In this document: piece by piece, positions 1-64,000 of the stretch
Layout: the number at the start of each line of letters is the position of its first letter
Numbering within the stretch: the first letter of the stretch is position 1
Assembly: GCF_003233655.1 (NCBI RefSeq)
Contig: NZ_CP029834.1
Coordinates: forward strand, 248,001 to 312,000
Origin: Azospirillum ramasamyi
GTDB lineage: Bacteria; Pseudomonadota; Alphaproteobacteria; Azospirillales; Azospirillaceae
Length of the DNA stretch: 64,000 bases
Reading direction: 5' to 3'
The notes under the pieces: model-generated
Database searches by the model: none
The model's input: the letters and a program-made list of their open reading frames with translations, nothing else
What the model was told of the DNA's origin: nothing
Translations under genes and position numbers: made by a program

Positions 1-8
1 AACGCCAC

Positions 9-1904
9 ATGGTCCCCAGATTGCCTGAACAACCGATGTGGGCCCTGGATGTCCTGGGGGCGCTGGATGCAGGGATCCTGCTTCTCGACCGCCATTGCCG
101 GGTTCTGTACTGGAACGGCTGGATGGAGCAGGCCTCCACCCTGACCGCCCGGGAGATTCTCGGGCATGACCTGTTCGACGCGCTGCCGAACCTGCGCGAA
201 TCGCGCCTGCACATCGCGGTGCGCGACACGCTGGCGACCGGGGCGCCCGGCGTGCTGTCCCACACGCTGAACCCGATGCTGTTCCCGCTGCGCCTGCCGG
301 ACGGGCGGCGGATGGTCCACAATGTCGTGATCCGTCCGCTGCCGTCCCACGCCCAGATGGCCGGAGGAATGGCTGGGGGGGAGGCGCGCTGCCTGATCCA
401 GGTGACCGACGTCACCGCCTCGGTCAACCGCGAGCGGGTCCTGCGCGAACAGCGCGACGCCCGCCACCGCGCCATCGTCGACACCGCGCCAGACGCCATC
501 GTCACCACCGACACCCGCGGCATGGTGCAGTGGATGAACGGCGCCGCGATCCGCCAGTTCGACTATCGGCCGGAGGAACTGATCGGGCAGAGCGTGGCTG
601 TGCTGCTGGGCGACGATGCGCCGGACTGGATCGCCATGGCCGAGCACAGCGGACCTGGCAGCGCCGGCAGCCTCGACGCCGCGACCCAGCCGGTGGAGCT
701 GTCCGGCCGGCGCCGCGACGGCAGCCACATCGACCTGGAACTGTCGCTGGCGCGCTGGGAATCGGAAGGGCGCAGCTTCATCACCGGCATCCTGCGCGAC
801 ATCACCGAGCGCCGCCGCACCCGCGAGGAGCTGCGGGCCAGCGCGCTCGCCATGCGGCAGCTGGCCGAGCAGACCAAGGCGACGCTGGACGCGCTGCCCG
901 CCTTCATCGCCGTGCTCGACCGCTCCGGCCGCATCGTCTCGGCCAACCGCGCCTGGGCCGAGGCCGGACCGGAGACCACCTTCCTCGGCCAGGGCTGCAT
1001 CGTCGGCGACGATTACATCGACCATTGCGGCAAGGGCCAGACCGCCGACCCGCGGGCGGACGATGTGATGCAGGGCTTGCGCAAGCTGCTGAGGGACGGC
1101 GGGCCGCCGGTGTCGGCGGAATATGTCACCGCAAACCAGCACTGGTTCCGCTGCCTTGCCGCCCCCATGCCGGCCGGCCCCTTCGGCGGCGCGGTGCTGA
1201 TGCACATCGACGTGACGGAGATCAAGTCGATGGAGGCGGCGCTGCGCAAGCTGGTCGGACAGAAATCGACCCTGCTGCGCGAGGTCAACCACCGCGTCAA
1301 GAACAGCCTGCAGCTGGTGTCCAGCCTCCTGACCCTGCAGACCCTCAGCTTGCCGGACGAGGGGGTGCGGGTCCATTTCCAGGACGCCCGCAGCCGCATC
1401 GAGGCGATCGCCCGCGTCCACAACCGGCTCTATCAGGCCGACCAGTTCCAGACCATCGAGTTCGGCACCTACCTGAACGAACTGTGCGAGGATCTGGCGC
1501 GCGCCTCGGGCGGCGAGAGCATGTGCGACATCGTCGTCCGGTCCGAGGTGATCGACCTGCCGATCGACCACGCCGCACCGCTGGGACTGATCGCGAACGA
1601 ACTGATCACCAACGCGGTGAAGCATCGCGGGGGCGGGCCGGCACTGGTGACGGTGACCTTCCGGCGCGCGGGCGACGATCTGTCCCTGACCGTATCGGAC
1701 CGCGGTCCCGGCCTGCCGCCCAACTTCGACATCCGCAAGAGCCGCAGCCTGGGCATGCGCCTGATCTCCAGCCTCGCCGGGCAGATCCGGGCCAGCGTGG
1801 ACATCGACACCACGCCGCAGGGGACCACCTTCCGGATCGATCTTCCGGTGCCTGACGCGGTGCCGCTGTTGGAGCCTTCCTCCGCCGAGGAGATCGATGG
1901 ATGA
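9..1904 (+). CDS. PAS-domain sensor histidine kinase, HWE/HisKA_2 type
   Basis: This is a cytoplasmic sensor kinase of 631 residues with no clear membrane segment. It has three PAS-like segments at about residues 10-125, 150-265 and 285-400, then a HisKA_2-type dimerisation and phosphoacceptor helix. The H-box reads REVNHRVKNSL, with His428 as the predicted phosphorylation site. A C-terminal HATPase follows, with an N-box (NELITNAVKH), a GPGLP motif and a GLGMRLI segment. The HWE/HisKA_2 family usually signals to single-domain or atypical response regulators, and the next gene, overlapping by four bases, is exactly that. Few bases precede the ATG and no ribosome site is visible, so the true start could lie outside the window. 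The sensed ligand cannot be read from the sequence. Confidence 0.9.
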   Translation: MVPRLPEQPMWALDVLGALDAGILLLDRHCRVLYWNGWMEQASTLTAREILGHDLFDALPNLRESRLHIAVRDTLATGAPGVLSHTLNPMLFPLRLPDGRRMVHNVVIRPLPSHAQMAGGMAGGEARCLIQVTDVTASVNRERVLREQRDARHRAIVDTAPDAIVTTDTRGMVQWMNGAAIRQFDYRPEELIGQSVAVLLGDDAPDWIAMAEHSGPGSAGSLDAATQPVELSGRRRDGSHIDLELSLARWESEGRSFITGILRDITERRRTREELRASALAMRQLAEQTKATLDALPAFIAVLDRSGRIVSANRAWAEAGPETTFLGQGCIVGDDYIDHCGKGQTADPRADDVMQGLRKLLRDGGPPVSAEYVTANQHWFRCLAAPMPAGPFGGAVLMHIDVTEIKSMEAALRKLVGQKSTLLREVNHRVKNSLQLVSSLLTLQTLSLPDEGVRVHFQDARSRIEAIARVHNRLYQADQFQTIEFGTYLNELCEDLARASGGESMCDIVVRSEVIDLPIDHAAPLGLIANELITNAVKHRGGGPALVTVTFRRAGDDLSLTVSDRGPGLPPNFDIRKSRSLGMRLISSLAGQIRASVDIDTTPQGTTFRIDLPVPDAVPLLEPSSAEEIDG

Positions 1905-2302
1905 AGATCCTGCTGGTGGAGGACGAGGTGCTGATCGCGCTGGAACAGCAGCTTTACCTTGAATCCGTCGGCCACAGCGTCATCGGCCCCGCCGTCACCG
2001 CGATGGAGGCCGTGGAGATGGCCGAGGCCGACGGGCCGGACCTGGCGCTGGTCGACGTGCATCTAGGCATGGGAACCAACGGCATAGACGCCGCGCGCAG
2101 CCTGAACGCGCTCGGCGTGCCCTGCCTGTTCATCACCTCGTTCCGCGACGAGTTGAAGAAGGACGGCCCGCTCGCCGGCATCGGCTGCCTGCCCAAGCCC
2201 TTCACCGAAAGCGGCCTCCTCGCCGCCGTCGACGTCGCCCGCGCGATCCTGGCGGGGGAGACGCCGCGCAACGTCCCGCAGACGATGGAGTTGTTCGTGT
2301 GA
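1901..2302 (+). CDS. single-domain response regulator (REC only)
   Basis: This 133-aa receiver protein has no output domain. The acidic pocket (LLVEDE, residues 4-9), phosphoacceptor Asp52 (LALVDVHLG), Thr79 (FITS) and Lys99 (CLPKPF) are all present, so it should be phosphorylatable. Its ATG overlaps the kinase stop codon in an ATGA junction, so the pair is translationally coupled and is a cognate two-component system. REC-only proteins of this type in Alphaproteobacteria often act as phosphate sinks or in protein-protein signalling; which applies here cannot be told. Confidence 0.9.
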   Translation: MKILLVEDEVLIALEQQLYLESVGHSVIGPAVTAMEAVEMAEADGPDLALVDVHLGMGTNGIDAARSLNALGVPCLFITSFRDELKKDGPLAGIGCLPKPFTESGLLAAVDVARAILAGETPRNVPQTMELFV

Positions 2303-2352
2303 AGGAAAGGGGCGGAGAAGCCTTTCCAAATCGCACCGCGACACTTGGGAGT

Positions 2353-2482
2353 CGTGCGGAATTCCGGTGGGGATGACGGACATGTCGGGGAGGTCCGGTT
2401 CGCGCTTGGGCGGCGCGGTTCGACCTTTCCGGCATGATGCCGGCTATGGCCCGCCAGCCACCCCGACGGGGTCTGCCGCTGA
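2353..2482 (+). repeat. left arm of ~130-bp inverted repeat
   Basis: This segment is about 90% identical by eye, as reverse complement, to 3627-3758. Matching blocks include the outer edge CGTGCGGAATTCCGGTGGGG and an inner CCGCCAGCCACCCCG. The arms differ by about a dozen substitutions and a 3-nt indel. It is G+C-rich, unlike the gene it encloses. Both strands are open in some frames, but nothing resembles a known protein. It may be one copy of a genome-wide dispersed element. Confidence 0.85.
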
Positions 2483-2730
2483 GGCGGCCGTCAAGCAGGC
2501 TCCAGGACAGATGGAGACGGGGGCTTGATCGCGATTCGATTCGGATCGGTTATGCCTCTTGAACACTGCATTCCTTTGCGCTGATACTGCGCTCGAATGG
2601 TTTCAGCCGAGATCGCCTTGTCATAAGACATCCGTCACCTTGGTGATTGAAGTACGGACGTCGCAGTGCCGCACGTCGCCGATGCTGGGGTGTGGGCAAT
2701 AGGCGATTTTACGTTCCATAAGAGGAATGA
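2483..2730. other. leader region upstream of the WcbI-like gene
   Basis: About 250 bases lie between the left repeat arm and the AT-rich gene. The region contains a short dyad (TCACC-TT-GGTGA at 2635-2646). No open frame resembles a protein. Base composition drops toward the gene start, so the foreign segment probably begins within this stretch. Confidence 0.5.
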
Positions 2731-3618
2731 ATGTTGAATTTGCTGGTTTATGCGAACTGCCAAGGTTCAATGGTGGAGAAATTTGTCGTCCCGGAAATAT
2801 CCAAGCATGTAGTGGTATCTGCAGTTCATATCGTAAATTATGAAGCGATCAAGTTAGGATATGGCTCTGTTGGTGCAGCAGATCTTCCTGAGCACTATAG
2901 CCGCATAATAAGTGATGCCGACATCATAGTTTATCAAAATTTGTCGGAAAATCAAGGCGTTCTATCCACGAGCGGAAGGATTGCCAATTCCTTTATGACG
3001 AAAGCGAAAAAGGATTCCCTGAAAATATCGTTTCCTTATCTAAACAATAATGCGATTTGGCCGACATATATTGAAGAAAGGACTAAGGGGATATCTTTTA
3101 AAACGGATCCCCATATAGTGGAGATGGCCCGCTCGGCGCGCTCAGAGGATGACCTAATAAAGAAATACATGAATGGCGATATGTATTTCAATTTTTCTGG
3201 ACGGTTTACAGATTTTGTCAATGAACTTGAGAAAATAGAGCAGGAATGCGATGTAAAAATTTCTAATTTCATTAAAGATAACATAGCAAAAAAGCGTCTG
3301 TTCTTAACTCACAATCACCCAACTTCGGCAGTGATGAGTGAAATGGCACGGCAGATTATCCATATAATATCCTCAAATATTGGGTTTGAATTTGACCAGG
3401 AAGAGTTCTTGCGTACTCAGTCATTTTCTCCTGAAAACATATGCAAGCTTCCAGGGTACTACCCAATCGATTTTTATTCCGTCCGTCATTATAATTTCGA
3501 ATTTGCACAAAAACAAGATGTGGCAGCGCCAAGCTATTACAAATCGCACATGACGGCACTGTACAATCTTGTCAGGGGACTGCCAGCAGAGGTGCTCTTT
3601 TTCTCAGACTCCGCCTGA
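2731..3618 (+). CDS. WcbI-like polysaccharide biosynthesis protein, AT-rich
   Basis: The 295-aa product begins with a short hydrophobic strand and an NCQGS motif. Further on it has YQNLSENQG and a FPYLNNNAIWP segment. This layout (NCQ near the N-terminus, then a YQ..N and a FPy....P patch) matches the WcbI family of capsule/polysaccharide biosynthesis proteins, thought to be acetyltransferase-like. Residues after about 120 are family-poor. Start: AGAGGA lies five bases before the ATG. Base composition and codon use are strikingly AT-rich (AAA, ATA, TTT frequent) compared with everything around it, and the gene sits inside a pair of inverted repeats, so recent horizontal acquisition is likely. 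The acceptor glycan is unknown; no other polysaccharide genes lie nearby. Confidence 0.65.
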   Translation: MLNLLVYANCQGSMVEKFVVPEISKHVVVSAVHIVNYEAIKLGYGSVGAADLPEHYSRIISDADIIVYQNLSENQGVLSTSGRIANSFMTKAKKDSLKISFPYLNNNAIWPTYIEERTKGISFKTDPHIVEMARSARSEDDLIKKYMNGDMYFNFSGRFTDFVNELEKIEQECDVKISNFIKDNIAKKRLFLTHNHPTSAVMSEMARQIIHIISSNIGFEFDQEEFLRTQSFSPENICKLPGYYPIDFYSVRHYNFEFAQKQDVAAPSYYKSHMTALYNLVRGLPAEVLFFSDSA

Positions 3619-3626
3619 CGGTCGTA

Positions 3627-3758
3627 TCAGCGGGAGCCCCGCCGGGGTGGCTGGCGGACCACCGTAGCCGGAATCATGCCGGAGAGGTCGATCCGCGCCG
3701 CCCAGGCGCGAACCGGACCTTCCCGACATGTCCGTCATCCCCACCGGAATTCCGCACG
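3627..3758 (-). repeat. right arm of ~130-bp inverted repeat
   Basis: Reverse complement of 2353-2482 at about 90% identity by eye. It begins only nine bases after the stop codon of the AT-rich gene, so the cassette is tightly bounded on this side. The sharp change in base composition coincides with the repeat edge. Confidence 0.85.
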
Positions 3759-3880
3759 CCCCCGTTGCGCCATACCGGCTCCGTTGCCGCTTGCTGCTCG
3801 AACTGGCGGCGGTAGAGACCACCCAAGACAGCCCTCCCTCCCAAGGAAGAGAGGGGGAATGTGGGGTGTACCCTTTGCTG

Positions 3881-5992
3881 TCAGCGACCCTTCAGGTTCG
3901 TCTGGCGCGGCTTCATGCCTGAAGGCTTCGGCGCAGCGGAATTGCCTCCAGGCGCCTTGCCGACCGGCGGCACCACCCGCCGCCCCTGACCGGCCTGCTG
4001 GGTGAGGAAGGTCTTGCCTTTCGGTCCCTTGTCCCGCGGCTTGGCGGTGGCGCCGACCGGCTGCCAGGCCGGGATCAGATGCTCCTCGCCCGGTCCGATC
4101 AGGTCCTCGCGGCCCATGCGCTTCAGCGCCTCGCGCAGGATCGGCCAGTTCTCCGGGTCGTGGTAGCGCAGGAAGGCCTTGTGCAGGCGGCGCTGCTTCA
4201 ACCCCTTCGCCGACGACACCACCTCCGACCCGACACGGCGCACCGGGCGCAGCGGATTGCGCTCGCTGTGGTACATGGCGGTCGCAAGCGACATCGGCGA
4301 GGGCAGGAAGGTCTGCACCTGATCCGCCTTGAAGCCGTTCCGCTTCAGCCACAGCGCGAGGTTCATCATGTCCTCGTCGGTGGTGCCGGGGTGGGCGGCG
4401 ATGAAGTAGGGGATCAGGTAGAGCTTCTTGCCCGCCTCCTTCGCCGCCTTGTCGAACATCCGCTTGAATTCGTCATAGGCGCCCATGCCGGGCTTCATCA
4501 TCTTCGCCAGCGGACCCGGCTCGGTGTGTTCCGGCGCGATCTTCAGGTAGCCGCCGACATGGTGCGTCACCAGCTCCTTGACGTATTCCGGGTTGCGGAC
4601 GGCAAGGTCGTAGCGCAGGCCGGATGCGATGTGGATCTTCTTCACCCCCGGCACCGCGCGGGCCTTGCGGTAGAGCTGCACCAGCGACGAGTGGTCGGTG
4701 TTCAGGTTCTTGCAGATGTCCGGGAAGACGCAGGACGGGCGCCGGCAGACCGATTCCGTCTCCTTGTCCTTGCAGGCGAGGCGGTACATGTTGGCGGTCG
4801 GCCCGCCCATGTCGGAGATGACGCCGGTGAAGCCCTTGGTCTTGTCGCGGATATGCTCGATCTCGCGCAGGATGGAGCCTTCCGACCGGCTCTGGATGAT
4901 GCGCCCCTCATGCTCGGTGATCGAGCAGAAGGAACAGCCGCCGAAGCAACCCCGCATGATGTTGACGGAGAAGCGGATCATCTCCCAGGCCGGAATGCGC
5001 GCGTCGCCATAGGACGGATGCGGCGCCCGCGCATAGGGCAGGTCGTAGACGCCGTCCATCTCGTTGGTTTCCAGCGGGATCGGCGGCGGGTTCAGCCACA
5101 CGTCGCGGTCGCCGTGGCGCTGGACCAGCGCGCGGGCGTTGCCGGGATTGCTCTCCTGGTGCAGCACGCGGCTGGCATGGGCGTAGAGCACCTTGTCGGC
5201 CGTCACCTGCTCGTAGCTGGGCAGGCGCACCACCATGCGGTCGGCGCCGGCGGCGCGCGGCGACACCGTGGCCGACGGATCGTCGATGGAGCTGCTGTCG
5301 ACCACCGTCCAGCCCTCCGGCAAGGAGGAGCGCATGATGGCGGTGCCGCGGATGTCGGTCATCGCCTTGGGCGATTCCCCCTTCAGCGCACGCTGGGCGA
5401 TCTCGATGATGGCGCGTTCGGCGTTGCCGTAGACCAGCATGTCGGCCTTGGAATCAACCAGGACGGAGCGGCGGATCTTCTCGCTCCAATGGTCGTACTG
5501 GGCGATGCGGCGCAAGGACGCCTCGATGCCGCCCAGCACGATGGGCACGTCCTTGAAGGCTTCGCGGCAGCGCTGGGAATAAACGATGACGGCGCGGTCC
5601 GGCCGCTTGCCGCCCTCGTCGTTCGGCGTGTAGCTGTCGTTGTGGCGCAGGCGGCGGTCGGCCGTGTAGTGGTTGACCATCGAATCCATGTTGCCGCCGG
5701 TCACGCCCCAGAACAGCCGCGGCTTGCCCAGGATCTTGAACGGCTCCGCACTGCTCCAGTCCGGCTGGGCGATGATGCCGACGCGCAGGCCCTGCGATTC
5801 CAGCAGCCGGCCGATGATCGCCATGCCGAAGCTGGGATGGTCGACATAGGCGTCGCCGGTGACGACGATGACGTCGCACTGGTCCCAGCCCAGCCGGTCC
5901 ATCTCCGCACGCGACATCGGCAGGAAGGGTGCGGCCTTGGGGCGCACGCTCCGGTCCGGGCGTTGGGCGAACAGGTTGGGGGCCGCGAGCAT
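3881..5992 (-). CDS. YgiQ family radical SAM protein
   Basis: The 703-aa protein is collinear with the YgiQ/UPF0313 radical SAM family: an N-terminal cobalamin-binding-like region (about 25-300; [23 protein letters not shown]), then a radical SAM core with the 4Fe-4S ligands Cys349, Cys353 and Cys356 in [10 protein letters not shown]. The C-terminal third carries the family-typical QTFLPSPM and a basic, low-complexity tail from about residue 640. The reaction of YgiQ proteins is not established. It is expected to be cytoplasmic. It stands alone, about 220 bases downstream of the convergently read MFS gene's end, with its own promoter region to the right. Confidence 0.92.
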
Positions 5993-6182
5993 CGCGTTCT
6001 CCGGGTCTCAGCTGATAATGCGGATGGAAGCCGACAGTCATACCTTGTCGGCCCGCAAATTCCCACCGCTGATAACGCAGCGGAGCAATGGGATATTGTG
6101 CGGGTGGGTGCGCAGCTATGTGGGACGCCCCACAGCCGGTGCAAGGCTTGCCGGTGACGAAAGGGGCGGGGCAGGGGGCAGT

Positions 6183-6206
6183 GGGAAGGGAAGGGAAGGG
6201 AAGGGG
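6183..6206 (+). other. candidate G-quadruplex motif (five G-tracts, AA loops)
   Basis: Five runs of at least three G are separated by AA on the plus strand, within a 24-base stretch ending seven bases from the MFS stop codon. Two-base loops and G3 tracts meet the usual definition of a stable quadruplex. On the minus-strand transcript the same stretch is C-rich, so an effect would be at the DNA level or on any antisense RNA. Confidence 0.5.
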
Positions 6207-6212
6207 CGCCGG

Positions 6213-7460
6213 TCAGGCCGCGGCGCCGCCGGCCTCTTCCGGCCGGCCGTTGCGCCGCGCCACCACCCAGCCGATCACCGCACCCGCCAGCAGCACCACT
6301 CCCGCGCTGACGAAGGCCGTGCCCGGATGGGGGAACAGCGGGTAGGCCCCGACGGAGGCGGAATAGACCGCACCGAAGAAGAGCGGCGCCAGGATGCCGG
6401 CAACACTGGCCACGCTCATGTTGGCGCCCTGCAACTGGCCCTGTTCCGAGGGAGAGACCCGCTGTGTCATCAGTGACTGGATGGTCGGCATCGCCAGGCC
6501 CCACAGCGCGTTCGGCAGGATGGCCAGCACGAACCAGCCGCCGTCCGGCGCCAGCCCCATGCAGGTCAGCCCGCCGGCCCCGCAGAACAGGCCGACCACC
6601 ATCGTGCCACGGTCGCCCAGCCACTTCACCATGCGCGACACGACCAGCCCCTGCACCACCATGTCCAGCGCGCCGACCACCGCCAGCAGAAGCCCGACGT
6701 CCCAGGCGCTCCAACCGAAGCGATGCGAGGCATAGAGCACGAAGACCGCGGGAAAGACATTGTGGGAGAAATGCAGCATGAAATTGACCAGGGCCAGCCC
6801 CGACAGCTCGGAGTGGGACCGCAGCAGGCGCAGCGCGCCGAACGGATTGGCCCGGCGCCAGGAGAAGGCCATCCGGTTTTCCGGCGCCAGCGATTCCGGC
6901 AGCACCGCCAGACCATAGAGGAAGGCCAACCCGCTGAGCGCCCCGGCCGCCCAGAAGGGGGCGCGCGGCGACACCTCTCCCAACAAGCCGCCGAGGAGCG
7001 GGCCGGCAATGAAGCCGGCGCTGAACGCGGCGCCGATCAGGCCATAGGCCCGCGCCCGCTGCTCCGGCGGCGTCACGTCAGCCATATAGGCGAACACCGT
7101 GGTGAAGCTTGAGGAGGTGATGCCGGCGATCGCCCGGCCGACCACCAGCCACCACAGGTTCGGCGCCACCGCGATCAGCACATAATCCACCGCCAGCCCC
7201 AGGGCCGACAGCAGGATCACCGGCCGCCGCCCGAAACGGTCCGACAGCGAACCGATCACGGGAGAGCAGAAGAACTGCATCAGAGCCCACAGCGCCACCA
7301 GCGCGCCGTTGATGGTGCCCGCCTGCGCGCTTGGCCCGACGAATTCCTCGATCAGCGCCGGCAGCACCGGAATGACGATGCCCATCGCGACGATGTCGAG
7401 CGCTGCGGTGACCAGAATGAAGGCGATCGCGGCCTTGCGCGGCCGAAGAACGGAAGACAT
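6213..7460 (-). CDS. MFS transporter, TetA/DHA1-like drug exporter family
   Basis: A 415-aa, twelve-helix major facilitator protein of the DHA1 (TetA-like) branch. The loop 2-3 motif A reads GSLSDRFGRRP, and the first helix has the ALDIVAMGIVIPVLP pattern typical of TetA-like exporters. The inner membrane is the expected location and drug/proton antiport the likely mechanism. The ATG at 7460 is preferred over an upstream in-frame start 57 bases earlier because the family N-terminus begins at MSSVLRPRK. The substrate cannot be inferred; the family contains many non-tetracycline transporters. It is divergent from the flavocytochrome gene. Confidence 0.85.
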   Translation of the reverse strand: MSSVLRPRKAAIAFILVTAALDIVAMGIVIPVLPALIEEFVGPSAQAGTINGALVALWALMQFFCSPVIGSLSDRFGRRPVILLSALGLAVDYVLIAVAPNLWWLVVGRAIAGITSSSFTTVFAYMADVTPPEQRARAYGLIGAAFSAGFIAGPLLGGLLGEVSPRAPFWAAGALSGLAFLYGLAVLPESLAPENRMAFSWRRANPFGALRLLRSHSELSGLALVNFMLHFSHNVFPAVFVLYASHRFGWSAWDVGLLLAVVGALDMVVQGLVVSRMVKWLGDRGTMVVGLFCGAGGLTCMGLAPDGGWFVLAILPNALWGLAMPTIQSLMTQRVSPSEQGQLQGANMSVASVAGILAPLFFGAVYSASVGAYPLFPHPGTAFVSAGVVLLAGAVIGWVVARRNGRPEEAGGAAA

Positions 7461-7786
7461 GGAGGAGCCTTGAGGAACTCGACGGATAAAGACGCCCGAA
7501 CCGGGCAGGGTACGCAATGCCGGCCAAACTGGCAGCCGGGCCGGGATCGCCCAGGCAAGCGGCGATCATAGACGGCACGAGCGCGGTTGTGAAGTGAATT
7601 ATTTCCGACCGCGGATGCTTTTGGGGAAGTGCGGATGACCGGTTTTCCCACCGCACTGTACGGGTTCCGAATCTGTTCCTCACGCGAATGGCTGCATTTC
7701 GGCGATTCGGCTTGCCGGTCCTCATCATTAGAAAAAACAATTATGCACTGCCGCCCGCCCGGCGGCGCAACGGGAGGACGCTCGCC
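7461..7786. promoter_or_regulatory. divergent intergenic region, MFS and flavocytochrome genes
   Basis: This 326-base region must hold the promoters of both flanking genes. It has an AT-rich patch near 7727-7745 and another near 7590-7610. No convincing Fur-type inverted repeat was found. No protein-like open frame. Confidence 0.4.
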
Positions 7787-9127
7787 ATGCAGAGGATCAA
7801 GCTTGCCTTTTGGGGCTTGCTGGCGCTGTTAACCGTGCTGTGGCTCGCCGCGGATGCCTCGGTGTTCCGTTGGACCGGCTATTTCCCGTTCCGCTCCGGC
7901 ATGATCCAGCACAGCGGCTTGATCGCCATCGGCTGCATGAGCGTCGCCATGATCCTGGCATTGCGTCCCCGCTGGCCGGAGAGGTGGTTCGGCGGCCTGG
8001 ACAAGATGTACCGTCTGCACAAGTGGTTGGGCATCGGCGCTCTCGTCTTTGCGGTCGGCCATTGGCTTTGGGCGCAGGGAACGAAATGGGCGGTGGGCTG
8101 GGGCTGGCTCGATCGGCCGCAGCGTGGCCCGCGCGCGGCGTTGGAGAACCCGGTCGCGCAGTCGCTGACGGAGCTTCGCGGCACGGCGGAAGCGATCGGC
8201 GAATGGGCGTTCTACGCCGCCTTGGTGCTGATCGCGATGGCGCTGATCAAGAGCTTCCCATACCGGCAGTTCTTCAAGCTGCATAAGCTGCTGGCGCTCA
8301 CCTATCTGGCGCTGGTCTTCCACACCGTCGTGCTCACGAAATTCGCTTACTGGAGCACGCCGGTTGGCTGGGTGCTGGCAATTCTGCTCGCAGGCGGCAC
8401 CTGGGCGGCCGTGGTGGCGCTGCTGGGCCGCGTCGGAGCCGACCGCCGGGTTCCGGGCAGCATCGGCAAGCTCCAGTATTATCCAGCCCTGCGCGTGCTC
8501 GAGGCCGAGGTCGACGTGCCGCGGGGATGGCCGGGCCATAAGGCGGGGCAGTTCGCCTTCGCCATGTCGGATGCCGCCGAGGGCGCGCATCCCTACACCA
8601 TCGCCTCGGCCTGGAACGAGGCCGAGCACCGCATCACCTTCGTGATCAAGGAACTTGGCGACCACACGCGGCGCCTGCGGGAGAAGCTGCTGCTCGGCCA
8701 GACGGTGACGGTCGAAGGGCCATACGGCTGCTTCACCTTCGACGACGACTGCCCCCAGCAGATTTGGGTAGGGGCGGGCATCGGCGTGACACCCTTCATC
8801 GCCCGCATGAAATATCTGGCGATGCAGGACGGACGGCTGCCGCAAACCATCCACTTCTTCCACACCACACACGACCATGACGAGAACGCGAGCGCCAAGC
8901 TGATGGCCGACGCGGCGGCGGCGGGCGTGCGCCTGCACATCCTGGTCGATGGCCGCGACGGTCGCCTGACCGGCGAGCGCATTCGCGCGGCGGTGCCGGA
9001 CTGGAGCAACGCCAGCATCTGGTTCTGCGGCCCGACCGGCTTCGGACAGGCGCTGCGGCAGGATTTCGCAGAGCAGGGACTGCCGGTGGAGCATCGCTTC
9101 CACCAGGAGCTTTTCGAGATGCGATGA
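7787..9127 (+). CDS. ferric reductase-like flavocytochrome oxidoreductase
   Basis: The 446-aa protein has an N-terminal ferric-reductase-type membrane domain of about six helices (residues 1-225), with histidines positioned to bind heme (for example HKWLGIGALVFAVGHWLW and HKLLALTYLALVFH). A cytosolic ferredoxin-NADP+ reductase module follows: the FAD-binding segment (KAGQFAFAM, HPYTIAS) around 255-300, the VEGPYGCF loop, and an NAD(P)-binding half (WVGAGIGVTPFI) from about 325. It would move electrons from NAD(P)H through FAD and heme across the inner membrane; the acceptor is unknown. GGGAGG at 7772 supports the ATG at 7787 over an upstream in-frame start. Confidence 0.85.
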   Translation: MQRIKLAFWGLLALLTVLWLAADASVFRWTGYFPFRSGMIQHSGLIAIGCMSVAMILALRPRWPERWFGGLDKMYRLHKWLGIGALVFAVGHWLWAQGTKWAVGWGWLDRPQRGPRAALENPVAQSLTELRGTAEAIGEWAFYAALVLIAMALIKSFPYRQFFKLHKLLALTYLALVFHTVVLTKFAYWSTPVGWVLAILLAGGTWAAVVALLGRVGADRRVPGSIGKLQYYPALRVLEAEVDVPRGWPGHKAGQFAFAMSDAAEGAHPYTIASAWNEAEHRITFVIKELGDHTRRLREKLLLGQTVTVEGPYGCFTFDDDCPQQIWVGAGIGVTPFIARMKYLAMQDGRLPQTIHFFHTTHDHDENASAKLMADAAAAGVRLHILVDGRDGRLTGERIRAAVPDWSNASIWFCGPTGFGQALRQDFAEQGLPVEHRFHQELFEMR

Positions 9128-9637
9128 TCGTCCCGTCATGCCTCCAGGGCGCGCCCGATCCGCCGGTCCGGCACCAGCCACAGCCGGAACAGCGGGAGCG
9201 GGTGCGCCCAAGGCGCCCCCAAGTCGGTTTCCGGTGGGTGAAGCGGCAGCAACGGACATCGCCGCGACGACGGAGTTGTGGGTTCAGAGCCGGCTTGGAG
9301 AAAGTCTGCACGTCTTGCCGGGGTGGCGCCGACGCTCACGGAGACATTGGCAGTTTGACCTTGGAGACGCGAATTACGGCACATAAGTACAGTTATGGAA
9401 ATTTAAGGCGAGCAGCACCGTTTGCGATCCGGTTGTCATTGGAACGACGCTGGGATTGAAGATACACGCCCTTACCATTTGCCGTCACAGTCGGCGGCCC
9501 GATCCAACCCCGCCTGAGAATCGCGCGAAAGGCGGCGGTTGAGTGAACCGCCGCCCTGAACTGCTTCCGATATTCATCTCGACGCCAATTCCCCGCCGTC
9601 CCTGCCCATGGCGGGAAGGACGGGCAAAGCAAAAGCG
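9128..9637. other. 510-base intergenic region downstream of pstB
   Basis: No gene was recognised. The stretch carries the candidate pst terminator (9531-9555) and a second weaker dyad close to pstB (CCGTCC at 9596 with GGACGG at 9618). The phoU gene that often follows pstB is not here. Confidence 0.6.
9531..9555 (-). terminator. candidate terminator of the pst operon
   Basis: A perfect 10-bp stem (GGCGGCGGTT / AACCGCCGCC) with a 5-base loop. On the minus strand it is followed by TTTC. It lies about 80 bases after the pstB stop codon. Confidence 0.6.
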
Positions 9638-10495
9638 TCAGCCGAACCGGCCGGTGATGTATTCGGAGGTCTTTTCCTTGGTCGGGTTGGTGAAGATCTC
9701 TTCCGTGTTCCCGAACTCGATCAGCTCGCCCAGATACATGAAGGCGGTGAAGTTGGAGATGCGGGCCGCCTGCTGCATGTTGTGGGTGACGATGGCGATG
9801 CAGTAGTCGGAGCGCAGCTCGTCGATCAGCTCCTCGCACTTGGCGGTGGAGATGGGGTCGAGCGCCGAGGTCGGCTCGTCCAGCAGCAGAACCGACGGCT
9901 TGACCGCGATGGCGCGGGCGATGCACAGGCGCTGCTGCTGGCCGCCGGACAGGCTCATGCCGTTCTGGCGCAGCTTGTCCTTCACCTCGTCCCACAATGC
10001 CGCGCGGCGCAGCGAGAACTCCACCCGTTCGTCCATCTCGGCGCGGGACAGCTTCTCGTACAGCTTCACGCCGAAGGCAATGTTGTCGTAGATCGACATC
10101 GGGAACGGCGTCGGCTTCTGGAACACCATGCCGACGCGGGCGCGCAGCAGGTTCAGATCCTGCTTGGGCGACAGGATGTTGACGCCGTCCAACATGACCT
10201 CGCCGGTCGCGACCTGCTTGGGATAGAGGTCGTACATCCGGTTCAGGATGCGCAGCAGGGTCGACTTGCCGCAGCCCGACGGGCCGATGAAGGCGGTGAC
10301 CTGACGGTCGTAGAGCGGCAGCGAGACGTCCTTGAGGGCGCGGTAGCCGTCATAGAAGAAGTCCAGGTTGCGGATGGTGATCTTCTCCGGCAGGCCGGCG
10401 CCGGCGATCGGGCGGTCGGCACCGGGGACCATGCCGGCGGGCATCGCGTGGCCGCCCTGGGCGGGGCTGTTGGCGTCCATGTGGGTCATCGTCAT
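9638..10495 (-). CDS. pstB: phosphate ABC transporter ATP-binding protein PstB
   Basis: The 285-aa ATPase energises the PstSCAB high-affinity phosphate importer. It shows Walker A (GPSGCGKST), the signature [16 protein letters not shown], Walker B ([11 protein letters not shown]) and the switch histidine (VTHN). The PstB hallmarks [27 protein letters not shown] and YLGELIEFG are present. A non-conserved N-terminal stretch of about 35 residues precedes the domain, so a later start is possible. The ATG at 10495 lies two bases from the pstA stop, indicating translational coupling. Last gene of the operon. Confidence 0.96.
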
Positions 10496-10497
10496 GG

Positions 10498-11382
10498 TTA
10501 CTTTCTCGTCGAGCCGAGACCGGCCAGCAGCCGGGCGCCGATGTTGAGGAACAGGATGGCGACCGTGATCAGCAGCGCGCCGCCCCAAGCCAGCTGGCGC
10601 CAGTCCTCATAGGGAGACATCGCGTACTGGAAGATGACCACCGGCAGGTTGGCCATCGGCGCGTTCATGTCCGCGCTCCAGAACTGGTTGTTCAGGGCGG
10701 TGAAGAGCAGCGGCGCCGTCTCGCCGCTGATGCGGGCGACGGCCAGCAGGACGCCGGTGATCATGCCGTTGCGGGCGGCGCGGTAGGCGACCATGGTGAT
10801 CACCTTCCACTGCGGCGCGCCGAGAGCGGCCGCGGCCTCGCGCAGGCTGTTGGGCACCAGCTTCAGCATGTCCTCCGTCGTGCGGACCACGACGGGGATG
10901 ACGATGACCGCCAGGGCCATGGCACCCGCCCAGGCCGAGAAATGGCCCATGCGGATGACCATCACCTCGTACACGAACAGGCCGATCATGATCGACGGCG
11001 CGCTCAGCAGCACGTCGTTGATGAAGCGCACCACTTCGGCCAGCTTGCCGTTGCGGCCGAACTCGGCCAGGTAGGTGCCGGCCATGATGCCGATCGGCGT
11101 GCCGACCAGGGTGGCGACCGTGGTCATGATGACGCTGCCGAAGATGGCGTTCAGCAAACCGCCCTGCCCGCCCGGCGGCGGTGTGCTCTCGGTGAACAGG
11201 GCGATGTTGATCGCCGACAGCCCGTTGTAGAGCAGCGTCCACAGGATGGCGACCAGCCAGAACAGGCCGAAGCCGGCCGCACCCAGCGCCAGGGTCAGCG
11301 CCACCTTGTTGACGATGCGGCGGCGGTTGTACAGGCCGCCGGCCGGGGCGGCCAGAGCCGCGGAATTTGTCGTGCTGGACAT
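10498..11382 (-). CDS. pstA: phosphate ABC transporter permease PstA
   Basis: A 294-aa inner-membrane permease with six predicted helices and the inner-membrane-component loop [20 protein letters not shown], the EAA motif that contacts PstB. The C-terminal region with [16 protein letters not shown] is typical of PstA. It lies six bases after pstC and two before pstB. Length is normal for the family. Together with PstC it forms the phosphate channel. Confidence 0.95.
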
Positions 11383-11388
11383 GGGGCC

Positions 11389-12372
11389 TCAGACTCCGGC
11401 CTTGTGCTGCAGGCGCAGCAGCATCAGCTTGGCGATCGACAGCACGGCGAAGGTGATCATGAACAGGATCAGGCCCAGCGCCACCAGCGAGGCGGTGTAG
11501 ATGTCCCCGACCGCCTCGGTGAATTCGTTGGCGATGGAGGCCGAGATCGTCGTGCCCGGCGCCATGATGGAGGAGCTGATGCGGTGCGCGTTGCCGATGA
11601 CGAAGGTGACGGCCATCGTCTCGCCCAGCGCGCGGCCCAGCCCCAGCATGATGCCGCCGACCACGCCGGTGCGGGTATAGGGCAGAACCACATGCCACAC
11701 CACCTCCCAGGTGGTGGCGCCCAGCCCATAGGCGGATTCGCGCACCATCGGCGGCACCGTCTCGAAGACGTCGCGGGTGATGGAGGTGATGAAGGGCAGC
11801 ACCATGATGCCCAGGATCAGGCCGGCGGTCAGGATGCCGATGCCGTAGGGCGGGCCCGCGAACAGATGGCCGATGCCCGGCACCTGCCCCACCGTGTTGA
11901 TCAGGAAGGGCTGGACGGTCGACTGCATGAAGGGGGCGAAGACGAACAGGCCCCAGATGCCGTAGATGATGCTGGGAATGCCGGCCAGCAGCTCGATGGC
12001 GACGCCGAGCGGCCGCTTGAGCCAGGCCGGGCACATCTCGGTGATGAACAGCGCGATGCCGAAGCTGACCGGAATGCCGACAGCCATGGCGATGACCGAC
12101 GTGATCAACGTGCCGTAAATGGGGGCGAGCGCGCCGAATTGATCCGTCACCGGGTTCCAGACTTCGCTGGTGACGAACCCGAAGCCGAACTCGCGCAGTG
12201 CCGGAAGCGCGCCGCCGATGAGAGAAACCGTGACGCCGCCCAGGATGAGCAGGACGAGCAGCGCGAAGAAGAGCGTGGAGTTGCGGAAAACCGCGTCGAT
12301 CATGCGCTGGCGGCGGGCCCGTCGGGCGATGGAAGCTTGTGCGTCGGTCAAGTTGAGCGTTATCTCGGTCAT
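11389..12372 (-). CDS. pstC: phosphate ABC transporter permease PstC
   Basis: A 327-aa permease with six predicted helices, the ELLAGIPSIIYGIWGL segment and the EAA loop RESAYGLGATTWEVVWHVVLP. An arginine-rich cytoplasmic N-terminus (residues 15-30) precedes helix 1. The start is set at the ATG at 12372; an in-frame extension of 80 codons runs into the pstS-pstC gap and is Arg/Pro-rich noise. It follows pstS by 112 bases, a gap that could hold a processing or attenuation site giving more PstS than permease. Confidence 0.95.
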   Translation of the reverse strand: MTEITLNLTDAQASIARRARRQRMIDAVFRNSTLFFALLVLLILGGVTVSLIGGALPALREFGFGFVTSEVWNPVTDQFGALAPIYGTLITSVIAMAVGIPVSFGIALFITEMCPAWLKRPLGVAIELLAGIPSIIYGIWGLFVFAPFMQSTVQPFLINTVGQVPGIGHLFAGPPYGIGILTAGLILGIMVLPFITSITRDVFETVPPMVRESAYGLGATTWEVVWHVVLPYTRTGVVGGIMLGLGRALGETMAVTFVIGNAHRISSSIMAPGTTISASIANEFTEAVGDIYTASLVALGLILFMITFAVLSIAKLMLLRLQHKAGV

Positions 12373-12484
12373 GGCCGCTCCGTGAGGCGTGCGGTGGGGT
12401 CGGCGAAATTTCCGCCCCCACCGGCGGATCTTGCCCCCGGAGTGCGCCGTCCGCCGGCGCATCCCGGGGTCGGGTTGGCCGTGG

Positions 12485-13561
12485 TTACTTGGCAGACGCG
12501 GTCCAGATCGGCTTGCCGTCGGACTGGATCGACTGCGACCAGGTCTTCTGGACCATGGAGACGACCGACTCCGGCATCGGCACGTAATCCAGATCGATGG
12601 CCATCTGGGCACCGTTCTTGTACGCCCAGTCGAAGAACTTCAGGGCCTCGGCCGAAGTCGCCGGATCCTTCGGATCCTTGTACATCAGGATGAAGCTGGC
12701 GCCGGTGATCGGCCAGCTGTCCGCACCCGGCTCGTCGGTCAGGATGACGTAATAGCCCTTGGCATTGGCCCAGTCGGCGTTCGCCGCGGCGGCCTGGAAG
12801 GACTCGATCTTCGGAACGACGGCCTTGCCGTCCTTGTTCTGCAGGCCGACATACATGATGTTGTTCTGCTTGGCGTAGGCGTACTCGACGTAGCCGATCG
12901 CCCCGTCCGTCTGCTTGACCATGCTGGCCACGCCCTCATTGCCCTTGGCGCCGATGCCGGCCGGCCACTGGACCGAGCTGTTGGCGCCGATCTGGGTCTT
13001 GAACTTGGGGCTGGTCTTCGACAGGTAGTCGGTGAACAGGAAGTTGGTGCCCGACCCGTCGGAACGGTACACCGGCGCGATGGCGGTGTTCGGCAGGTTG
13101 ACGTCCGGGTTCAGGGCCTTGATCTGCGGATCGTTCCACTTGGTGATCTCGCCCATGTAGATGTTGGCGAGAACCGTGCCCGACAGCTTCACGTCGCCGG
13201 ACTTCAGACCCTTCAGGTTCACGACCGGAACGACGCCGCCCATGATCATCGGGAACTGGATCAGGCCGGCCTGCTCAAGATCTTCCGGCTTCAGCGGCAT
13301 GTCCGAGGCGCCGAAGGTGACCGTCTTGGCCTTGATCTGCTTGATGCCGCCGCCCGAACCGATGGACTGGTAGTTCAGGCCCACCCCCGTCTCCTTCTTG
13401 TAGGCGTCGGCCCACTTGGCATAGATCGGGTACGGGAAGGTAGCGCCGGCGCCGGAGATGTCGGCGGCCGAGGCGACCGACAGCGGGGCGACCGAGACGG
13501 AGAGAACGGCCAGGGCACCGAAGGCGGCGCAACGAACGAACGCCGAGGTCATGGTTTTCAC
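12485..13561 (-). CDS. pstS: periplasmic phosphate-binding protein PstS
   Basis: A 358-aa substrate-binding protein with a signal peptide ending near residue 33 (SVASA-ADISGAGATFPYP). Phosphate-contact segments are visible: GAGATFPYPIY, SIGSGGGIKQI, FGASDMPL and YRSDGSGTNFLFTDYLS. The start is taken as GTG at 13561 because GGGAG lies seven bases upstream of it; the ATG nine bases later would be too far from that site. PstS is exported to the periplasm and delivers phosphate to PstCA. First gene of the operon, behind a Pho box. Confidence 0.95.
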   Translation of the reverse strand: MKTMTSAFVRCAAFGALAVLSVSVAPLSVASAADISGAGATFPYPIYAKWADAYKKETGVGLNYQSIGSGGGIKQIKAKTVTFGASDMPLKPEDLEQAGLIQFPMIMGGVVPVVNLKGLKSGDVKLSGTVLANIYMGEITKWNDPQIKALNPDVNLPNTAIAPVYRSDGSGTNFLFTDYLSKTSPKFKTQIGANSSVQWPAGIGAKGNEGVASMVKQTDGAIGYVEYAYAKQNNIMYVGLQNKDGKAVVPKIESFQAAAANADWANAKGYYVILTDEPGADSWPITGASFILMYKDPKDPATSAEALKFFDWAYKNGAQMAIDLDYVPMPESVVSMVQKTWSQSIQSDGKPIWTASAK

Positions 13562-13691
13562 GGCAAAACTCCCGATAGGTTGGACGGTGTCGTTGGGTTT
13601 GGGAAAAGCCCGGCCTTCGCCGGAGGTCGTAACCCGCCTTCTTCGTCGCGGTGACCATATCCACCGCTGGTGACGGGTTTGTTTTGTTTAC

Positions 13692-13709
13692 GTGTCAGTT
13701 TTATGAAAC
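13692..13709 (-). promoter_or_regulatory. Pho box upstream of pstS
   Basis: Read on the minus strand, GTTTCATAAAACTGACAC matches the Pho box CTGTCATAAAACTGTCAC at 15 of 18 positions. It lies about 130 bases upstream of the pstS start in the right orientation, so PhoB-dependent induction under phosphate limitation is expected. Confidence 0.75.
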
Positions 13710-13737
13710 CGACCCGTTCGTGGCCGAGGCGGCGCCA

Positions 13738-16335
13738 TCATCGCGCCGCCCGGATTTCCTGGAGGAACAGATGCACGGCGGAGCCGAGGCTGGTCGCCTC
13801 GTGCGACAGGCTTTCCGCCACCTGCAGCACGTCGCCGGCCTGGGCGCGCACCTTGGCCGCGGCCTCCGACAGGCCGGCGACATGGTCCGATGCCGCCTGC
13901 GTGCCGACCGCGACCCGGTGGGAGCTGTCGACGATGCTCGAGGTGATGATCGCCTGCTCCTCCACCGCGGCGGCGATGGCGGATGCGTTGGATTCGATGC
14001 GCTGGACGCTGCCGGCCATGGTCGCCACCACCTCCGCCGTCTGGCGGCTGGCCGCCTGGGTCGCGGCGATCTGGCGGGCGATCTCGGCGGTGGCCTGGGC
14101 GGTCTGGCCGGCAAGGGCCTTCACCTCTCCGGCGACCACCGCGAATCCGCGGCCCATCTCCCCTGCCCTCGCCGCCTCGATGGTGGCGTTCAGCGCCAGC
14201 AGGTTGGTCTGGCCGGCGATCTCGTCGATCAGCCCAATCACGGCACCGATCTCGCCGGCGGTGCCGGACAGGTCGGCGACGGTGGCCTTGACCTGTTCCG
14301 CCCCGGCGGCGGTGTCGCCGATGATGCGGGCCGATTCGCCGGTGCGCTTGCTGATCTCGGCGATGGATTGCGAAATCTCCGACGCGGCGGTCGCCACCTG
14401 CTGGATTCCCGCCGCCATCTCGCCGGACAGTTGCATCGCGGCCTCGGCGCGGTCGTTGGCGTTGGCGGCGATGTCGGTCAGCGAGCGGGCACGCGCCGCC
14501 ATCAGGCCGGCGGCCTCGGCCAGCGTCTCGACACTGCTCAGCACGTTGCTTTCGAACTGCTCGGCGATCTCCAGCATGCTGGTCCGGCGGGCCGACGCGG
14601 CGTTGCGGCGCTCGACCTCCACCTTCTCATGCGCTTCTTCCATGGCGCGGGCGTTGGCGATGAACACGTCGAGCGCACGCGCCATGTCGGTGATCTCGTC
14701 GTTGCCGCCGGACTTCAGCTCCACATTCAGGTCGCCGCCGGCCACCCGGCGCATGGCGGCGGCGAGCGCCTCCATCCGGCCGACGACGCGGCGCCCGACA
14801 TAGAAGGAGACGATCAGCCCGGCCAGCAGCACGCCGGCCGTCGCCAGCAGGATCTGCACCCGGCTGGTCCGCTCCAGCGCCTCGTGGGCGGCGGATGCCC
14901 CGGCGGCGGTCGCCTGCCCGGCCGACCGGACCAGCCCGTCGACCATCCCGGTCAGGACGGCGCCGGTGCTGCGGTTGCTGTCGATCAGCGCGGCATTCTC
15001 GGCATAGGCCGCCAGCTCGCCGCCGCGCAGCGCCAGGATGCCGTCGTCGCCGAAGCCCAGGACCAGCAGCCGCTCGGCAAGCCGGCGGACCTCGTCCTCC
15101 AGATCGCCCCGCCCGTCCTGCAGAGCGTTGCGGATGGCCGCGGCCAGCGGGTCCAGCGTGCGGCGCGCCGCCGCCAGCCGGACCGGCGTCTCCGCATTGC
15201 CGGCCTCGGCCAGCTTGCCGGCCAGCAGGTTGGCGTCGGCCATCAGGCCGCTCAGCACGGTGTAGCGCTGCTGGGCCTCCGGCACGACATTGGTGGAGAG
15301 ATCCTGCATGCGCTCCGCGATGGCATTCCCGGCCTCGGCGATGCGCCCGCGCGAATTCAGCATCAGCGGCAGCATGCGGCTGTTGGCGTCGCGGTCCAGC
15401 CGGACGATCTCAGCGACCGCGGTGGCCTGCGCCTCGGCCAGGCTGCGCGCCTCCGCCTCCCCGATGCCGGGGGTCAGCTGGCGGACGCGGCGGGTGTAGA
15501 CGCTCTTGTCGCCGTCGCCGTAAGCCGCCAGTTCGTTCATCGTCGCGACGACGGGAACCGCCGCCTCGCTGTTCGCCAGCGGACGCAGGGCGCCCTGCAG
15601 GTCGGACAGCGCCGAATCGAAGTCGGTGGACAGCGACATCACCTTGGACCGGTCGGTCTCGAAGGCCCCGATCAGCAGCGCCTTGGTCAGCGCCGCCTCC
15701 GCGCCCCGCAGCTGGAACAGCGGGATCACCGTCTGCCCCAACTCGCCGCCGATCGCCTCGGAGGAGTGCGAGGTCGCCTCCACCATCGCGGCGATCGCCT
15801 GTGCGAGCTGTTCGCGCGAGGCCTGCATGTCCGGCTTCAGCGCCGCCAGCAGCCGGGCATGGGCGGCGCTCAGCTCCGCCAGCCGGGCGCTGCGCTGTTC
15901 CTGCAGGCTCAACCGGCGGCCGGTCGCCGCTCCCAGCGCGTCGATGGTGCCCAAAAGCGAACGGGCGGTGGCCGCCAGTTCGCCCATGCGGCCGATATCG
16001 CCCTGCCCGCCGGCAAGCAGGGTAAGTTGGCCGTCCAGTTCCGCGCGTTGCGCCGCCACCGCGCTGCGCAGCCGGGCCAGATCATCCTCGGACGACGCGG
16101 CGTCGATCAGCGGCCCCAGCGCCAGCACCCGCGCCGTGGTGGTGGCGAGGCCGTGCGCGGCACCGAGCAGCGGCACCTGCGTTCCCGTGATGTCGGCGAC
16201 ATGGCCCCGGACCGCGCCGTAGGACATCCAGCCGACGACCGCCGCGATGCAGGGCAGCGCCGCCACGGTGCCGAAGGCGATCAGCATTTTCGACTTGATG
16301 CCGGATCGGCGGCGCTGGTCGGCGCGATTAGCCAT
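13738..16335 (-). CDS. methyl-accepting chemotaxis protein with large sensory domain
   Basis: An 865-aa transmembrane chemoreceptor. Helix 1 is at about residues 14-36 ([22 protein letters not shown]) and helix 2 at about 495-517. The roughly 455-residue region between them is presumably periplasmic and looks wholly helical, much longer than the common 4-helix-bundle sensors. HAMP follows (about 515-570), then a long signalling hairpin with the conserved tip [21 protein letters not shown] around residue 715. No C-terminal CheR-docking pentapeptide is present. ATG at 16335 has AAGGTGG five bases upstream; longer in-frame extension passes through a tandem repeat and is rejected. The ligand is unknown. 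Confidence 0.93.
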
Positions 16336-16418
16336 ATGGGCCACCTTGGTCTGGAAGTCGTCCGCACCGGACCCGCGGTTCTCCGCAGCCCGGCCGACGC
16401 CATGGGTAGCCCCTCTCC

Positions 16419-16468
16419 TTGTATGTTTGAGTGACGCTTCGATTTGTATGTTTGAGTGACGCTTCGAT
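16419..16468 (-). repeat. two exact 25-bp tandem repeats upstream of the chemoreceptor
   Basis: Copies at 16419-16443 and 16444-16468 are identical and adjacent. On the minus strand each contains TCACTCAAACATACAA. The unit is AT-richer than its surroundings and not a multiple of three, and it lies about 85-135 bases before the chemoreceptor start, where operator sites would be expected. Confidence 0.75.
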
Positions 16469-16591
16469 GAAGTTTTCGCGACGCACAATCGAAATGGCGT
16501 TGCGCTCGCGACATCGCCGGTCCCGGCAATGGTCGACGGCCGAGCACCGGCCAATCATGATGAATCGAAGGTAAACAGCGCTGCGAAGCGA

Positions 16592-16622
16592 AAGCGGCGC
16601 CCATCGCTGCGGGGCGCCGCTT
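16592..16622 (-). terminator. candidate terminator of the glutathione S-transferase gene
   Basis: A perfect 11-bp stem (AAGCGGCGCCC / GGGCGCCGCTT) with a 9-base loop, 44 bases downstream of the stop codon. There is only a weak T-run after the stem on the minus strand. Confidence 0.55.
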
Positions 16623-16665
16623 CATTACGTATTACCGGGGAAAGACATTCCTCTTGTTACGCGGG

Positions 16666-17271
16666 TTACACCGGCGGTGCGGTACGCCGCAGGCTGTCGC
16701 GGTCCGCTGCCGTTCCGAACCACGCCGCGAGCGCCGGGCGGCCTTCGCGCCAGTCCTCTTGCCCGAAACGGAAATCGAGATAGCCGAGCGCCGCCAGCAC
16801 GGCGAGCGTGCCGATGGTGGCCTCGCCGTCCAGTGCCGCCGCGTCGGCCTCCAGCAGATCGAGCGAGCGGACGACCGCCTTTCGCTGGCGTTCCATCCAG
16901 CCTTGCGACTTCTCGCCATCGGGGCGCATGGACTCCAGCCGGCGGAGGATGGCGGCGTCGCAGATGCCGTCGGCAACCGCCTGGAACCGAAGCGCGGTCC
17001 AGCGTGCGGGCCCGGCGGGCGGGAACAGCGGCGACCGGTCGCCGAGCGAATCGAGATACTCGGCGACGACCGGGCTGTCGAACAGGGTGGTGCCATCCTC
17101 CAGCGTCAGGGCGGGAATCTTGCCCAGCGGGTTCTCCTTGGAAAGATCGGTATCGGCCGACCACGGATCGGTCGCCACCCGCTCCACCCGATCCTCCAAC
17201 CCGCGTTCGATGACGACCATCATCACCTTGCGCACATAGGGCGAGGTGGGGCTCCAGCGCAGCTTCAACAT
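16666..17271 (-). CDS. glutathione S-transferase family protein
   Basis: A 201-aa protein with an N-terminal thioredoxin-like domain (residues 1-77) including SPTSPYVRKV near the active site, the cis-proline segment NPLGKIPAL and the glutathione-contacting DSPVVAEYLD. An all-helical C-terminal domain follows (about 85-190). The layout matches the small bacterial GSTs related to YibF. The usual catalytic position near residue 9 is Ser/Thr rather than Cys. Soluble and probably a detoxification or reductase enzyme; the substrate is unknown. Monocistronic, with a hairpin after it. Confidence 0.85.
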   Translation of the reverse strand: MLKLRWSPTSPYVRKVMMVVIERGLEDRVERVATDPWSADTDLSKENPLGKIPALTLEDGTTLFDSPVVAEYLDSLGDRSPLFPPAGPARWTALRFQAVADGICDAAILRRLESMRPDGEKSQGWMERQRKAVVRSLDLLEADAAALDGEATIGTLAVLAALGYLDFRFGQEDWREGRPALAAWFGTAADRDSLRRTAPPV

Positions 17272-17481
17272 GGGCGTTCCTTTGGCAATGTCGGCCCTCG
17301 TTCCTGTCGGCTAACGGAGGCCCCGCCCCACATTCTGCCACCGAACCATCGGTTGCGGGAGCCATCAGCGTCCAAGATTTGTATAAAGGCTACATTTTGA
17401 GGTATCATCCCAAATCGTGGTAATCCATTTTGCCCTTCGGACCTTACCAGATCGATCTACCATAGGGACGGATAAGTTATC
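17272..17481. promoter_or_regulatory. divergent region between GST and the orphan gene
   Basis: About 210 bases, becoming AT-rich from about 17375 onward toward the plus-strand gene. No clear operator was recognised. Confidence 0.35.
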
Positions 17482-18069
17482 ATGGCTCTTGCATTCGAGC
17501 GGTTTTCCAAGGAAGCGACAAGCATCAATGAGCGCCCACTGTTTTACCTATGGGGGGCGCAACTGGGATTTATCCTCCCGGATATCGTTTTTGTGACCTG
17601 CCTCGAACAATTCCAACAGGCGCCGTCAAAAGCGAAATCCCAGGCAATTTACGAATGGCTTCTTGATCCAGATACCAAGAAGGCCGCCCAATTCAACTGG
17701 GGATCAATGAATTTGCAATCCGATGGGACGAGCGGGCTCAGAAAAAAAATCGACTATATCAATGAAGCATCCAGATATTACATCAGCCGCAAGACTTGGG
17801 TGGGAAAGCTCAGGAACGAACGGCAGAGTCAGCTGGGCAACCACCCATCTTCCACCATGTACGATCTGATACTGAACTTTGCACTTATGAACATCGAAAC
17901 AGACAGCAGCTCCCTTCCGTTCAGGACATTCACTCCCGATATGGTGGATCGGTCGCAGGGCTACGTCATACAAGGGCTCAAGTCCCTGGAATTGCTGGAA
18001 AGGGATTTTCGGAAGGCCGGGTTCAACACGGCAAAGATGGGCTTTCGCCTGCCTTTCAAATTCAAGTGA
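17482..18069 (+). CDS. hypothetical protein of atypical composition
   Basis: A 195-aa protein that I do not recognise. It is soluble-looking, without signal peptide or convincing membrane helix, although residues 22-42 (LYLWGAQLGFILPDIVFVTC region) are hydrophobic. The C-terminus is basic (FRKAGFNTAKMGFRLPFKFK). Codon use includes many A/T-ending codons, and G+C is clearly below the neighbouring genes, which suggests transfer. The ribosome site is weak (GGGACGG about nine bases upstream). It is followed by a good intrinsic-terminator-like hairpin, so it seems to be a stand-alone transcription unit and not a chance frame. Confidence 0.7.
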   Translation: MALAFERFSKEATSINERPLFYLWGAQLGFILPDIVFVTCLEQFQQAPSKAKSQAIYEWLLDPDTKKAAQFNWGSMNLQSDGTSGLRKKIDYINEASRYYISRKTWVGKLRNERQSQLGNHPSSTMYDLILNFALMNIETDSSSLPFRTFTPDMVDRSQGYVIQGLKSLELLERDFRKAGFNTAKMGFRLPFKFK

Positions 18070-18097
18070 TCTTTCGCAGTCCGCCGACGCCCTCCCC

Positions 18098-18127
18098 GAC
18101 CCGCCCGGCCCCCACCGGCGGGTCTTT
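18098..18127 (+). terminator. intrinsic terminator after the orphan gene
   Basis: A perfect 8-bp stem (GACCCGCC / GGCGGGTC) with an 11-base loop, followed by TTT, 28 bases after the stop codon. Confidence 0.65.
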
Positions 18128-18244
18128 CCATGCATGGGTCCGCCATGGCCGATCCGCTTTGCCTTGCAACGCTTCGCCTTTGCCGTCATTTGCTGACACT
18201 GGCCGGTTGGGCCGGGTGCATCGTGGACAGGCGGGGGCGGGCGC

Positions 18245-19624
18245 ATGAAGGTGATCATCTGCGGGGCGGGGCAGGTCGGGGCCAGCATCGCGCGGCACCT
18301 CGCGCAGGAAGACAACGACATCACCGTGATCGACACCTCGACCGAGCTGGCGCAGCGGATGGACGAGAGCCACGACGTGCGCGGGATGGTCGGCTATGCC
18401 TCGCACCCGGACGTGCTGGCCCAGGCGGGGGCGCGGGATGCCGACATGCTGATCGCCGTCACCCATTCCGACGAAGTCAACATCGTGGCCTGCGAAGTCG
18501 CCAATTCGGTGTTCAACATCCCGCTGCGCATCGCCCGCATCCGCAAGCAGGCCTATCTGCGGCCGGAATGGTCGACCATGTTCTCCGCCGAGCATCTGGC
18601 CATCAGCGTCGTCATCTCGCCGGAGGTGGAGATCGCCCACAGCATCGCCCGGCGCCTGCGCTCTCCCGGCGCGTTCGAGATGCTGCCGCTTGCCGAAGGC
18701 AAGGTTCACCTGATCGGCGTCCACTGCACCACCAGTTCGCCCCTGCTCAATACGCCGCTGCGCCGCCTGACCGAGATGTTCCCCGACGTGCGCGCGGCCG
18801 TGCTGGCGGTGTTCCGCGACGGCACCGGTTTCGTGCCCAAGGGGAACGACATGCTGCGGCTGGGCGACGACGTGCATCTGGTATGCCGCACCGCCGACAT
18901 CGTCCGCGTCGTTTCCCTGTTCGGCCACACCGAGGCGCCGGCCCGCCGTCTGGTCATCGCCGGCGGCGGCAATGTCGGCTTCAACCTGGCGCAGGTCGTC
19001 GAACGGCATATGCGCGGCATCTCCATCAAGATGATCGAAAGCAATGCGGCGCGGGCGGAGCTGATCTCGCGCTCGCTGCGCTCCAGCACGGTGGTGCTGA
19101 ACGGCGACGCGCTGGACAACGAGATCCTGGAGGAGGCCCAGGTCGGCCGGGCCGAAACCATCGTCGCCGTCACCAACGACGACGAGACCAACGTCTTCGC
19201 CTCGCTGCTCGCCAAGCGCGCCGGCTGCGAACGGGCGATCACGCTGCTGAACAAGACGTCCTACGCGCCCATCGTCGCCGGTCTGGGAATGGACGTGGTG
19301 GTCAACCCCTCCGCCGTCACCGTGTCCTCGATCCTGCGCCATGTCCGGCGCGGGCGGGTCGCCGCGGTGCAGACCATCGGCGACAATTTCGGCGAGGTGG
19401 TGGAGGCCGAGGCGCTGGAGACCTCTCGCGCGGTCAGCGGCCCCATCGGCTCCATCGGCCTGCCGCCCGGCATGATCATCGGCGCGCTGGTCCGCGGCAA
19501 CGAGGTCATCATCCCCACCAGCCAGACGGTGATCCAACCGCATGACCGCGTCGTCGTGATGGCCACCGCCGATCTGGTGCGCAAGCTCGAAAAGCTGTTC
19601 GCGGTGGGGCTGGAATTCTTCTGA
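18245..19624 (+). CDS. trkA: Trk system potassium uptake protein TrkA
   Basis: The 459-aa peripheral membrane protein gates the TrkH K+ channel by nucleotide binding. It is the full-length two-lobed form: RCK-N domain 1 starts at residue 1 with the GAGQVGASIA dinucleotide loop, a TrkA-C domain lies around 140-220, a second RCK-N begins with GGGNVGFNLA near residue 240, and a second TrkA-C follows to the end. The ATG is preceded by a G-rich stretch. trkH lies 70 bases downstream on the same strand, giving a dedicated trkA-trkH unit, distinct from the ntr-linked trkA arrangement seen in some relatives. Confidence 0.95.
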   Translation: MKVIICGAGQVGASIARHLAQEDNDITVIDTSTELAQRMDESHDVRGMVGYASHPDVLAQAGARDADMLIAVTHSDEVNIVACEVANSVFNIPLRIARIRKQAYLRPEWSTMFSAEHLAISVVISPEVEIAHSIARRLRSPGAFEMLPLAEGKVHLIGVHCTTSSPLLNTPLRRLTEMFPDVRAAVLAVFRDGTGFVPKGNDMLRLGDDVHLVCRTADIVRVVSLFGHTEAPARRLVIAGGGNVGFNLAQVVERHMRGISIKMIESNAARAELISRSLRSSTVVLNGDALDNEILEEAQVGRAETIVAVTNDDETNVFASLLAKRAGCERAITLLNKTSYAPIVAGLGMDVVVNPSAVTVSSILRHVRRGRVAAVQTIGDNFGEVVEAEALETSRAVSGPIGSIGLPPGMIIGALVRGNEVIIPTSQTVIQPHDRVVVMATADLVRKLEKLFAVGLEFF

Positions 19625-19694
19625 GCGGCCTTACGGCCCGGCCCGACGCGTCATCCCCCGCCCGCCGCCGCCCATTCCCCTGACCAGAGACATC

Positions 19695-21158
19695 ATGCCG
19701 AATTTCAGGCCGATCCTGTTCATCGTCGCCGTCGTGCTGCTGGCGCTTGCCGCGATGATGCTGATCCCGGCGGCGGTCGATTTCGCCTATGGCAACCCGG
19801 ATGCGGAGGTCTTCCTCTATTCGGCCGCCTTCACCGCCGTTTGCGGCGGTGCGCTGGCGCTCGGCACCCGCAGCAGCCGCCAGCAGGGCGGGCTGTCGCT
19901 GAGGCAGGCCTTCCTGCTGACGCCGCTGACCTGGACCAGCACCGCGGTCTTCGCCGCCCTGCCCTTCCAGTTCGGCCATTTCCCCGACCTGTCGCTGAAT
20001 TACACGAACGCCTTCTTCGAAACCATGTCGGGTCTGACCGCCACCGGGGCGACGATCCTGGTCGGGCTGGACCGGATGCCGGAGGGCATCCTGCTGTGGC
20101 GGGCGCTTCTGCAATGGCTGGGGGGCATCGGCATCATCGGCGTCGCCATCGCGGTCCTGCCGGCCCTGCGGGTGGGCGGCATGCAGCTGTTCCGCACCGA
20201 ATCCTCCGATCGGTCGCAGAAGGTCCTGCCGCGCGCCCAGCAGATCGCCAAGGCCATCGGGGCGATCTATGTCGGGATGACGACGATCTGTGCCGCCTGC
20301 TACTGGCTGGCCGGAATGACGCCGTTCGAGGCGGTGGTGCATGCGCTGACCAGCCTGTCGACGGGAGGCTTTTCCACCTCCGACAAATCGATGGGGAACT
20401 TCGAGAGCCCGGCCCTGCACTGGCTGGCGACGCTGTTCATGCTGCTGGGCAGCCTGCCCTTCGTGCTGTATGTCCGCACCCTGAACGGACAGCGCGACGC
20501 GCTGTGGAAGGACAGCCAGGTGCGGACCTTCCTGGGTTTCCTCGCCGCGGTGATCCTGCCGCTCAGCGTCTGGCTGGCTCTGAAGCAGGGCTACGAGTTC
20601 CACGACGCCCTGCGGATGGTGGCCTTCAACGTGGTGTCGGTCGTCACCACCACCGGCTTTGCCTATACCGATTACACCCAATGGGGAAATCTGGCGGTCG
20701 GCGTGTTCTTCGGGCTGACCTTCATCGGCGGCTGCACCGGCTCGACCACCGGCGGCATCAAGATCTTCCGCTTCGAGGTGATGGCGATCGTGCTGCGCAC
20801 CCATTTCCTGCGGCTGGTCTATCCCCGCGGCGTCTTTCCGCGCCAGTACGGCAGCCGGCAGCTGGACGACGACGTGCTGGGATCGGTGGTCGTCTTCTTC
20901 ACGCTGTTCTTCACCGCCTACAGCGTTCTCACCATCGCGCTGATGGCCCTGGGACTGGATTTCATCACCAGCATCAGCGCCGCGGCGAGCTCGTTGGCCA
21001 ATGTCGGGCCGGGGCTGGGTGACGTCATCGGCCCGGCCGGCACCTTCTCGGCGCTGCCGGATTCGGCGAAATGGCTGCTGTCGCTGGCGATGCTGCTGGG
21101 CCGGCTGGAACTGTTCACCGTGCTGGTGCTGTTCATGCCCCAGTTCTGGCGGGGCTGA
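19695..21158 (+). CDS. trkH: Trk system potassium transporter TrkH
   Basis: A 487-aa inner-membrane K+ channel/transporter subunit. The four pore-loop repeats of the family are visible: SGLTATGAT (about 113), SLSTGGFST (about 220), VVTTTGFA (about 320) and ASSLANVGPG (about 435). GGCTGSTTGGIKIFR marks the conserved segment that lies before the gating loop. Length is normal for TrkH. Directly downstream of trkA, so both components of one uptake system are encoded together; a terminator hairpin begins at the stop codon. Confidence 0.95.
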   Translation: MPNFRPILFIVAVVLLALAAMMLIPAAVDFAYGNPDAEVFLYSAAFTAVCGGALALGTRSSRQQGGLSLRQAFLLTPLTWTSTAVFAALPFQFGHFPDLSLNYTNAFFETMSGLTATGATILVGLDRMPEGILLWRALLQWLGGIGIIGVAIAVLPALRVGGMQLFRTESSDRSQKVLPRAQQIAKAIGAIYVGMTTICAACYWLAGMTPFEAVVHALTSLSTGGFSTSDKSMGNFESPALHWLATLFMLLGSLPFVLYVRTLNGQRDALWKDSQVRTFLGFLAAVILPLSVWLALKQGYEFHDALRMVAFNVVSVVTTTGFAYTDYTQWGNLAVGVFFGLTFIGGCTGSTTGGIKIFRFEVMAIVLRTHFLRLVYPRGVFPRQYGSRQLDDDVLGSVVVFFTLFFTAYSVLTIALMALGLDFITSISAAASSLANVGPGLGDVIGPAGTFSALPDSAKWLLSLAMLLGRLELFTVLVLFMPQFWRG

Positions 21159-21183
21159 GGGGCCGGCGCCTGCCGCCGGCCCC
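21159..21183 (+). terminator. candidate terminator after trkH
   Basis: A perfect 10-bp G+C stem (GGGGCCGGCG / CGCCGGCCCC) with a 5-base loop, immediately after the trkH stop. It lies between convergent genes and could act in both directions. Confidence 0.6.
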
Positions 21184-21193
21184 TTCCGGTCAC

Positions 21194-21412
21194 CTATTCG
21201 TCGGGATTGCGGTTGGCGACGTGTTCCTGCATCTGTTCGGTCTGCACGGCCTTGCTGTCCAGCCCGCGGGCGTCGGAATGGCGGGACTTGTCGCGGTTCG
21301 ACAGCACTTCGTTGTCGCCGATGGCGCCGGCCGGCAGGTCGGTGGTCGCGCCGGTGCCGCTGCCCTTGCCCTGTCCACCGGGGCTCATGTGCTTCTTGCT
21401 GGCGTTCGCCAT
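21194..21412 (-). CDS. small hydrophilic hypothetical protein
   Basis: A 72-aa, highly charged, Gly/Asp/Arg-rich protein with no hydrophobic segment, probably disordered. It begins MANASKKHMSPGGQGKGSG. AAGGGAG lies shortly before its ATG. Its product resembles the small intrinsically disordered stress-associated proteins common in soil Alphaproteobacteria, but no family can be named. It follows the DUF4142-PRC gene on the same strand, separated by a hairpin at 21448-21466, so it may be transcribed partly from that promoter. Confidence 0.6.
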   Translation of the reverse strand: MANASKKHMSPGGQGKGSGTGATTDLPAGAIGDNEVLSNRDKSRHSDARGLDSKAVQTEQMQEHVANRNPDE

Positions 21413-21447
21413 CCTTGCTTTCTCCCTTGCTTGGCCTGCCGGGGCCG

Positions 21448-21466
21448 CCGGGAAGGGGTTTCCCGG
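21448..21466 (-). terminator. hairpin downstream of the DUF4142-PRC gene
   Basis: A 7-bp perfect stem (CCGGGAA / TTCCCGG) with a 5-base loop, between the two minus-strand genes. No T-tract follows, so it could be an attenuator instead. Confidence 0.45.
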
Positions 21467-21514
21467 TGCCGGCCGGCTGGGTGTCGGTTGCGGTGTCGAA
21501 GATCCGCCGCAGGC

Positions 21515-22471
21515 TTACTGCGGGTTGCGCGGCGGGGTGCTGTCCGGGCTGTTGCCGGCGCCTTGACCCGCGTTGCCCTGGCCGGCATTGCCCTGACCGG
21601 CGTTGCCGCCGCTGCCGCTGCGCTGGCCCAGCGAGACGGTGTTGTCGCCGTATTGGAACTCGGGCATCGCATTGACCTGTTCCTCGGTCACCTGCCGGGC
21701 GACGATGCGGTCGCCGTCGACCTCCAGCAGGGAGAAGTCCAGGGCGATCTGCTTGTCGCCGATGCCCAGAATACCGCCGCGGTCCAGAATCACCTGGGTG
21801 GCGTCGCCCGTCTGGGCGTCGAGGATGATGTCGGCGACTTCGCCCAACTGGCCGCCGTCCTCGCCATAGACCTCCTCGCCGATCATGCTTTCGAAGCTGG
21901 TGCTCTGCTGGGGAGCGCTGCTGGTGGAGGCGACGTTCGGGCGCAGGTCGCGGACCTGGCGCAGATGCTGCTCGAGCGCCGGCAGGGTCTGCTCGGCGAA
22001 GCGCTTCAGGTCGGGATCCTGTCCCTTTTCGGCCTGGGTGCGGAACAGGGCGACGGCCTGCTGGTGGCCGTCGATCTGGTCCTGCAGATAGGCGGCATCG
22101 AACTGTTCGCCCTGCAGGCCGCGCAGCTTGTCCAGCTTCTGCTGGTGCGCGGAATCGAGCTTGGTCGGCAGCGTCACCGATTTCTGCTGGGCCATCGTCT
22201 TCATGGCGTCCGACGTCTTGGTGTGTTCGGTCACCATGTGGTTGCCGAACTGCTTGACGCCGTTGTCCTTGGCATGGTCCTGCGCCAGCTTGCCGGCCTG
22301 GATTTCGTACATGTCGCTGATCGCGGCCTCCTCGACGAAGGTCATGTCCTGCGGCGACAGCTGTCCCTTCTCGGTCACGGTCTTCTGCGGCGTCGGCGTC
22401 TGGGCCAGCGACAGCGCCGGAGCGGAGAACAGGATCAGGGCGGCGGTGGCAAGAAGATGATGGCGTTTCAT
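21515..22471 (-). CDS. DUF4142 and PRC-barrel domain fusion protein, exported
   Basis: A 318-aa protein with a signal peptide (residues 1-23, LSLAQ), a ferritin-like helical DUF4142 domain (about 38-175, with QDHAKDNGVKQFGNHMVTEH), and a PRC-barrel (about 195-270; IGEEVYGEDGGQLGEVADIILD). The C-terminal tail is a short GNAGQG tandem repeat. DUF4142 proteins are periplasmic and tend to be stress-induced; PRC-barrels mediate protein or membrane association. An EcfG-like promoter upstream supports control by the general stress response. The molecular role is unknown. Confidence 0.85.
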   Translation of the reverse strand: MKRHHLLATAALILFSAPALSLAQTPTPQKTVTEKGQLSPQDMTFVEEAAISDMYEIQAGKLAQDHAKDNGVKQFGNHMVTEHTKTSDAMKTMAQQKSVTLPTKLDSAHQQKLDKLRGLQGEQFDAAYLQDQIDGHQQAVALFRTQAEKGQDPDLKRFAEQTLPALEQHLRQVRDLRPNVASTSSAPQQSTSFESMIGEEVYGEDGGQLGEVADIILDAQTGDATQVILDRGGILGIGDKQIALDFSLLEVDGDRIVARQVTEEQVNAMPEFQYGDNTVSLGQRSGSGGNAGQGNAGQGNAGQGAGNSPDSTPPRNPQ

Positions 22472-22558
22472 GGCGACGGTTCCTGCGATTGCATGGTTGC
22501 CGGTGCGCGTTCGTCCTGGCCCTTCCGGGCGATCCGAGGCACCGTACTTCCCACCTTC

Positions 22559-22583
22559 AACCGGCGACTGCGACCGCCGTTCC
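22559..22583 (-). promoter_or_regulatory. EcfG-type general stress promoter candidate
   Basis: On the minus strand GGAAC is followed after 17 bases by GTT, matching the alphaproteobacterial EcfG (extracytoplasmic general-stress sigma factor) promoter pattern GGAAC-N16/17-(C)GTT. It lies about 90 bases upstream of the DUF4142-PRC start. Confidence 0.55.
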
Positions 22584-22765
22584 CGCCATTACTCCCAGCG
22601 GCCGGGGCGAGGCGGACCAGCTATCCGAATCGTATGGGGTGCCGCGCTTGTGCTGAACATCGGAGTAGTCCGGCGCGCCGGGGGTATCGCCGAATGCGCG
22701 CTCGGTCTAAGCCACGTGTCCGGGGCAAGAAGGGATGGCTTATATCCCTGGTACGGAGGCCCCGC

Positions 22766-24466
22766 TTGCTTCGTGACGCCCGCCATGTCCTGAACGGCAC
22801 CCATATCGATTGCGACCTTTGCGTGATCGGTGGCGGCGCCGCCGGCCTGACCATCGCGCGCGAGCTGGCCGGCAGTTCCTGCAGTGTCGTTCTGCTCGAA
22901 GGCGGCGGGCTGGAGGTCGAGGGCATCTCCCAGGCGCTTTATGCCGGCCGCAACGTCGGCCTGCCTTACGAGCGGCTGACCACTGCGCGCAGCCGCTATC
23001 TGGGCGGCAGCACCAACTGCTGGGGCGGATTTTCCCGCCCGCTGGAGCCGGGCGATTTCGCCGAACGGCCCTGGATCCCCAAAAGCGGATGGCCGATCGA
23101 GCGCGACACGATGATGCCCTATTACGAGCGCTCGCAGAGCGTGCTGGGCCTGGGTCCGTTCGATTACGACACCGATTTCTGGATGGAGCGGGTCGGCGGG
23201 CCGAGGGCGGCACTGATGCCGGTGGAGGACGGGGGGGGAAACGGGGACAGGGACGGCTTCGAGAACCGCGTCGCCCAGCTCAGCCCGCCGATCCGCATGG
23301 GCGAGGCTTACCGCGCCGAGATCGGGCGCGCCGCCAACATCACCGCCTTCCTCAACGCCAACGTCACCGGACTGGACAGCAATCCGACCGCCACCGCGGT
23401 GGAACGGGTGCAGGTCCGCACGCTGGACGGCCCGAGCTTCACCGTCGGCGCCCGGCTGTTCGTGCTGTGCTGCGGCGGCATCGAGAATGCGCGCATCCTG
23501 CTGCTGTCCAACAAGGTGCAGGCGGCGGGTCTGGGCAACGGCAACGATCTGGTCGGCCGCTACTTCGCCGACCATCCGCGCTTCAAGACGCCGCCGGTCC
23601 GTCTGACCCGGCAGGGTCGGCACCGCGCGCTCTACGACGTCAGCCTGTGCCTGGCGCGGCGCCGGCTGGGCCGGCCGCACCCGTCGGTGGCGCTGGCGCT
23701 GTCGCCGACCGCTAAGTCTCAGGAACGCCACGGACTGCCCAATTCCCGCACATATCTGGTCGCCTCCTACCATTCGGGGGCGCTGGACGCCTTCAAGGCG
23801 ATGCGCGACCTGCGGATTCTGCCCTCGCGCCACAGCTGCCGGCGCTTCGGCGTGTCGGAGGACGAGGCGGCCAGCCTGCTGCGCAACGCCGGTCCGCGCA
23901 TCCTGCGCAGCATGCCGCAGCTCGCCCACGCCCTGTTCGACAGCATCGTCGATCCGGGATGGCTGTCCCGGCGCTTCACCCTGGAAACGGTGCTGGAGCC
24001 CGTCCCCAATCCCGACAGCCGGGTGACGCTGGACCATGCCACCGACCCGTTCGGCTGCAACCTGCCGCGGGTGGATTGGCGGCTGACCGAGCAGGACCGC
24101 AGGGGCGCGGCCGAGACCCAGCGCCTGCTGCGCGAGGATCTGCTGCGCCGCGGCCTGATCGAGACGGACGAACGGCAGGACGAACCCGACGAGGCGGCGA
24201 TGGCGGATGTCGGCTGGTGCTGGCACCACATGGGCACGACGCGCATGCATGTATCGCCCCGTCACGGCGTTGTCGATGCCGAGGGGCGCGTGCATGGCGT
24301 CAGCAACCTCTACATCGCCGGCAGTTCCGTCTTCCCCACCATGGGCGCCGACCACCCGACCATGACCATCGTGGCCCTGGCCCTGAGAATGACCGACCGC
24401 ATCCTCGCGATGCTGCAGGACGAACGGAGCAGTCCGCCTGCCCCCGCGGTCGCCGCCTCGCTTTAA
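22766..24466 (+). CDS. GMC family oxidoreductase
   Basis: A 566-aa FAD-dependent glucose-methanol-choline oxidoreductase. The N-terminal dinucleotide fold has VIGGGAAGLTIARELAG (residues 18-34); YLGGSTNCWGG and GGIENARILL are typical of the family, and the C-terminal half has CWHHMGTTRMH with the catalytic-histidine region and a final GADHPTMTIVALALR. No ATG lies near the FAD motif; a TTG at 22766 has GGAGG six bases upstream and is chosen as start. No signal peptide. The substrate is probably a sugar or alcohol, not identifiable here. It is divergent from the DUF4142-PRC gene. Confidence 0.88.
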   Translation: MLRDARHVLNGTHIDCDLCVIGGGAAGLTIARELAGSSCSVVLLEGGGLEVEGISQALYAGRNVGLPYERLTTARSRYLGGSTNCWGGFSRPLEPGDFAERPWIPKSGWPIERDTMMPYYERSQSVLGLGPFDYDTDFWMERVGGPRAALMPVEDGGGNGDRDGFENRVAQLSPPIRMGEAYRAEIGRAANITAFLNANVTGLDSNPTATAVERVQVRTLDGPSFTVGARLFVLCCGGIENARILLLSNKVQAAGLGNGNDLVGRYFADHPRFKTPPVRLTRQGRHRALYDVSLCLARRRLGRPHPSVALALSPTAKSQERHGLPNSRTYLVASYHSGALDAFKAMRDLRILPSRHSCRRFGVSEDEAASLLRNAGPRILRSMPQLAHALFDSIVDPGWLSRRFTLETVLEPVPNPDSRVTLDHATDPFGCNLPRVDWRLTEQDRRGAAETQRLLREDLLRRGLIETDERQDEPDEAAMADVGWCWHHMGTTRMHVSPRHGVVDAEGRVHGVSNLYIAGSSVFPTMGADHPTMTIVALALRMTDRILAMLQDERSSPPAPAVAASL

Positions 24467-24489
24467 GCGGGGCGGCGGACTCCCATATT

Positions 24490-24509
24490 TCCTCTCCCTG
24501 CGGAGAGGA
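24490..24509 (+). promoter_or_regulatory. hairpin sequestering the mug ribosome-binding site
   Basis: A perfect 8-bp stem (TCCTCTCC / GGAGAGGA) with a 4-base loop. The downstream arm is itself the Shine-Dalgarno sequence of mug (ATG at 24518), so folding would hide the ribosome site. Confidence 0.5.
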
Positions 24510-24517
24510 ACCGACCG

Positions 24518-25084
24518 ATGGACCTGTTCGACGATGTTCCGGCCCCTTCCCCGGAAGGGATACCGGCTGCCGCCGGACCATTGCCCGACATCGTGGCGCC
24601 GGGGCTCGACTGCCTGTTCGTGGGCTTCAACCCCGGCCTGCGGTCGGGCGCGCTCGGCCACCATTATGCCGGGCGCGGCAACCAGTTCTGGCGCCTGCTG
24701 CATGAGGCCGGGCTGACCCCCCGCCTCTACCGGCCGGAGGAGGACGTCACCCTGCCGGCCATCGGCCTGGGCTCCACCAACCTCGTCGCCCGCGCCACCG
24801 CCAGCGCCGCCGAACTGTCGCGGGCGGAGCTGCGCGGCGGGGTGCCGCGGCTGGCGCGGATCGTCGGTTTCGTCCGGCCGCGGGTGCTGGCCTATACCGG
24901 CAAGGGGGTCTATCTGGCGGCGACCGGCTTGCCGGACGCGCCCTGGGGGGTGCAGGAGCGCGGGCTGTTCGACGGTGTCGCCGACGTGGTGGTGCCGTCG
25001 CCGAGCGGTCTCGCCCGCCTGCCCTTCGAGGAAAAACTGCGCTGGTTCCGCGAGGTGCGGGCGGAGATCGGGCGGCGGCGCTGA
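24518..25084 (+). CDS. mug: G/U mismatch-specific uracil-DNA glycosylase (Mug/TDG)
   Basis: A 188-aa base-excision repair enzyme that removes uracil or alkylated cytosine opposite guanine. The catalytic motif VGFNPGLRS near residues 33-41 carries the Asn of the Mug family (GxNPG). HHYAGRGNQFWRLLHEAG and the C-terminal substrate-loop equivalent VVPSPSGLARLPFEEKLRWF are also typical. ATG at 24518 has GGAGAGGA upstream, within a hairpin. The N-terminal 25 residues are not conserved. Cytoplasmic, monofunctional. It lies 52 bases after the GMC gene, possibly co-transcribed. Confidence 0.92.
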   Translation: MDLFDDVPAPSPEGIPAAAGPLPDIVAPGLDCLFVGFNPGLRSGALGHHYAGRGNQFWRLLHEAGLTPRLYRPEEDVTLPAIGLGSTNLVARATASAAELSRAELRGGVPRLARIVGFVRPRVLAYTGKGVYLAATGLPDAPWGVQERGLFDGVADVVVPSPSGLARLPFEEKLRWFREVRAEIGRRR

Positions 25085-25236
25085 CGGCGGCTGCCGCCAT
25101 CGGGGTGCCGCGCCCGCGCCGAACGGAGCAGGCCGGCGGGCGGAGGGATGAGCGCCGGGGGCACTCCCCCTGTTCCCGCCTTTCGCCGGGAAAGCCCGAC
25201 ACGTCCGGGGCGTCGATGGGCCATGCTGTGCGCCGC

Positions 25237-25704
25237 ATGACCATTATCGCACGACGCAACTCCAGCCATGACCGGATACCGCCCCGGGACGGGAACGCGG
25301 AGCCGGATCCCGTCGCCGCCCGGCTGCGCCGCCGACATTGGATGGTGCTGGCATTGGCCGTCCTGCTGCTGGCCGGGGTGGTGCGCGCCGCCGTCTACCT
25401 GACGGCGTTGTCGCCGGCGACGGCAGGCGCCACGGCAAGCCCCGTGGCCGACCCCGCGGCCGCCCCCTGGGGGCCGCATCCGCTGGGGCCGCGGCCCTGG
25501 AAACTCGCCCGGATTCTGAGCGGCAAGCCGCCGGAGACGGCGGAGCATACCCCTCCGGCCGCCCTGCCCGCCTCTCCGGTCCGGCCGGACGAAGCCCTGC
25601 AACGGCTGGCCGAGCAGGGTTGGACCGCCTTGCGGCCGGCGGCGATCCCGGCCGCCGCAAGGACCGCCGGGATCGCCGTTTCACCGCAATCCGCCTCGCC
25701 TTAG
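25237..25704 (+). CDS. small single-pass membrane protein, hypothetical
   Basis: A 155-aa frame (from the ATG at 25237) with an Arg-rich N-terminus, one membrane helix (HWMVLALAVLLLAGVVRAAVYL) and an Ala/Pro-rich extracytoplasmic tail. The positive-inside charge before the helix supports a real protein, but the tail is low complexity and no family is recognised. An earlier in-frame ATG at 25216 is possible. No strong ribosome site is visible. It ends a dozen bases from the molybdenum hydroxylase gene that converges on it. Confidence 0.4.
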   Translation: MTIIARRNSSHDRIPPRDGNAEPDPVAARLRRRHWMVLALAVLLLAGVVRAAVYLTALSPATAGATASPVADPAAAPWGPHPLGPRPWKLARILSGKPPETAEHTPPAALPASPVRPDEALQRLAEQGWTALRPAAIPAAARTAGIAVSPQSASP

Positions 25705-25715
25705 CTGGCCCCGCT

Positions 25716-27971
25716 TCAGCTGACGATGCCGCCCCGGCTGAAGGGCAGCGTCTGCTGCGGCTGGCCGGTCACCGAGAAGATGGCGTTGGCCACCGCGGGT
25801 GCGGCGGTCGGGACGCCGGGTTCGCCGGCGCCGGTCGGCCGCTCGCTCGACGGCATGATGTGGACCTCCACCACCGGCATGTCCGACATCCGCATCGGCA
25901 GAAAGCTGTCGAAGTTGGCCTGATCGACCATCCCGTCGGTCATGGTGATCTCGCCGCGCAGCGCATGGCCGATGCCCCAGCCTGTGCCGCCCTCCATCTG
26001 CGACTTGACGATGTCGGGGTTGATGACCTGGCCGCAGTCGATGGCGACGACGACCCGGTCGACCTTGACCTGCCCCTTGGCGTCGACCGTCACGTCGGCG
26101 ACATGGGCGACATAGCTGTTGAAGCTCTCATGCACGGCGACGCCGCGGCCCTTGCCCTGCGGCATGGGCTGGCCCCAGCCGGCCTTCTCCGCCGCCAGCT
26201 TCAGCACGCCGGCCAGACGCGGATGGTCCTTCAGCATCTCCAGCCGGAAGGCCACCGGATCCTTGCCGGCCGCCTTGGCGAGCCGGTCGATCATCACCTC
26301 CTTGGAATAGGCGGTGTGGGTGTGCCCGACCGACCGCCACCACAGGGTGGTGACCGGCGAGGCGACGGTGTGGGCGTCCACCGCCAGATTCGGCACGGCA
26401 TAGGCCATGTCCGAGGCACCCTCGACCATCGTCGCGTCGACGCCGTTCTTGACCATCGCCGCCTCGAACGGCGTTCCGGCCATGAAGCTCTGGCCGACGA
26501 TGCGCTGCTTCCAGGCGACCAGGGCGCCCTTGTCATCCACCGCCGCCTTGATCCGGTGCAGGAACAGCGGGCGGTAGCGGCCGCCCTTGATGTCGTCCTC
26601 GCGCGTCCAGACCAGATGCACCGGCGCCTTGGGGTAGGCCTTGGCGACCATCACCGCCTCGGCGATGTAGTCGGCGTTGGTGGTGGCGCGCCGGCCGAAG
26701 CTGCCGCCGGCCCACTGGGTCTCTATCTTCACCTGCTCCGGCTTGCAGCCCAGGATATGGGCGGCGACCATCTGCTCAACGCCCTGGAACTGGGAGCCGG
26801 CCCAGATGGTGCAGCCGCCCTCCGGGTTCAGCGCCACCACGGCGTTCAGCGGCTCCATCGGCGCATGGGCGAGATAGGGGAAGACGAAGTCGCCCTCCAC
26901 CACATGACCGCCCCTGGCGGCGGCCTCGGCGAAGGCCTTGTCGGCATCGCCCTTGCCGGCGGCGGCGGCGCCCGGCTGGTCGGCCAGCTTGCGGTAGTCG
27001 GCCAGCATGGCGTCGGTGCCGCGCATCTCGGAGTTGACATCGTCCCAGGTGACCGTCAGAGCCTCGCGGCCCTTCATGGCGGCCCAGGTGTTCCTGGCGA
27101 TCACCGCGACGCCGACCGGCAGGCTCACCACCTCGATCACGCCCGGCACCTTGCGGGCCGCCGCGTCGTCGACGCTCTTCACCGTGCCGCCGAAGCGGGG
27201 GCTGCGGGCCAGAACCGCCGTCACCTGATCGGGGCGGCGGATGTCCATGGCGAAGATCGCGGTGCCGTTGGTCTTGCTGACGTGGTCCAGCCGGTGCAGG
27301 TCCGGCTTGCCGATCAGCACATAGTCCTTGGGATCCTTCAGTTTGACCTGCTGCGGCACAGGCAGCTTCGCCGCCTCCTCCGCCAACTCGCCGAAGGTCA
27401 GGCTGCGGTTGCTCGCCGCATGGCGGACGACGCCCTTCGACACGGTCACCTCGCCGGCCGGCACGGTCCAGCGGGCGGCGGCGGCGGCGACCAGCATGGC
27501 GCGGGCGGCGGCACCGGCCATCCGCAGCTCGTCCCAGCTGTTGGCGATGGCGGTGGAGCCGCCGGTGCCCTGGATGCCGAAGAAGTGGTTGGCGTACAGC
27601 TTGGCATCGGCCGGAGCGAAGGCGCCGCGGACCTGGCTCCAATCGGCGTCCAGTTCCTCCGCCGCGATGGTGGCGATGCCGGTGACGATGCCCTGGCCCT
27701 TGTCCAGATGCTTGGCCAGCACGGTGACCGTGTTGTCAGGCGCGATGATGATGAAGGCATGCGGACGCGGGTCGGCGGGGCCGACGGTCTTCGCAGCCGC
27801 TTCGGCGGCCAGCGCCGGCATGGGCAGATGCGCGCCGATCACCAGCGCACCGGCCCCGGCGCCGATGGCCTTCAGAAAGCCGCGGCGTGACGGCGCCGCC
27901 AGCGGACCGGGAGCGAAACCGGCCTCGGGGAAACCGTTCCGGGCGGCCTGACGGATCAGATGGTGCAGCAT
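25716..27971 (-). CDS. molybdenum hydroxylase large subunit, IorB/CoxL-like
   Basis: A 751-aa molybdopterin-binding subunit of the xanthine dehydrogenase superfamily, isoquinoline 1-oxidoreductase beta-type. A twin-arginine signal (RRGFLK at 29-34, then a hydrophobic stretch ending PMPALA) sends the folded enzyme to the periplasm. Family motifs seen include GIQGTGGSTAIANSWDELR, QWAGGSFGRRA, WWRSVGHTHTAYSKE and GAGEPGVPTAAPAVANAIF, the last carrying the active-site Glu region. Acting with the small iron-sulfur subunit upstream, it hydroxylates an N-heterocycle or oxidises an aldehyde; the substrate is not deducible. No FAD subunit is encoded nearby, as expected for the Ior type, which passes electrons to cytochrome c or similar. 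Confidence 0.9.
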   Translation of the reverse strand: MLHHLIRQAARNGFPEAGFAPGPLAAPSRRGFLKAIGAGAGALVIGAHLPMPALAAEAAAKTVGPADPRPHAFIIIAPDNTVTVLAKHLDKGQGIVTGIATIAAEELDADWSQVRGAFAPADAKLYANHFFGIQGTGGSTAIANSWDELRMAGAAARAMLVAAAAARWTVPAGEVTVSKGVVRHAASNRSLTFGELAEEAAKLPVPQQVKLKDPKDYVLIGKPDLHRLDHVSKTNGTAIFAMDIRRPDQVTAVLARSPRFGGTVKSVDDAAARKVPGVIEVVSLPVGVAVIARNTWAAMKGREALTVTWDDVNSEMRGTDAMLADYRKLADQPGAAAAGKGDADKAFAEAAARGGHVVEGDFVFPYLAHAPMEPLNAVVALNPEGGCTIWAGSQFQGVEQMVAAHILGCKPEQVKIETQWAGGSFGRRATTNADYIAEAVMVAKAYPKAPVHLVWTREDDIKGGRYRPLFLHRIKAAVDDKGALVAWKQRIVGQSFMAGTPFEAAMVKNGVDATMVEGASDMAYAVPNLAVDAHTVASPVTTLWWRSVGHTHTAYSKEVMIDRLAKAAGKDPVAFRLEMLKDHPRLAGVLKLAAEKAGWGQPMPQGKGRGVAVHESFNSYVAHVADVTVDAKGQVKVDRVVVAIDCGQVINPDIVKSQMEGGTGWGIGHALRGEITMTDGMVDQANFDSFLPMRMSDMPVVEVHIMPSSERPTGAGEPGVPTAAPAVANAIFSVTGQPQQTLPFSRGGIVS

Positions 27972-27974
27972 GGA

Positions 27975-28436
27975 TCAGGCCCTCATAGTCTGGGCGGCAT
28001 CCTTGATCGCCGCGCGGATGCGGACATAGGTGGCGCAACGGCAGACATTGCCGTCCATCGCCGCGTCGATGTCCTGGTCGGTCGGGTTCTGGTTGTCGGT
28101 CAGCAGCGCGACCGCGCTCATGATCTGGCCCGACTGGCAATAGCCGCACTGGACGACGTCCAGCTTCTGCCACGCCGCCTGAACGGCCTGCGCCGCCTTG
28201 CCCGTCACGCCTTCGATGGTGGTGACCTTGCTGTCCGGTCCCAGCATGCCGACCGGGGTCTGGCAGGCGCGGGTCGGCGTGCCGTCGACATGGACGGTGC
28301 AGGCGCCGCACTGGGCGACGCCGCAGCCGAACTTGGTGCCGGTCATGTTCAACTCGTCCCGCAGAACCCAGAGGAGGGGCATGTCCTCGGGCACGTCGAC
28401 CTGACGGTCCTCGCCGTTGACGTTGATGCGAATCAT
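27975..28436 (-). CDS. (2Fe-2S)-binding small subunit, IorA-like
   Basis: A 153-aa protein with two [2Fe-2S] domains. The N-terminal plant-type cluster is ligated by Cys38, Cys43, Cys46 and Cys58 ([15 protein letters not shown]...RAC); the C-terminal helical domain by Cys97, Cys100, Cys132 and Cys134 ([23 protein letters not shown]). It carries electrons out of the molybdenum subunit. It has no signal of its own and would be co-exported with the twin-arginine partner three bases downstream. The start at 28436 gives a domain-exact N-terminus. Divergent from a LysR regulator. Confidence 0.92.
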
Positions 28437-28619
28437 GGCTCTTGCCTCTTTCTCCCTGAACGGAACCGCCGGGCTGTGGCGACGACGGGTCCGTTGCCCG
28501 GTTGCGGGCGTTGGCTGCGAATTGGCGATTTCTTGATTGTCGGCTGCTGGAGCAGCTCTGCCTCGACAGAATACACCGTCTAGTGCACAATGAAGTAGGC
28601 GGCTTTGGTTCATATCGTC
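28437..28619. promoter_or_regulatory. divergent promoter region, iorAB and LysR gene
   Basis: About 180 bases between the two start codons. It holds a short dyad GCTGC-TGGA-GCAGC near 28543 and an AT-richer stretch 28565-28600. LysR proteins usually bind T-N11-A dyads in such regions; none is unambiguous here. Confidence 0.4.
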
Positions 28620-29534
28620 ATGAAAGCAATTCATAACCCGGCGCTCGACCTGAACCTGATCAAGGTGTTCGACGCGCTGCTGGAAACCCGCAATGTCTCC
28701 CGTGCGGCCGAGGCGCTGGGCGTCAGCCAGTCGGCGGTCAGCCACGCGCTGGGCCGGCTGCGCACGCTGGTCGGCGATCCCCTGTTCGTGCGCACCGGCA
28801 ACCGGATGGAGCCGACGCCCCGCGCCCAGCGGCTGGCGGAGCCTCTGCGCGACCTGCTGGTGGGCGCGGCCCGCGCCCTGTCGGGGGAGGAGGATTTCGA
28901 TCCGCAGCGGGAGGAGCGGAGCTTCAGCATCTCCACCCCCGATTCCATGCAGGCGGTTCTGCTGACCGGCATCCTGCGCGATGCGGTGGAGGGCGACCTG
29001 CGCGTGTCGGTGGCTCTGCGCAGCCTCGATCCCGACGCCATGCTGGATGCGCTGGACGACGGCACCCTCGATCTGGCGATCGGCTATCTGCCGGAGCTGC
29101 GGCGCTGGCACGACCGTCAGGTGCTGTACCGGGAGACCCATGTCTGTCTGTACAACCCGGATCTCGTGCCGGTCTCCCCGCCGATCGGGCTGGAGGATTA
29201 CACCCGCTATCCGCACCTGATGCCGTCCCTGCGCGGCGGCCTGACCAGCTTCATCGACGACGAACTGGCCGCGCTCGGCACGAGCCGGCGCGTCGCCGCC
29301 TCCACCACCCAGTTCCTGGCGATCCCGATGATCCTGATGCGGGCGCCGATGCTGACCTCGCTGCCGGCCCGGCTGGCCCGGTTGTGCGCCGACGCGCTCG
29401 GACTCGCCACCAGCCCCCTGCCCTTCGATGTCGGCGACTACGAGATGTCGATGATCTGGCACCGCCGCAACACCGGCTCCCCCTCCCACAGCTGGCTGCG
29501 CCAGCGCATCGGCGAGGAGGCGGCGAAGCTATGA
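28620..29534 (+). CDS. LysR-family transcriptional regulator
   Basis: A 304-aa regulator. The winged helix-turn-helix is near residues 9-66 ([38 protein letters not shown]) and the effector domain follows from about 90. The sequence style ([23 protein letters not shown]) is that of the NodD/PcpR-like branch. Start taken as ATG at 28620, in keeping with the family N-terminus; an in-frame TTG 15 bases earlier has poorer spacing from AGGCGG. By position it probably controls the divergent molybdenum hydroxylase genes. Confidence 0.9.
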
Positions 29535-29657
29535 TAGCGCCGCGGGCAGCTGGTTAGGGAGCGCAGGCACTCCGGTGCGGCGGTGAGGATGTTCCGGGTT
29601 CCGGAGGAAGCCGTCCGGAAACAGGCTCATGGCGGTGGTGGAGGCCGGCGGATGCAA

Positions 29658-29687
29658 GACGCCCCGTACCGCGAAGGCCGGGGCGTC
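29658..29687 (-). terminator. candidate terminator at the end of the benzoate operon
   Basis: An 8-bp perfect stem (GACGCCCC / GGGGCGTC) with a 14-base loop, about 30 bases after the benK stop. It lies between convergent genes, so it may also serve the LysR gene. Confidence 0.5.
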
Positions 29688-29718
29688 CCTGTTGTGATTG
29701 GCGGAAGCGGCAGCAGGG

Positions 29719-31107
29719 TCAGTCGATGCTGCTCGCGGCTGGCAGCGGGCCGGCGAAGGACGACGCCGAGGAAGCAGCCGTCTGATGAGCCGGCTGCGGA
29801 GCCAACCTGCCTTTCACCACCATGAACAGGCCGGCCAGGATGACCGGGATACCGACGATGGCGAAGGCGGTCGGCAGGCCGAGGCCGCTGGACAAGATGG
29901 TGCCGCCGACCATGGAGCCGAGAACCGATCCGCTGCGCCCGACGGCGTTGGCCCAGGCGACGCCGGTTGCGCGGTTCGCCGTCGGGTAGAAGCCCGCCGC
30001 CAGCGCATTCACGCCGACCTGCGCACCGGCCAGGCAGAAGCCGGCGCCGAACACGGCGGTGGCAAGCAGGGCAGGAGAGGTGGTGGCGCTGCCGATCAGC
30101 GCAATGAACAGGGCGGCGGTCGCGTAGGCGATGCCCAGAACCTTGTGAGGATCGACACGATCCATCGATGCGCCGATTGCCAGAGCCCCGACCGTACCGC
30201 CCAACTGCAGCATCATGGTCATCAGCGAAGCATCCTTCATGGTCATGCCCGCGCTGCTGATCACCGTCGGCAGCCAGCTCGACAGCAGGTAGAAGACGAG
30301 CAGGCTCATGAAGAAGGTCAGCCACAGCAGCAGCGTGCCGGCGACCAGTCCTGGCTGGAACAGCTGCCCGACCGGTGAGCCCGTCGGCCTTTGCACGCCG
30401 GTGAACCGAGCGCCGGACAACTCCGCCTCCGGAGCGATGCGCTTGAGGATGGCCGCCACGCGCTCCGCCGGCGCATTCTGCAGAACGAGGAATCGCACCG
30501 ATTCAGGCAGGGTCAGCAGCAGAACCGGCACCAGCAGCAACGGCACGATGCCGCCGAGCAGCAGAACCGACGACCAGCCGTAGCCGGCCACCAGCTGTGC
30601 CGCCGCCAGCCCGCCCAGCGCGGAACCGAGCGTGAAGCCGCAGAACATCAAGGTGGTCAGGAAAGACCGCCGCTTGTCGGGGCAAAACTCCGAAGTCAAG
30701 GTGATGGCGTTGGGCATCGCTCCACCCAACCCCATGCCGGTCAGGAAGCGAAGCACCGTCAGTTCGGTGAGGTTCGTCGCCCAGGCGGACGCCAGGCTGG
30801 TCGACCCGAAGAACAGGACGGTGAGGATCAACGCGCGCTTGCGCCCGATCTTGTCGGCCAGAGGTCCAAAGATGAACGCCCCGATCATCAGCCCGAACAG
30901 GCCGGCACCGAACAGCGGCGCCAGTTGGGCCGGCGCCAGCTGCCATTCGGCGCGGAGCGCCGGAGCGATGAAGCCGATCGCCGCCGTGTCGAAGCCGTCG
31001 ATGGCGACGATCAGGAAGCAAAGGGCGATCAGTGTGGCCTGGTATCGGGAAACCTTGTGGGCATTGATGAAGTCCTGAACGTCGATGACGCGTGGTGTCG
31101 ATGACAC
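29719..31107 (-). CDS. benK: aromatic acid/H+ symporter, BenK/PcaK-like MFS transporter
   Basis: A 462-aa twelve-helix transporter of the aromatic acid:H+ symporter family. The first helix has IDGFDTAAIGFIAPAL (the DGFD motif characteristic of PcaK/BenK), loop 2-3 reads GPLADKIGRKRAL, and GMGLGGAMPNAITLTSEF lies in helix 4. The start is GTG at 31107, with GGGAGGAA placed about six bases upstream. It ends a run of cat and ben genes, so benzoate is the likely substrate; PcaK-like specificity cannot be excluded. Its 209-base distance from benD allows a separate promoter. Confidence 0.85.
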   Translation of the reverse strand: MSSTPRVIDVQDFINAHKVSRYQATLIALCFLIVAIDGFDTAAIGFIAPALRAEWQLAPAQLAPLFGAGLFGLMIGAFIFGPLADKIGRKRALILTVLFFGSTSLASAWATNLTELTVLRFLTGMGLGGAMPNAITLTSEFCPDKRRSFLTTLMFCGFTLGSALGGLAAAQLVAGYGWSSVLLLGGIVPLLLVPVLLLTLPESVRFLVLQNAPAERVAAILKRIAPEAELSGARFTGVQRPTGSPVGQLFQPGLVAGTLLLWLTFFMSLLVFYLLSSWLPTVISSAGMTMKDASLMTMMLQLGGTVGALAIGASMDRVDPHKVLGIAYATAALFIALIGSATTSPALLATAVFGAGFCLAGAQVGVNALAAGFYPTANRATGVAWANAVGRSGSVLGSMVGGTILSSGLGLPTAFAIVGIPVILAGLFMVVKGRLAPQPAHQTAASSASSFAGPLPAASSID

Positions 31108-31316
31108 GGGCGTTCCTCCCTATTGACGTGATGGACGGGAAAAAGCTGCGTCGTTGCGCAGTGGACCCACCCGCGTGCTCCCGCGGAGCAGGGCAACGCT
31201 TTGGGCTCGATGGGCCGGGATGCCGACGGTTCGGCCGACGCCCACTTGGCGGTGGGCGCCCTTCAGGTCGTTTGGCGATGGATTTGTCTTCTTCTCCCGG
31301 CGGTCGGCCGAGTTGT

Positions 31317-32102
31317 TCAGCCGATGCTGCCACCGGCGACGAAGCAGGTCTGGCCGGTGATGTACGATGCGTCATTCGACGCGTAGAAGCAGATCGCAGC
31401 CGCGATCTCCTCTTGCGTGCCCATCCGCCCCATCATTGTGTCGCGCATGACCTGGTCGTAGGTTTCCCGTTGCCAGATCCTCTCCTGTTCGCTCATCGGC
31501 TTTGGATTGCGTGGGATGGCACGTTGTCCATTGTCGACGGCCCCCGGGGAGACCGCGTTGACGCGGATCCCCTTGTCCGCCAGTTCCATCGCCATACAGG
31601 TGGTCATGGCATGCACGCCGCCCTTCGCAGCGGAGTAGGGGACACGGTGGATGCCGCGGGTGGCGTTGCTGCCGACATTGACGATGCTGCCGCCGCCTTG
31701 CGCGATCATCACCGGGACCACCGCCCGGCAAGACCAAAGGGTTGGCCAGAGCGAACGGTTGATTTCCTTCACCATCTCCTCCTCCTGGTATTCCCAGAAG
31801 GGCTTCATCCAGATGGTGCCGCCGACATTGTGGACGGAGATGTCGATGCGCCCGAAAGCGTCAACCGCGGCATCGACCATCGCTTGAGCGCCGGCATAGG
31901 TTTCCAGATCGGCGGTGAGCGCCAGCGCCGGCGCGCCTTGGCCCAACAACTCCTCCGCCACCTGATGCACCAATTCGGAACGGTCGACCAGCAGCAGCCT
32001 GGCCCCTTCACCTGCCGCCCGTGCGGCGACCGCTCGCCCGATGCCCTGGGCGGCACCGGTGACAATCATCACCTGATTGTCGAGGCGTCCGCTCATGGTC
32101 AT
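31317..32102 (-). CDS. benD: benzoate cis-diol dehydrogenase BenD
   Basis: A 261-aa short-chain dehydrogenase that oxidises 1,6-dihydroxycyclohexa-2,4-diene-1-carboxylate to catechol with loss of CO2, using NAD+. The nucleotide loop is VTGAAQGIGRAVA (residues 14-26), NVG and the catalytic set Ser-Tyr-Lys (GSNATRG...YSAAKGG) are present, and the NVGGTIWMKPFWEYQ segment is typical of BenD/XylL. It overlaps benC by four bases (ATGA), so the two are translationally coupled. Confidence 0.93.
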   Translation of the reverse strand: MTMSGRLDNQVMIVTGAAQGIGRAVAARAAGEGARLLLVDRSELVHQVAEELLGQGAPALALTADLETYAGAQAMVDAAVDAFGRIDISVHNVGGTIWMKPFWEYQEEEMVKEINRSLWPTLWSCRAVVPVMIAQGGGSIVNVGSNATRGIHRVPYSAAKGGVHAMTTCMAMELADKGIRVNAVSPGAVDNGQRAIPRNPKPMSEQERIWQRETYDQVMRDTMMGRMGTQEEIAAAICFYASNDASYITGQTCFVAGGSIG

Positions 32103-33121
32103 CGGCCATTCCCTTCGCTGGCGGCGAATTTCTCATAATGGAAGCTTGCCGGGGTCAGGCCGCAGTCGCGGAAATGGGTGCGCACGGCCTCAACCATCGG
32201 GGGTGGGCCACAGAGGTACACGTCGACATTCCCGCCGTTCAGATGCTCCGGCTGGAGATGGTGGGTGACGTATCCCTTCAATGGATGGCCGCTGCCCTGG
32301 TCGGCCACGCAGGTGGTGAAGGTAAAGCCCGGGATTTGCTCAGCGAATCTCTGCAGCGCCTCGACCTCGACGAGATCATGGTCCTGGGTGACGCCGTAGA
32401 TGAGATGAACCGGGTGCGGATTGCCGCCTTCCGCGGCGATGCGGCCCAGCATCGACAGGAAGGGCGCCAACCCTGTCCCACCCGCCAACATCAGCACCGG
32501 CCGCCGGACCTCGCGCAGATAGAAGCCGCCGAGCGGACCGGTCAGGGTCAGACGGTCGCCCGGCTTGGCCCGGCCGGTCAGATAGCCGCTCATCAGCCCG
32601 CCTGGCACGTTGCGGATCAGGAAGCTCGCAAGCTCCGCCCCCGGCGGCGAACTGAAGGAGTAGGAGCGCGTCTGTCCGGTGCCCGGCACCTCGATGTTGA
32701 CGTATTGTCCGGGCAGGAAGGCCAGGCGCGCGGCTCCGTCCAAAGCCAAAGACAACTGGATGCTGCTTTCGGACAGATGGGTGACGGACACCACCTCCGC
32801 GCAGACGTCCATCGCCTTGGTCTTGCACACCTCCGATGATGCGGCGATGCGCAGGACGACGTCCGATGCCGGACGCATCTGACAGGTCAGACAGTAGCCC
32901 TCCTCCGCCTCGGCGTCCGTCAGGGCATCCTCGATGTAAGAGCCGCCGTCATAGCGCCCGGCCTCGCAAAAGCTCTTGCAAGTGCCGCAGGCACCATCGC
33001 GGCAATCGAGCGGAATGTTGATGCCTTGCCGGTAAGCGGCATCGGCGACCGTCTCGCCGGGGTTGGCATCGATGAAGCGGGTCAGCCCGTCCTCAAAAGT
33101 CAGCGCGATGTGAAAGCTCAT
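32099..33121 (-). CDS. benC: benzoate 1,2-dioxygenase reductase BenC
   Basis: A 340-aa electron-transfer component. An N-terminal [2Fe-2S] ferredoxin domain (about 1-95) has the ligands CRDGACGTCKSFC with a further Cys at CLTCQ. A reductase module follows: FAD-binding RSYSFSSPPG (about 152) and the NAD-binding GGTGLAPFLSML (about 213). It moves electrons from NADH to the BenAB oxygenase. The ferredoxin-first order matches BenC/XylZ. The short benB-benC gap holds a 6-bp hairpin. Confidence 0.95.
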   Translation of the reverse strand: MSFHIALTFEDGLTRFIDANPGETVADAAYRQGINIPLDCRDGACGTCKSFCEAGRYDGGSYIEDALTDAEAEEGYCLTCQMRPASDVVLRIAASSEVCKTKAMDVCAEVVSVTHLSESSIQLSLALDGAARLAFLPGQYVNIEVPGTGQTRSYSFSSPPGAELASFLIRNVPGGLMSGYLTGRAKPGDRLTLTGPLGGFYLREVRRPVLMLAGGTGLAPFLSMLGRIAAEGGNPHPVHLIYGVTQDHDLVEVEALQRFAEQIPGFTFTTCVADQGSGHPLKGYVTHHLQPEHLNGGNVDVYLCGPPPMVEAVRTHFRDCGLTPASFHYEKFAASEGNGR

Positions 33122-33179
33122 GAGTCGTCTCCCTGGCTTTAAGGCGCACAGAAGGGCGTCGGGCCAGTTGCCGCCCGTC

Positions 33180-33196
33180 CGGGATGATCGATCCCG
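33180..33196 (-). repeat. short dyad between benB and benC
   Basis: CGGGAT / ATCCCG inverted arms with a 5-base spacer in the 84-base benB-benC gap. It could fold in the transcript; no function can be assigned. Confidence 0.4.
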
Positions 33197-33205
33197 CCCG
33201 GCCGA

Positions 33206-33697
33206 TCAGATGTGGTAGATGTCGATGACGTGGTGGATGTAGTCGTTCTTCAGAACCACAGTCTTTTCTTTGATCAGTGGCGTCTCGCCCGAAACATCCA
33301 GTGTGTAGAAGGAGGTGCCGAAATAGGTGTCGGTCGTCTTGTAACGGAAGCTCAGCGTGAACCAGTTGAAGCGCAGCTTGCAGACACCGTTACCCTGTTC
33401 GACGACTTCGAGGTTGCTGATGTTGTGTGAGGTGCGTGGTTCCGGCAGGCTGGTGGCGCTCGACCGCTCCGTCTTGATGCGGAACACGCGATCCTCCAGG
33501 CCGCCGCGGTTGCTGTAATAGATCAGCGAAATCTCGCGCTGCGGGTCGGTGGTCAGGGCGCCATCGTCATCCCAGGCCGGCATCCAGAACACGGCGTCCG
33601 GTGCATAAAGCTGCAGCCAGTCGTCCCATTGTTTTTCATCGAGCAGACGGGCCTCGCGGTGAAGGAAGGCCTGCAGAGCTTCATGGGTGATGGTCAT
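33206..33697 (-). CDS. benB: benzoate 1,2-dioxygenase small subunit BenB
   Basis: A 163-aa beta subunit of the aromatic-ring-hydroxylating dioxygenase family, with a cone-shaped alpha+beta fold. Typical segments are FLHREARLLDEKQWDDWLQL, DAVFWMPAWDDDG and RTSHNISNLEV. It has a structural role in the alpha3-beta3 oxygenase. ATG at 33697 has GGGGGA upstream; a 62-codon upstream extension overlaps benA and is rejected. It begins 11 bases after benA. Confidence 0.94.
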   Translation of the reverse strand: MTITHEALQAFLHREARLLDEKQWDDWLQLYAPDAVFWMPAWDDDGALTTDPQREISLIYYSNRGGLEDRVFRIKTERSSATSLPEPRTSHNISNLEVVEQGNGVCKLRFNWFTLSFRYKTTDTYFGTSFYTLDVSGETPLIKEKTVVLKNDYIHHVIDIYHI

Positions 33698-33708
33698 GCG
33701 TTCCCCCT

Positions 33709-35073
33709 TCAGGCCGGCGTCTTCACGTCGGACGATGCCTCTTCCGTCGCCACGGCACGGCGCATGGTGTCGAGCCAGTACTGGTGCTGGACGACGAACA
33801 GCCCCTCGTCCTCGGTGCGGACGCCGCTCATCAGCGGCTGCAGGTCGATGGCCTTTGCCGCATCGTCGGCGCCGGTCACCCAATGGACCGCACCGCGCGA
33901 CAGGTCGTTCCAGGGGGCGGCACTGCCGAGATAGCCGGTCTGGCAGGAGCGGAACTCCTCCAGGTCGTCCGGAGTGGCCATGCCGCTGGCGTTGAAGAAA
34001 TCCTCATACTGCCGGATGCGCCGGGCGCGGGCTTCCGCACTCTCGTTCTTCGGCGCGATGCAATAGATCGTGACCTCCGTCTTGTCGACGGACAGCGGCC
34101 GGTATGTGCGGATCTGCGAACTGAACTGATCCATCAGGTAGACGTTGGGGTAGAGGCACAGGTTGCGCGAGTTGCCGATCATCCAGTCCGCCCGCGCGGC
34201 CCCGTACTGTGCCGCCAACTCATCCCGGCGTTCATAAAGCGGGCGGTCCTCCGGATTGGCCCACCGGCTCCACAGCAGAAGATGGCCGTTCTCAAAGGAA
34301 TAGAAGCCGCCGCCCTGCTTGGCCCAGCTTCCGGCGTCCATCGCACGCACGCAGTCGCCGGCCGCGGCCGTCTTGCGGCGGTTGGTGGTTGCCGCATAGT
34401 TCCAGTGCACGGCGCTGACGTGATAGCCGTCGGCACCATTCTCGGTCTGGAGCTTCCAGTTGCCATCATAAATGTAGGTCGAGGAGCCGCGCAGCACCTC
34501 CAGACCGTCCGGCGACTGGTCGACGATCATGTCGATGATCTTGGCGGCCTCACCCAGGTATTCGGCCAGGGGAACCACGTCGGCGTTCAGGCTGCCGAAC
34601 AGGAAGCCGCGGTAGGATTCGAACCGGGCGACCTTCGTCAGGTTGTGCGATCCCTCCCGATTGAAGGCGTCGGGGTAGCCGGCGGCCTCCGGATCCTTGA
34701 CCTTCAGCAGCTTGCCGGAGTTGTTGAAGGTCCACCCGTGGAACGGACAGGTGTAGGTCGCCTTGTTGCCGCGCTTGTGCCGGCACAGCATCGCGCCGCG
34801 GTGGCTGCAGGCGTTGATGAAGGCGTTGAGCTCGTTGTCCTTGTTGCGGGCGATGATGATCGGCTGCCGGCCGATGAAGGTGGTGAAGTAGTCGTTCTTG
34901 CCGGGGATTTGGCTTTCGTGGGCGAGGTAGATCCAGTTCCCCTCGAAGATGTGCTTCATCTCCAGTTCGAACAGCTCAGGATCGGTGAAGATGTCGCGCC
35001 TGCACCGATAGATGCCCTGTTCCTTGTCCTCGACGACGGCGCCGTCCAGCCGCGCCATGAGATTGGCGGTCAT
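33709..35073 (-). CDS. benA: benzoate 1,2-dioxygenase large subunit BenA
   Basis: A 454-aa oxygenase alpha subunit that adds both atoms of O2 to benzoate to give the cis-diol carboxylate. The Rieske ligands are in CSHRGAML and CPFHGW (C-x-H...C-x2-H, around 96-120); the mononuclear iron site includes [10 protein letters not shown] around 216-226. Length and sequence fit the benzoate/toluate subgroup (BenA/XylX), and the benB-benC-benD neighbours confirm it. GGAGAA lies before the ATG at 35073; a 14-codon upstream extension is less likely. Confidence 0.96.
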
Positions 35074-35128
35074 GATCTGGTTCTCCACAAGATGGCGGGA
35101 ATGAGGGCCGGGCAAGGCCCCCGGGAGA

Positions 35129-36043
35129 TCAGGCGGCCGTGGCGCGCGGACGCTCGGGCAGCGCGCTCAGCATGCCATCCAGTGCGGATGGGAGAACGAA
35201 GTCGAAGGTGATGGTGGCGAAGGGCCGGTTCACACCCTTGTCGTGGAGGGCGGCCGGGTCCGTGTGGTGCTCGACCTCGGGGATCAGGCCGTCGCGGGTG
35301 GCGAAGGCGAAGTCGTCATGGACGTAGGGATCGTCCTTGATGTTGATCTGCGTCGTCAGGGTCCGATAGCCGGGCGCCGACACGAAGAAGTGGATGTGCG
35401 CCGGACGGTGACCGTGGCGGCCCAGCAGGGTCAGGAGCTTCTGGGTCGGCCCGTCGGGCGGGCAGCTGTAGCCCGACGGCATGATGCTGCGGAACCGGTA
35501 GCGCCCCTCGGCGTCGGTGATGATGGTGCGGCGCAGGTTGAAGGCGCTCTGCGACTGGTCGAAGTAAGAATAGTTGCCGCGGCTGTTGGCGTGCCAGACC
35601 TCGACCTGGGCACCGGGAACCGGGTTGCCGCGGGTGTCGAGGACACGGCCGTCCATGAACAGGATTTCGCCGTCGTCGGTATCGTCGTCCAGCCGCGCAT
35701 CGCCCTGGCAGACCGGAGCGCCGGCCACATAGAGCGGACCTTCGATGGTGCGCGGGGTGCCGCCGTCCATTCCGGCGGCGCGCTCCTTCTCATCCTGGCG
35801 CAGGTCGAGGAAATGCTCGACGCCGAGACCCGGCACCAGCAGTCCGACCTCGTTGGACTTGCCGAGTTCGGTGACATAGCTGCACGCCGACCAGATCTCT
35901 TCGGGCGTGACGTCCATCTCTTCGATCAGCACGAAAAGATCGAGCAGCATGCGGTCGACGACCGCCTTCACCCGCTCGTTCGCCGGAGCGATCTGGGTGC
36001 CGGAGATGCGTTTCGCGAAATCCTGGATATGGGTCTTGTTCAT
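35129..36043 (-). CDS. catA: catechol 1,2-dioxygenase CatA
   Basis: A 304-aa intradiol dioxygenase that converts catechol to cis,cis-muconate. The N-terminal helical linker domain occupies about residues 1-100; the catalytic beta-sandwich starts with [16 protein letters not shown]. The Fe(III) ligands are predicted at Tyr in [11 protein letters not shown] and in SGYSCPPDG, and two His in [15 protein letters not shown]. An insertion between catC and benA, 58 and 55 bases from these neighbours, makes catabolism of the BenD product immediate. Confidence 0.96.
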
Positions 36044-36101
36044 CGTTTTCTCCCTAAACCTTGGTTATGGCAGCCTCAGCGGCGGGCAGGCGGCGACCGG
36101 T

Positions 36102-36392
36102 TCAGCGATCATCGTCGCGGATGGACGAGGGATGGCGGCAAAGGGCCGTAACCTTCATCGCCATGTAGGGGAAAAGCGGCAGCGAGGTGAGCAGCGCGTG
36201 AAGTTCGTCCGCGCTTTCAACATCGAAGATGCTGACATTGGCGTAGCGGCCGGCGACGCGCCACAGGTGCCGCCACTTGCCCTCCTTCTGCATCTGCTGG
36301 GCGCGCTCGCGCTCGACCCGCTTCAACTCGTCCGCCACCTCGGGCGCCATGTCAGGCGGCAGGCGGACATCCATTTCGACCTGGAACAGCAT
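36102..36392 (-). CDS. catC: muconolactone delta-isomerase CatC
   Basis: A 96-aa enzyme that isomerises muconolactone to beta-ketoadipate enol-lactone; it is active as a decamer. MLFQVEMDVRLPPDM at the start and WRHLWRVAGRYANVSIFDVESADELH in the middle are diagnostic. The family length is normal. The chosen ATG gives the exact family N-terminus; the longer open frame reaches back into catB and is discarded. Confidence 0.95.
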   Translation of the reverse strand: MLFQVEMDVRLPPDMAPEVADELKRVERERAQQMQKEGKWRHLWRVAGRYANVSIFDVESADELHALLTSLPLFPYMAMKVTALCRHPSSIRDDDR

Positions 36393-36432
36393 GGTCTTGG
36401 TCTCGATCGGGAAAAGTGGGGGGGGGTGAGTG

Positions 36433-37554
36433 TTAGCGGCCGTCGCGCCGGAAGAAGGCGATGCGGTCCTCGTCCAGTTCAATGCCGAGGCCGGGCTTGT
36501 TGGGGACCTGAAGGCTGAACTCCCCATAGGCGAGGGGCTCGGTCAGGATTTCCTCGGTGAGCAGCAGCGGACCGAACAGTTCCGTCCCCCAGTCGAGCCG
36601 GGGGAAGGTGGCGAAGAGGTGAGCGGAGGCGATGGTGCCGATCCCTCCTTCCAGCATGGTGCCGCCGTACAGCCCGATCCCCGCCGCATCCGCAATGGCG
36701 CCGACGCGGGCCGCAGCCTGAAGACCGCCGGACTGGGCAATCTTGACGGCGAAGACATCGGCTGCCGCCTGCGATGCGATGGCGAAGGCATCCTCCGGCC
36801 CGTGAAGGCTTTCGTCGGCCATGATCGGCACGATGAAGCGTGCGGCCAGGCGTGCGAGTGCCGAGCGATTGCCGCGCGCCACCGGCTGTTCGATCAGATC
36901 GACGCCGGCGTCTTCCAGCATTGCAATTCCGCGCGACGCGGCGGCTTCGTCCCAGGCCTGGTTGACGTCGACGCGCACGCTGGCCCGGTCGCCCAAGGCG
37001 CGTTTGATCTCAGCGACATGCGCGACGTCGTCGGCCACCGGGCGCTTGCCGATCTTCAGCTTGAAGATGTTGTGCCGCCGCAGGGACAGCATGCGTTCGG
37101 CTTCGTCGATGTCCTTGGCCGTGTTGCCGCTGGCGAGCGTCCAAGCGACCGGAAGCGTGTCGCGGTGCCGCCCGCCCAGCAGTTCGGAAACCGGGAGGCC
37201 GAGCCGCTTTCCCATGGCGTCCAGCAGCGCCGTCTCGACCGCCGCCTTGGCAAAGTGGTTGCCGACAACGGCTTTCCCGATCTGCGCCATGGTTGCGGCG
37301 ACACGGGTGGGGTCGCTGGCCCGCAGCACCGGGGCGATATAGGTGTCGATCGCCAGCTTAATACCTTCGGGGCATTCTTCGCCGTAGCTCAATCCCCCGA
37401 TCGTTGTCCCCTCACCGATGCCCACCACACCGTCGGAACAGCGAAGCCGCACCACGACGATCGTCTGCCGGTGCATTGTGGCCATCGAGAGCACATGCGG
37501 CCGAATGGTCGGCACATCGACAATGAGGGTCTCGATGCCGTCAATTCTGGTCAT
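36433..37554 (-). CDS. catB: muconate cycloisomerase CatB
   Basis: A 373-aa enolase-superfamily enzyme that lactonises cis,cis-muconate to muconolactone, using Mn2+. The catalytic Lys pair is in FKLKIGKR (near 165), metal ligands in RVDVNQAWDE, IEQPVARG and MADESLHG, and the second Lys in FAVKIAQSGG. It is first in the operon and divergent from the LysR gene catR, with a perfect operator dyad upstream. catB before catC before catA is a common order among beta-ketoadipate clusters. Confidence 0.95.
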   Translation of the reverse strand: MTRIDGIETLIVDVPTIRPHVLSMATMHRQTIVVVRLRCSDGVVGIGEGTTIGGLSYGEECPEGIKLAIDTYIAPVLRASDPTRVAATMAQIGKAVVGNHFAKAAVETALLDAMGKRLGLPVSELLGGRHRDTLPVAWTLASGNTAKDIDEAERMLSLRRHNIFKLKIGKRPVADDVAHVAEIKRALGDRASVRVDVNQAWDEAAASRGIAMLEDAGVDLIEQPVARGNRSALARLAARFIVPIMADESLHGPEDAFAIASQAAADVFAVKIAQSGGLQAAARVGAIADAAGIGLYGGTMLEGGIGTIASAHLFATFPRLDWGTELFGPLLLTEEILTEPLAYGEFSLQVPNKPGLGIELDEDRIAFFRRDGR

Positions 37555-37640
37555 CTTGCGGCTGTCCTCGGCAAACTTTGTTGTGCGACCACGCTATCTG
37601 TCGCCGGGCACATTGTGAAAGACCGAGTTGGTCTGATTTG

Positions 37641-37655
37641 ATACCTTCCAGGTAT
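37641..37655. promoter_or_regulatory. ATAC-N7-GTAT operator (CatM/BenM-type)
   Basis: A perfect ATAC-N7-GTAT dyad; the whole 15 bases form ATACCT-TCC-AGGTAT. This is the recognition pattern of the muconate- and benzoate-responsive LysR regulators CatM and BenM. It lies about 85 bases upstream of catB and 60 upstream of the regulator gene. A further GGTAT half-site follows at 37656-37660, as expected for a second subsite. Confidence 0.85.
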
Positions 37656-37713
37656 GGTATGGCGCGGCGACGCGATCCGGGCCGCCGCGCTCAATGACGG
37701 AAGAGGCTCGTTC

Positions 37714-38628
37714 ATGGAACTTCGGCATCTGCGCTACTTCATGGCGGTCGTGAACGAGCGGAACTTCACGCGTGCGGCAGAGCGTCTGAACATGGCGCAG
37801 CCACCGCTGAGCCGGCAGATTCAGCAGTTGGAAGAGGAACTTGGCCTTCAGCTCATCGAACGGGACAGCCGCCCCCTGCGCCTGACGGAGGCAGGGCGGC
37901 TGATCTATGAACAGGCGGTGCAGGTGCTGGAGCGCGTCGATGAGATCAAGGCCTTGGCCCGCCGCCTGCGCCATGCCGAGCACAGCCGCTTCACCATCGG
38001 CTTCGTGGCTTCCACACTCTATGGCTGGCTGCCGGAGATGATCCGGCGTTACCGCTCAATCCGTCCGACTGTGGAGGTCTCGTTGGTCGAGTTGACAACG
38101 GTGGAGCAGATCGCGGCGCTCAAGGAGGGACGCATCGATGTCGGCTTCGGCCGCATTCCGCTGGAGGACGCCGCCATCACGCGGACTCTGCTCCGCTACG
38201 AGGCGCTCATCGCCGCCATTCCGTCAGGCCACCGGCTGCTGGAACTGGAGCGGCCGCTCCGTCTCGACGATCTGACAGCCGGAACACTGGTTGTTTACCC
38301 CAAGGCGCCGCGGCCGAGCTTTGCCGATCAGGTGCTCGCGCTCTATCGCTCCCACGGGTTAAAGCCGGACACCATTCTGGAAGTGCGGGATGTGCAGACG
38401 GCATTGGGTTTGGTTGCGGCTGATGTCGGGTTTAGTTTGGTGACCGCTTCCGTACAGCATTTGCGTCGGGACAAAGTCGAGTATCGTACACTTGAGGAAG
38501 CACATGCCGCCTCTCCGCTTTTCATGAGCCATCGCGTCAACGACAACTCCCCGGAAATCGCAATAATGCTTGATGCGATCCGGCATGTCTATCGCAGCAA
38601 CTTCGTTAGCAACGAACTCGGTGTCTGA
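37714..38628 (+). CDS. catR: LysR-family regulator of the cat-ben operon
   Basis: A 304-aa LysR regulator with the N-terminal DNA-binding helices MELRHLRYFMAVVNERNFTRAAERLNMAQPPLSRQI typical of CatR/CatM/BenM. The effector domain (about 92-300) has the layout of the muconate/benzoate-binding group. ATG at 37714 has AAGAGG seven bases upstream; the longer frame starts inside the operator and is rejected. It is divergent from catB and very likely activates catBCA-benABCDK in response to cis,cis-muconate, benzoate or both. Which effector applies cannot be told. Confidence 0.9.
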   Translation: MELRHLRYFMAVVNERNFTRAAERLNMAQPPLSRQIQQLEEELGLQLIERDSRPLRLTEAGRLIYEQAVQVLERVDEIKALARRLRHAEHSRFTIGFVASTLYGWLPEMIRRYRSIRPTVEVSLVELTTVEQIAALKEGRIDVGFGRIPLEDAAITRTLLRYEALIAAIPSGHRLLELERPLRLDDLTAGTLVVYPKAPRPSFADQVLALYRSHGLKPDTILEVRDVQTALGLVAADVGFSLVTASVQHLRRDKVEYRTLEEAHAASPLFMSHRVNDNSPEIAIMLDAIRHVYRSNFVSNELGV

Positions 38629-38947
38629 GAATTTGTCTGTATCAGGGACTTTGGCGCGGAACTCGCCCTGCGGACGGATTAGTCGTCGAGGCTGTGCGAA
38701 GCCCCGCCGAGATCGACGCGATCAGGCGCGACACGGTGGTCTGATGCCGAACCCGCCGGCAGCGAAGCCGGAGAATGGTGAGGGGGCACGTGCGAAGCTC
38801 CGGGAAATGTCTCATACTGCCACTGGTCTCGCCCACAGTCCAAGGTCCGCATGGCTGCGGTCCATCTTCCCACCGGAGCACTCCCCCAACCCCAACGTCT
38901 GAGGCGTGGCGTTCCAACCCCCTGGCGCCCCTTGCGGAAACCGAACC
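38629..38947. other. intergenic region between catR and matB
   Basis: About 320 bases. No recognised protein, dyad or repeat. Open frames exist on both strands, as expected from the high G+C, but none looks like a known family. Confidence 0.5.
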
Positions 38948-40453
38948 ATGTCCGAATCCCTGTTCAACCATCTCCTGAACCCGTCCGTCGATCCGGGCCG
39001 CGCCGCCATCGAGCTGGCCGACGGCCGGCGCGCGACCTACGGCGATCTGCGTGCGGCGTCGGGTCGGATGGCCAACGCCATCGCGGCCGCCGGGGTGAGG
39101 CCGGGCGACCGCGTCGCCGTCCAGGTGGAGAAGTCGTTCGAGGCGCTCGTCCTCTATCTCGGTTGCCTGCGGTCCGGCGCGGTCTATCTTCCGCTGAACA
39201 CCGCCTACACGCCGACCGAACTCGGCTACTTCATCGGCGATGCCGAGCCGGCGCTGGTCGTCTGCGATCCGGCGCGGCTGGACGCCACCGCGGCGATGGC
39301 AGGCGACGCGCGCCTGCTCACCCTCGACGCCGAGGGACGGGGCACGCTCGCGGATGCCCTGGCCGCGCAGCCCGACGACTTCGCGACGGTCGCCCGCGGC
39401 ACCGACGACCTCGCCGCCATCCTCTACACCTCGGGCACCACCGGGCGCTCCAAGGGTGCGATGCTGACCCAGGGAAACCTGCTGAGCAACGCGCGGGTGC
39501 TCTGCGCGGAATGGCGGTTCACGCAGGACGACGTGCTGCTCCACGCCCTGCCGCTGTTCCACACCCACGGTCTGTTCGTCGCCTGCAACGTGGCGCTGAT
39601 GGCCGGCGCCACGATGATCCTGCTGCCGCGCTTCGATCCGGCGGCAATGCTGGAACGCCTGCCCCGCTCCACGGCGATGATGGGGGTGCCGACCTTCTAC
39701 ACCCGGCTGCTCGGCCAGGACGCGCTGACGGCGGATCTATGCCGCTCCGTCCGCCTGTTCGTTTCCGGCTCGGCGCCCCTGCTGGCTGAAACGCACCGTG
39801 CCTGGGAATCGCGCACCGGACACCGGATCCTGGAGCGCTATGGCATGACCGAAACGGGGATGCTCACCTCCAACCCCTATGATGGTGACCGCATCGCCGG
39901 TACGGTGGGATTGCCTCTGCCGGGAGTCAAGGCGCGCATCGCCGATCCGCAGACCGGCGCCCTGCTGCCCGACGGCGAGATCGGCGTGGTGGAGGTGAAA
40001 GGCCCGAACGTCTTCAAGGGATACTGGCGCATGCCCGAGAAGACGGCCGCCGAATTCCGAGCGGACGGCTTCTTCATCACCGGCGACCTCGGCCGCATCG
40101 ACGAGCGCGGCTACCTGCACATCGTCGGGCGCGGCAAGGATCTGATCATCAGCGGCGGCTTCAACGTCTACCCCAAGGAGGTGGAGGGCGAGATCGACGC
40201 CCTGCCCGGAGTTCTGGAAAGCGCCGTCATCGGCGTCCCCCACCCCGATTTCGGGGAAGGCGTCGTGGCGGTCCTGGTGCCCGATCATTCCACCCCCGTG
40301 ACCGAAGCATCGGTGACCGCCGCGCTGACCGAGCGCTTGGCCCGCTACAAGCAGCCCAAGCGGGTGATCGTCGTCGACGAACTGCCGCGCAACAGCATGG
40401 GCAAGGTGCAGAAGGCGCTGCTTCGCGAACTCCATGCCGGACTGTTCCAATGA
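38948..40453 (+). CDS. matB: malonyl-CoA synthetase
   Basis: A 501-aa AMP-forming acyl-CoA ligase. The ATP-binding P-loop is YTSGTTGRSKGAMLTQGN (about 155-172), the adenylation motif is ERYGMTETGM (about 298-307), the hinge is GDLGRIDERGYLHIVGRGKD, and the catalytic Lys is in PRNSMGKVQK near the end. The combination PLFHTHGLFV, GMTETGMLTSNPYDG and GFNVYPKEVE is characteristic of MatB. It makes malonyl-CoA from malonate. No matA, matC or matR gene is adjacent, so the malonate could be taken up or formed elsewhere. ATG at 38948 is preferred to one 42 bases upstream. Confidence 0.85.
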   Translation: MSESLFNHLLNPSVDPGRAAIELADGRRATYGDLRAASGRMANAIAAAGVRPGDRVAVQVEKSFEALVLYLGCLRSGAVYLPLNTAYTPTELGYFIGDAEPALVVCDPARLDATAAMAGDARLLTLDAEGRGTLADALAAQPDDFATVARGTDDLAAILYTSGTTGRSKGAMLTQGNLLSNARVLCAEWRFTQDDVLLHALPLFHTHGLFVACNVALMAGATMILLPRFDPAAMLERLPRSTAMMGVPTFYTRLLGQDALTADLCRSVRLFVSGSAPLLAETHRAWESRTGHRILERYGMTETGMLTSNPYDGDRIAGTVGLPLPGVKARIADPQTGALLPDGEIGVVEVKGPNVFKGYWRMPEKTAAEFRADGFFITGDLGRIDERGYLHIVGRGKDLIISGGFNVYPKEVEGEIDALPGVLESAVIGVPHPDFGEGVVAVLVPDHSTPVTEASVTAALTERLARYKQPKRVIVVDELPRNSMGKVQKALLRELHAGLFQ

Positions 40454-40614
40454 GCGGGGGCGACGAGCTGCCGGCGGAAATCCTGCTGCCGGACGTGCGG
40501 ACCGTGAAAGCGGGGTGACTTGTTCAGTATGATGCTTTTTCCGTGCTGATACCGGGAACGGAATCAGGCTGACGGCATTTTCAGGGGTGCGGCATTCATG
40601 GAGTAAGCCCGGCC

Positions 40615-41313
40615 ATGCCCCCGACAGCCTCCGTCGAGCAGAACCGGGCGATGCATGGCCTCGTCCTGCTGTCCTTCACCGCCGGCAGCATGGATGGCAT
40701 CGCCTTTCTTGCCCTGAGCGGGGTCTTCGCCTCGGCGATGAGCGGGAACACCATTCTCCTTGGGCTGGCGATCGGCCAGGGGCAATTCACCGAGTCGCTG
40801 CTCTTCATATTCGGAATCCTCGGCTATGTGGCGGGGATATCGATGGCGTCGGTATCGATTGCGAAACTCGGGCACGGCAGCGGATGGACGGTCGGGCTCG
40901 AAGCATTGCTTCTCGCCATCTTCACCGCGCTGTGGCTCGCCTCCGGCACCCATCCCCAGCCATACGCCCTTTACGGCCTCATCGTCGTTTCGTCCATCGC
41001 CATGGGGCTGCAAGGCCGCATAGGCCGCGCGATCGGTGCCCCGGGAATCCTGACCGTGATCTTCACGGGCACCTACACAACGATCGCCAGCGATTTGACC
41101 ACGCGCGTGCTGAATGGCGACCGCCCGCTGTTCACAGCACTCGCGCTGCGGCAACTGTTGGCGCTGGCCGCCTATTTCGGCGGCGCGATGATCGTCGGTG
41201 TCATGGCCGCGCATTGGCTCCGAATCACGCCGTTCCTGCCCCTGGCCGCCGTCCTTGCGCTGTTCGGGGGGATCAGGCTGCGTCTGATCCGCTTCGATCC
41301 CAAACCATCGTGA
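40615..41313 (+). CDS. DUF1275 (YoaK-like) membrane protein
   Basis: A 232-aa inner-membrane protein with about six predicted helices. The FTAGSMDGIAFLALSGVFASAMSGN segment in helix 1 is the signature of the DUF1275/YoaK family, and QGRIGRAIGAPGILTVIFTGTYTTIASDL is the second conserved block, as in other family members. Function is unknown for the family. Monocistronic, converging on the copper ATPase gene. Confidence 0.88.
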   Translation: MPPTASVEQNRAMHGLVLLSFTAGSMDGIAFLALSGVFASAMSGNTILLGLAIGQGQFTESLLFIFGILGYVAGISMASVSIAKLGHGSGWTVGLEALLLAIFTALWLASGTHPQPYALYGLIVVSSIAMGLQGRIGRAIGAPGILTVIFTGTYTTIASDLTTRVLNGDRPLFTALALRQLLALAAYFGGAMIVGVMAAHWLRITPFLPLAAVLALFGGIRLRLIRFDPKPS

Positions 41314-41379
41314 TCCGGGCCCCGGCCGATAGACGCAAGGAGCAGCGCAAGGCCATCCCGTATGACGGTACCGTCACGG

Positions 41380-43776
41380 CTACAGGCGAAGCCCCCGCAG
41401 ACGCAGGGCATTGCCGATGACGCTGACGGAGCTCAACGCCATGGCCGCTGCGGCAACGATCGGGCTCAGCATCCAGCCGAACAGTGGATAGAACACGCCG
41501 GCCGCGATCGGCACGCCCAGCGAGTTGTAGATGAACGCCAGGAACAGGTTCTGGCGGATGTTTTCCATGGTCGCCCGACTGAGCAACCGCGCCCGCGCGA
41601 TCCCGGCCAAATCGCCCTTCACCAACGTGACCCCGGCGCTTTGGATCGCGACCTCCGTCCCGGTGCCCATGGCGACGCCGACATCGGCCTCGGCCAGCGC
41701 CGGAGCGTCGTTCACACCGTCCCCGGCCATCGCCACCACGCGCCCTTCGGCCTTCAGGCGCCGGACGACCTGATGCTTCTGGTCGGGGAGAAGCTCGGCC
41801 ACAACCTCGTCGATGGCCAGCCGGCGGGCCACCGCATCGGCCGTGGTGCGATTGTCGCCCGTCAGCATCACGATGCGCACGCCTTCGGACCGCAGCGTCT
41901 CCAGCGCCTTGGGTGTGCTCGCCTTGATCGGGTCGGCCACCGCGATGACGCCGCCGGGCCGTCCGTCCGCCGCGGCGTACAGCGCCGTCGCACCCTCGCG
42001 CCGCAGTTCGTCCGCACGCGCCTCCAGGTCGCCGAGCACAATGCCCTGATCCCGCATCAGCCCGGCATTGCCGAGAAGCACCGCGCGGCCCTCGACCGTC
42101 CCGGCCACGCCTTTGCCGGTCACGGACCGGAAGTCAGCGACCTCCCGCAGCGGCAGCCCGCGCTCCTTGGCGGAGGCGACGATGGCCGCGGCCAGCGGGT
42201 GCTCGCTCGACCGCTCCAGGCTGGCCGCCAACGCCAGAAGCGTCGCTTCGTCGCCCCCCGGCGTCGGAACCACGGCGGTCACCCGCGGCTTGCCCTCGGT
42301 CAGCGTGCCGGTCTTGTCAACGACCAGCGTGTCGACCTTCTCGAACCGCTCCAGGCTCGCCGCGTCCTTGATGAGAACCCCCGCCGTGGCACCCTTTCCC
42401 ACCCCGACCATGATCGACATCGGCGTGGCCAGACCCAGCGCGCACGGGCAGGCGATGATGAGCACCGAGACGGCGGCGATCAGCGCATAGGCGAAGGCGG
42501 GCGACGGCCCCCAGATCATCCAGCCGATGAAGGCGAGGACAGCGGCAAGGATGATCGCCGGGACGAAATACCCGGACACCTTGTCGGCCATGCGCTGGAT
42601 CGGCGCCCGCGAGCGCTGCGCCTCGGCGACCATGGAGACGATGCGCGACAGCATCGTGTCCGACCCGACCTTCTCTGCCCGCATCACCAGCGCGCCCGTC
42701 TGGTTCACCGTGCCGCCGATCACCGTGGCGCCGGGTTCCTTCTGGACCGGCATGCTCTCGCCGGTGACCATGGACTCGTCCACGGCGCTGCGGCCCTCCA
42801 GCACGTCACCGTCGACCGGCACCCCCTCGCCGGGGCGGACGCGCAGCCGATCCCCGACATGCACCTGGTCGAGCGGGATCTCCTCATCCTCGCCGTTCTC
42901 CCGGAGGCGCCTCGCCGTCTTGGGCGCCAGGTTCAGCAGGGCGCGGATGGCGCCGCCGGTCTGTTCGCGGGCGCGGAGTTCGAGCACCTGGCCGAGCAGC
43001 ACCAGCACCGTGATGACGGCGGCCGCCTCATAATAGACCGCCACCACCCCGTCCCTGCCGCGGAACGAAGGTGGGAAGAGACCGGGAAGGACGGTGGCGA
43101 TCAGACTGAACACATAGGCGACGCCGACCCCCAGCGCGATCAGGGTGAACATGTTCAAGCTGCGGTTCACGACCGATTGCCAGCCGCGTTCAAGCAAGGG
43201 CCAACCCGCCCAAAACACGACCGGCGTCGCGAGGAGGAACTGAATCCAGACGGAAATGCGGGGCGGCACCAAACCCTGGAGGCCCAGGGCCGGAATGTGG
43301 CTGCCCATTTCCAAGGCCACCAGGGGCAGGCTGAGGGCCAGACCGATCCAGAACCGCCGCTTCATGTCGATGAACTCGGGGCTGGGGCCTTCCTCGACAG
43401 TGGCCCCGACCGGCTCCAGCGCCATGCCGCAGAGCGGGCAGTTGCCCGGCTCCTCCCGGCGGATTTCCGGGTGCATGGGGCAGGTGTAGACGACGCCTTT
43501 CCGGGGGGCTCCCTGCCCCGCCTTCTCCGGTGCCGCGGGCCTGGCCTCCGGCTTCAGGTACTGCTCGGGATTGGCGATGAATTTGTCGTGGCAGCGGGCA
43601 GAGCAGAAATGGAACGTGTGGCCGGCATAGTCCGCATGGTACTCGGTCCGCTCCGGGTCGACCATCATGCCGCAGACGGGATCCCGCAGCTTGGCGACAG
43701 CGTCATGGCCGGCGTGGTGGTCGTGTCCAGCATGGTCGTCATGAGGGTGCGCGTGACCGTGGTACTTGTCGTCCAT
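41380..43776 (-). CDS. copA: P1B-type copper-transporting ATPase with YHS domain
   Basis: A 798-aa heavy-metal exporting P-type ATPase. The N-terminus is His-rich ([16 protein letters not shown], residues 5-20), followed by a YHS domain (DPVCGMMVD...FHFCSARC) and a CPMHPE...CPLCGM metal-binding domain, with no classical CxxC HMA domain. Eight membrane helices are expected; the transport site is CPCALG (in [11 protein letters not shown]), the phosphorylated Asp is in DKTGT, and TGE and [10 protein letters not shown] are in place. These features indicate Cu+/Ag+ export. ATG at 43776 has AGGGAG upstream; a 30-codon longer start is less likely. Confidence 0.9.
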
Positions 43777-44079
43777 GTCCGATTCTCCCTTCGCATGCCC
43801 GGCGTCGGCGCCTTGGCACTGCGTGGCGTCATGCGGCATCCGGTGTGCGGCAACGTGGACTCCCACGCTCGGCCTTCAAGTGTCTGGAAAGCTGAGCCCG
43901 CTTAAGCCCGATCTCTTCCTTTCGTCACCTCATCGATCGCTCATACATGGCGGTGTGACGGTGCCTGATCGTTCATCACGGTCAGGCTGCGCCCAGATCG
44001 GGGTATTTCCGATAGCCTATTGGAATGGACGGGCGAAACGGCTCAACGTCCACTTGCCGTCTCTTCCATGGAGGGCAAA
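43777..44079. promoter_or_regulatory. divergent region between copA and the DUF6790-like gene
   Basis: About 300 bases. It contains the MerR-type dyad described separately at 43872-43892. No gene was recognised. Confidence 0.45.
43872..43892 (-). promoter_or_regulatory. CueR-like operator candidate upstream of copA
   Basis: On the minus strand GCTTTCC-N7-TGAAGGC resembles the CueR/MerR operator ACCTTCC-N7-GGAAGGT (10 of 14 arm positions match). It lies about 95 bases upstream of the copA start. The flanking -35/-10 elements are poor and no cueR gene is present in the window. Confidence 0.4.
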
Positions 44080-44616
44080 ATGGACGTCGCCGATTTGATA
44101 CGATTTGTCCTGACCCACATTCCTTTGATCACCTTCCTGCTGGCGATCATCATTCCAACTTTCAGCCGGTCCGAACGAACCCCGGACGGGTATTTGTCCT
44201 GGCTGTTGCTGCTCGCCGTTGGTGTCGATGCCCTTTGGGCAGGGCTGTTCCATGTGTTCGCCCCGGAGCGCGCCGCGGCGTTCATCGGATGGACGACAAG
44301 CCCCTTTCAGTTCGAGATCGGCATCGCCGACATAGCGTTGGGCGTCATGGGAGTGCTCTCCTTCCGGAGATCGCTCGATTTCAAGGCGGCGGCGGTGACC
44401 TATGCGTCACTGTTCTACATCGGCGTGGCATACGGCCACTTTCATCAGATTTGGATCGCGGGCAACCACGCGCCCGGAAACGCCGGCATTCTCCTTGCCC
44501 TCACCTGCATCCGGCCGATCCTGTTGGTCCTGCTTCTCCTCACGGCCCGGCGCTCGGCCCGGACGGAGAGTAGCGGGATCGCACGGCAACCCGCTGAGGG
44601 CCAAGGCGCCGGGTAG
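44080..44616 (+). CDS. small integral membrane protein, DUF6790-like
   Basis: A 178-aa protein with about five predicted membrane helices. AFIGWTTSPFQFEIGIADIALGVMGV and SLFYIGVAYGHFHQIWIAGNHAPGN resemble the small membrane proteins grouped as DUF6790; I name the family with limited certainty. ATG at 44080 has GGAGGG six bases upstream. Function is unknown. It is divergent from copA and converges on the FtsX-like gene. Confidence 0.75.
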   Translation: MDVADLIRFVLTHIPLITFLLAIIIPTFSRSERTPDGYLSWLLLLAVGVDALWAGLFHVFAPERAAAFIGWTTSPFQFEIGIADIALGVMGVLSFRRSLDFKAAAVTYASLFYIGVAYGHFHQIWIAGNHAPGNAGILLALTCIRPILLVLLLLTARRSARTESSGIARQPAEGQGAG

Positions 44617-44740
44617 TATCCCCGAGTTCATCGGATACGTTCCACCCGCCGAGGCTGAAGCGCGCTTTCACGCTCAAACACAGGGGGTCGCCATGACGGC
44701 GCGACCCAACCAAACCGGCCTTCGGGAATTCCGGCGCCGA

Positions 44741-47296
44741 TCAGTCGAAGGCGCTGCCGTGCAGATGCCGCAGCACGCCGCTTCGGCGCAGGCCAGCGAC
44801 CAGTACGGCCCCGGCCAGCGCCATGGCAAGGATGGTGGCCAGGAACGCAGCCACGGCGAAGGCGCCGCCTGGGATGCCGCTGGCATCGGTGACGCTGGCG
44901 ACCACGGCCGTTCCGCCAAGCCAGCCCAGGGGGACCGCCACGGCGGCGACGGCAGCGCCCAGGAGGGTGAATTCCAGAACCATGGCCTGTCCCATCGGGC
45001 GCCGTCCAACCCCGAGGACATGCAGGATCGCCATCTCGTGGAGCCTCACCCTCACGCTGTTGGCGATGGCGCCCAGGAGGACGATGGCGGCCCCGCAAAG
45101 GGCGAGGACCGACAGACCGTCCAAGAGCAGACGGATCCGGTCGATGGTCGCGCGGAGCGGGCGCAGAACCTCGGCCGCGCGCACCGCGGGAGCCTGCGGG
45201 GAAACCTCCGCCATGGCGGCCTCCGCAGCGGGCACGGAAGTCGCGCCGGACCAGACGGCAACGACGAGGCTGTGCGGCGGCGCTTCGGCGGGGGGCGACA
45301 GGACGATCGGAAAATCCAATTCGAGCGTCGACCAGTCGACCTGCCGAAGATTGCCGACCGTCACGGTGAGCGGACCGCTCGCCAGGGCCAGGGTGATGGT
45401 GTCCCCCACCGCCAATCCCAGCCTGCGGGCCACCTGCGCGTCCACCGACGCGAGCGGCGGACCGCCGTAGCCCGGAGGCCACCAGGAGCCGGCCACGATC
45501 CTGTCCGTCGCGGCGGGACGGTCACGCCAGGACAGGCCCCGGTCGCCGCGCACCGCCCAGGCCACGGAACGCGGAACATCCGCCTCGGTGATGGCGGCGC
45601 CGTTGACCCGGCTGATCCGGGCGTGGAGGAACGGTGCCGTTTCCACCCGGTGAACGCCCGGCAGGACGGAGAGGCCTTCGCGCACGCGCCGATCGTCGTG
45701 CGAGGGTACGTTCATGAAGATGACGGACGGCATCCTGGCCGGAAGCGTCGCCTCGACGTGCTCGACCGCCGACGTTCCGGTCACTCCGACCGCCACCATA
45801 ACGGTAAGGCCGACCCCCAGCGCAACGGCGACCGGGACCGTCGGCGCCCCCGGCCGCCCGAGGTTAGCGACGGCCAGACGGACCACCGGCCGGCGGTTGC
45901 GCGCCAGGCGGCGGGCCGCCAGCCCGATCCCATGCCCCAGGGCGGCGAAGCCGGCCGCGGCCAGCCCCGCGGCCAGGAGAAACCCGGCAACGGCGAAAGG
46001 CATGCCCGTCCACGCGGCGAGCACACCGGCAAGCGAAAGCCCGAGAACGGCGACGGCGCCGCGCGTCCGCCATCCCAACGGTTGCCGCGGTCTGTCCGCC
46101 GGACCCCGCCAGATCACGGCGGGGCTGGTTCCGACCGCGCGCGCCAGCGGCGGCAGGGCACACAGGAGCGCCGCCAGGAATCCCACCGCCGCGGACAGCA
46201 GAAGCGCCGGCGGATGGACGGCGCCGGCAGTCTCCGGCATCCAGGCGAACGGCAGCGCGCGCGCCGCTGCGGCGGCCAGAACCGCTCCACCCGCCGTGCC
46301 GATCAGGAGCGCGATGGCGACCACGCCCAGTGTCTGCATCAGGAAGGCGGTGAAGAGAAGGCGCGGCGAACTGCCCAATGCCCTCAACGCCGCGATGGTC
46401 GGCAACCGCCGGGCGAGGTGAACCGACAGCGCCCGGCTGACCCCCACGCCGCCGATCAGCAGAATCGACAGGGACACCAGAAGGAACAGCGTACGGGCGA
46501 GTTGGACCGTGCGGTCGACGCCCGGAATGCCGCCTGAGGCATCGACGATCCGCCACCCGGCATCGGGAAAGCGGCGCTCCAGGTCGCGCAGGACGGCGCC
46601 GGACCGGGCGGTCTCCGGCAGCAGCACGCGGTAATACCAGTAGACCGGCGCTCCAGGCTCCGCAAGACCGGTTTCCGCCAGAGCCCGGCGATCGATGACG
46701 ACGCGCGGACCAAGGGAGAAGGCCCGGAAGGCCCGGTCCGGCTCATGCTCCAGGACGGCGCGGATCGCGACTTCGGCCGTTCCAAGCCGCAGCCTGTCCC
46801 CAACGGACAGCGTCAGCAGGTCGAGAAGGTCGGCGGAGACCGCCGCGCCCCAGAGTCCGTCCCGGCGGGCGGTGACATCGCCGAGGGATGCGGCCCCGGA
46901 GACGGAGGCCGAACCGACAAGAGGGTATTTCCCATCGATCGCCTTCAACTCGACCAGGGTCCGCGCGTCACTGCCGCCGGCGGTACTGCTGACAGCTTGG
47001 GCGACCGGTCTCATCTCCGCCGTTTCACTGACGATGCCCATCGTCTCCAGGAATGCCCGCTGCTCCGGTGTTGCCGGAGCGTGGAACAGCCGCAGGGACA
47101 GATCGCCGCCGACGGTCTCCCGTGCGGTCGCGTGCATCCCATCGAGCACGGCCCCGCTCAGGGATCCCACGGCGGCCATCATGGCGGAACCGAGCGCTAT
47201 CCCCAGAACAACGATCCACAGGCCGGCGACTCCGCCCCGCAGATCCCGCCACGCCAGCCTCGACGCAACGCGCAGGAAGGTCAGCGCGACTGTCAT
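44741..47296 (-). CDS. FtsX-like ABC transporter permease (unpaired)
   Basis: An 851-aa inner-membrane protein with two FtsX/MacB-type permease cores. Helix 1 is near residues 28-50 (GLWIVVLGIALGSAMMAAVGSL), then a large extracytoplasmic domain, then a cluster of helices from about 280 to 490, a second large periplasmic domain (about 530-730) and three final helices. This layout is that of the YbbP/LolE-type permeases that pull substrates out of the outer leaflet. The ATP-binding partner normally found immediately upstream is missing here. ATG at 47296 replaces a longer frame with an Arg-rich, implausible N-terminus. Substrate unknown. Confidence 0.82.
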   Translation of the reverse strand: MTVALTFLRVASRLAWRDLRGGVAGLWIVVLGIALGSAMMAAVGSLSGAVLDGMHATARETVGGDLSLRLFHAPATPEQRAFLETMGIVSETAEMRPVAQAVSSTAGGSDARTLVELKAIDGKYPLVGSASVSGAASLGDVTARRDGLWGAAVSADLLDLLTLSVGDRLRLGTAEVAIRAVLEHEPDRAFRAFSLGPRVVIDRRALAETGLAEPGAPVYWYYRVLLPETARSGAVLRDLERRFPDAGWRIVDASGGIPGVDRTVQLARTLFLLVSLSILLIGGVGVSRALSVHLARRLPTIAALRALGSSPRLLFTAFLMQTLGVVAIALLIGTAGGAVLAAAAARALPFAWMPETAGAVHPPALLLSAAVGFLAALLCALPPLARAVGTSPAVIWRGPADRPRQPLGWRTRGAVAVLGLSLAGVLAAWTGMPFAVAGFLLAAGLAAAGFAALGHGIGLAARRLARNRRPVVRLAVANLGRPGAPTVPVAVALGVGLTVMVAVGVTGTSAVEHVEATLPARMPSVIFMNVPSHDDRRVREGLSVLPGVHRVETAPFLHARISRVNGAAITEADVPRSVAWAVRGDRGLSWRDRPAATDRIVAGSWWPPGYGGPPLASVDAQVARRLGLAVGDTITLALASGPLTVTVGNLRQVDWSTLELDFPIVLSPPAEAPPHSLVVAVWSGATSVPAAEAAMAEVSPQAPAVRAAEVLRPLRATIDRIRLLLDGLSVLALCGAAIVLLGAIANSVRVRLHEMAILHVLGVGRRPMGQAMVLEFTLLGAAVAAVAVPLGWLGGTAVVASVTDASGIPGGAFAVAAFLATILAMALAGAVLVAGLRRSGVLRHLHGSAFD

Positions 47297-47409
47297 GGGA
47301 CCCCGGTCCCTCCAAGAACGGCGGTCAGCACGTTCCGAGTTGCATCGCCCATTCAAGCTCCTTGCGAAACGGGGCGCCAAAGAAGACCTTGCCACAGATC
47401 GGCGGCACC

Positions 47410-47502
47410 ATGCAGACGATAACGATGTCGGTGGGGGAAACCGTCGCGAACCCGGGGGCCTCCACACGCGAGCTTGGTGCCCGGATCACGCGTGACGGCT
47501 GA
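47410..47502 (+). pseudogene. possible remnant of a ScdA-type N-terminus
   Basis: A 30-codon frame starting MQTITMSVGETVANPGAS. This resembles the first strand of ScdA/YtfE iron-sulfur repair proteins, but the CCGG motif that should follow is absent, and no clear ribosome site is visible. It could equally be chance. Confidence 0.2.
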
Positions 47503-47586
47503 GCCCACCGAACCGGGGCAAGATCATCCAGCGTCAGCCCGCGGGAATAGGCCGGCCAGCCGGCGTGCTGGATATCGCAGCAGAGC

Positions 47587-47721
47587 CTACCGCGAGGAAA
47601 CTGCGCCGGAACGGGCGAATTTCAGGGTGCCGAGTCGGACCGGATCCGCAGCCGAGGCGGCCCGGGCGGCGAGTGCGGCAGCGATGAAAGCGGTGGCGGC
47701 AAGCAGGCCCGTCCGAAGCAT
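47587..47721 (-). pseudogene. truncated exported binding-protein gene (5' fragment)
   Basis: A 44-codon frame with AGGGGAG upstream of its ATG, a complete signal peptide (residues 1-24, ending ASA) and then ADPVRLGTLKFARSG before a stop. The ADPVRLGTLKF start after cleavage is typical of periplasmic substrate-binding proteins of the NitT/TauT type, which are about 300 residues long. The rest of the gene is not found downstream, so this looks like the 5' end of a deleted gene. Confidence 0.4.
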
Positions 47722-48039
47722 CGAGTCACTCCCCTGGGCTTGGTCCGCGGCCCGTCACCGCAATCGCCCCGGAGAAGAGCAAGGGGCACACCATGGTCAG
47801 TTAGCCACGCAAACAGTTGGAAAGCCTGGGCCTGACCGTTCGGACCGGGCCCGTGAGCGGAGGATTTCCGCCTGCGCAGCCGGGAGCATCGGCGATCGGG
47901 ACGGGCTGCGGCAGGACGACGCGCCGGCCGGAAGCTTCGCATGCCGCATACGACAAGTCATCGCGGCGCAGCGGAAAAGCGTGTAGAACTTGCTGCACCT
48001 GCGAACCAACGCAATGCCAACCAGTAGGGACAAGGAACA

Positions 48040-48906
48040 ATGGCCGAGAGCATGGGAATCGAGACCATCGGCGTCATCGGCGCCGGACAGATGGGCAACG
48101 GCATCGCCCAGGTCTGCGCCGTCGCCGGCCTGACGGTGGTGATGACCGACATTTCCGAGGAAGCGGTGCAGCGCGGTCTGTCGACCGTCGGCGGCAGCCT
48201 GGACCGTCTGGTCAAGAAGGAGAAGATGACCGCCGCCGACCGCGAGGCGGCCCTGGCGCGCATCACCGCCACCACCGACAAGTCGAAGCTGGCCTCCTGC
48301 GATCTGGTGATCGAGGCCGCGACCGAGAACGAGGATCTGAAGGTCAAGATCCTGAAGGAACTCTGCGCGACGCTGAAGCCGGAGGCGCTGGTCGCCACCA
48401 ACACCTCGTCGATCTCCATCACCAAGCTGGCGACGGCCACCGACCGTCCGGATCGCTTCATCGGCCTGCACTTCTTCAACCCGGTGCCGCTGATGGCGCT
48501 GCTGGAGATCATCCGCGGCATCCAGACCAGCGACGACACGCATGCCAAGGCGATGGCCTTCGCCAAGCGCGTCGGAAAGTCGCCGATCACCGCCAAGAAC
48601 AGCCCGGGCTTCGCCGTCAACCGCATCCTCTGCCCGATGATCAATGAGGCGATCTTCGCGCTGCAGGAAGGCATCGCCACGGCCGAGGACATCGACGCCG
48701 GCATGAAGGCGGGCTGCAACCACCCGATCGGCCCGTTGGCGCTCGCCGACCTGATCGGTCTGGACACCATGCTGTCGGTGATGGAGGTCTTCTATGAGGG
48801 CTTCAACGATCCGAAGTACCGCCCGGCCCCGCTGCTGAAGGAAATGGTCGACGCCGGCTATCTCGGCCGCAAGACCGGCCGCGGCTTCTACGACTACAGC
48901 AAGTGA
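48040..48906 (+). CDS. hbdA: 3-hydroxybutyryl-CoA dehydrogenase
   Basis: A 288-aa NAD(P)-dependent enzyme of short-chain fatty acid and polyhydroxybutyrate metabolism. The dinucleotide loop is [16 protein letters not shown] (residues 11-26), the active-site His is in HFFNPVPLM (around 143) with Glu in the same segment, and the C-terminal domain has [15 protein letters not shown]. Length and layout match the single-function Hbd form. AAGGA lies before the ATG. It converges on thiD. Confidence 0.93.
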
Positions 48907-48908
48907 GA

Positions 48909-48990
48909 TGAGGGGCCGTTAGCCCCCCGCCTACCCTCCCCCGCTGGGCGGGGGAGGGTTGGGGTGGGGTGGGAGCCTAACGACCCCTCA
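48909..48990. terminator. large nested hairpin between hbdA and thiD
   Basis: An inner perfect 12-bp stem (ACCCTCCCCCGC / GCGGGGGAGGGT, 3-base loop, 48933-48959) sits inside a 14-bp outer stem (48909-48922 with 48977-48990, one mismatch) that includes the thiD stop codon. It lies between convergent genes and probably ends both transcripts. There is no T-tract. Such hairpins are often dispersed repeats in these genomes. Confidence 0.65.
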
Positions 48991-49799
48991 CTGAAACTCC
49001 CCCACCGTGTGCAGGTGGTTGAGCGGCCCATGGCCGTGACCCAGCCCCGGCGCGGTCAAAATCGCCCTCTCCACATAATTCCGCGCCCGTGCCACCGCGT
49101 CGCGCGAGCAGAGTCCCTGCGCCAGGCCCGCGGCGATCGCCGAGGACAGGGTGCAGCCGGTGCCGTGGGTATGCGGGGTGTGGACACGCCGGCCCTCGAA
49201 CACCGTTTCGCCATCCACCGTCAGCAGCAGGTCGTAGAGGCTGTCGTCCTCCAGGTGTCCGCCCTTCAGCAGCACCGATTTCGGACCGAAGCTCAGAATC
49301 AGCTCCGCCGCGCGGCGCATGTCGTCCAGATCGCGGATCGGCAAGTCGGTCAGCGCCTCCGCCTCCGGCAGGTTGGGCGTCACCACCTCGGCCAGCGGCA
49401 GCAGGCGCTTGCGCAGCGTCACCACGGCGTCGGGGTCGAGCAGGTGATGGCCGCTCTTGGCGATCATCACCGGATCCAGCACCAGCGGCACGTTGACCGC
49501 GCGGGCCTCATACTCCGTCGCCACCGCCTCGATGACGGGGGCGTTGGCGAGCATGCCGACCTTCACGGCGTCGGCGCCGATGTCCTCCAGCACCACCTTC
49601 ATCTGCAGGGCGACGAAGGCCGGATCGACCGGCACCACGCCATAGACGCCGGTGGTGTTCTGCGCCGTCAGCGCGGCGATGGCGGTCATCCCATAGGCGC
49701 CGAGCGCGCTGACCGCCTTGATGTCGGCCTGGATGCCGGCACCGCCGCCGGAATCCGAGCCGGCGACGATCAGAACCCTGCCCTTCACCGAACCGCCCT

Positions 49800-49803
<4 letters not shown>
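48988..49803 (-). CDS. thiD: hydroxymethylpyrimidine/phosphomethylpyrimidine kinase
   Basis: A 271-aa ribokinase-fold enzyme that phosphorylates HMP and then HMP-P for thiamine biosynthesis. [15 protein letters not shown] (about 16-30), the [14 protein letters not shown] block, [11 protein letters not shown] and the anion-hole [19 protein letters not shown] near the C-terminus are diagnostic. It overlaps glmM by four bases, so the two are translationally coupled although metabolically unrelated. Confidence 0.94.
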
Positions 49804-51173
<1,370 letters not shown>

Positions 51174-51314
51174 GAAAACCTCGTGCAGGAACCGTCTCCA
51201 CGCCCGCATGTCGGATCGGGCGCCGGAAATGACAAGCGAAGGATGTTTCTTCGCGCGGCAGCCCAGCCGGGTCAAGCTCCCTTCGGCATCCGCGCGAAAG
51301 GGGTAAGGGCCGGA

Positions 51315-52481
51315 TCAGCGGGGATGCAGCCCTTCCCAAAGGGCGCGGGCCTGCGCCGTTTCCGCCACGTCGTGGACCCGCAGGATCTGCGCGCCCTGAT
51401 TCAGCGTCTCCAGCCCGGCGGCGAGCGAGCCGGCCAACCGCTCCTTCGGCGGCTCCTCACGCGACAGGCGGCCGATGAAGCCCTTGCGCGACAGCCCGAT
51501 CAGCACCGCGCAGCCCAGCGCATGGTACAGCGCGGTGTGGCGCAGGATCTCCAGATTGTGCTCCGTCCGCTTGCCGAAGCCGATGCCGGGATCGACGGTG
51601 ATGCGCTCCGCCGGCACGCCGGCCGCGACGCAGCGGGCGATCCGCTCCTCCAGCCAGTCGAACACGTCCAGCGCCGCGTCGCGGTAGGTCGGATTGGCCT
51701 GCATGGTGCCGGGCTCGCCCTGCATGTGCATCACCACCACCGGCGTGCCGCTGCGCGAGACGACCGGCAGGGCGTTCGGATCGGACAGCCCGGCGATGTC
51801 GTTGACGATGCGGGCGCCGGCCGCGGCGGCGGACTCCATCACGCTGGCGTGGCGGGTATCGACCGAGACGGCGGCTCCCTTGGCGGCGAAATGGCGGATG
51901 ACCGGCAGGACGCGCCGCTCCTCCTCCTCCGGCGGGACCGGGGCGGCGCCGGGGCGGGTGGATTCGCCGCCGATGTCCAGGATGTCGGCGCCTGCGGCCA
52001 GCATCGCCTCGCCATGGGCGATTGCGGCGGCGGGATCGAGGAAGTCGCCGCCGTCGGAGAAGCTGTCCGGCGTGACGTTGACGATGCCCATGATGAGCGG
52101 CCGGTCGAGCGCCAGCCCGGCGAAGGGCGCACGGGCGCGGGTCAGGGCGCCGAGCTGGCGGTCCAGCGCCTCCGCCACGGCGCGCGACCGCTCCCAGCCC
52201 CAGGCCATGATCTCCGACAGCGGCGCGAAGGCACGGTCGATGCGGGCAGACCGGTCGCGGACGATCAGCTCGGCGGTGGAGAAGGCGAAGCGCCCGCCGG
52301 CAAGCGGCACCGCCGCCCCCTTGGCCCAGGCGGCGATGGGCATCAAGCCGACCGGCCGCAGATAGACCCGCACTCCCTCCTCCCCCGCCCAGGGGCAGAA
52401 GCCGGCCAGCGAACCGGCAGCGGATTTGGGGGCGGATTTGGGGGCGGTTTTAGGAGCGGGCTTGGCGGAAAGCGGCGGCAT
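51315..52481 (-). CDS. folP: dihydropteroate synthase FolP
   Basis: A 388-aa enzyme of folate synthesis that joins 6-hydroxymethyl-dihydropterin diphosphate to p-aminobenzoate. The catalytic domain begins at about residue 128 with IMGIVNVTPDSFSDGG; DIGGESTRPGA, VSVDTRHASV, VNDIAGL, VVMHMQGEPGTMQ, DPGIGFGK and GLSRKGFIG follow. It has an unusual 125-residue N-terminal extension with an AKPAPKTAPKSAPKS tandem-repeat start. The extension may begin at a later in-frame ATG. glmM lies 141 bases downstream on the same strand. Confidence 0.94.
   Translation of the reverse strand: MPPLSAKPAPKTAPKSAPKSAAGSLAGFCPWAGEEGVRVYLRPVGLMPIAAWAKGAAVPLAGGRFAFSTAELIVRDRSARIDRAFAPLSEIMAWGWERSRAVAEALDRQLGALTRARAPFAGLALDRPLIMGIVNVTPDSFSDGGDFLDPAAAIAHGEAMLAAGADILDIGGESTRPGAAPVPPEEEERRVLPVIRHFAAKGAAVSVDTRHASVMESAAAAGARIVNDIAGLSDPNALPVVSRSGTPVVVMHMQGEPGTMQANPTYRDAALDVFDWLEERIARCVAAGVPAERITVDPGIGFGKRTEHNLEILRHTALYHALGCAVLIGLSRKGFIGRLSREEPPKERLAGSLAAGLETLNQGAQILRVHDVAETAQARALWEGLHPR
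52420..52455 (-). repeat. three 12-bp tandem units in the folP N-terminus
   Basis: GCGGATTTGGGG is repeated twice exactly (52420-52443) followed by a diverged third copy. It encodes the Ala-Pro-Lys-Ser repeats at the start of FolP, where slippage could change length in multiples of four codons without breaking the frame. Confidence 0.55.
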
Positions 52482-52567
52482 CGGGGGTCCCCCATCACGT
52501 CACGAACTGGCGACACCGTTCCTGGCACGCGCCCGGTGCGATGGCAAGGGGATGGCATAAGGCGGGC

Positions 52568-52583
52568 GCGGCCGTCCGGCCGC
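52568..52583 (-). terminator. candidate terminator after flhB
   Basis: GCGGCCG-TC-CGGCCGC, a perfect 7-bp stem about 45 bases after the flhB stop. No T-run; weak. Confidence 0.35.
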
Positions 52584-52626
52584 TTGCCTTTGCAGGCACG
52601 GGCCTGCGGGGCCGCAGTCGCGGCCC

Positions 52627-53706
52627 TTACCGCCGCGCCAGACCCCCCTTCAGCTTCAGCACATAGGTGATGACCTCCGCCACCGCCTGATAGTGCTGGA
52701 GCGGGATGGCGGCGTCGACCTCGGCCGAGGCGTGGAGGGCACGGGCGAGCGGCGGGTTCTCGACGATGGGAATGCCGTGCTCCTGGGCCAGCGCGCGGAT
52801 GCGCAGCGCGATCAGGTCGGCGCCCTTGGCCAGGCAGATGGGGGCGGCGGTGCGGCCTCGCTCGTATTCCAGGGCCACGGCGAAATGGGTGGGATTGGTG
52901 ATGACCACCGTCGCCCGCGGGACGTTCGCCATCATCCGCTTCTTGGAGCGCGAGCGGCGGATGTCGCGCAGGCGGGCCTTGGCGTGGGGATCGCCCTCGA
53001 TCTGCTTGAACTCGTCCTTGATCTCCTGGTGGCTCATGCGCAGGCGGCGGCGCCATTCCAGGCGGTTCCACAACACGTCCACCACCGCCATCAGGACGGT
53101 CGCCAGCAGGACCGCCAGCAGCAGCCGCAAGGTCACGTCCCGCAGCAGCACGGGCAATCCGGCGACGTCCATGCCCACAGTATCCTCCGTCCATGCGATG
53201 TAGGGCGCCAGCGCGTACCAGGCCGCGGCGCTGATGATGCCGAGCTTAACCAGGCTCTTGACGAATTCGATCAGAGCCGGCCGCCCGGCGATCCGCTTCC
53301 AGCCGGAGGCGGGCGACAGGTGCGACCATTTCGGCCGGATGCGGTCGGATGCGAACAGAAACGGCCCCTGCCCAAGCGCAGAGAGCACCACCCCGCCCAG
53401 CAGGATGCCCAGCACCGGCAGCAGAGCCACGGCACCGCCGACGACCAGCCAATGCAGGCTGTGGATGACGTCGACGGCGCTGCCGTCGATGCGGATGTTG
53501 TCGGGGTTCTCGATCAGCGGCAGCAGCAGCGACGACAGCTGCGACGCCATGGGCGCCGCCGCCATCAGCACGATCATCCAGGCCGCGATCATGGCGGACA
53601 GCAGGCCGACGTCGCGGGCGCGGGGAACGTCGCCCTTCTCCGCCGCCTCGCGCAGGCGCTTCTCTGTCGGTTCCTCTGTCTTCTGCTCCTGGTCCTGCTC
53701 CGACAT
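52627..53706 (-). CDS. flhB: flagellar export apparatus protein FlhB
   Basis: A 359-aa inner-membrane component of the flagellar type III export gate and its substrate-specificity switch. Four membrane helices occupy about residues 30-215; the cytoplasmic domain contains the autocleavage motif NPTH (VVITNPTHFAVALEYE, about 268). RLRDIRRSRSKKRMM precedes it. The N-terminus is acidic and begins EQDQEQKTEEPTEKRLREA. Three bases separate it from fliR; it ends the minus-strand operon. Confidence 0.96.
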   Translation of the reverse strand: MSEQDQEQKTEEPTEKRLREAAEKGDVPRARDVGLLSAMIAAWMIVLMAAAPMASQLSSLLLPLIENPDNIRIDGSAVDVIHSLHWLVVGGAVALLPVLGILLGGVVLSALGQGPFLFASDRIRPKWSHLSPASGWKRIAGRPALIEFVKSLVKLGIISAAAWYALAPYIAWTEDTVGMDVAGLPVLLRDVTLRLLLAVLLATVLMAVVDVLWNRLEWRRRLRMSHQEIKDEFKQIEGDPHAKARLRDIRRSRSKKRMMANVPRATVVITNPTHFAVALEYERGRTAAPICLAKGADLIALRIRALAQEHGIPIVENPPLARALHASAEVDAAIPLQHYQAVAEVITYVLKLKGGLARR

Positions 53707-53709
53707 GCG

Positions 53710-54480
53710 TCAGGATCCCGACAGCCAGCCGCCGAGCGCGGCGACGAAGGCGGTCAGCATCGCGCCGGCGGTCAGCATGAACAGGGCCAGCCCCGCCATC
53801 AGCATGCCCGGCGTGGCGACGAAGTAGACGGGCATCGCCGGCATCACCCGGTTGACCAGCCCCAGCGCCGCATTCATCACCAGCCCGTAGAGGATGAAGG
53901 GAGCCGCCAGCCCCACCCCCAGCCGGAAGGTCGCCGCCAGCAGCTCGGCGAAGCGCTGGGCGACCATGCCGAGGTCAGGAAGCACCCCCGCCGGCCAGGA
54001 GCCGTAGGAGCGGGCCAGCGCGCCGATCATCAGGTAATGCACGTCTGACGCGAACAGCAGCGCCAGCCCGCCGATCAGCAGCACGCCCGACAGCACCGAC
54101 CCGCCCTCGAACCCCGCCGCCTCCATGGCGAACGGGTTGCTCAGCCCCACCACCTGCGCCGCCAGGGCGCCGGCGGTCTGCAGGGCCGCCATGAACAGCC
54201 GCGCGCCGAGCCCCAGATAGGCGCCGACCAGCGATTCCCCGGCCAGCGCCCGCAGCATCTCCACCGGCTGGTCCGGCATCCGCTCCGGCAGGCCCTCCAC
54301 CCCCGGCAGCAGCACCAGCGTGACGATGACCGCCAGCGCCGCACGCACCCGCATCGGCACCGCCGCCTCGCCGAAGCCCGGCAGCAGCCCGATGGCCGCC
54401 GCCACCCGCGCCAGCACGAGAAGGCCGCGGTAGATCTCCAGGGTGAGGAACTGGCTCAAGCCATCCATGGAGCCATCCAT
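53710..54480 (-). CDS. fliR: flagellar biosynthesis protein FliR
   Basis: A 256-aa polytopic inner-membrane subunit of the export channel (about six helices). It begins LSQFLTLEIYRGLLVLARVAAAIGLLPGFGE and has PFAMEAAGFEGGSVLSGVLLIGGLALLFASDVHYLMIGALARSY, the conserved family core. Start taken as ATG at 54480, four bases after flhA; ATG at 54468 is an alternative. FliR pairs with FlhB in the core complex, and both genes follow flhA. Confidence 0.93.
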   Translation of the reverse strand: MDGSMDGLSQFLTLEIYRGLLVLARVAAAIGLLPGFGEAAVPMRVRAALAVIVTLVLLPGVEGLPERMPDQPVEMLRALAGESLVGAYLGLGARLFMAALQTAGALAAQVVGLSNPFAMEAAGFEGGSVLSGVLLIGGLALLFASDVHYLMIGALARSYGSWPAGVLPDLGMVAQRFAELLAATFRLGVGLAAPFILYGLVMNAALGLVNRVMPAMPVYFVATPGMLMAGLALFMLTAGAMLTAFVAALGGWLSGS

Positions 54481-54484
54481 CGGG

Positions 54485-56578
54485 CTAGACCTGATCGACG
54501 GTCTTGAGCGACGCCTTGCGGTGCAGTTCGGCATGGCTCAGCACCGGCGTCATCGGGCTGACCCGCTCCAGCAGGGAACGGACGAAGGGGCGCACCTCCG
54601 CCCCCACCAGCAGGGCGGGCCAGACCTGGGACGTGGCGTGCTTCTGGATCTTCAGCCGCACCGCGGTCAGGAATTCCTGCACCTGGCTGGGCGGCATGAC
54701 GAAGCGGCGGTCGTCGCCCTCCACCACGATGTGGTCGAGCAGGGCCTGCTCCCAGCGCGGGCTGAGCGCGATCACCGACACGAAGCCGTCCGGCCCGGCC
54801 AGACCCTGGTGGATCTGCTGGCCCAGCCGCATCCGCACATGTTCGGTGATGAGGGTGATGTGGCGGGTCCAGCCGACCGCCTCCGCCACCGCCTCGATGA
54901 TGGCCGGCAGGTTGCGGATCGACACCCGTTCCGACAGCAGCTGCTGCAGCACGCGCTGGAGCACGACCAGCGAGATCTGGCTCGGCACCATGTCGTTGAC
55001 CAGCTTCTGGTACTCGCGCCCCAGCCCGTCGATCAGCTTCTGCAAGGCGGCGAAGGTCAGCAGGGTGGACAGGTTGTCCTTGATGACCTCGGTCAGGTGG
55101 GTGGTGATGACGCTTTCCGGATCGACGACGGTGTAGCCCTTCGCCACCGCCTCCTCGTGGCGGGAGGGGTCGATCCATTTGGCCTGCAGGCCGAAGGTCG
55201 GCTCGCGCGTGGCGTCGCCGGCGATGTCGGGCACGGCGCCGCCGGTGGGGTCGATGGCCAGCAGGTGCTTGGGCCGCACCTCCCCCTTCGCCGCCTCCAC
55301 CCCCATGATGCTGATGACGTAGCTCTTGGGCGGCAGGAAGCTGGAATCCTTGATGCGCACCGACGGCAGGACGAAGCCGAATTCGGTGGCGAAACGCTTG
55401 CGCAGCGTCTTCACCTTGGTGGTCAGCGGGCCGTTCTTGTTGAGGATCAGCGGGACGAGGTGGTTGCCGACCTCCACTTTCACCTCGTCGACCTTCAGCA
55501 TGTCCTCCACCGCCTCCTCGGGGACGGCGGGCGGCGCCTTGCGGCTTTCCTCCAGCTTGGCGAGCGCCGCGGCGCGGGCCTTGCGGCGCGGCGCGTACCA
55601 GCCGAGCGCGGCGAAGGCCAATCCCATGACGAGGAAGGGCGCCAACGGCAGTCCCGGCATCACCGCCAGCGCCACCAGCAGGCCGGACGCCACCATCAGC
55701 GCCTTCGGATAGGCGCCCATCTGGTCGATCACCGCCTTTTCGGCGGAGCCGACGTTGCCGCCCTTGGTCACCAGCAGGCCCGCGGCCAGCGACACCACCA
55801 GCGCCGGGATCTGCGTCGCCAGCCCGTCGCCCACCGTCAGGGAGGTGTAGATCGAGGCGGCGTTCTCGAAGCTCATCCCCTTCTGGGCGATGCCGATTGC
55901 CATGCCGCCCAGCACGTTGATGATGGTGATGATCAGCCCGGCCACCGCATCGCCGCGCACGAATTTCGAGGCGCCGTCCATGGCGCCGTAGAAGGTGCTT
56001 TCGTCCTCCAGCTCCTTGCGGCGACGCCGCGCCTCGGCCTCGTCGATCATGCCGGCGGAGAGATCCGCGTCGATCGCCATCTGCTTGCCGGGAATGGCGT
56101 CCAGCGTGAAGCGGGCGCCGACCTCGGCGATGCGGGTGGCGCCCTTGGTGATGACCACGAAGTTGATCACCACCAGGATGCAGAAGATCACCACGCCGAT
56201 GACGAAGTTGCCGCCCATCACGAACTGGCTGAAGCCCTGGATGACGTGGCCGGCGGCGGCGTGGCCGTTGTGCCCCTCGCTGAGGATCAGCCGGGTGGAC
56301 GCGATGTTCAGCGCCAACCGCAGCATCGTCACCACCAGCAGGACGGTGGGGAAGGACGAGAAGTCCAGCGGCCGCGGAATCCACAGGGACACCATCAGCA
56401 CCAGCACCGCGACCGAGATCGACAGCGCCAGCCCGAGATCGAGGAACCAGGACGGCACCGGCAGGAACAGCACCGCGAGCACCAGCAGGATGCCGACCGC
56501 GAACAGCACGTCGCGGTTCGCCAGGCCGATGTCGCCGATCAGGCCGAACCGGCTGCGGACGTGATCCGTGAGGGTCAT
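54485..56578 (-). CDS. flhA: flagellar export gate protein FlhA
   Basis: A 697-aa gate and docking platform of the flagellar export machine. The N-terminal part (about 1-330) has seven to eight helices and the FHIPEP-family signature region (TKGATRIAEVGARFTLDAIPGKQMAIDADLSAG, with the charged loop between helices). The C-terminal cytoplasmic domain (about 360-697) binds chaperone-substrate complexes. A TTTAAA-rich element lies 57 bases upstream of the start, shared with the flgB promoter region. Confidence 0.96.
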   Translation of the reverse strand: MTLTDHVRSRFGLIGDIGLANRDVLFAVGILLVLAVLFLPVPSWFLDLGLALSISVAVLVLMVSLWIPRPLDFSSFPTVLLVVTMLRLALNIASTRLILSEGHNGHAAAGHVIQGFSQFVMGGNFVIGVVIFCILVVINFVVITKGATRIAEVGARFTLDAIPGKQMAIDADLSAGMIDEAEARRRRKELEDESTFYGAMDGASKFVRGDAVAGLIITIINVLGGMAIGIAQKGMSFENAASIYTSLTVGDGLATQIPALVVSLAAGLLVTKGGNVGSAEKAVIDQMGAYPKALMVASGLLVALAVMPGLPLAPFLVMGLAFAALGWYAPRRKARAAALAKLEESRKAPPAVPEEAVEDMLKVDEVKVEVGNHLVPLILNKNGPLTTKVKTLRKRFATEFGFVLPSVRIKDSSFLPPKSYVISIMGVEAAKGEVRPKHLLAIDPTGGAVPDIAGDATREPTFGLQAKWIDPSRHEEAVAKGYTVVDPESVITTHLTEVIKDNLSTLLTFAALQKLIDGLGREYQKLVNDMVPSQISLVVLQRVLQQLLSERVSIRNLPAIIEAVAEAVGWTRHITLITEHVRMRLGQQIHQGLAGPDGFVSVIALSPRWEQALLDHIVVEGDDRRFVMPPSQVQEFLTAVRLKIQKHATSQVWPALLVGAEVRPFVRSLLERVSPMTPVLSHAELHRKASLKTVDQV

Positions 56579-56635
56579 GGAGGTCCCGACAGGTTTGTGG
56601 AGGAGGGGCGTTCCGGCAACGATAGGCGCGCGCGG

Positions 56636-56652
56636 TAAAACCGGGATTTAAA
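56636..56652 (-). promoter_or_regulatory. TTTAAATCCCGGTTTTA element upstream of flhA
   Basis: On the minus strand TTTAAATCCCGGTTTTA lies 57 bases before the flhA ATG. It is nearly the same as the element upstream of flgB. TTAA half-sites about one turn apart resemble CtrA-type boxes (TTAA-N7-TTAA), but the spacing is 8 and the second half is TTTA. It would let flhA-fliR-flhB be expressed from an internal promoter. Confidence 0.5.
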
Positions 56653-56673
56653 CCGCCGTGGGCAGCCCGCCGG

Positions 56674-57462
56674 TCACTGGTTCGGCAGCAGCGGCCGGGC
56701 CGGACCGTCGGCGAACAGGCCGGAGAGGAAGCTCAGGCGCCCGCGCTCCGCCGCGGTGAAGGTGGCGCCGCCGCCGCCCGGCCCGGCCGCCAGCGTCTCC
56801 AGATAGCCGAGAGCCCCGGCGACCCAGCGCAGGTTGCCGCTCACCCGCTGGCGATAGGCTTCGCCGCGTTCCGACTGGGACGAGTGGTAGCGGGCTATGG
56901 CGCTTTCCAGCGAGCCGTGGTCGCGCCGCAGCGCCGACAGGAAGGAGGCGGCATAGCGCGCGTTGGCGACCGGATCGAAGGCGGTGACCAGATCGGGGAA
57001 GGCGTCGGGGTGCCAACGCAGGTTGACCTGCAGGCAGCCGACGTCGATGGAGCGCACGCCGCGCGCCTGCGCCGCGCGCACGAAGGCGATGGCGTCGTCC
57101 CGCGTCGGGAAATAGTGGGAACGCCCTTCGGTGTTGACCGTCCAGGGCCAGGCGGTGAACAGCCGGTCCTCCGTCCGCCGCCCGGATTCGGTGAAGCCCA
57201 TCGCCAGCAGCAGATGGTCGGTGATGCCGGCCGCCTTCTCCGCATCCAGGATGGCGGCGATGCACTGGGCTTCCGGCGGCAGCGTCTTGCGCGACGCCTG
57301 GGGAGCGGGTTGGGCCGGCAGCTTCGGCGCGGCATAGAGCGCGGTGCTCCACACCCCGATCTGCGAGTTGTTGGCCGGCGGCGCCGCCGCACCGCCGGCC
57401 GGACTTACGAGCAGGACGAGAAGGGGGATGACCGCTCGCAACGGGGGGCGCCGCATCGCCAT
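56674..57462 (-). CDS. lytic transglycosylase (SLT domain) in the flagellar operon
   Basis: A 262-aa exported protein with a signal peptide (about 1-26, GGAAA). An SLT domain follows: the catalytic Glu is predicted in GFTESGRRT (around 93), with GCLQVNLRWHPDAF and ANARYAASFLSALRRDHGSLESAIARYHSSQ typical of the fold. It would cleave peptidoglycan, plausibly to let the rod through, like the SltF-type enzymes of other Alphaproteobacteria. An alternative GTG start lies nine bases upstream. Located between fliQ and flhA. Confidence 0.83.
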   Translation of the reverse strand: MAMRRPPLRAVIPLLVLLVSPAGGAAAPPANNSQIGVWSTALYAAPKLPAQPAPQASRKTLPPEAQCIAAILDAEKAAGITDHLLLAMGFTESGRRTEDRLFTAWPWTVNTEGRSHYFPTRDDAIAFVRAAQARGVRSIDVGCLQVNLRWHPDAFPDLVTAFDPVANARYAASFLSALRRDHGSLESAIARYHSSQSERGEAYRQRVSGNLRWVAGALGYLETLAAGPGGGGATFTAAERGRLSFLSGLFADGPARPLLPNQ

Positions 57463-57479
57463 GGGCGTCACTGCGCGCG

Positions 57480-57746
57480 TCAGTCGATGGCGACGATGAG
57501 GTCGCTCAGCCGGTCGGCGTAGGTGGCGAGCGCGCCGTACATGAAGGGCAGCGCCAGCACCGTCACCATCAGGATCGCGACGATCTTCGGCACGAAGGTC
57601 AGCGTCATTTCCTGCACCTGGGTCAGCGCCTGGACCAGCGAGATCGTCACGCCCACCACCACCGCGATGATCAGCGGCGGCGCGGCGATCAGCAGCGTCG
57701 TCCAGATGCCGCTGCGCAGCACCTCCAGCACGTCGGCCTGGTTCAT
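57480..57746 (-). CDS. fliQ: flagellar export protein FliQ
   Basis: An 88-aa, two-helix inner-membrane protein of the export channel. VEVLRSGIWTTLLIAAPPLIIAVVVG-type helix 1 is followed by the loop SLVQALTQVQEMTLTFVPKI, which is the family signature, and a second helix. Family length is normal. Together with fliR and flhB it encodes the FliPQR-FlhB core; fliP is not in this cluster. Confidence 0.95.
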   Translation of the reverse strand: MNQADVLEVLRSGIWTTLLIAAPPLIIAVVVGVTISLVQALTQVQEMTLTFVPKIVAILMVTVLALPFMYGALATYADRLSDLIVAID

Positions 57747-57789
57747 GGGACGGTCCTTATCCTGTGGAGAGGTGGCGGCACGTTGCCCC

Positions 57790-58149
57790 TCAAACCGCGA
57801 TCCGCATGATCTCCTGATAAGCCTGGACCATCTTGTCGCGGATGGCGACGACGCTCTGCACCGTCATCTCCGCGGCCAGGACCGAGCGGACCACCTCCTG
57901 CGCGCTCGCCTTCCCCGAAACGGCGGCCAGCGAGACGCGCTCGCTCTCCTTCAGCGTCTCGACCGCCTGCGAGATCGACTTGTCGAGGAAGCCGCCGAAG
58001 TCGCTTTCGGCGCTGGGCGCCACCGCTCCGGTCCGGTTGGCGGCGGACAGCGGCGAGGCCGCCGTCTGCGTTTCAGCGAGGCCCGCGGTGAAGGGGCTGC
58101 GGTTGGCGGCATAGGCGGCGGCGACGCGGCCGACGGACATCTCGATCAT
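57790..58149 (-). CDS. fliE: flagellar hook-basal body protein FliE
   Basis: A 119-aa adaptor between the MS ring and the rod. The conserved C-terminal half reads VLAAEMTVQSVVAIRDKMVQAYQEIMRIAV, diagnostic of FliE, preceded by LKESERVSLAAVSGKASAQEVV. It lies 11 bases after flgC and 43 before fliQ. Confidence 0.94.
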   Translation of the reverse strand: MIEMSVGRVAAAYAANRSPFTAGLAETQTAASPLSAANRTGAVAPSAESDFGGFLDKSISQAVETLKESERVSLAAVSGKASAQEVVRSVLAAEMTVQSVVAIRDKMVQAYQEIMRIAV

Positions 58150-58160
58150 GGAAAGGCTCC

Positions 58161-58580
58161 TCAGCTGCGCAGCAGGTCGACGACGCGGGTCATCATCGCG
58201 CGCGACTGTTCGATGACGTTCATGCTGGCCTCGAAGGCGCGGCCGGCCTCCCGCATGTCCATCATCTCGATCAGCGACTGGACGTTCGGCTTCTTGACGT
58301 AGCCCTTGTCGTCCGCCGCCGGATGCGAGGGATCGTATTCGAGCTTGAAGTCGCTGCGGTCGCGGCCGATCTGCTTGACCTGCACCAGTTCCGCGCCGAC
58401 GCTGCGGTCCATCACGCTGTCGAAGGAAACGGTCTTGCGGCGGTAGGGGTCGCCGCCCTTGGTGGTGGCGGTGGAATCGGCGTTGGCGAGGTTTTCGGCA
58501 ACCACGCGCAGCCGGGTCGATTGCGCCTGCAGGCCGGCACCGGCGATCTTCAGCGTGGTGCCGAGGGCGTCGTTCATCAT
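58161..58580 (-). CDS. flgC: flagellar basal-body rod protein FlgC
   Basis: A 139-aa proximal-rod protein. The N-terminal motif STRLRVVAENLANADSTATTKGGDPYRRKTV and the C-terminal VIEQSRAMMTRVVDLLRS are the rod-protein signatures. Length is normal. Separated from flgB by a 147-base block of hairpins. Confidence 0.95.
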   Translation of the reverse strand: MMNDALGTTLKIAGAGLQAQSTRLRVVAENLANADSTATTKGGDPYRRKTVSFDSVMDRSVGAELVQVKQIGRDRSDFKLEYDPSHPAADDKGYVKKPNVQSLIEMMDMREAGRAFEASMNVIEQSRAMMTRVVDLLRS

Positions 58581-58614
58581 GGCTCGTCTCCGTCTCGAAT
58601 ACCGTCAGCCGCCC

Positions 58615-58640
58615 CTAAAGCGAATTTGCATTCGCTTTAG
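58615..58640 (-). repeat. perfect hairpin upstream of flgC
   Basis: An 11-bp perfect stem (CTAAAGCGAAT / ATTCGCTTTAG) with a 4-base loop, 35 bases before the flgC ATG. It is similar in sequence to the palindrome overlapping the flgB stop codon. Confidence 0.7.
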
Positions 58641-58671
58641 CTTCATACGACCTCATTCGCCGGTCTGGCTT

Positions 58672-58689
58672 CGGCCGCATGAGCGGCCG
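58672..58689 (-). repeat. central hairpin in the flgB-flgC gap
   Basis: CGGCCGC-ATGA-GCGGCCG, a perfect 7-bp G+C stem between the two TAAAGCG-type palindromes. Confidence 0.6.
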
Positions 58690-58707
58690 GGGCCGCCGTC
58701 GCGGTCC

Positions 58708-58729
58708 AAAGCGGATTGCAATCCGCTTT
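58708..58729 (-). repeat. perfect palindrome overlapping the flgB stop codon
   Basis: A 22-bp perfect palindrome with half-site AAAGCGGATTG. Its last bases on the gene strand contain the flgB stop codon. It is a sequence relative of the hairpin at 58615. Confidence 0.75.
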
Positions 58730-59120
58730 AGCCGTTTCGCCAGGCCATGCGCAGCATCTGCACATTGCGCTGGAACAGGCCGGTGGTCAGCGCGAAGGCG
58801 TCGCGGGTCTCGCTGCCCTTGATCATCTCCTGCTCCAGCGACACGGCGTTGCCGGAGGGCGTCGTTTCCCACAGCCCCGCCTTGCCCGCCTCGCGGAAGC
58901 CGGCGGTGGAGCGCCCGCCCGCCAGATGCAGGCCGGAGGTGCGGACGGTCTCCACCGGCCGGATGCCCTCCATCACGCTGTCGAAGGATTTCAGGTCACG
59001 CGCCTGGTAGTCGGGCGTGTTGGCGTTCACGACATTCTCGGCGACCAGCTTCTGCCGCTGCGCCAGATAGTCCATGCGCGTGCCGGCAAGCTGAAAGAAA
59101 CCGATTTTACCTAAATCCAT
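58728..59120 (-). CDS. flgB: flagellar basal-body rod protein FlgB
   Basis: A 130-aa proximal-rod protein. RMDYLAQRQKLVAENVVNANTPDYQARDLKSFDSVM is the family-typical N-terminal motif, and LFQRNVQMLRMAWR ends the protein. ATG at 59120 is preceded by a GAGGT ribosome site; the frame seven codons upstream is less likely. First gene of the minus-strand flagellar operon, divergent from fliI. Confidence 0.93.
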   Translation of the reverse strand: MDLGKIGFFQLAGTRMDYLAQRQKLVAENVVNANTPDYQARDLKSFDSVMEGIRPVETVRTSGLHLAGGRSTAGFREAGKAGLWETTPSGNAVSLEQEMIKGSETRDAFALTTGLFQRNVQMLRMAWRNG

Positions 59121-59180
59121 TGCGACCTCGTTCCATCTCATCTGGCCGGAACACTGGGCCGGACGATGAACGCGCCCGTT

Positions 59181-59196
59181 TAAAACCGGATTTAAA
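59181..59196. promoter_or_regulatory. TTTAAA-CCGG-TTTAAA element between flgB and fliI
   Basis: The near-palindromic TTTAAAACCGGATTTAAA (59179-59196) lies 60 bases upstream of flgB and about 33 bases upstream of fliI. On the minus strand TTTAAATCCGGTTTTA matches the element before flhA with one base inserted. Half-sites TTAA suggest a CtrA-like regulator, but spacing departs from TTAA-N7-TTAA. Confidence 0.55.
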
Positions 59197-59228
59197 TTCC
59201 CTGCTCTAGGCTGCCTTCATCGACGGAC

Positions 59229-60590
59229 ATGATGGAGACAGCGCCGATGCCGGCACTCGCCACACTGGCGGCGGAACTCGAACGGCTGCCGACGCGCCAC
59301 TGGCGCGGGGAAATCCGCTCCGCCGCCGGCATGACGCTGGAGGTCGACGGACTGCAGCGCGTGCTGTCGGTCGGCGACAAATGCCATGCGGAAACCGTGC
59401 GCGGCGGCCGGGTGCTGTGCGAGACCGTCGGATTCCGCAACGGCCGCTCGCTGCTGATGGCCTTCGACAATCTGGACGGCGTGGCCGAAGGCTGCGCCGC
59501 CATCACCGACGACACCGCCTTCACCCTCCGCCCCGGTCCCGGCTGGCTCGGCCGGGTGGTCAATGCGCTGGGCGAGCCGATCGACGGCAAGGGCCCCCTG
59601 GTCAATGGCGAGCACCCTCGGTCCCTGCGCCAGCCGCCGCCGGCCGCCTGCGCCCGCCGCCGGGTGGGGAAGCGGCTGGACAGCGGCATCCGGGTGATCG
59701 ACAGCTTCGTGCCGCTGTGCCGCGGCCAGCGGCTGGGCGTCTTCGCCGGGTCCGGCGTCGGCAAATCCACCCTGCTGGCGATGGTCGCCCGCCATGCCGA
59801 GGCAGACGCCATCGTCATCGGCCTGATCGGCGAGCGCGGGCGCGAGGTGCGCGAGTTCATCCAGGACGATCTGGGGCCGGAGGGGCTGGCGCGTTCCGTC
59901 GTCATCGTCGCCACCTCCGACGAGCCCCCGCTGATGCGCCGGCAGGCCGCCCTGCTCTGCATGACGGTGGCGGAGGAGATGCGCGACCAGGGCAAGCACG
60001 TGCTTTGCCTGATGGACAGCGTCACCCGCTTCGCCATGGCCCAGCGCGAGATCGGGCTGGCCGCCGGGGAACCGCCGACCGCCAAGAGCTATCCGCCCAG
60101 CGTCTTCGCCGAACTGCCCCGCCTGCTGGAGCGCGCCGGTCCCGGACCGGAAGGAGGCGGAGAGGGCGACATCACCTCCATCTTCACCGTCCTGGTCGAC
60201 GGCGACGACCACGACGAGCCCATCGCCGACGCGGTGCGCGGCATCCTCGACGGACATCTGGTGCTCGACCGCAAGATCGCCGAACAGGGGCGCTATCCCG
60301 CCGTCAACCTGCTGCGCAGCGTATCGCGCACCCTGCCCGGCTGCCACGACGCGCGGGAGAACCGCATCGTCGGCCGCGCCCGCGCGCTTGCCGCCACCTA
60401 TGACGGCATGAGGGAGATGATCCGGCTCGGCGCCTACAAGCGCGGCACCGATCCGGAAACCGACGCCGCCATCGACCTGAACCCGCGGCTGGAGGAGTTC
60501 CTGCGCCAGGGCAAGGACGATCCCTCCCCTTCCGCCGACAGCTTCGCGCATCTGGACGCGCTGCTCGCCGCCATCGGAGCCCAATCATGA
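59229..60590 (+). CDS. fliI: flagellum-specific ATP synthase FliI
   Basis: A 453-aa F1-beta-like ATPase that feeds unfolded substrates to the export gate. Walker A is GSGVGKST (about 175), then GLIGERGREVREF, Walker B DSVTRFAMAQREIGLAAGEPP, and the type III ATPase segment KSYPPSVFAELPRLLERAG. The N-terminal part (about 1-95) corresponds to the hexamer-docking domain. The start could also be at ATG 59232 or 59247. Divergent from flgB. Confidence 0.95.
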   Translation: MMETAPMPALATLAAELERLPTRHWRGEIRSAAGMTLEVDGLQRVLSVGDKCHAETVRGGRVLCETVGFRNGRSLLMAFDNLDGVAEGCAAITDDTAFTLRPGPGWLGRVVNALGEPIDGKGPLVNGEHPRSLRQPPPAACARRRVGKRLDSGIRVIDSFVPLCRGQRLGVFAGSGVGKSTLLAMVARHAEADAIVIGLIGERGREVREFIQDDLGPEGLARSVVIVATSDEPPLMRRQAALLCMTVAEEMRDQGKHVLCLMDSVTRFAMAQREIGLAAGEPPTAKSYPPSVFAELPRLLERAGPGPEGGGEGDITSIFTVLVDGDDHDEPIADAVRGILDGHLVLDRKIAEQGRYPAVNLLRSVSRTLPGCHDARENRIVGRARALAATYDGMREMIRLGAYKRGTDPETDAAIDLNPRLEEFLRQGKDDPSPSADSFAHLDALLAAIGAQS

Positions 60591-61219
60591 GCGTCAACAC
60601 CCCGCCCGCCGACAGGAGGCTGGCCGCCCAGGCCGTCACCCCGCCCACGGCACAGCGCAAAACCGCCGCCGAGCCGCGGGAAACTACGGCCGACAGGATG
60701 AGTCTCGGCTTCGACGATCTGGTGGACGCGGTCAACCCGCTGCAGCAGTTGCCGGTGGTGTCGTCGGTCTATCGCGAGGCGACGGGAGAGACCATCTCGA
60801 TCCCGGCCCGGCTGGCCGGCGGCTTCCTGTTCGGCGGCCTGCCCGGCCTGATCGGCAGCGCCGCCATGGTGGCGTTCGAGGAGGTGACGGGCGACAGCGT
60901 GCTCGGCCATATCGGCAGCCTGCTGGAGGATGACGGCGGCGGCGCCCCCGCCGCGGCGGACGGCAAGGCGGTCGGATCGCTGCCCTGGATGAACGCCGGT
61001 GCCGGCGACGCGGACGGGAGCGGCGCCGACCCGGCCCTGCCCTCCCCCCAGGCCCTGGCGGAAGCCCTGCGGCGCAAGTCTCCGGCCACGGAAACCGCGG
61101 CGGCGGCCCTCGCCGTCCCAGCCGCCGATCGCCCGGCGCCGCAACTGCTGGCGAAGCTCTACAGCCTGGAGGCGACCGCCAACGCCGGCGCGCCGGGGAC
61201 GCTCCGCAAGACGGGGTGA
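60587..61219 (+). CDS. unknown protein translationally coupled to fliI
   Basis: A 210-aa protein whose ATG overlaps the fliI stop codon (ATGA). It has a central block (residues 38-105) of recognisable character: DDLVDAVNPLQQLPVVSSVYREATGETISIPARLAGGFLFGGLPGLIGSAAMVAFEEVTGDS. This contains a glycine-rich, weakly amphipathic stretch. The rest is Ala/Pro-rich and probably disordered. I have no name for it. The overlap with fliI and the central block suggest an accessory flagellar protein in the slot where fliJ often lies, although no coiled coil is visible. Confidence 0.72.
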   Translation: MSVNTPPADRRLAAQAVTPPTAQRKTAAEPRETTADRMSLGFDDLVDAVNPLQQLPVVSSVYREATGETISIPARLAGGFLFGGLPGLIGSAAMVAFEEVTGDSVLGHIGSLLEDDGGGAPAAADGKAVGSLPWMNAGAGDADGSGADPALPSPQALAEALRRKSPATETAAAALAVPAADRPAPQLLAKLYSLEATANAGAPGTLRKTG

Positions 61220-61307
61220 CGCGCTTCGCGCCTCGATCTTGATACCCTGGAGCGGCGACCGACAGGCATGCTACGATTCCCGCCGGCTCCAGTTCGTGGG
61301 TGTTCAG

Positions 61308-61736
61308 GTGGCGGACGACGGCGAGGATCGTGGTGGGGCAGACACCGCCGGCGCGCAGCGCGGACGGCGCTGGCTCTGGCTGCTGATCGGCCATTCCGCA
61401 GTTGGTCTCGCCACGGCCGGCGCATTCCTGCCGGTCCTGCCCACGGTCCCCTTCCTGCTGGTGGCCGGCTGGGCCTATTCCCGCGGCAACCCGGCCCTGC
61501 GCGAGCGGCTGCGCAACGATCCCCGCTTCGGCCAAGCCGTGCGGAACTGGCAGGACCGCGGCGCCATCCCGGTCAAGGCCAAGGTCTTCGCCGTCGCCGG
61601 CATGTCGTCCGGCTTCACCGTGCTCGCCCTGTCCTCGCCGAGCTATCTGGTGCTCGGCGGCGTCGGGATGGTCATGGTGGCGGCCGGCACCTACGTGGTC
61701 TCGCGGCCGGTCCCCTCCGCCGACGACAAGAGCTGA
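61308..61736 (+). CDS. DUF454 (YbaN-like) inner-membrane protein
   Basis: A 142-aa membrane protein of the DUF454 family. RRWLWLLIGHSAVGLATAGAFLPVLPTVPFLLVAGWAYSRGNPALRERLRNDPRFGQAVRNWQDRGAI contains the signature FLPxLPTVPFLLxA and RxxxWLxxHxxFG-type segments; further helices follow. Start is uncertain; a GTG at 61308 is chosen because it lies just before the conserved part, but a ribosome site is weak and GTG at 61296 is possible. Function is unknown; converges on the 374-aa gene. Confidence 0.8.
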   Translation: MADDGEDRGGADTAGAQRGRRWLWLLIGHSAVGLATAGAFLPVLPTVPFLLVAGWAYSRGNPALRERLRNDPRFGQAVRNWQDRGAIPVKAKVFAVAGMSSGFTVLALSSPSYLVLGGVGMVMVAAGTYVVSRPVPSADDKS

Positions 61737-61746
61737 GCCCGGCCGC

Positions 61747-62871
61747 TCACCGTCCCATATTGTTGCGGGACGCCTGCTCGATGGTCTTGATGTGGGCCAG
61801 GCCGGGCAGGATTTCGGACCGGATGAACTCCAGCCTGCGGACCGGGCCGCCGCCGCGGGAGAAGCGGTGCTTCCACAGGTTCATCTTCACCGCCAGCCCG
61901 CACAGAACCCCGCCGATCGTCAGGTGGTGGGTGACGATCAGGTCGCGGATGCTGCGGAAGCTGTGCGGGTTGATGTCGTGCCAGAAATCGCGGGAGCGGT
62001 TGTCGAAGCTCTCGAACCGCCCGGTGATGGAGGTGGCGATGTCGGTCAGGTCGCGGCCGATCTCGTCCAGCATCCGGCTTTGGCGGGTGTCGCGGCGCAC
62101 CTCGCTGACCTGATAGAGCTCCGCCATCCAGCCGAGGAAACCCTGCACGTCGGGCACGATGTCGTCCAGGCAGCGCTTGAAATAGGCCAGCGACAGGAAG
62201 ATGTCGGCATAGTCCTCCAGGAAGGCCGGAATTTCCTGAAGCGGGATGTCGAGCCGGTCGGCGGTCATCTGCAGCCGGCGCCGCGCCTCCTCCACGTCGG
62301 GCTGGGCGAACAGGCGGATCAGCTCGTCCATGCTGGCGATCTCCGCTTCGCCGACGGGCGATTGGATGCCATAGACATGCTCGATCAGCGGCCGGGTGAA
62401 GACGCGCATGTAGCTGGTCAGCTCCGACCGCTTGGCCTGCGACAGCCGCAGGGCGTCGGAATCCTCCACGTCGATGTTCAGCCGGCGCAGCTCCAGGCGC
62501 AGGCTGTAGACGTCGAAGCTGGCGGCTTCGGCGATCTGAGCGATCTTGCGCAGGTCGCGGCGGAACTGCGGATCGTCGATGCCGAAGCATTTGGGAAGCT
62601 GGTTGATGCCGATCTGGCCGCTGCCGGTCTGGGCGTCGTTGAACAGCTCCGCCACCGTCTCCAGACGGACATTCTTGATCAGCCGGGCGCGGCGCAGGCC
62701 CGGCGTTTCCAGCGGCAGGATCGACAGCGGCAGGATGTGCAGCGCATCGCGCGCCTCGTCCTCCTGCCAGGAGGCCGGCGGCTTCAGCCGCGGCGCCGCC
62801 GCTCCGGTGGTGGCCGGCGGCCGGATGCGCTCCCGCCCCGGTCTGTACTGTAGCGTGCCGGCTGGCGGCAA
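61747..62871 (-). CDS. conserved hypothetical protein at the flagellar locus
   Basis: A 374-aa, mostly helical soluble protein I do not recognise. The start is set at TTG 62871 because GGGGAG lies about seven bases upstream and no ATG precedes the body; the first 45 residues are Pro/Ala/Arg-rich. The body from about residue 50 has HILPLSILPLETPGLRRARLIKNVRLETVAELFNDA and a second long helical region with FKRCLDDIVPDVQGFLGWMAELYQVSEVRRDTRQSR. There are two short hydrophobic stretches near the C-terminus (GGVLCGLAVKMNL). Position next to DUF1217 and FlaG-like genes hints at a flagellar role. It is separated by 35 bases from the DUF1217 gene, so it may be in the same operon. Confidence 0.75.
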   Translation of the reverse strand: MPPAGTLQYRPGRERIRPPATTGAAAPRLKPPASWQEDEARDALHILPLSILPLETPGLRRARLIKNVRLETVAELFNDAQTGSGQIGINQLPKCFGIDDPQFRRDLRKIAQIAEAASFDVYSLRLELRRLNIDVEDSDALRLSQAKRSELTSYMRVFTRPLIEHVYGIQSPVGEAEIASMDELIRLFAQPDVEEARRRLQMTADRLDIPLQEIPAFLEDYADIFLSLAYFKRCLDDIVPDVQGFLGWMAELYQVSEVRRDTRQSRMLDEIGRDLTDIATSITGRFESFDNRSRDFWHDINPHSFRSIRDLIVTHHLTIGGVLCGLAVKMNLWKHRFSRGGGPVRRLEFIRSEILPGLAHIKTIEQASRNNMGR

Positions 62872-62906
62872 GGTTGCTCTCCCCGCTGCCGAGCCCCGCG
62901 GGCTTG

Positions 62907-63698
62907 TCAGAAGCGCGGGAATCTCATCAGCGTCATGGTGATGGATGGATCGATGGAGATGATCGACGCGCGCCCGCTGCGGGAGATCGGGCCGATCGAC
63001 GGCATGGACGCGGCTGCGGCGGTCCCGCCGTTCTGCATGTCGTACATCGCGGCGAAGCGGTCGAGGAACTTGGCGACCTTCTGCGGATCCTTCAGGTCGG
63101 CGATGTCCATCCGCTTTTCCAGCAACGCCTTCTGCTTGTCCACGTCCAGCAGCGCCGTCTGGTCCGGCAGTCCCAGCGCGGTGTAGACCACCTTGCGCAG
63201 GGCATTGTCGGCCATCACCTGATACCAGTTGTTGATGTTCCCCGACCGCCGCTGGAAATAGAGGCCGAGGCGGACCGCCGGGTTTGTGGTCTCGGATTCG
63301 ACCTCCAGCGTCACGTTGACGTAGCGGTCGATGATCGCCTGGACGACGGCCGGCTGCTTCAGATTGGCGCCGCCGTTCTCGGCGAATCCGAGGATCGTCG
63401 CCATCTCCTTGAACTTGGTGTCGCTCATCCGGTTGGCGGTGGAGTACTGGTCGCTCACCCCCTCTTCCAGCACCTTGCGGATCAGGCCGCGCGACTTCGC
63501 CTGGCTGCCCAGGTCGAACGCCTCCAGGACGAAGCGGTAGAGCTTGTCGTCCTTCATCAACTCTTCGGTGCTGGAGACCTTGCCGATGTTCTCCTGGAAA
63601 TAGGAGACGGCCCGCTGCACCGCCGGGCGGCTGCGCACCGCCTGTTCGTAGCGGTCGTGGTTGCGGCTGACGAGGCGGAAGTCTGCGAGGGTGGTCAT
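62907..63698 (-). CDS. DUF1217 flagellar-locus protein
   Basis: A 263-aa protein of the DUF1217 family. MTTLADFRLVSRNHDRYEQAVRSRPAVQRAVSYFQENIGKVSS is the family N-terminus, and the helical body ends in RLGLYFQRRSGNINNWYQVMADNALRKVVYTALGLP. DUF1217 proteins are encoded in flagellar clusters of Alphaproteobacteria, with an unproven role. The start overlaps the stop codon of the upstream FlaG-like gene by four bases. Confidence 0.88.
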   Translation of the reverse strand: MTTLADFRLVSRNHDRYEQAVRSRPAVQRAVSYFQENIGKVSSTEELMKDDKLYRFVLEAFDLGSQAKSRGLIRKVLEEGVSDQYSTANRMSDTKFKEMATILGFAENGGANLKQPAVVQAIIDRYVNVTLEVESETTNPAVRLGLYFQRRSGNINNWYQVMADNALRKVVYTALGLPDQTALLDVDKQKALLEKRMDIADLKDPQKVAKFLDRFAAMYDMQNGGTAAAASMPSIGPISRSGRASIISIDPSITMTLMRFPRF

Positions 63699-64000
63699 GC
63701 CTTCACCTCTGCGATGCCGGTACCGGTGCCGTCGCGCGGAACGGCCGGATCCTCGTCGGCGGCGTCGGTTTCCGCGCCGTAGTTGGCGGGGATGCGCATG
63801 ATCACGTCCCCCGTCGCGGTATCGAGCACCTCGGTGTAGAGCCGGCTCGTGTCGGGATCGAGGTTGACCCGGTAGGGACGGGCCGCATGCTTGGGCTCCG
63901 CCTCCGTGCCGTCGGTCTTCGCGCTGCGCTCCACCACCTCCGCCGGCTTGGTCGTCTCGGCCTGGGCGGCGCGCAGACGGTCGGCCTGCCGCTGGCGGGC
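63695..64000 (-). CDS. FlaG-like flagellar-locus protein, cut by the window edge
   Basis: The reading frame runs out of the window, so the 5' end is missing. The visible C-terminal part has YRVNLDPDTSRLYTEVLDTATGDVIMRIP, which resembles the ...ETGEVIRQIP core of FlaG proteins, although the usual downstream sequence is different. A GTG at 63937 is a possible internal start, but the frame is open beyond it with a Gln/Arg/Ala-rich stretch. It is coupled to the DUF1217 gene. Confidence 0.6.
   Translation of the reverse strand, partial: ARQRQADRLRAAQAETTKPAEVVERSAKTDGTEAEPKHAARPYRVNLDPDTSRLYTEVLDTATGDVIMRIPANYGAETDAADEDPAVPRDGTGTGIAEVKA

Follow-up and report, generated by a model that had tools for sequence, protein, structure and literature searches.

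The locus raises the question of how a single AT-rich gene came to lie between two inverted repeats in an Azospirillum genome of 6.3 Mb, and whether the arrangement can still move. We analyzed a 64-kb stretch of this genome (the window), and all coordinates are positions within it. A sequence-only reading had described a WcbI-type gene boxed by two repeats, and proposed that these are copies of a dispersed repeat or non-autonomous element and that the cassette may vary surface antigens. From left to right, the features of the locus are:

1901–2302, + strand: response-regulator gene, the conserved left border (open reading frame; 87–92% DNA identity and an equivalent position in the 13 closest relatives)
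2323–2502, + strand: left arm, a dead transposase 3′ end and right terminal repeat of the IS5-family element IS-B (nhmmer, shuffles, terminal repeat)
2545–2638, − strand: fragment of an ISAli1-like IS5-family element, with the transposase N-terminus (MSYDKAISAETIRAQYQRKGMQ...; nhmmer E=1.7e-14, ISAli1 positions 58–151)
2731–3618, + strand: WcbI-family gene, 295 aa, 41% GC (Pfam PF18588, PDB 4bqn profile, structure model)
3607–3757, − strand: right arm, an inverted dead IS-B transposase 3′ end and right terminal repeat (nhmmer, shuffles, terminal repeat)
3758–3824, − strand: relic of the last ~20 codons of an ABC transporter gene (aligns with the ABC C-terminus of G022, G032, G021, G024 and G036)
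3881–5992, − strand: ygiQ-like radical-SAM gene, the conserved right border (up to 98% amino acid identity in relatives)

The gene between the arms has 41% GC overall and a GC3 of 43% in surroundings of about 68%, and it is, as first described, a single AT-rich gene among neighbors (nearby 500-bp blocks) of 64–72%. Its assignment as WcbI-type also holds, with a PF18588 match of E=7.7e-18 and 65.3 bits (curated cut-off 29.2), a match to the PDB 4bqn profile with E=5e-12, and a predicted structure (pLDDT 85) for which the top solved structures are WcbI (E=1e-11, TM about 0.55). Cys10, within a YANCQG motif, and His196 are invariant across nine homologues and correspond to Cys14 and His201 of Burkholderia pseudomallei WcbI, the register of the His being that of the 4bqn profile alignment; in B. 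pseudomallei WcbI these residues hold the acetyl group of acetyl-CoA (PMC4104973). The open reading frame is apparently intact and the protein is probably still made and folded. It probably helps to modify a surface polysaccharide with acyl (acetyl) groups, a role that we infer from the family alone, since acetyltransferase activity is undemonstrated even in the type protein (PMC4104973). Only at its last five residues does the predicted structure drop below pLDDT 50. The right arm had been thought to start nine bases past the stop codon, but the homology begins at 3607, inside the last codons of the gene, and the closing GAC TCC GCC TGA is therefore IS-end sequence. A second AT-rich open reading frame is present in the window at 17482–18069 (+ strand; 195 aa, 500-bp block of 50% GC, no Pfam match), between GST-like and TrkA-like genes.

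The arms are by far the strongest inverted pair in window positions 1–8000, with 102 nt and a further 25 nt each at 92% complementarity; the runners-up in the same 8 kb are short, at 70–85%. They span about 2353–2502 and 3607–3757, and a full alignment of 2353–2496 with 3613–3758 is 89% identical, so that the pair originally placed at 2353–2482 and 3627–3758 is real but, at 89–92% identity, not ‘nearly identical’. There are two copies of the arm in the 6.3-Mb genome, both at the wcbI locus. BLAST of 44 congeners turned up no full copy, and there was no close copy beyond the home locus among 82 genomes of the order (this genome and 81 relatives), in per-genome searches that score a limited number of first-look candidates and that weak copies may escape. 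A 22-nt pattern from a stretch identical in both arms has no match in 84,980 genomes and viral contigs, and the matches of the arm to plasmids are at chance level. Short BLAST matches in G006, G007 and G017 fall within coding sequence and look like chance. Since the only two copies at close identity share one locus, the arms are not a recently active dispersed repeat, and the proposal of a dispersed or non-autonomous element gives way to one of IS5-family wreckage.

A covariance model built from the two arms and run on 45 genus genomes, including this one, has full-length diverged matches in 17 of them, own counted, with E values down to 1e-10 and the weakest near chance. When aligned and translated, the strong matches are the 3′ end of an IS5-family element, IS-B, intact copies of which are ~892 bp long and present in several Azospirillum relatives. 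The IS-B transposase gene has 277 codons, ending ...RRWVVERTFGWMTRWRRLVRDYEARIDVSGGMIQLAMASLLLRRVCH, and encodes a DDE transposase matching PF01609 and PF13340; the right terminal repeat is GAGCCCGTTTGACAACC, and the target duplications are 3 bp of the type TNA (TGA in L112 and L113, TAA in L118). A nucleotide HMM made from five IS-B copies and run with nhmmer over the 64-kb window has the arms as its only two significant matches: the left arm at 2323–2497 (+ strand; E=6e-14, 43.2 bits, IS positions 716–890 of 892) and the right arm at 3763–3616 (− strand; E=1.7e-6, 18.4 bits, IS positions 741–886), the best of 1000 dinucleotide shuffles of the arms scoring 2.8. The left fragment extends outward to about 2323, 30 nt past the part common to both arms. 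The two IS ends, at 2502 and 3607, point toward the gene, and agreement with the terminal repeat is confined to these inner ends (24 of 30 positions in the left arm and 19 of 30 in the right). The right end is flanked by TCA, which fits IS5-type TNA targeting, and the left by CAG, which does not.

What survives of the element is positions 716–892 on the left and about 741–892 on the right, not a complete copy with an intact transposase. In both arms the catalytic Glu codon of the VERTFGW motif is changed from GAG to GTG, and both have the same frame-disrupting indels, a deletion of 3 nt and an insertion of ~5 nt, so no working transposase can be read from them. The arms are degenerate 3′ ends of an IS5-family element, with the ends inward and the outer parts lost. 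The sequence-only reading found no transposase at the locus, which is correct for an intact one, although both arms are the dead 3′ end of a transposase gene and 2545–2638 is the 5′ end of another. This ISAli1-like relic, first noticed via plasmid matches, sits between the left arm and wcbI. The arms are about 62–66% identical to the intact IS-B copies found, and no intact source IS within 90% of them was found. A two-frame IS5-family element is present elsewhere in the genome in about 16 nearly identical copies (e.g. L145–L152), but these were rejected as the source, as the protein is only 33–35% identical and the arms are not matched.

The slot between the response-regulator and ygiQ genes has varied contents. 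In relatives it is occupied by an ABC transporter gene (602 codons), sometimes accompanied by an SDR gene, or by other genes, and neither wcbI nor either IS relic was found in the slot of the relatives compared. An insert-free site in relatives, which had been suggested as a check, is present in G021, G022, G024 and G032, where the spacer between the response-regulator and ABC genes has no insert. The 67 nt adjoining the right arm are the end of the ABC gene including its stop codon, and the alignment with G022 is gap-free; the genome has no close ABC orthologue elsewhere (best 37%). Because relatives have the ABC gene and here just its last ~20 codons are present, with the rest gone and no orthologue elsewhere, the slot turned over in this genome, losing the transporter and gaining a gene accompanied by IS debris. 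In G018 the slot (L049) contains a gene for a SMI1/KNR4 (SUKH)-like protein, matched over a 70-aa piece at a score short of the curated cut-off, and this protein and the neighboring open reading frames resemble polymorphic toxin immunity genes.

The explanation that we favor, with moderate confidence, is that a horizontally acquired gene flanked by IS copies was inserted long ago into a variable slot, and that the locus is what decay has left of this insertion, no longer mobile. The AT-rich WcbI-type gene would have come between two inverted copies of one IS5-family element with their right ends inward, and the gene and both copies would have arrived together. Later deletions would have cut away the outer portion of each IS copy and also the bulk of the transporter gene, and the arms may have stayed alike through gene conversion or a shared origin. 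In support of this explanation, the inner border of each arm coincides exactly with an IS end, the base composition of the gene marks it as foreign, and its only homologues in the genus are 36–39% identical or weaker. A passenger between two copies of one IS is also the layout of a composite transposon, but that class is not proved here, as the outer IS ends and a target duplication around the whole unit are missing, and the outer flanks are instead the response-regulator gene with its spacer and the ABC relic. The arm-gene-arm unit was found at this one locus only, with none at a second. Against the favored explanation, the arms end at nearly the same IS position (716 versus about 741–747), and the common decay together with these near-equal end points is not predicted by two independent intact IS copies without gene conversion; the shared decay points to one dead ancestor or to mutual conversion.

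The earlier proposal of a foreign gene between repeat copies thus survives in part, in that a WcbI-type gene was inserted and relatives lack the insert, but the repeat is not a non-autonomous element. The insertion is unable to move by its own transposase, and nothing indicates present mobility or antigenic switching. It had been argued that mobility would be unlikely if all relatives carried the gene at this place and the repeats occurred nowhere else, and here the outcome is mixed: the repeats are absent elsewhere at close identity, yet there are relatives without the gene.

We rank joint IS-mediated arrival first, with inverted duplication and separate insertions next and a mini-element behind those. 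In the first alternative, which is possible but unlikely, template switching or inverted duplication put a second, inverted copy of a single dead IS fragment on the opposite side of the gene, during or after insertion of the gene, and two full IS copies never flanked the gene. This would account for the dead catalytic codon and indels common to both arms, for the similar IS end positions, and for there being no further arm copy in the genome. However, the left fragment reaches about 25–30 nt deeper into the IS than the right, and the inner borders are exactly at the IS end in differing sequence contexts, whereas a simple duplication would not respect the IS end. Following this, and unlikely as well, are two independent IS insertions beside a foreign gene that was already resident, with no shared transposition. 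Both this genome and the genus at large are rich in IS5-family elements, the right IS sits at the gene's 3′ terminus and its TCA flank fits TNA, and the left is beside the ISAli1-like relic, but separate events are made less likely by one rare IS being there twice, in inverted orientation, with equal decay and 89% identity between the two sides.

It is very unlikely that the arms are a non-autonomous mini-element, of the MITE or mobile insertion cassette type, that was mobilized in trans together with a passenger. The ~150-bp arms with one true IS terminal repeat, the passenger gene and the lack of an intact transposase are all consistent with such an element, but the outer ends are internal IS sequence and not terminal repeats, and there are only two copies, at one locus, with none elsewhere at close identity and no target duplication. 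A mini-element would also be suggested by an outer truncation identical in the two arms, which L115 and L117 at first seemed to share; the left arm, however, reaches ~25–30 nt further into the IS. That the arms are a structured RNA or terminator selected at this place is extremely improbable, since although each arm can fold, the folding is weak (z = −1.35 and −2.24), there is no Rfam match or terminator-like site, and the arms are fully explained as transposase sequence.

Homologues of wcbI are present in other members of the genus, in A. melinis TMCY0552 (G022; 36% identity, 39% GC), in Azospirillum sp. B506 (G029; 39% over a fragment) and, more remotely, in G013, all at other, unrelated loci. 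The A. melinis homologue adjoins a truncated IS5-family transposase gene, and no inverted repeats were found around it. The B506 homologue is split over two contig ends (L127 1–441 and the end of L128), so it may be repeat-interrupted or the split a mere assembly gap. A broader suggestion is that lone, AT-rich genes of the WcbI type travel repeatedly as cargo of IS5-family elements in Azospirillum, with cases in this genome, A. melinis TMCY0552 and B506; each gene would move alone from one unrelated locus to another and would modify surface sugars. This is distinctly unlikely. WcbI homologues are also present on viral contigs, among them L141 (5001–5756) and L142 (5001–5750), where the surrounding runs of same-strand open reading frames resemble sugar- or sulfo-transferase genes by eye.

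The locus shows that a single surface-sugar gene can become fixed in a soil bacterium after the death of its IS vehicle, and that IS relics can underlie ‘anonymous’ inverted repeats flanking an unusual gene, when decay has put them beyond the reach of ordinary BLAST but not of profile searches. The slot between the response-regulator and ygiQ genes is a useful marker of gene turnover in Azospirillum.

Among known systems, the arms resemble the IS1031/IS427-like groups of the IS5 family (IS-B, and ISAli1 of Azospirillum) in the transposase 3′ end, the right terminal repeat and the TNA-type flank, and differ from intact elements in being 150–180 nt fragments without the catalytic Glu codon. Mobile insertion cassettes and MITEs similarly have a transposase-less passenger gene between inverted sequences, but here the outer ends are not terminal repeats and there are no copies elsewhere. 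Composite transposons (e.g. Tn6097 of Paracoccus, PMC3281130, for the class) share the two inverted copies of one IS around a passenger; the present locus is without outer IS ends, target duplication or active transposase, and has a single gene only. The gene product has the same fold family and equivalent Cys and His as B. pseudomallei WcbI (PDB 4bqn/4bqo, PMC4104973), but is only 17–18% identical to it, and the Azospirillum gene stands alone, outside any capsule cluster, with a C-terminal tail that is IS-derived. The locus is ordinary in kind and involves no new mechanism; its anatomy is clear, and the identity of its repeats is corrected.

Follow-up and report, generated by a model that had tools for sequence, protein, structure and literature searches.

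What are the hairpins that lie between the first two flagellar rod genes of Azospirillum ramasamyi, and do they serve the operon? In the stretch of 64,000 nt that was analysed (positions 248,001 to 312,000 of contig NZ_CP029834.1, here called the window), flgB, flgC and fliE follow one another on the minus strand, and a gap of 147 nt (58581-58727) separates flgC from flgB (58728-59141). FlgC and FliE were identified by matches above curated cut-offs, and FlgB by matches below them. A sequence-only reading of this DNA had described three hairpins in the gap (an 11-bp stem, a 7-bp stem and a 22-bp palindrome), and had proposed either that they stabilise or cut the mRNA or that they are insertions of a palindromic mobile repeat. 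The coordinates bear out the three stems, although a fourth (58690-58707) had been overlooked (Table 1). We consider, with a probability of about 0.9, that they form one copy of a 111-bp non-autonomous element, a MITE of the IS630 type that belongs to Azospirillum. A second FlgB, 41% identical to that of the window, is encoded at C1:1235303-1235704 of the same genome, which therefore holds two sets of rod genes.

Table 1. Features of the flgB-flgC region of A. ramasamyi, in positions of the window.
Feature	Position	Strand	Remarks
flgC	58161..58580	-	intact, 139 aa
Whole repeat copy	58615..58731	+	117 nt including one flanking target base per side (C ... G); identity to the 117-nt consensus 96%
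End hairpin A	58615..58640	+	11 bp, loop of 4
Left TA of target duplication	58616..58617	.	from flanks and empty sites
Element proper	58618..58728	+	111 bp, AAGCG...CGCTT; borders constant in 96 complete copies; an IS has the same borders
Place of the family GANTC	58640..58644	+	GCTTC in the window copy
Core hairpin 1	58672..58689	+	7 bp, loop of 4
Core hairpin 2	58690..58707	+	family stem 7 bp; window copy with one weak pair, G-U (on + RNA) or A-C (on - RNA)
End hairpin B	58708..58729	+	22-bp perfect palindrome; covers two bases of the flgB TAA (58728-58730)
flgB stop codon TAA	58728..58730	-	TA from target, last A from element
Right TA of target duplication	58729..58730	.	also the first two bases within the flgB stop codon
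flgB coding sequence	58731..59141	-	intact, 137 aa; the stop codon adds 58728-58730

Taken alone, the stems are only weakly unusual, since each of 20 dinucleotide shuffles of the window also yields 0-4 raw hits; perfect stems of at least 10 bp with a loop of at most 4 occur at three places of the window, two of them in the flgB-flgC gap and the sole other one at 48935-48957. The motif AAAGCGRATTNNAATYCGCTTT, allowing up to three mismatches, has two matches in the window, both in the gap, and none in 100 shuffles. Searched for in the whole genome (6.3 Mb), the palindrome AAAGCGRAT-N(0-10)-ATYCGCTTT is found at 40 places, against 0 for the reversed control. Fourteen of these places make up seven pairs, that of the window included, which are spaced by 90-91 nt and enclose the same core, and at most of the remaining places a slightly mutated second end is present. 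Likewise, blastn with the 117-nt consensus gives 40 copies in this genome (40 scored of 128 first-look candidates), and a 22-nt piece of the core, at up to three mismatches, is met at 45 places, against 3 for its control. All the stems are parts of one 117-nt unit that recurs whole, a point that the sequence-only reading had missed; the outer hairpins do share the TAAAGCG arm, as had been noticed, but they form the termini of one element and are not two members of a family of palindromes.

A group of stems in an operon spacer could also be a regulatory RNA or a terminator that is native to the rod operon and has nothing to do with mobile DNA. This reading has been discarded as extremely improbable, because the same 117 nt are present some 40 times elsewhere and are absent from the flgB-flgC gaps of the 29 relatives examined. 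In addition, no Rfam family reaches its gathering score (in the window, the weak matches fall outside the repeat; others are at chance level), and no terminator-like site, that is, a stem followed by a run of T, was found in 58100-59300.

Of 45 Azospirillum genomes, 19 hold copies of the repeat, and an exact pattern scan pointed to A. canadense and A. rugosum. Across the order, 20 of 82 genomes have matches, and in the only one that belongs to another genus these are all weak. Plasmid records with a match number 22, every one from Azospirillum, and the phage collection searched gave no match. The distribution is patchy, since the genomes nearest by FlgB (G036, G018 and G013) hold no copy; either loss or horizontal gain may lie behind this. 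In a genome of another genus of the family (G048), tandem GC-rich units weakly resemble the core of the repeat (L316), and 357 first-look candidates were recorded there. For the alignment by ends, 105 loci of six genomes were scanned, one of which (L150) has no copy; among the 104 copies, eight are incomplete and are omitted from all counts out of 96. The genomes other than A. ramasamyi are represented by their top-ranking copies only, at most 19 each, and the ranking query has C as its first and G as its last base, so that copies flanked by these bases may have been favoured. The repeat is short (111 bp), carries no transposase gene, is dispersed in many copies with constant borders and has terminal inverted repeats, TAAAGCGRAT and ATYCGCTTTA, in which 84.7% of cells pair and position 9 differs in 82 of 85 copies. 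A longer form with two extra hairpins near position 50 occurs at six loci (L317, L318, L320, L324, L325 and L326) of four other genomes (G008, G037, G004 and G001), and measures about 174 bp in L317, L320 and L326.

The flanks of the copies read YTA on the left and TAR on the right. In A. brasilense MTCC4039 all 19 copies have the form CTA...TAR; in A. ramasamyi TA stands at the left of 23 of the 36 copies, at the right of 29 and on both sides of 18, as expected if these copies are older. Two empty sites have been found in related strains. The first is TTAG in Azospirillum sp. TSH58, compared with TTA[element]TAG, and the second, where a response-regulator gene has its stop codon, is CTAG or CTAA in A. 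brasilense Sp7 and 2020WEIHUA_K, compared with CTA[element]TAG. In other relatives at these two sites (L303, L304 and L306) the joint has diverged, and a third locus gave no usable aligned empty partner among the relatives compared. The repeat thus inserts at the TA within YTAR and duplicates this TA, as the two sites show, the flanks at flgB-flgC being less exact. Two palindromes at a fixed spacing between genes would also fit a REP/BIME-like pair spread by a Y1 (REP-associated) transposase. Such an origin is highly improbable in view of the TA duplication at YTAR and the IS630-like ends; to our knowledge, REP transposases make no target duplication.

The history of the insertion at flgB can be sketched by comparison with relatives, of which 29 out of 44 had their FlgB loci examined. 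In these, 18-52 nt separate the two genes, as measured between their aligned ends, and all 29 gaps lack the element. The best match to the flanks (L110) reads GGC-TAAGGGAAGAACGGCTGACGGCATTCGAGACGG, compared with GGC-TA[element]TA-GGGGCGGCTGACGGTATTCGAGACGG in the window, with a length change of 7 nt. The target reconstructed at flgB is CTAG, and therefore the earlier stop codon of this gene would have been TAG (or TAA). In the proposed mechanism, a copy of the repeat landed in the stop codon of flgB and TAA was rebuilt from TA and the first A of the element, so that the present stop codon appears to use the element's first base. With an A as its first base, directly behind the TA, the element would itself restore the stop codon, and both rod proteins are intact.

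The question of what moves the repeat was addressed by seeking IS630 transposases (PF13358) in six genomes and reading their loci for the ends of the repeat. In A. brasilense MTCC4039 (G009), an insertion sequence annotated as an IS630 family transposase measures 1,060 bp between its TAs, has two frames whose overlap lies around seven consecutive A, suggestive of frameshifting, and encodes the domains DDE_3 and HTH_Tnp_IS630. Its ends sit at YTA/TAR sites, like those of the repeat. Matches to it number nine in G009, eight in G015 and one each in G037 and G012, and remnants are present in G003 and G028. It is thus intact in Azospirillum genomes other than that of A. ramasamyi, where no relative of it was found at E <= 1e-40; several copy-rich genomes, such as G027 and G010, lack it at this threshold as well. 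The repeat and this IS have in common the end sequence AAGCGRATT and the inner TTTAGATTC. The A end of the repeat agrees with the right end of the IS at 20 of 27 bases (nine of the first ten and all of the last nine), and the B end with its left end at 16 of 27; in 200,000 shuffles, these values were reached by none and by 0.02%, respectively. At the eight bases of the inner palindrome arms, IS and repeat agree at 0-2 of 8. The exact partner is uncertain, since the B end finds an almost equally good match (13-15 of 27) in other Azospirillum IS630s that have GAGCGGATT ends, and the outer nine bases, which partly fit other IS630s too, do not single it out; what singles out the 1,060-bp IS is the inner TTTAGATTC of the A end. 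At one locus (L250), a copy of the repeat adjoins this IS.

Two other candidates have been rejected as partners. The multi-copy IS630 of A. ramasamyi has ends that begin with GAGCATCG and match those of the repeat at 6-7 of 27 bases; it is a separate observation that this IS630 lies exactly at the right-hand TA of one copy of the repeat (L265/L073, C1, ~97838). The second candidate was an IS5-like transposase fragment beside a lone A end (L001). In this region (L327, C1:76600-79800), an A-end and a B-end remnant stand 2.9 kb apart, each beside IS5-like transposase sequence, but these are remnant ends only and do not bracket a transposon, because the insides of both face the same way. At the IS5-type (PF13340) loci examined, the repeat-like ends belong to nearby copies or remnants of the repeat.

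Dispersed copies with constant borders, a YTAR target with TA duplication and ends that match those of an IS630 of the same genus have been shown, and the earlier suggestion that a palindromic mobile repeat had been inserted is backed by the genome-wide copies, the empty sites, the duplication and the matching insertion sequence. Judged from their sequences, an IS630-family insertion sequence is most likely the mover of the repeat, and the transposase of the 1,060-bp IS would act by the cut-and-paste mode of IS630/Tc1/mariner elements. For ISY100, TA duplication by IS630-family cut-and-paste is established (PMC2170065). In A. ramasamyi the family is probably a fossil that no longer moves, since the search of this genome revealed no close relative of the IS and the copies present there have diverged.

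In 85 distinct copies, 97.3% of cells pair in the four local hairpins, and compensatory changes were counted at 10 pairs, with 53 cells changed on both sides (4.6 and 10.6 in shuffles), counts that are inflated by related copies. Sliding the partner columns cuts the pairing to 43% or less, and at columns 62-73 the forms C-G, A-U and U-A all occur. For the pairing of the two ends with each other, no covariation above shuffles was found in the same copies, and a single long hairpin made from both ends was discarded; it is thus the local palindromes that are kept. RNAalifold retained hairpin A and core hairpin 1 and paired the B region otherwise, a model result that speaks against taking B for a stable RNA hairpin on energetic grounds only. 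Folded singly, the sequence of the window copy does form hairpin B.

The repeat could be mobile in origin and now co-opted, its stems shielding or cutting the flgB-flgC mRNA and in this way setting the ratio of FlgB to FlgC. The spacer in the flg sense has a strong predicted fold (-72.3 kcal/mol, z = -5.4), those of the relatives are of 18-52 nt only, and for the NEMIS repeats of Neisseria processing by RNase III has been proposed (PMC2229807). Such a role is nevertheless very unlikely, as the element is at flgB-flgC in one genome only of those compared, and there is thus no conservation at this place; moreover, the same fold is present at dozens of unrelated genes, and the window copy shows no special upkeep, its GANTC being lost and one core pair weakened. 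The IS630-type MITE that we propose would most likely just lengthen and fold the spacer, with little or no regulatory role.

Landing in a stop codon is not peculiar to flgB, and copies so placed do not alter the protein. The terminal TAA of the element is the stop codon of a gene in 45 of the 96 complete copies (19 of 36 in A. ramasamyi). On 53 sides an open coding-like frame runs into the element, and for 46 of these it is the frame of this TAA. Stop codons were counted by a rule based on codon composition, not by curated genes, and background sites were scored alike: 7 of 80 YTAR sites of the window and flanks are in stop codons, as are 5 of 29 CTAR sites and 10 of 135 sites in the flg loci of relatives. 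For A. ramasamyi, p is 5e-7 against YTAR and 0.004 against CTAR, and a simpler gene model of the window places 4 of 44 YTAR sites in stop codons. By orientation, CTAA is used 38 times and TTAG 10 times, a bias that comes largely from the top-ranking copies of other genomes (8 and 5 in A. ramasamyi). Both the survival of harmless insertions and a preference for CTAR may contribute to this placement.

Another feature of the family is a GANTC at positions 26-30, kept in 72 of the 96 copies (19/19 in G009, 16/19 in G027, 16/19 in G028, 3/3 in the others and 18/36 in A. ramasamyi) and lost in the window copy, where GCTTC stands in its place. Of its five bases, the middle one varies most. A RAMA domain, which we take as a marker of CcrM, is found in all six genomes and, among 14 controls, in Caulobacter alone. 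What the CIR repeats are in Caulobacter and Brucella, this repeat might be in Azospirillum, with GANTC tying it to the CcrM methylase, a reading compatible with a MITE. As described in PMC2229807, the CIRs are likewise alphaproteobacterial repeats of about 110 bp with two hairpin arms and a linker, TA at the termini and GANTC, but without terminal inverted repeats, with GANTC at a loop (in Azospirillum it starts at the foot of hairpin A) and with mobility unexplained. This kinship is rather unlikely, since terminal inverted repeats are not reported for the CIRs, GANTC is kept in only half of the A. ramasamyi copies and lost in that of the window, and GATTC is also within the end of the 1,060-bp IS, where transposase binding could explain it. 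A wider proposal, that the alphaproteobacterial GANTC hairpin repeats, CIRs included, are IS630-type MITEs, appears quite unlikely. In it, transposition would be gated by methylation of the GANTC beside one end, the hairpin ends would be kept for transposition, and persistence would come from landing in stop codons with TAA restored by the element.

The nearest described kind, by analogy, is RUP of Streptococcus pneumoniae, a MITE proposed to be moved by IS630-Spn1, which is similar in length (107 bp compared with 111), in its TA duplication, in a terminal sequence of about 9 bp common with an IS630 and in its intergenic spread. Unlike RUP, as far as the review describes it, the Azospirillum repeat forms a separate hairpin at each end, where compensatory changes are seen, and it has GC-rich hairpins in its core, close to half of its copies in stop codons and GANTC beside one end (PMC2229807). 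The Correia/NEMIS repeats of Neisseria are also short and MITE-like, with TA ends and strong RNA folds, but their 24-bp terminal repeats pair end to end, a mutual pairing that is not conserved in Azospirillum (PMC2229807). The A. brasilense IS630, in turn, has the same TA/YTAR target and matches the outer 9-10 and inner 9 end bases of the repeat, but it encodes a transposase and lacks the inner palindrome arms. In the open-licence literature on Azospirillum with MITE, IS630 or palindromic repeats, no description of this repeat was apparent, and it is filed here as an apparently new IS630-type MITE of a known class, marked by its hairpin ends and stop-codon placement. The case cautions against taking such hairpins for regulatory RNA. 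What was an oddity between two rod genes can now be assigned to a known class, as a mobile hairpin repeat found across Azospirillum; since a single genus offers the partner IS, the target, the empty sites and the placement in stop codons together, its mobility, its decay, a possible methylation switch and its effects on operons become testable there.
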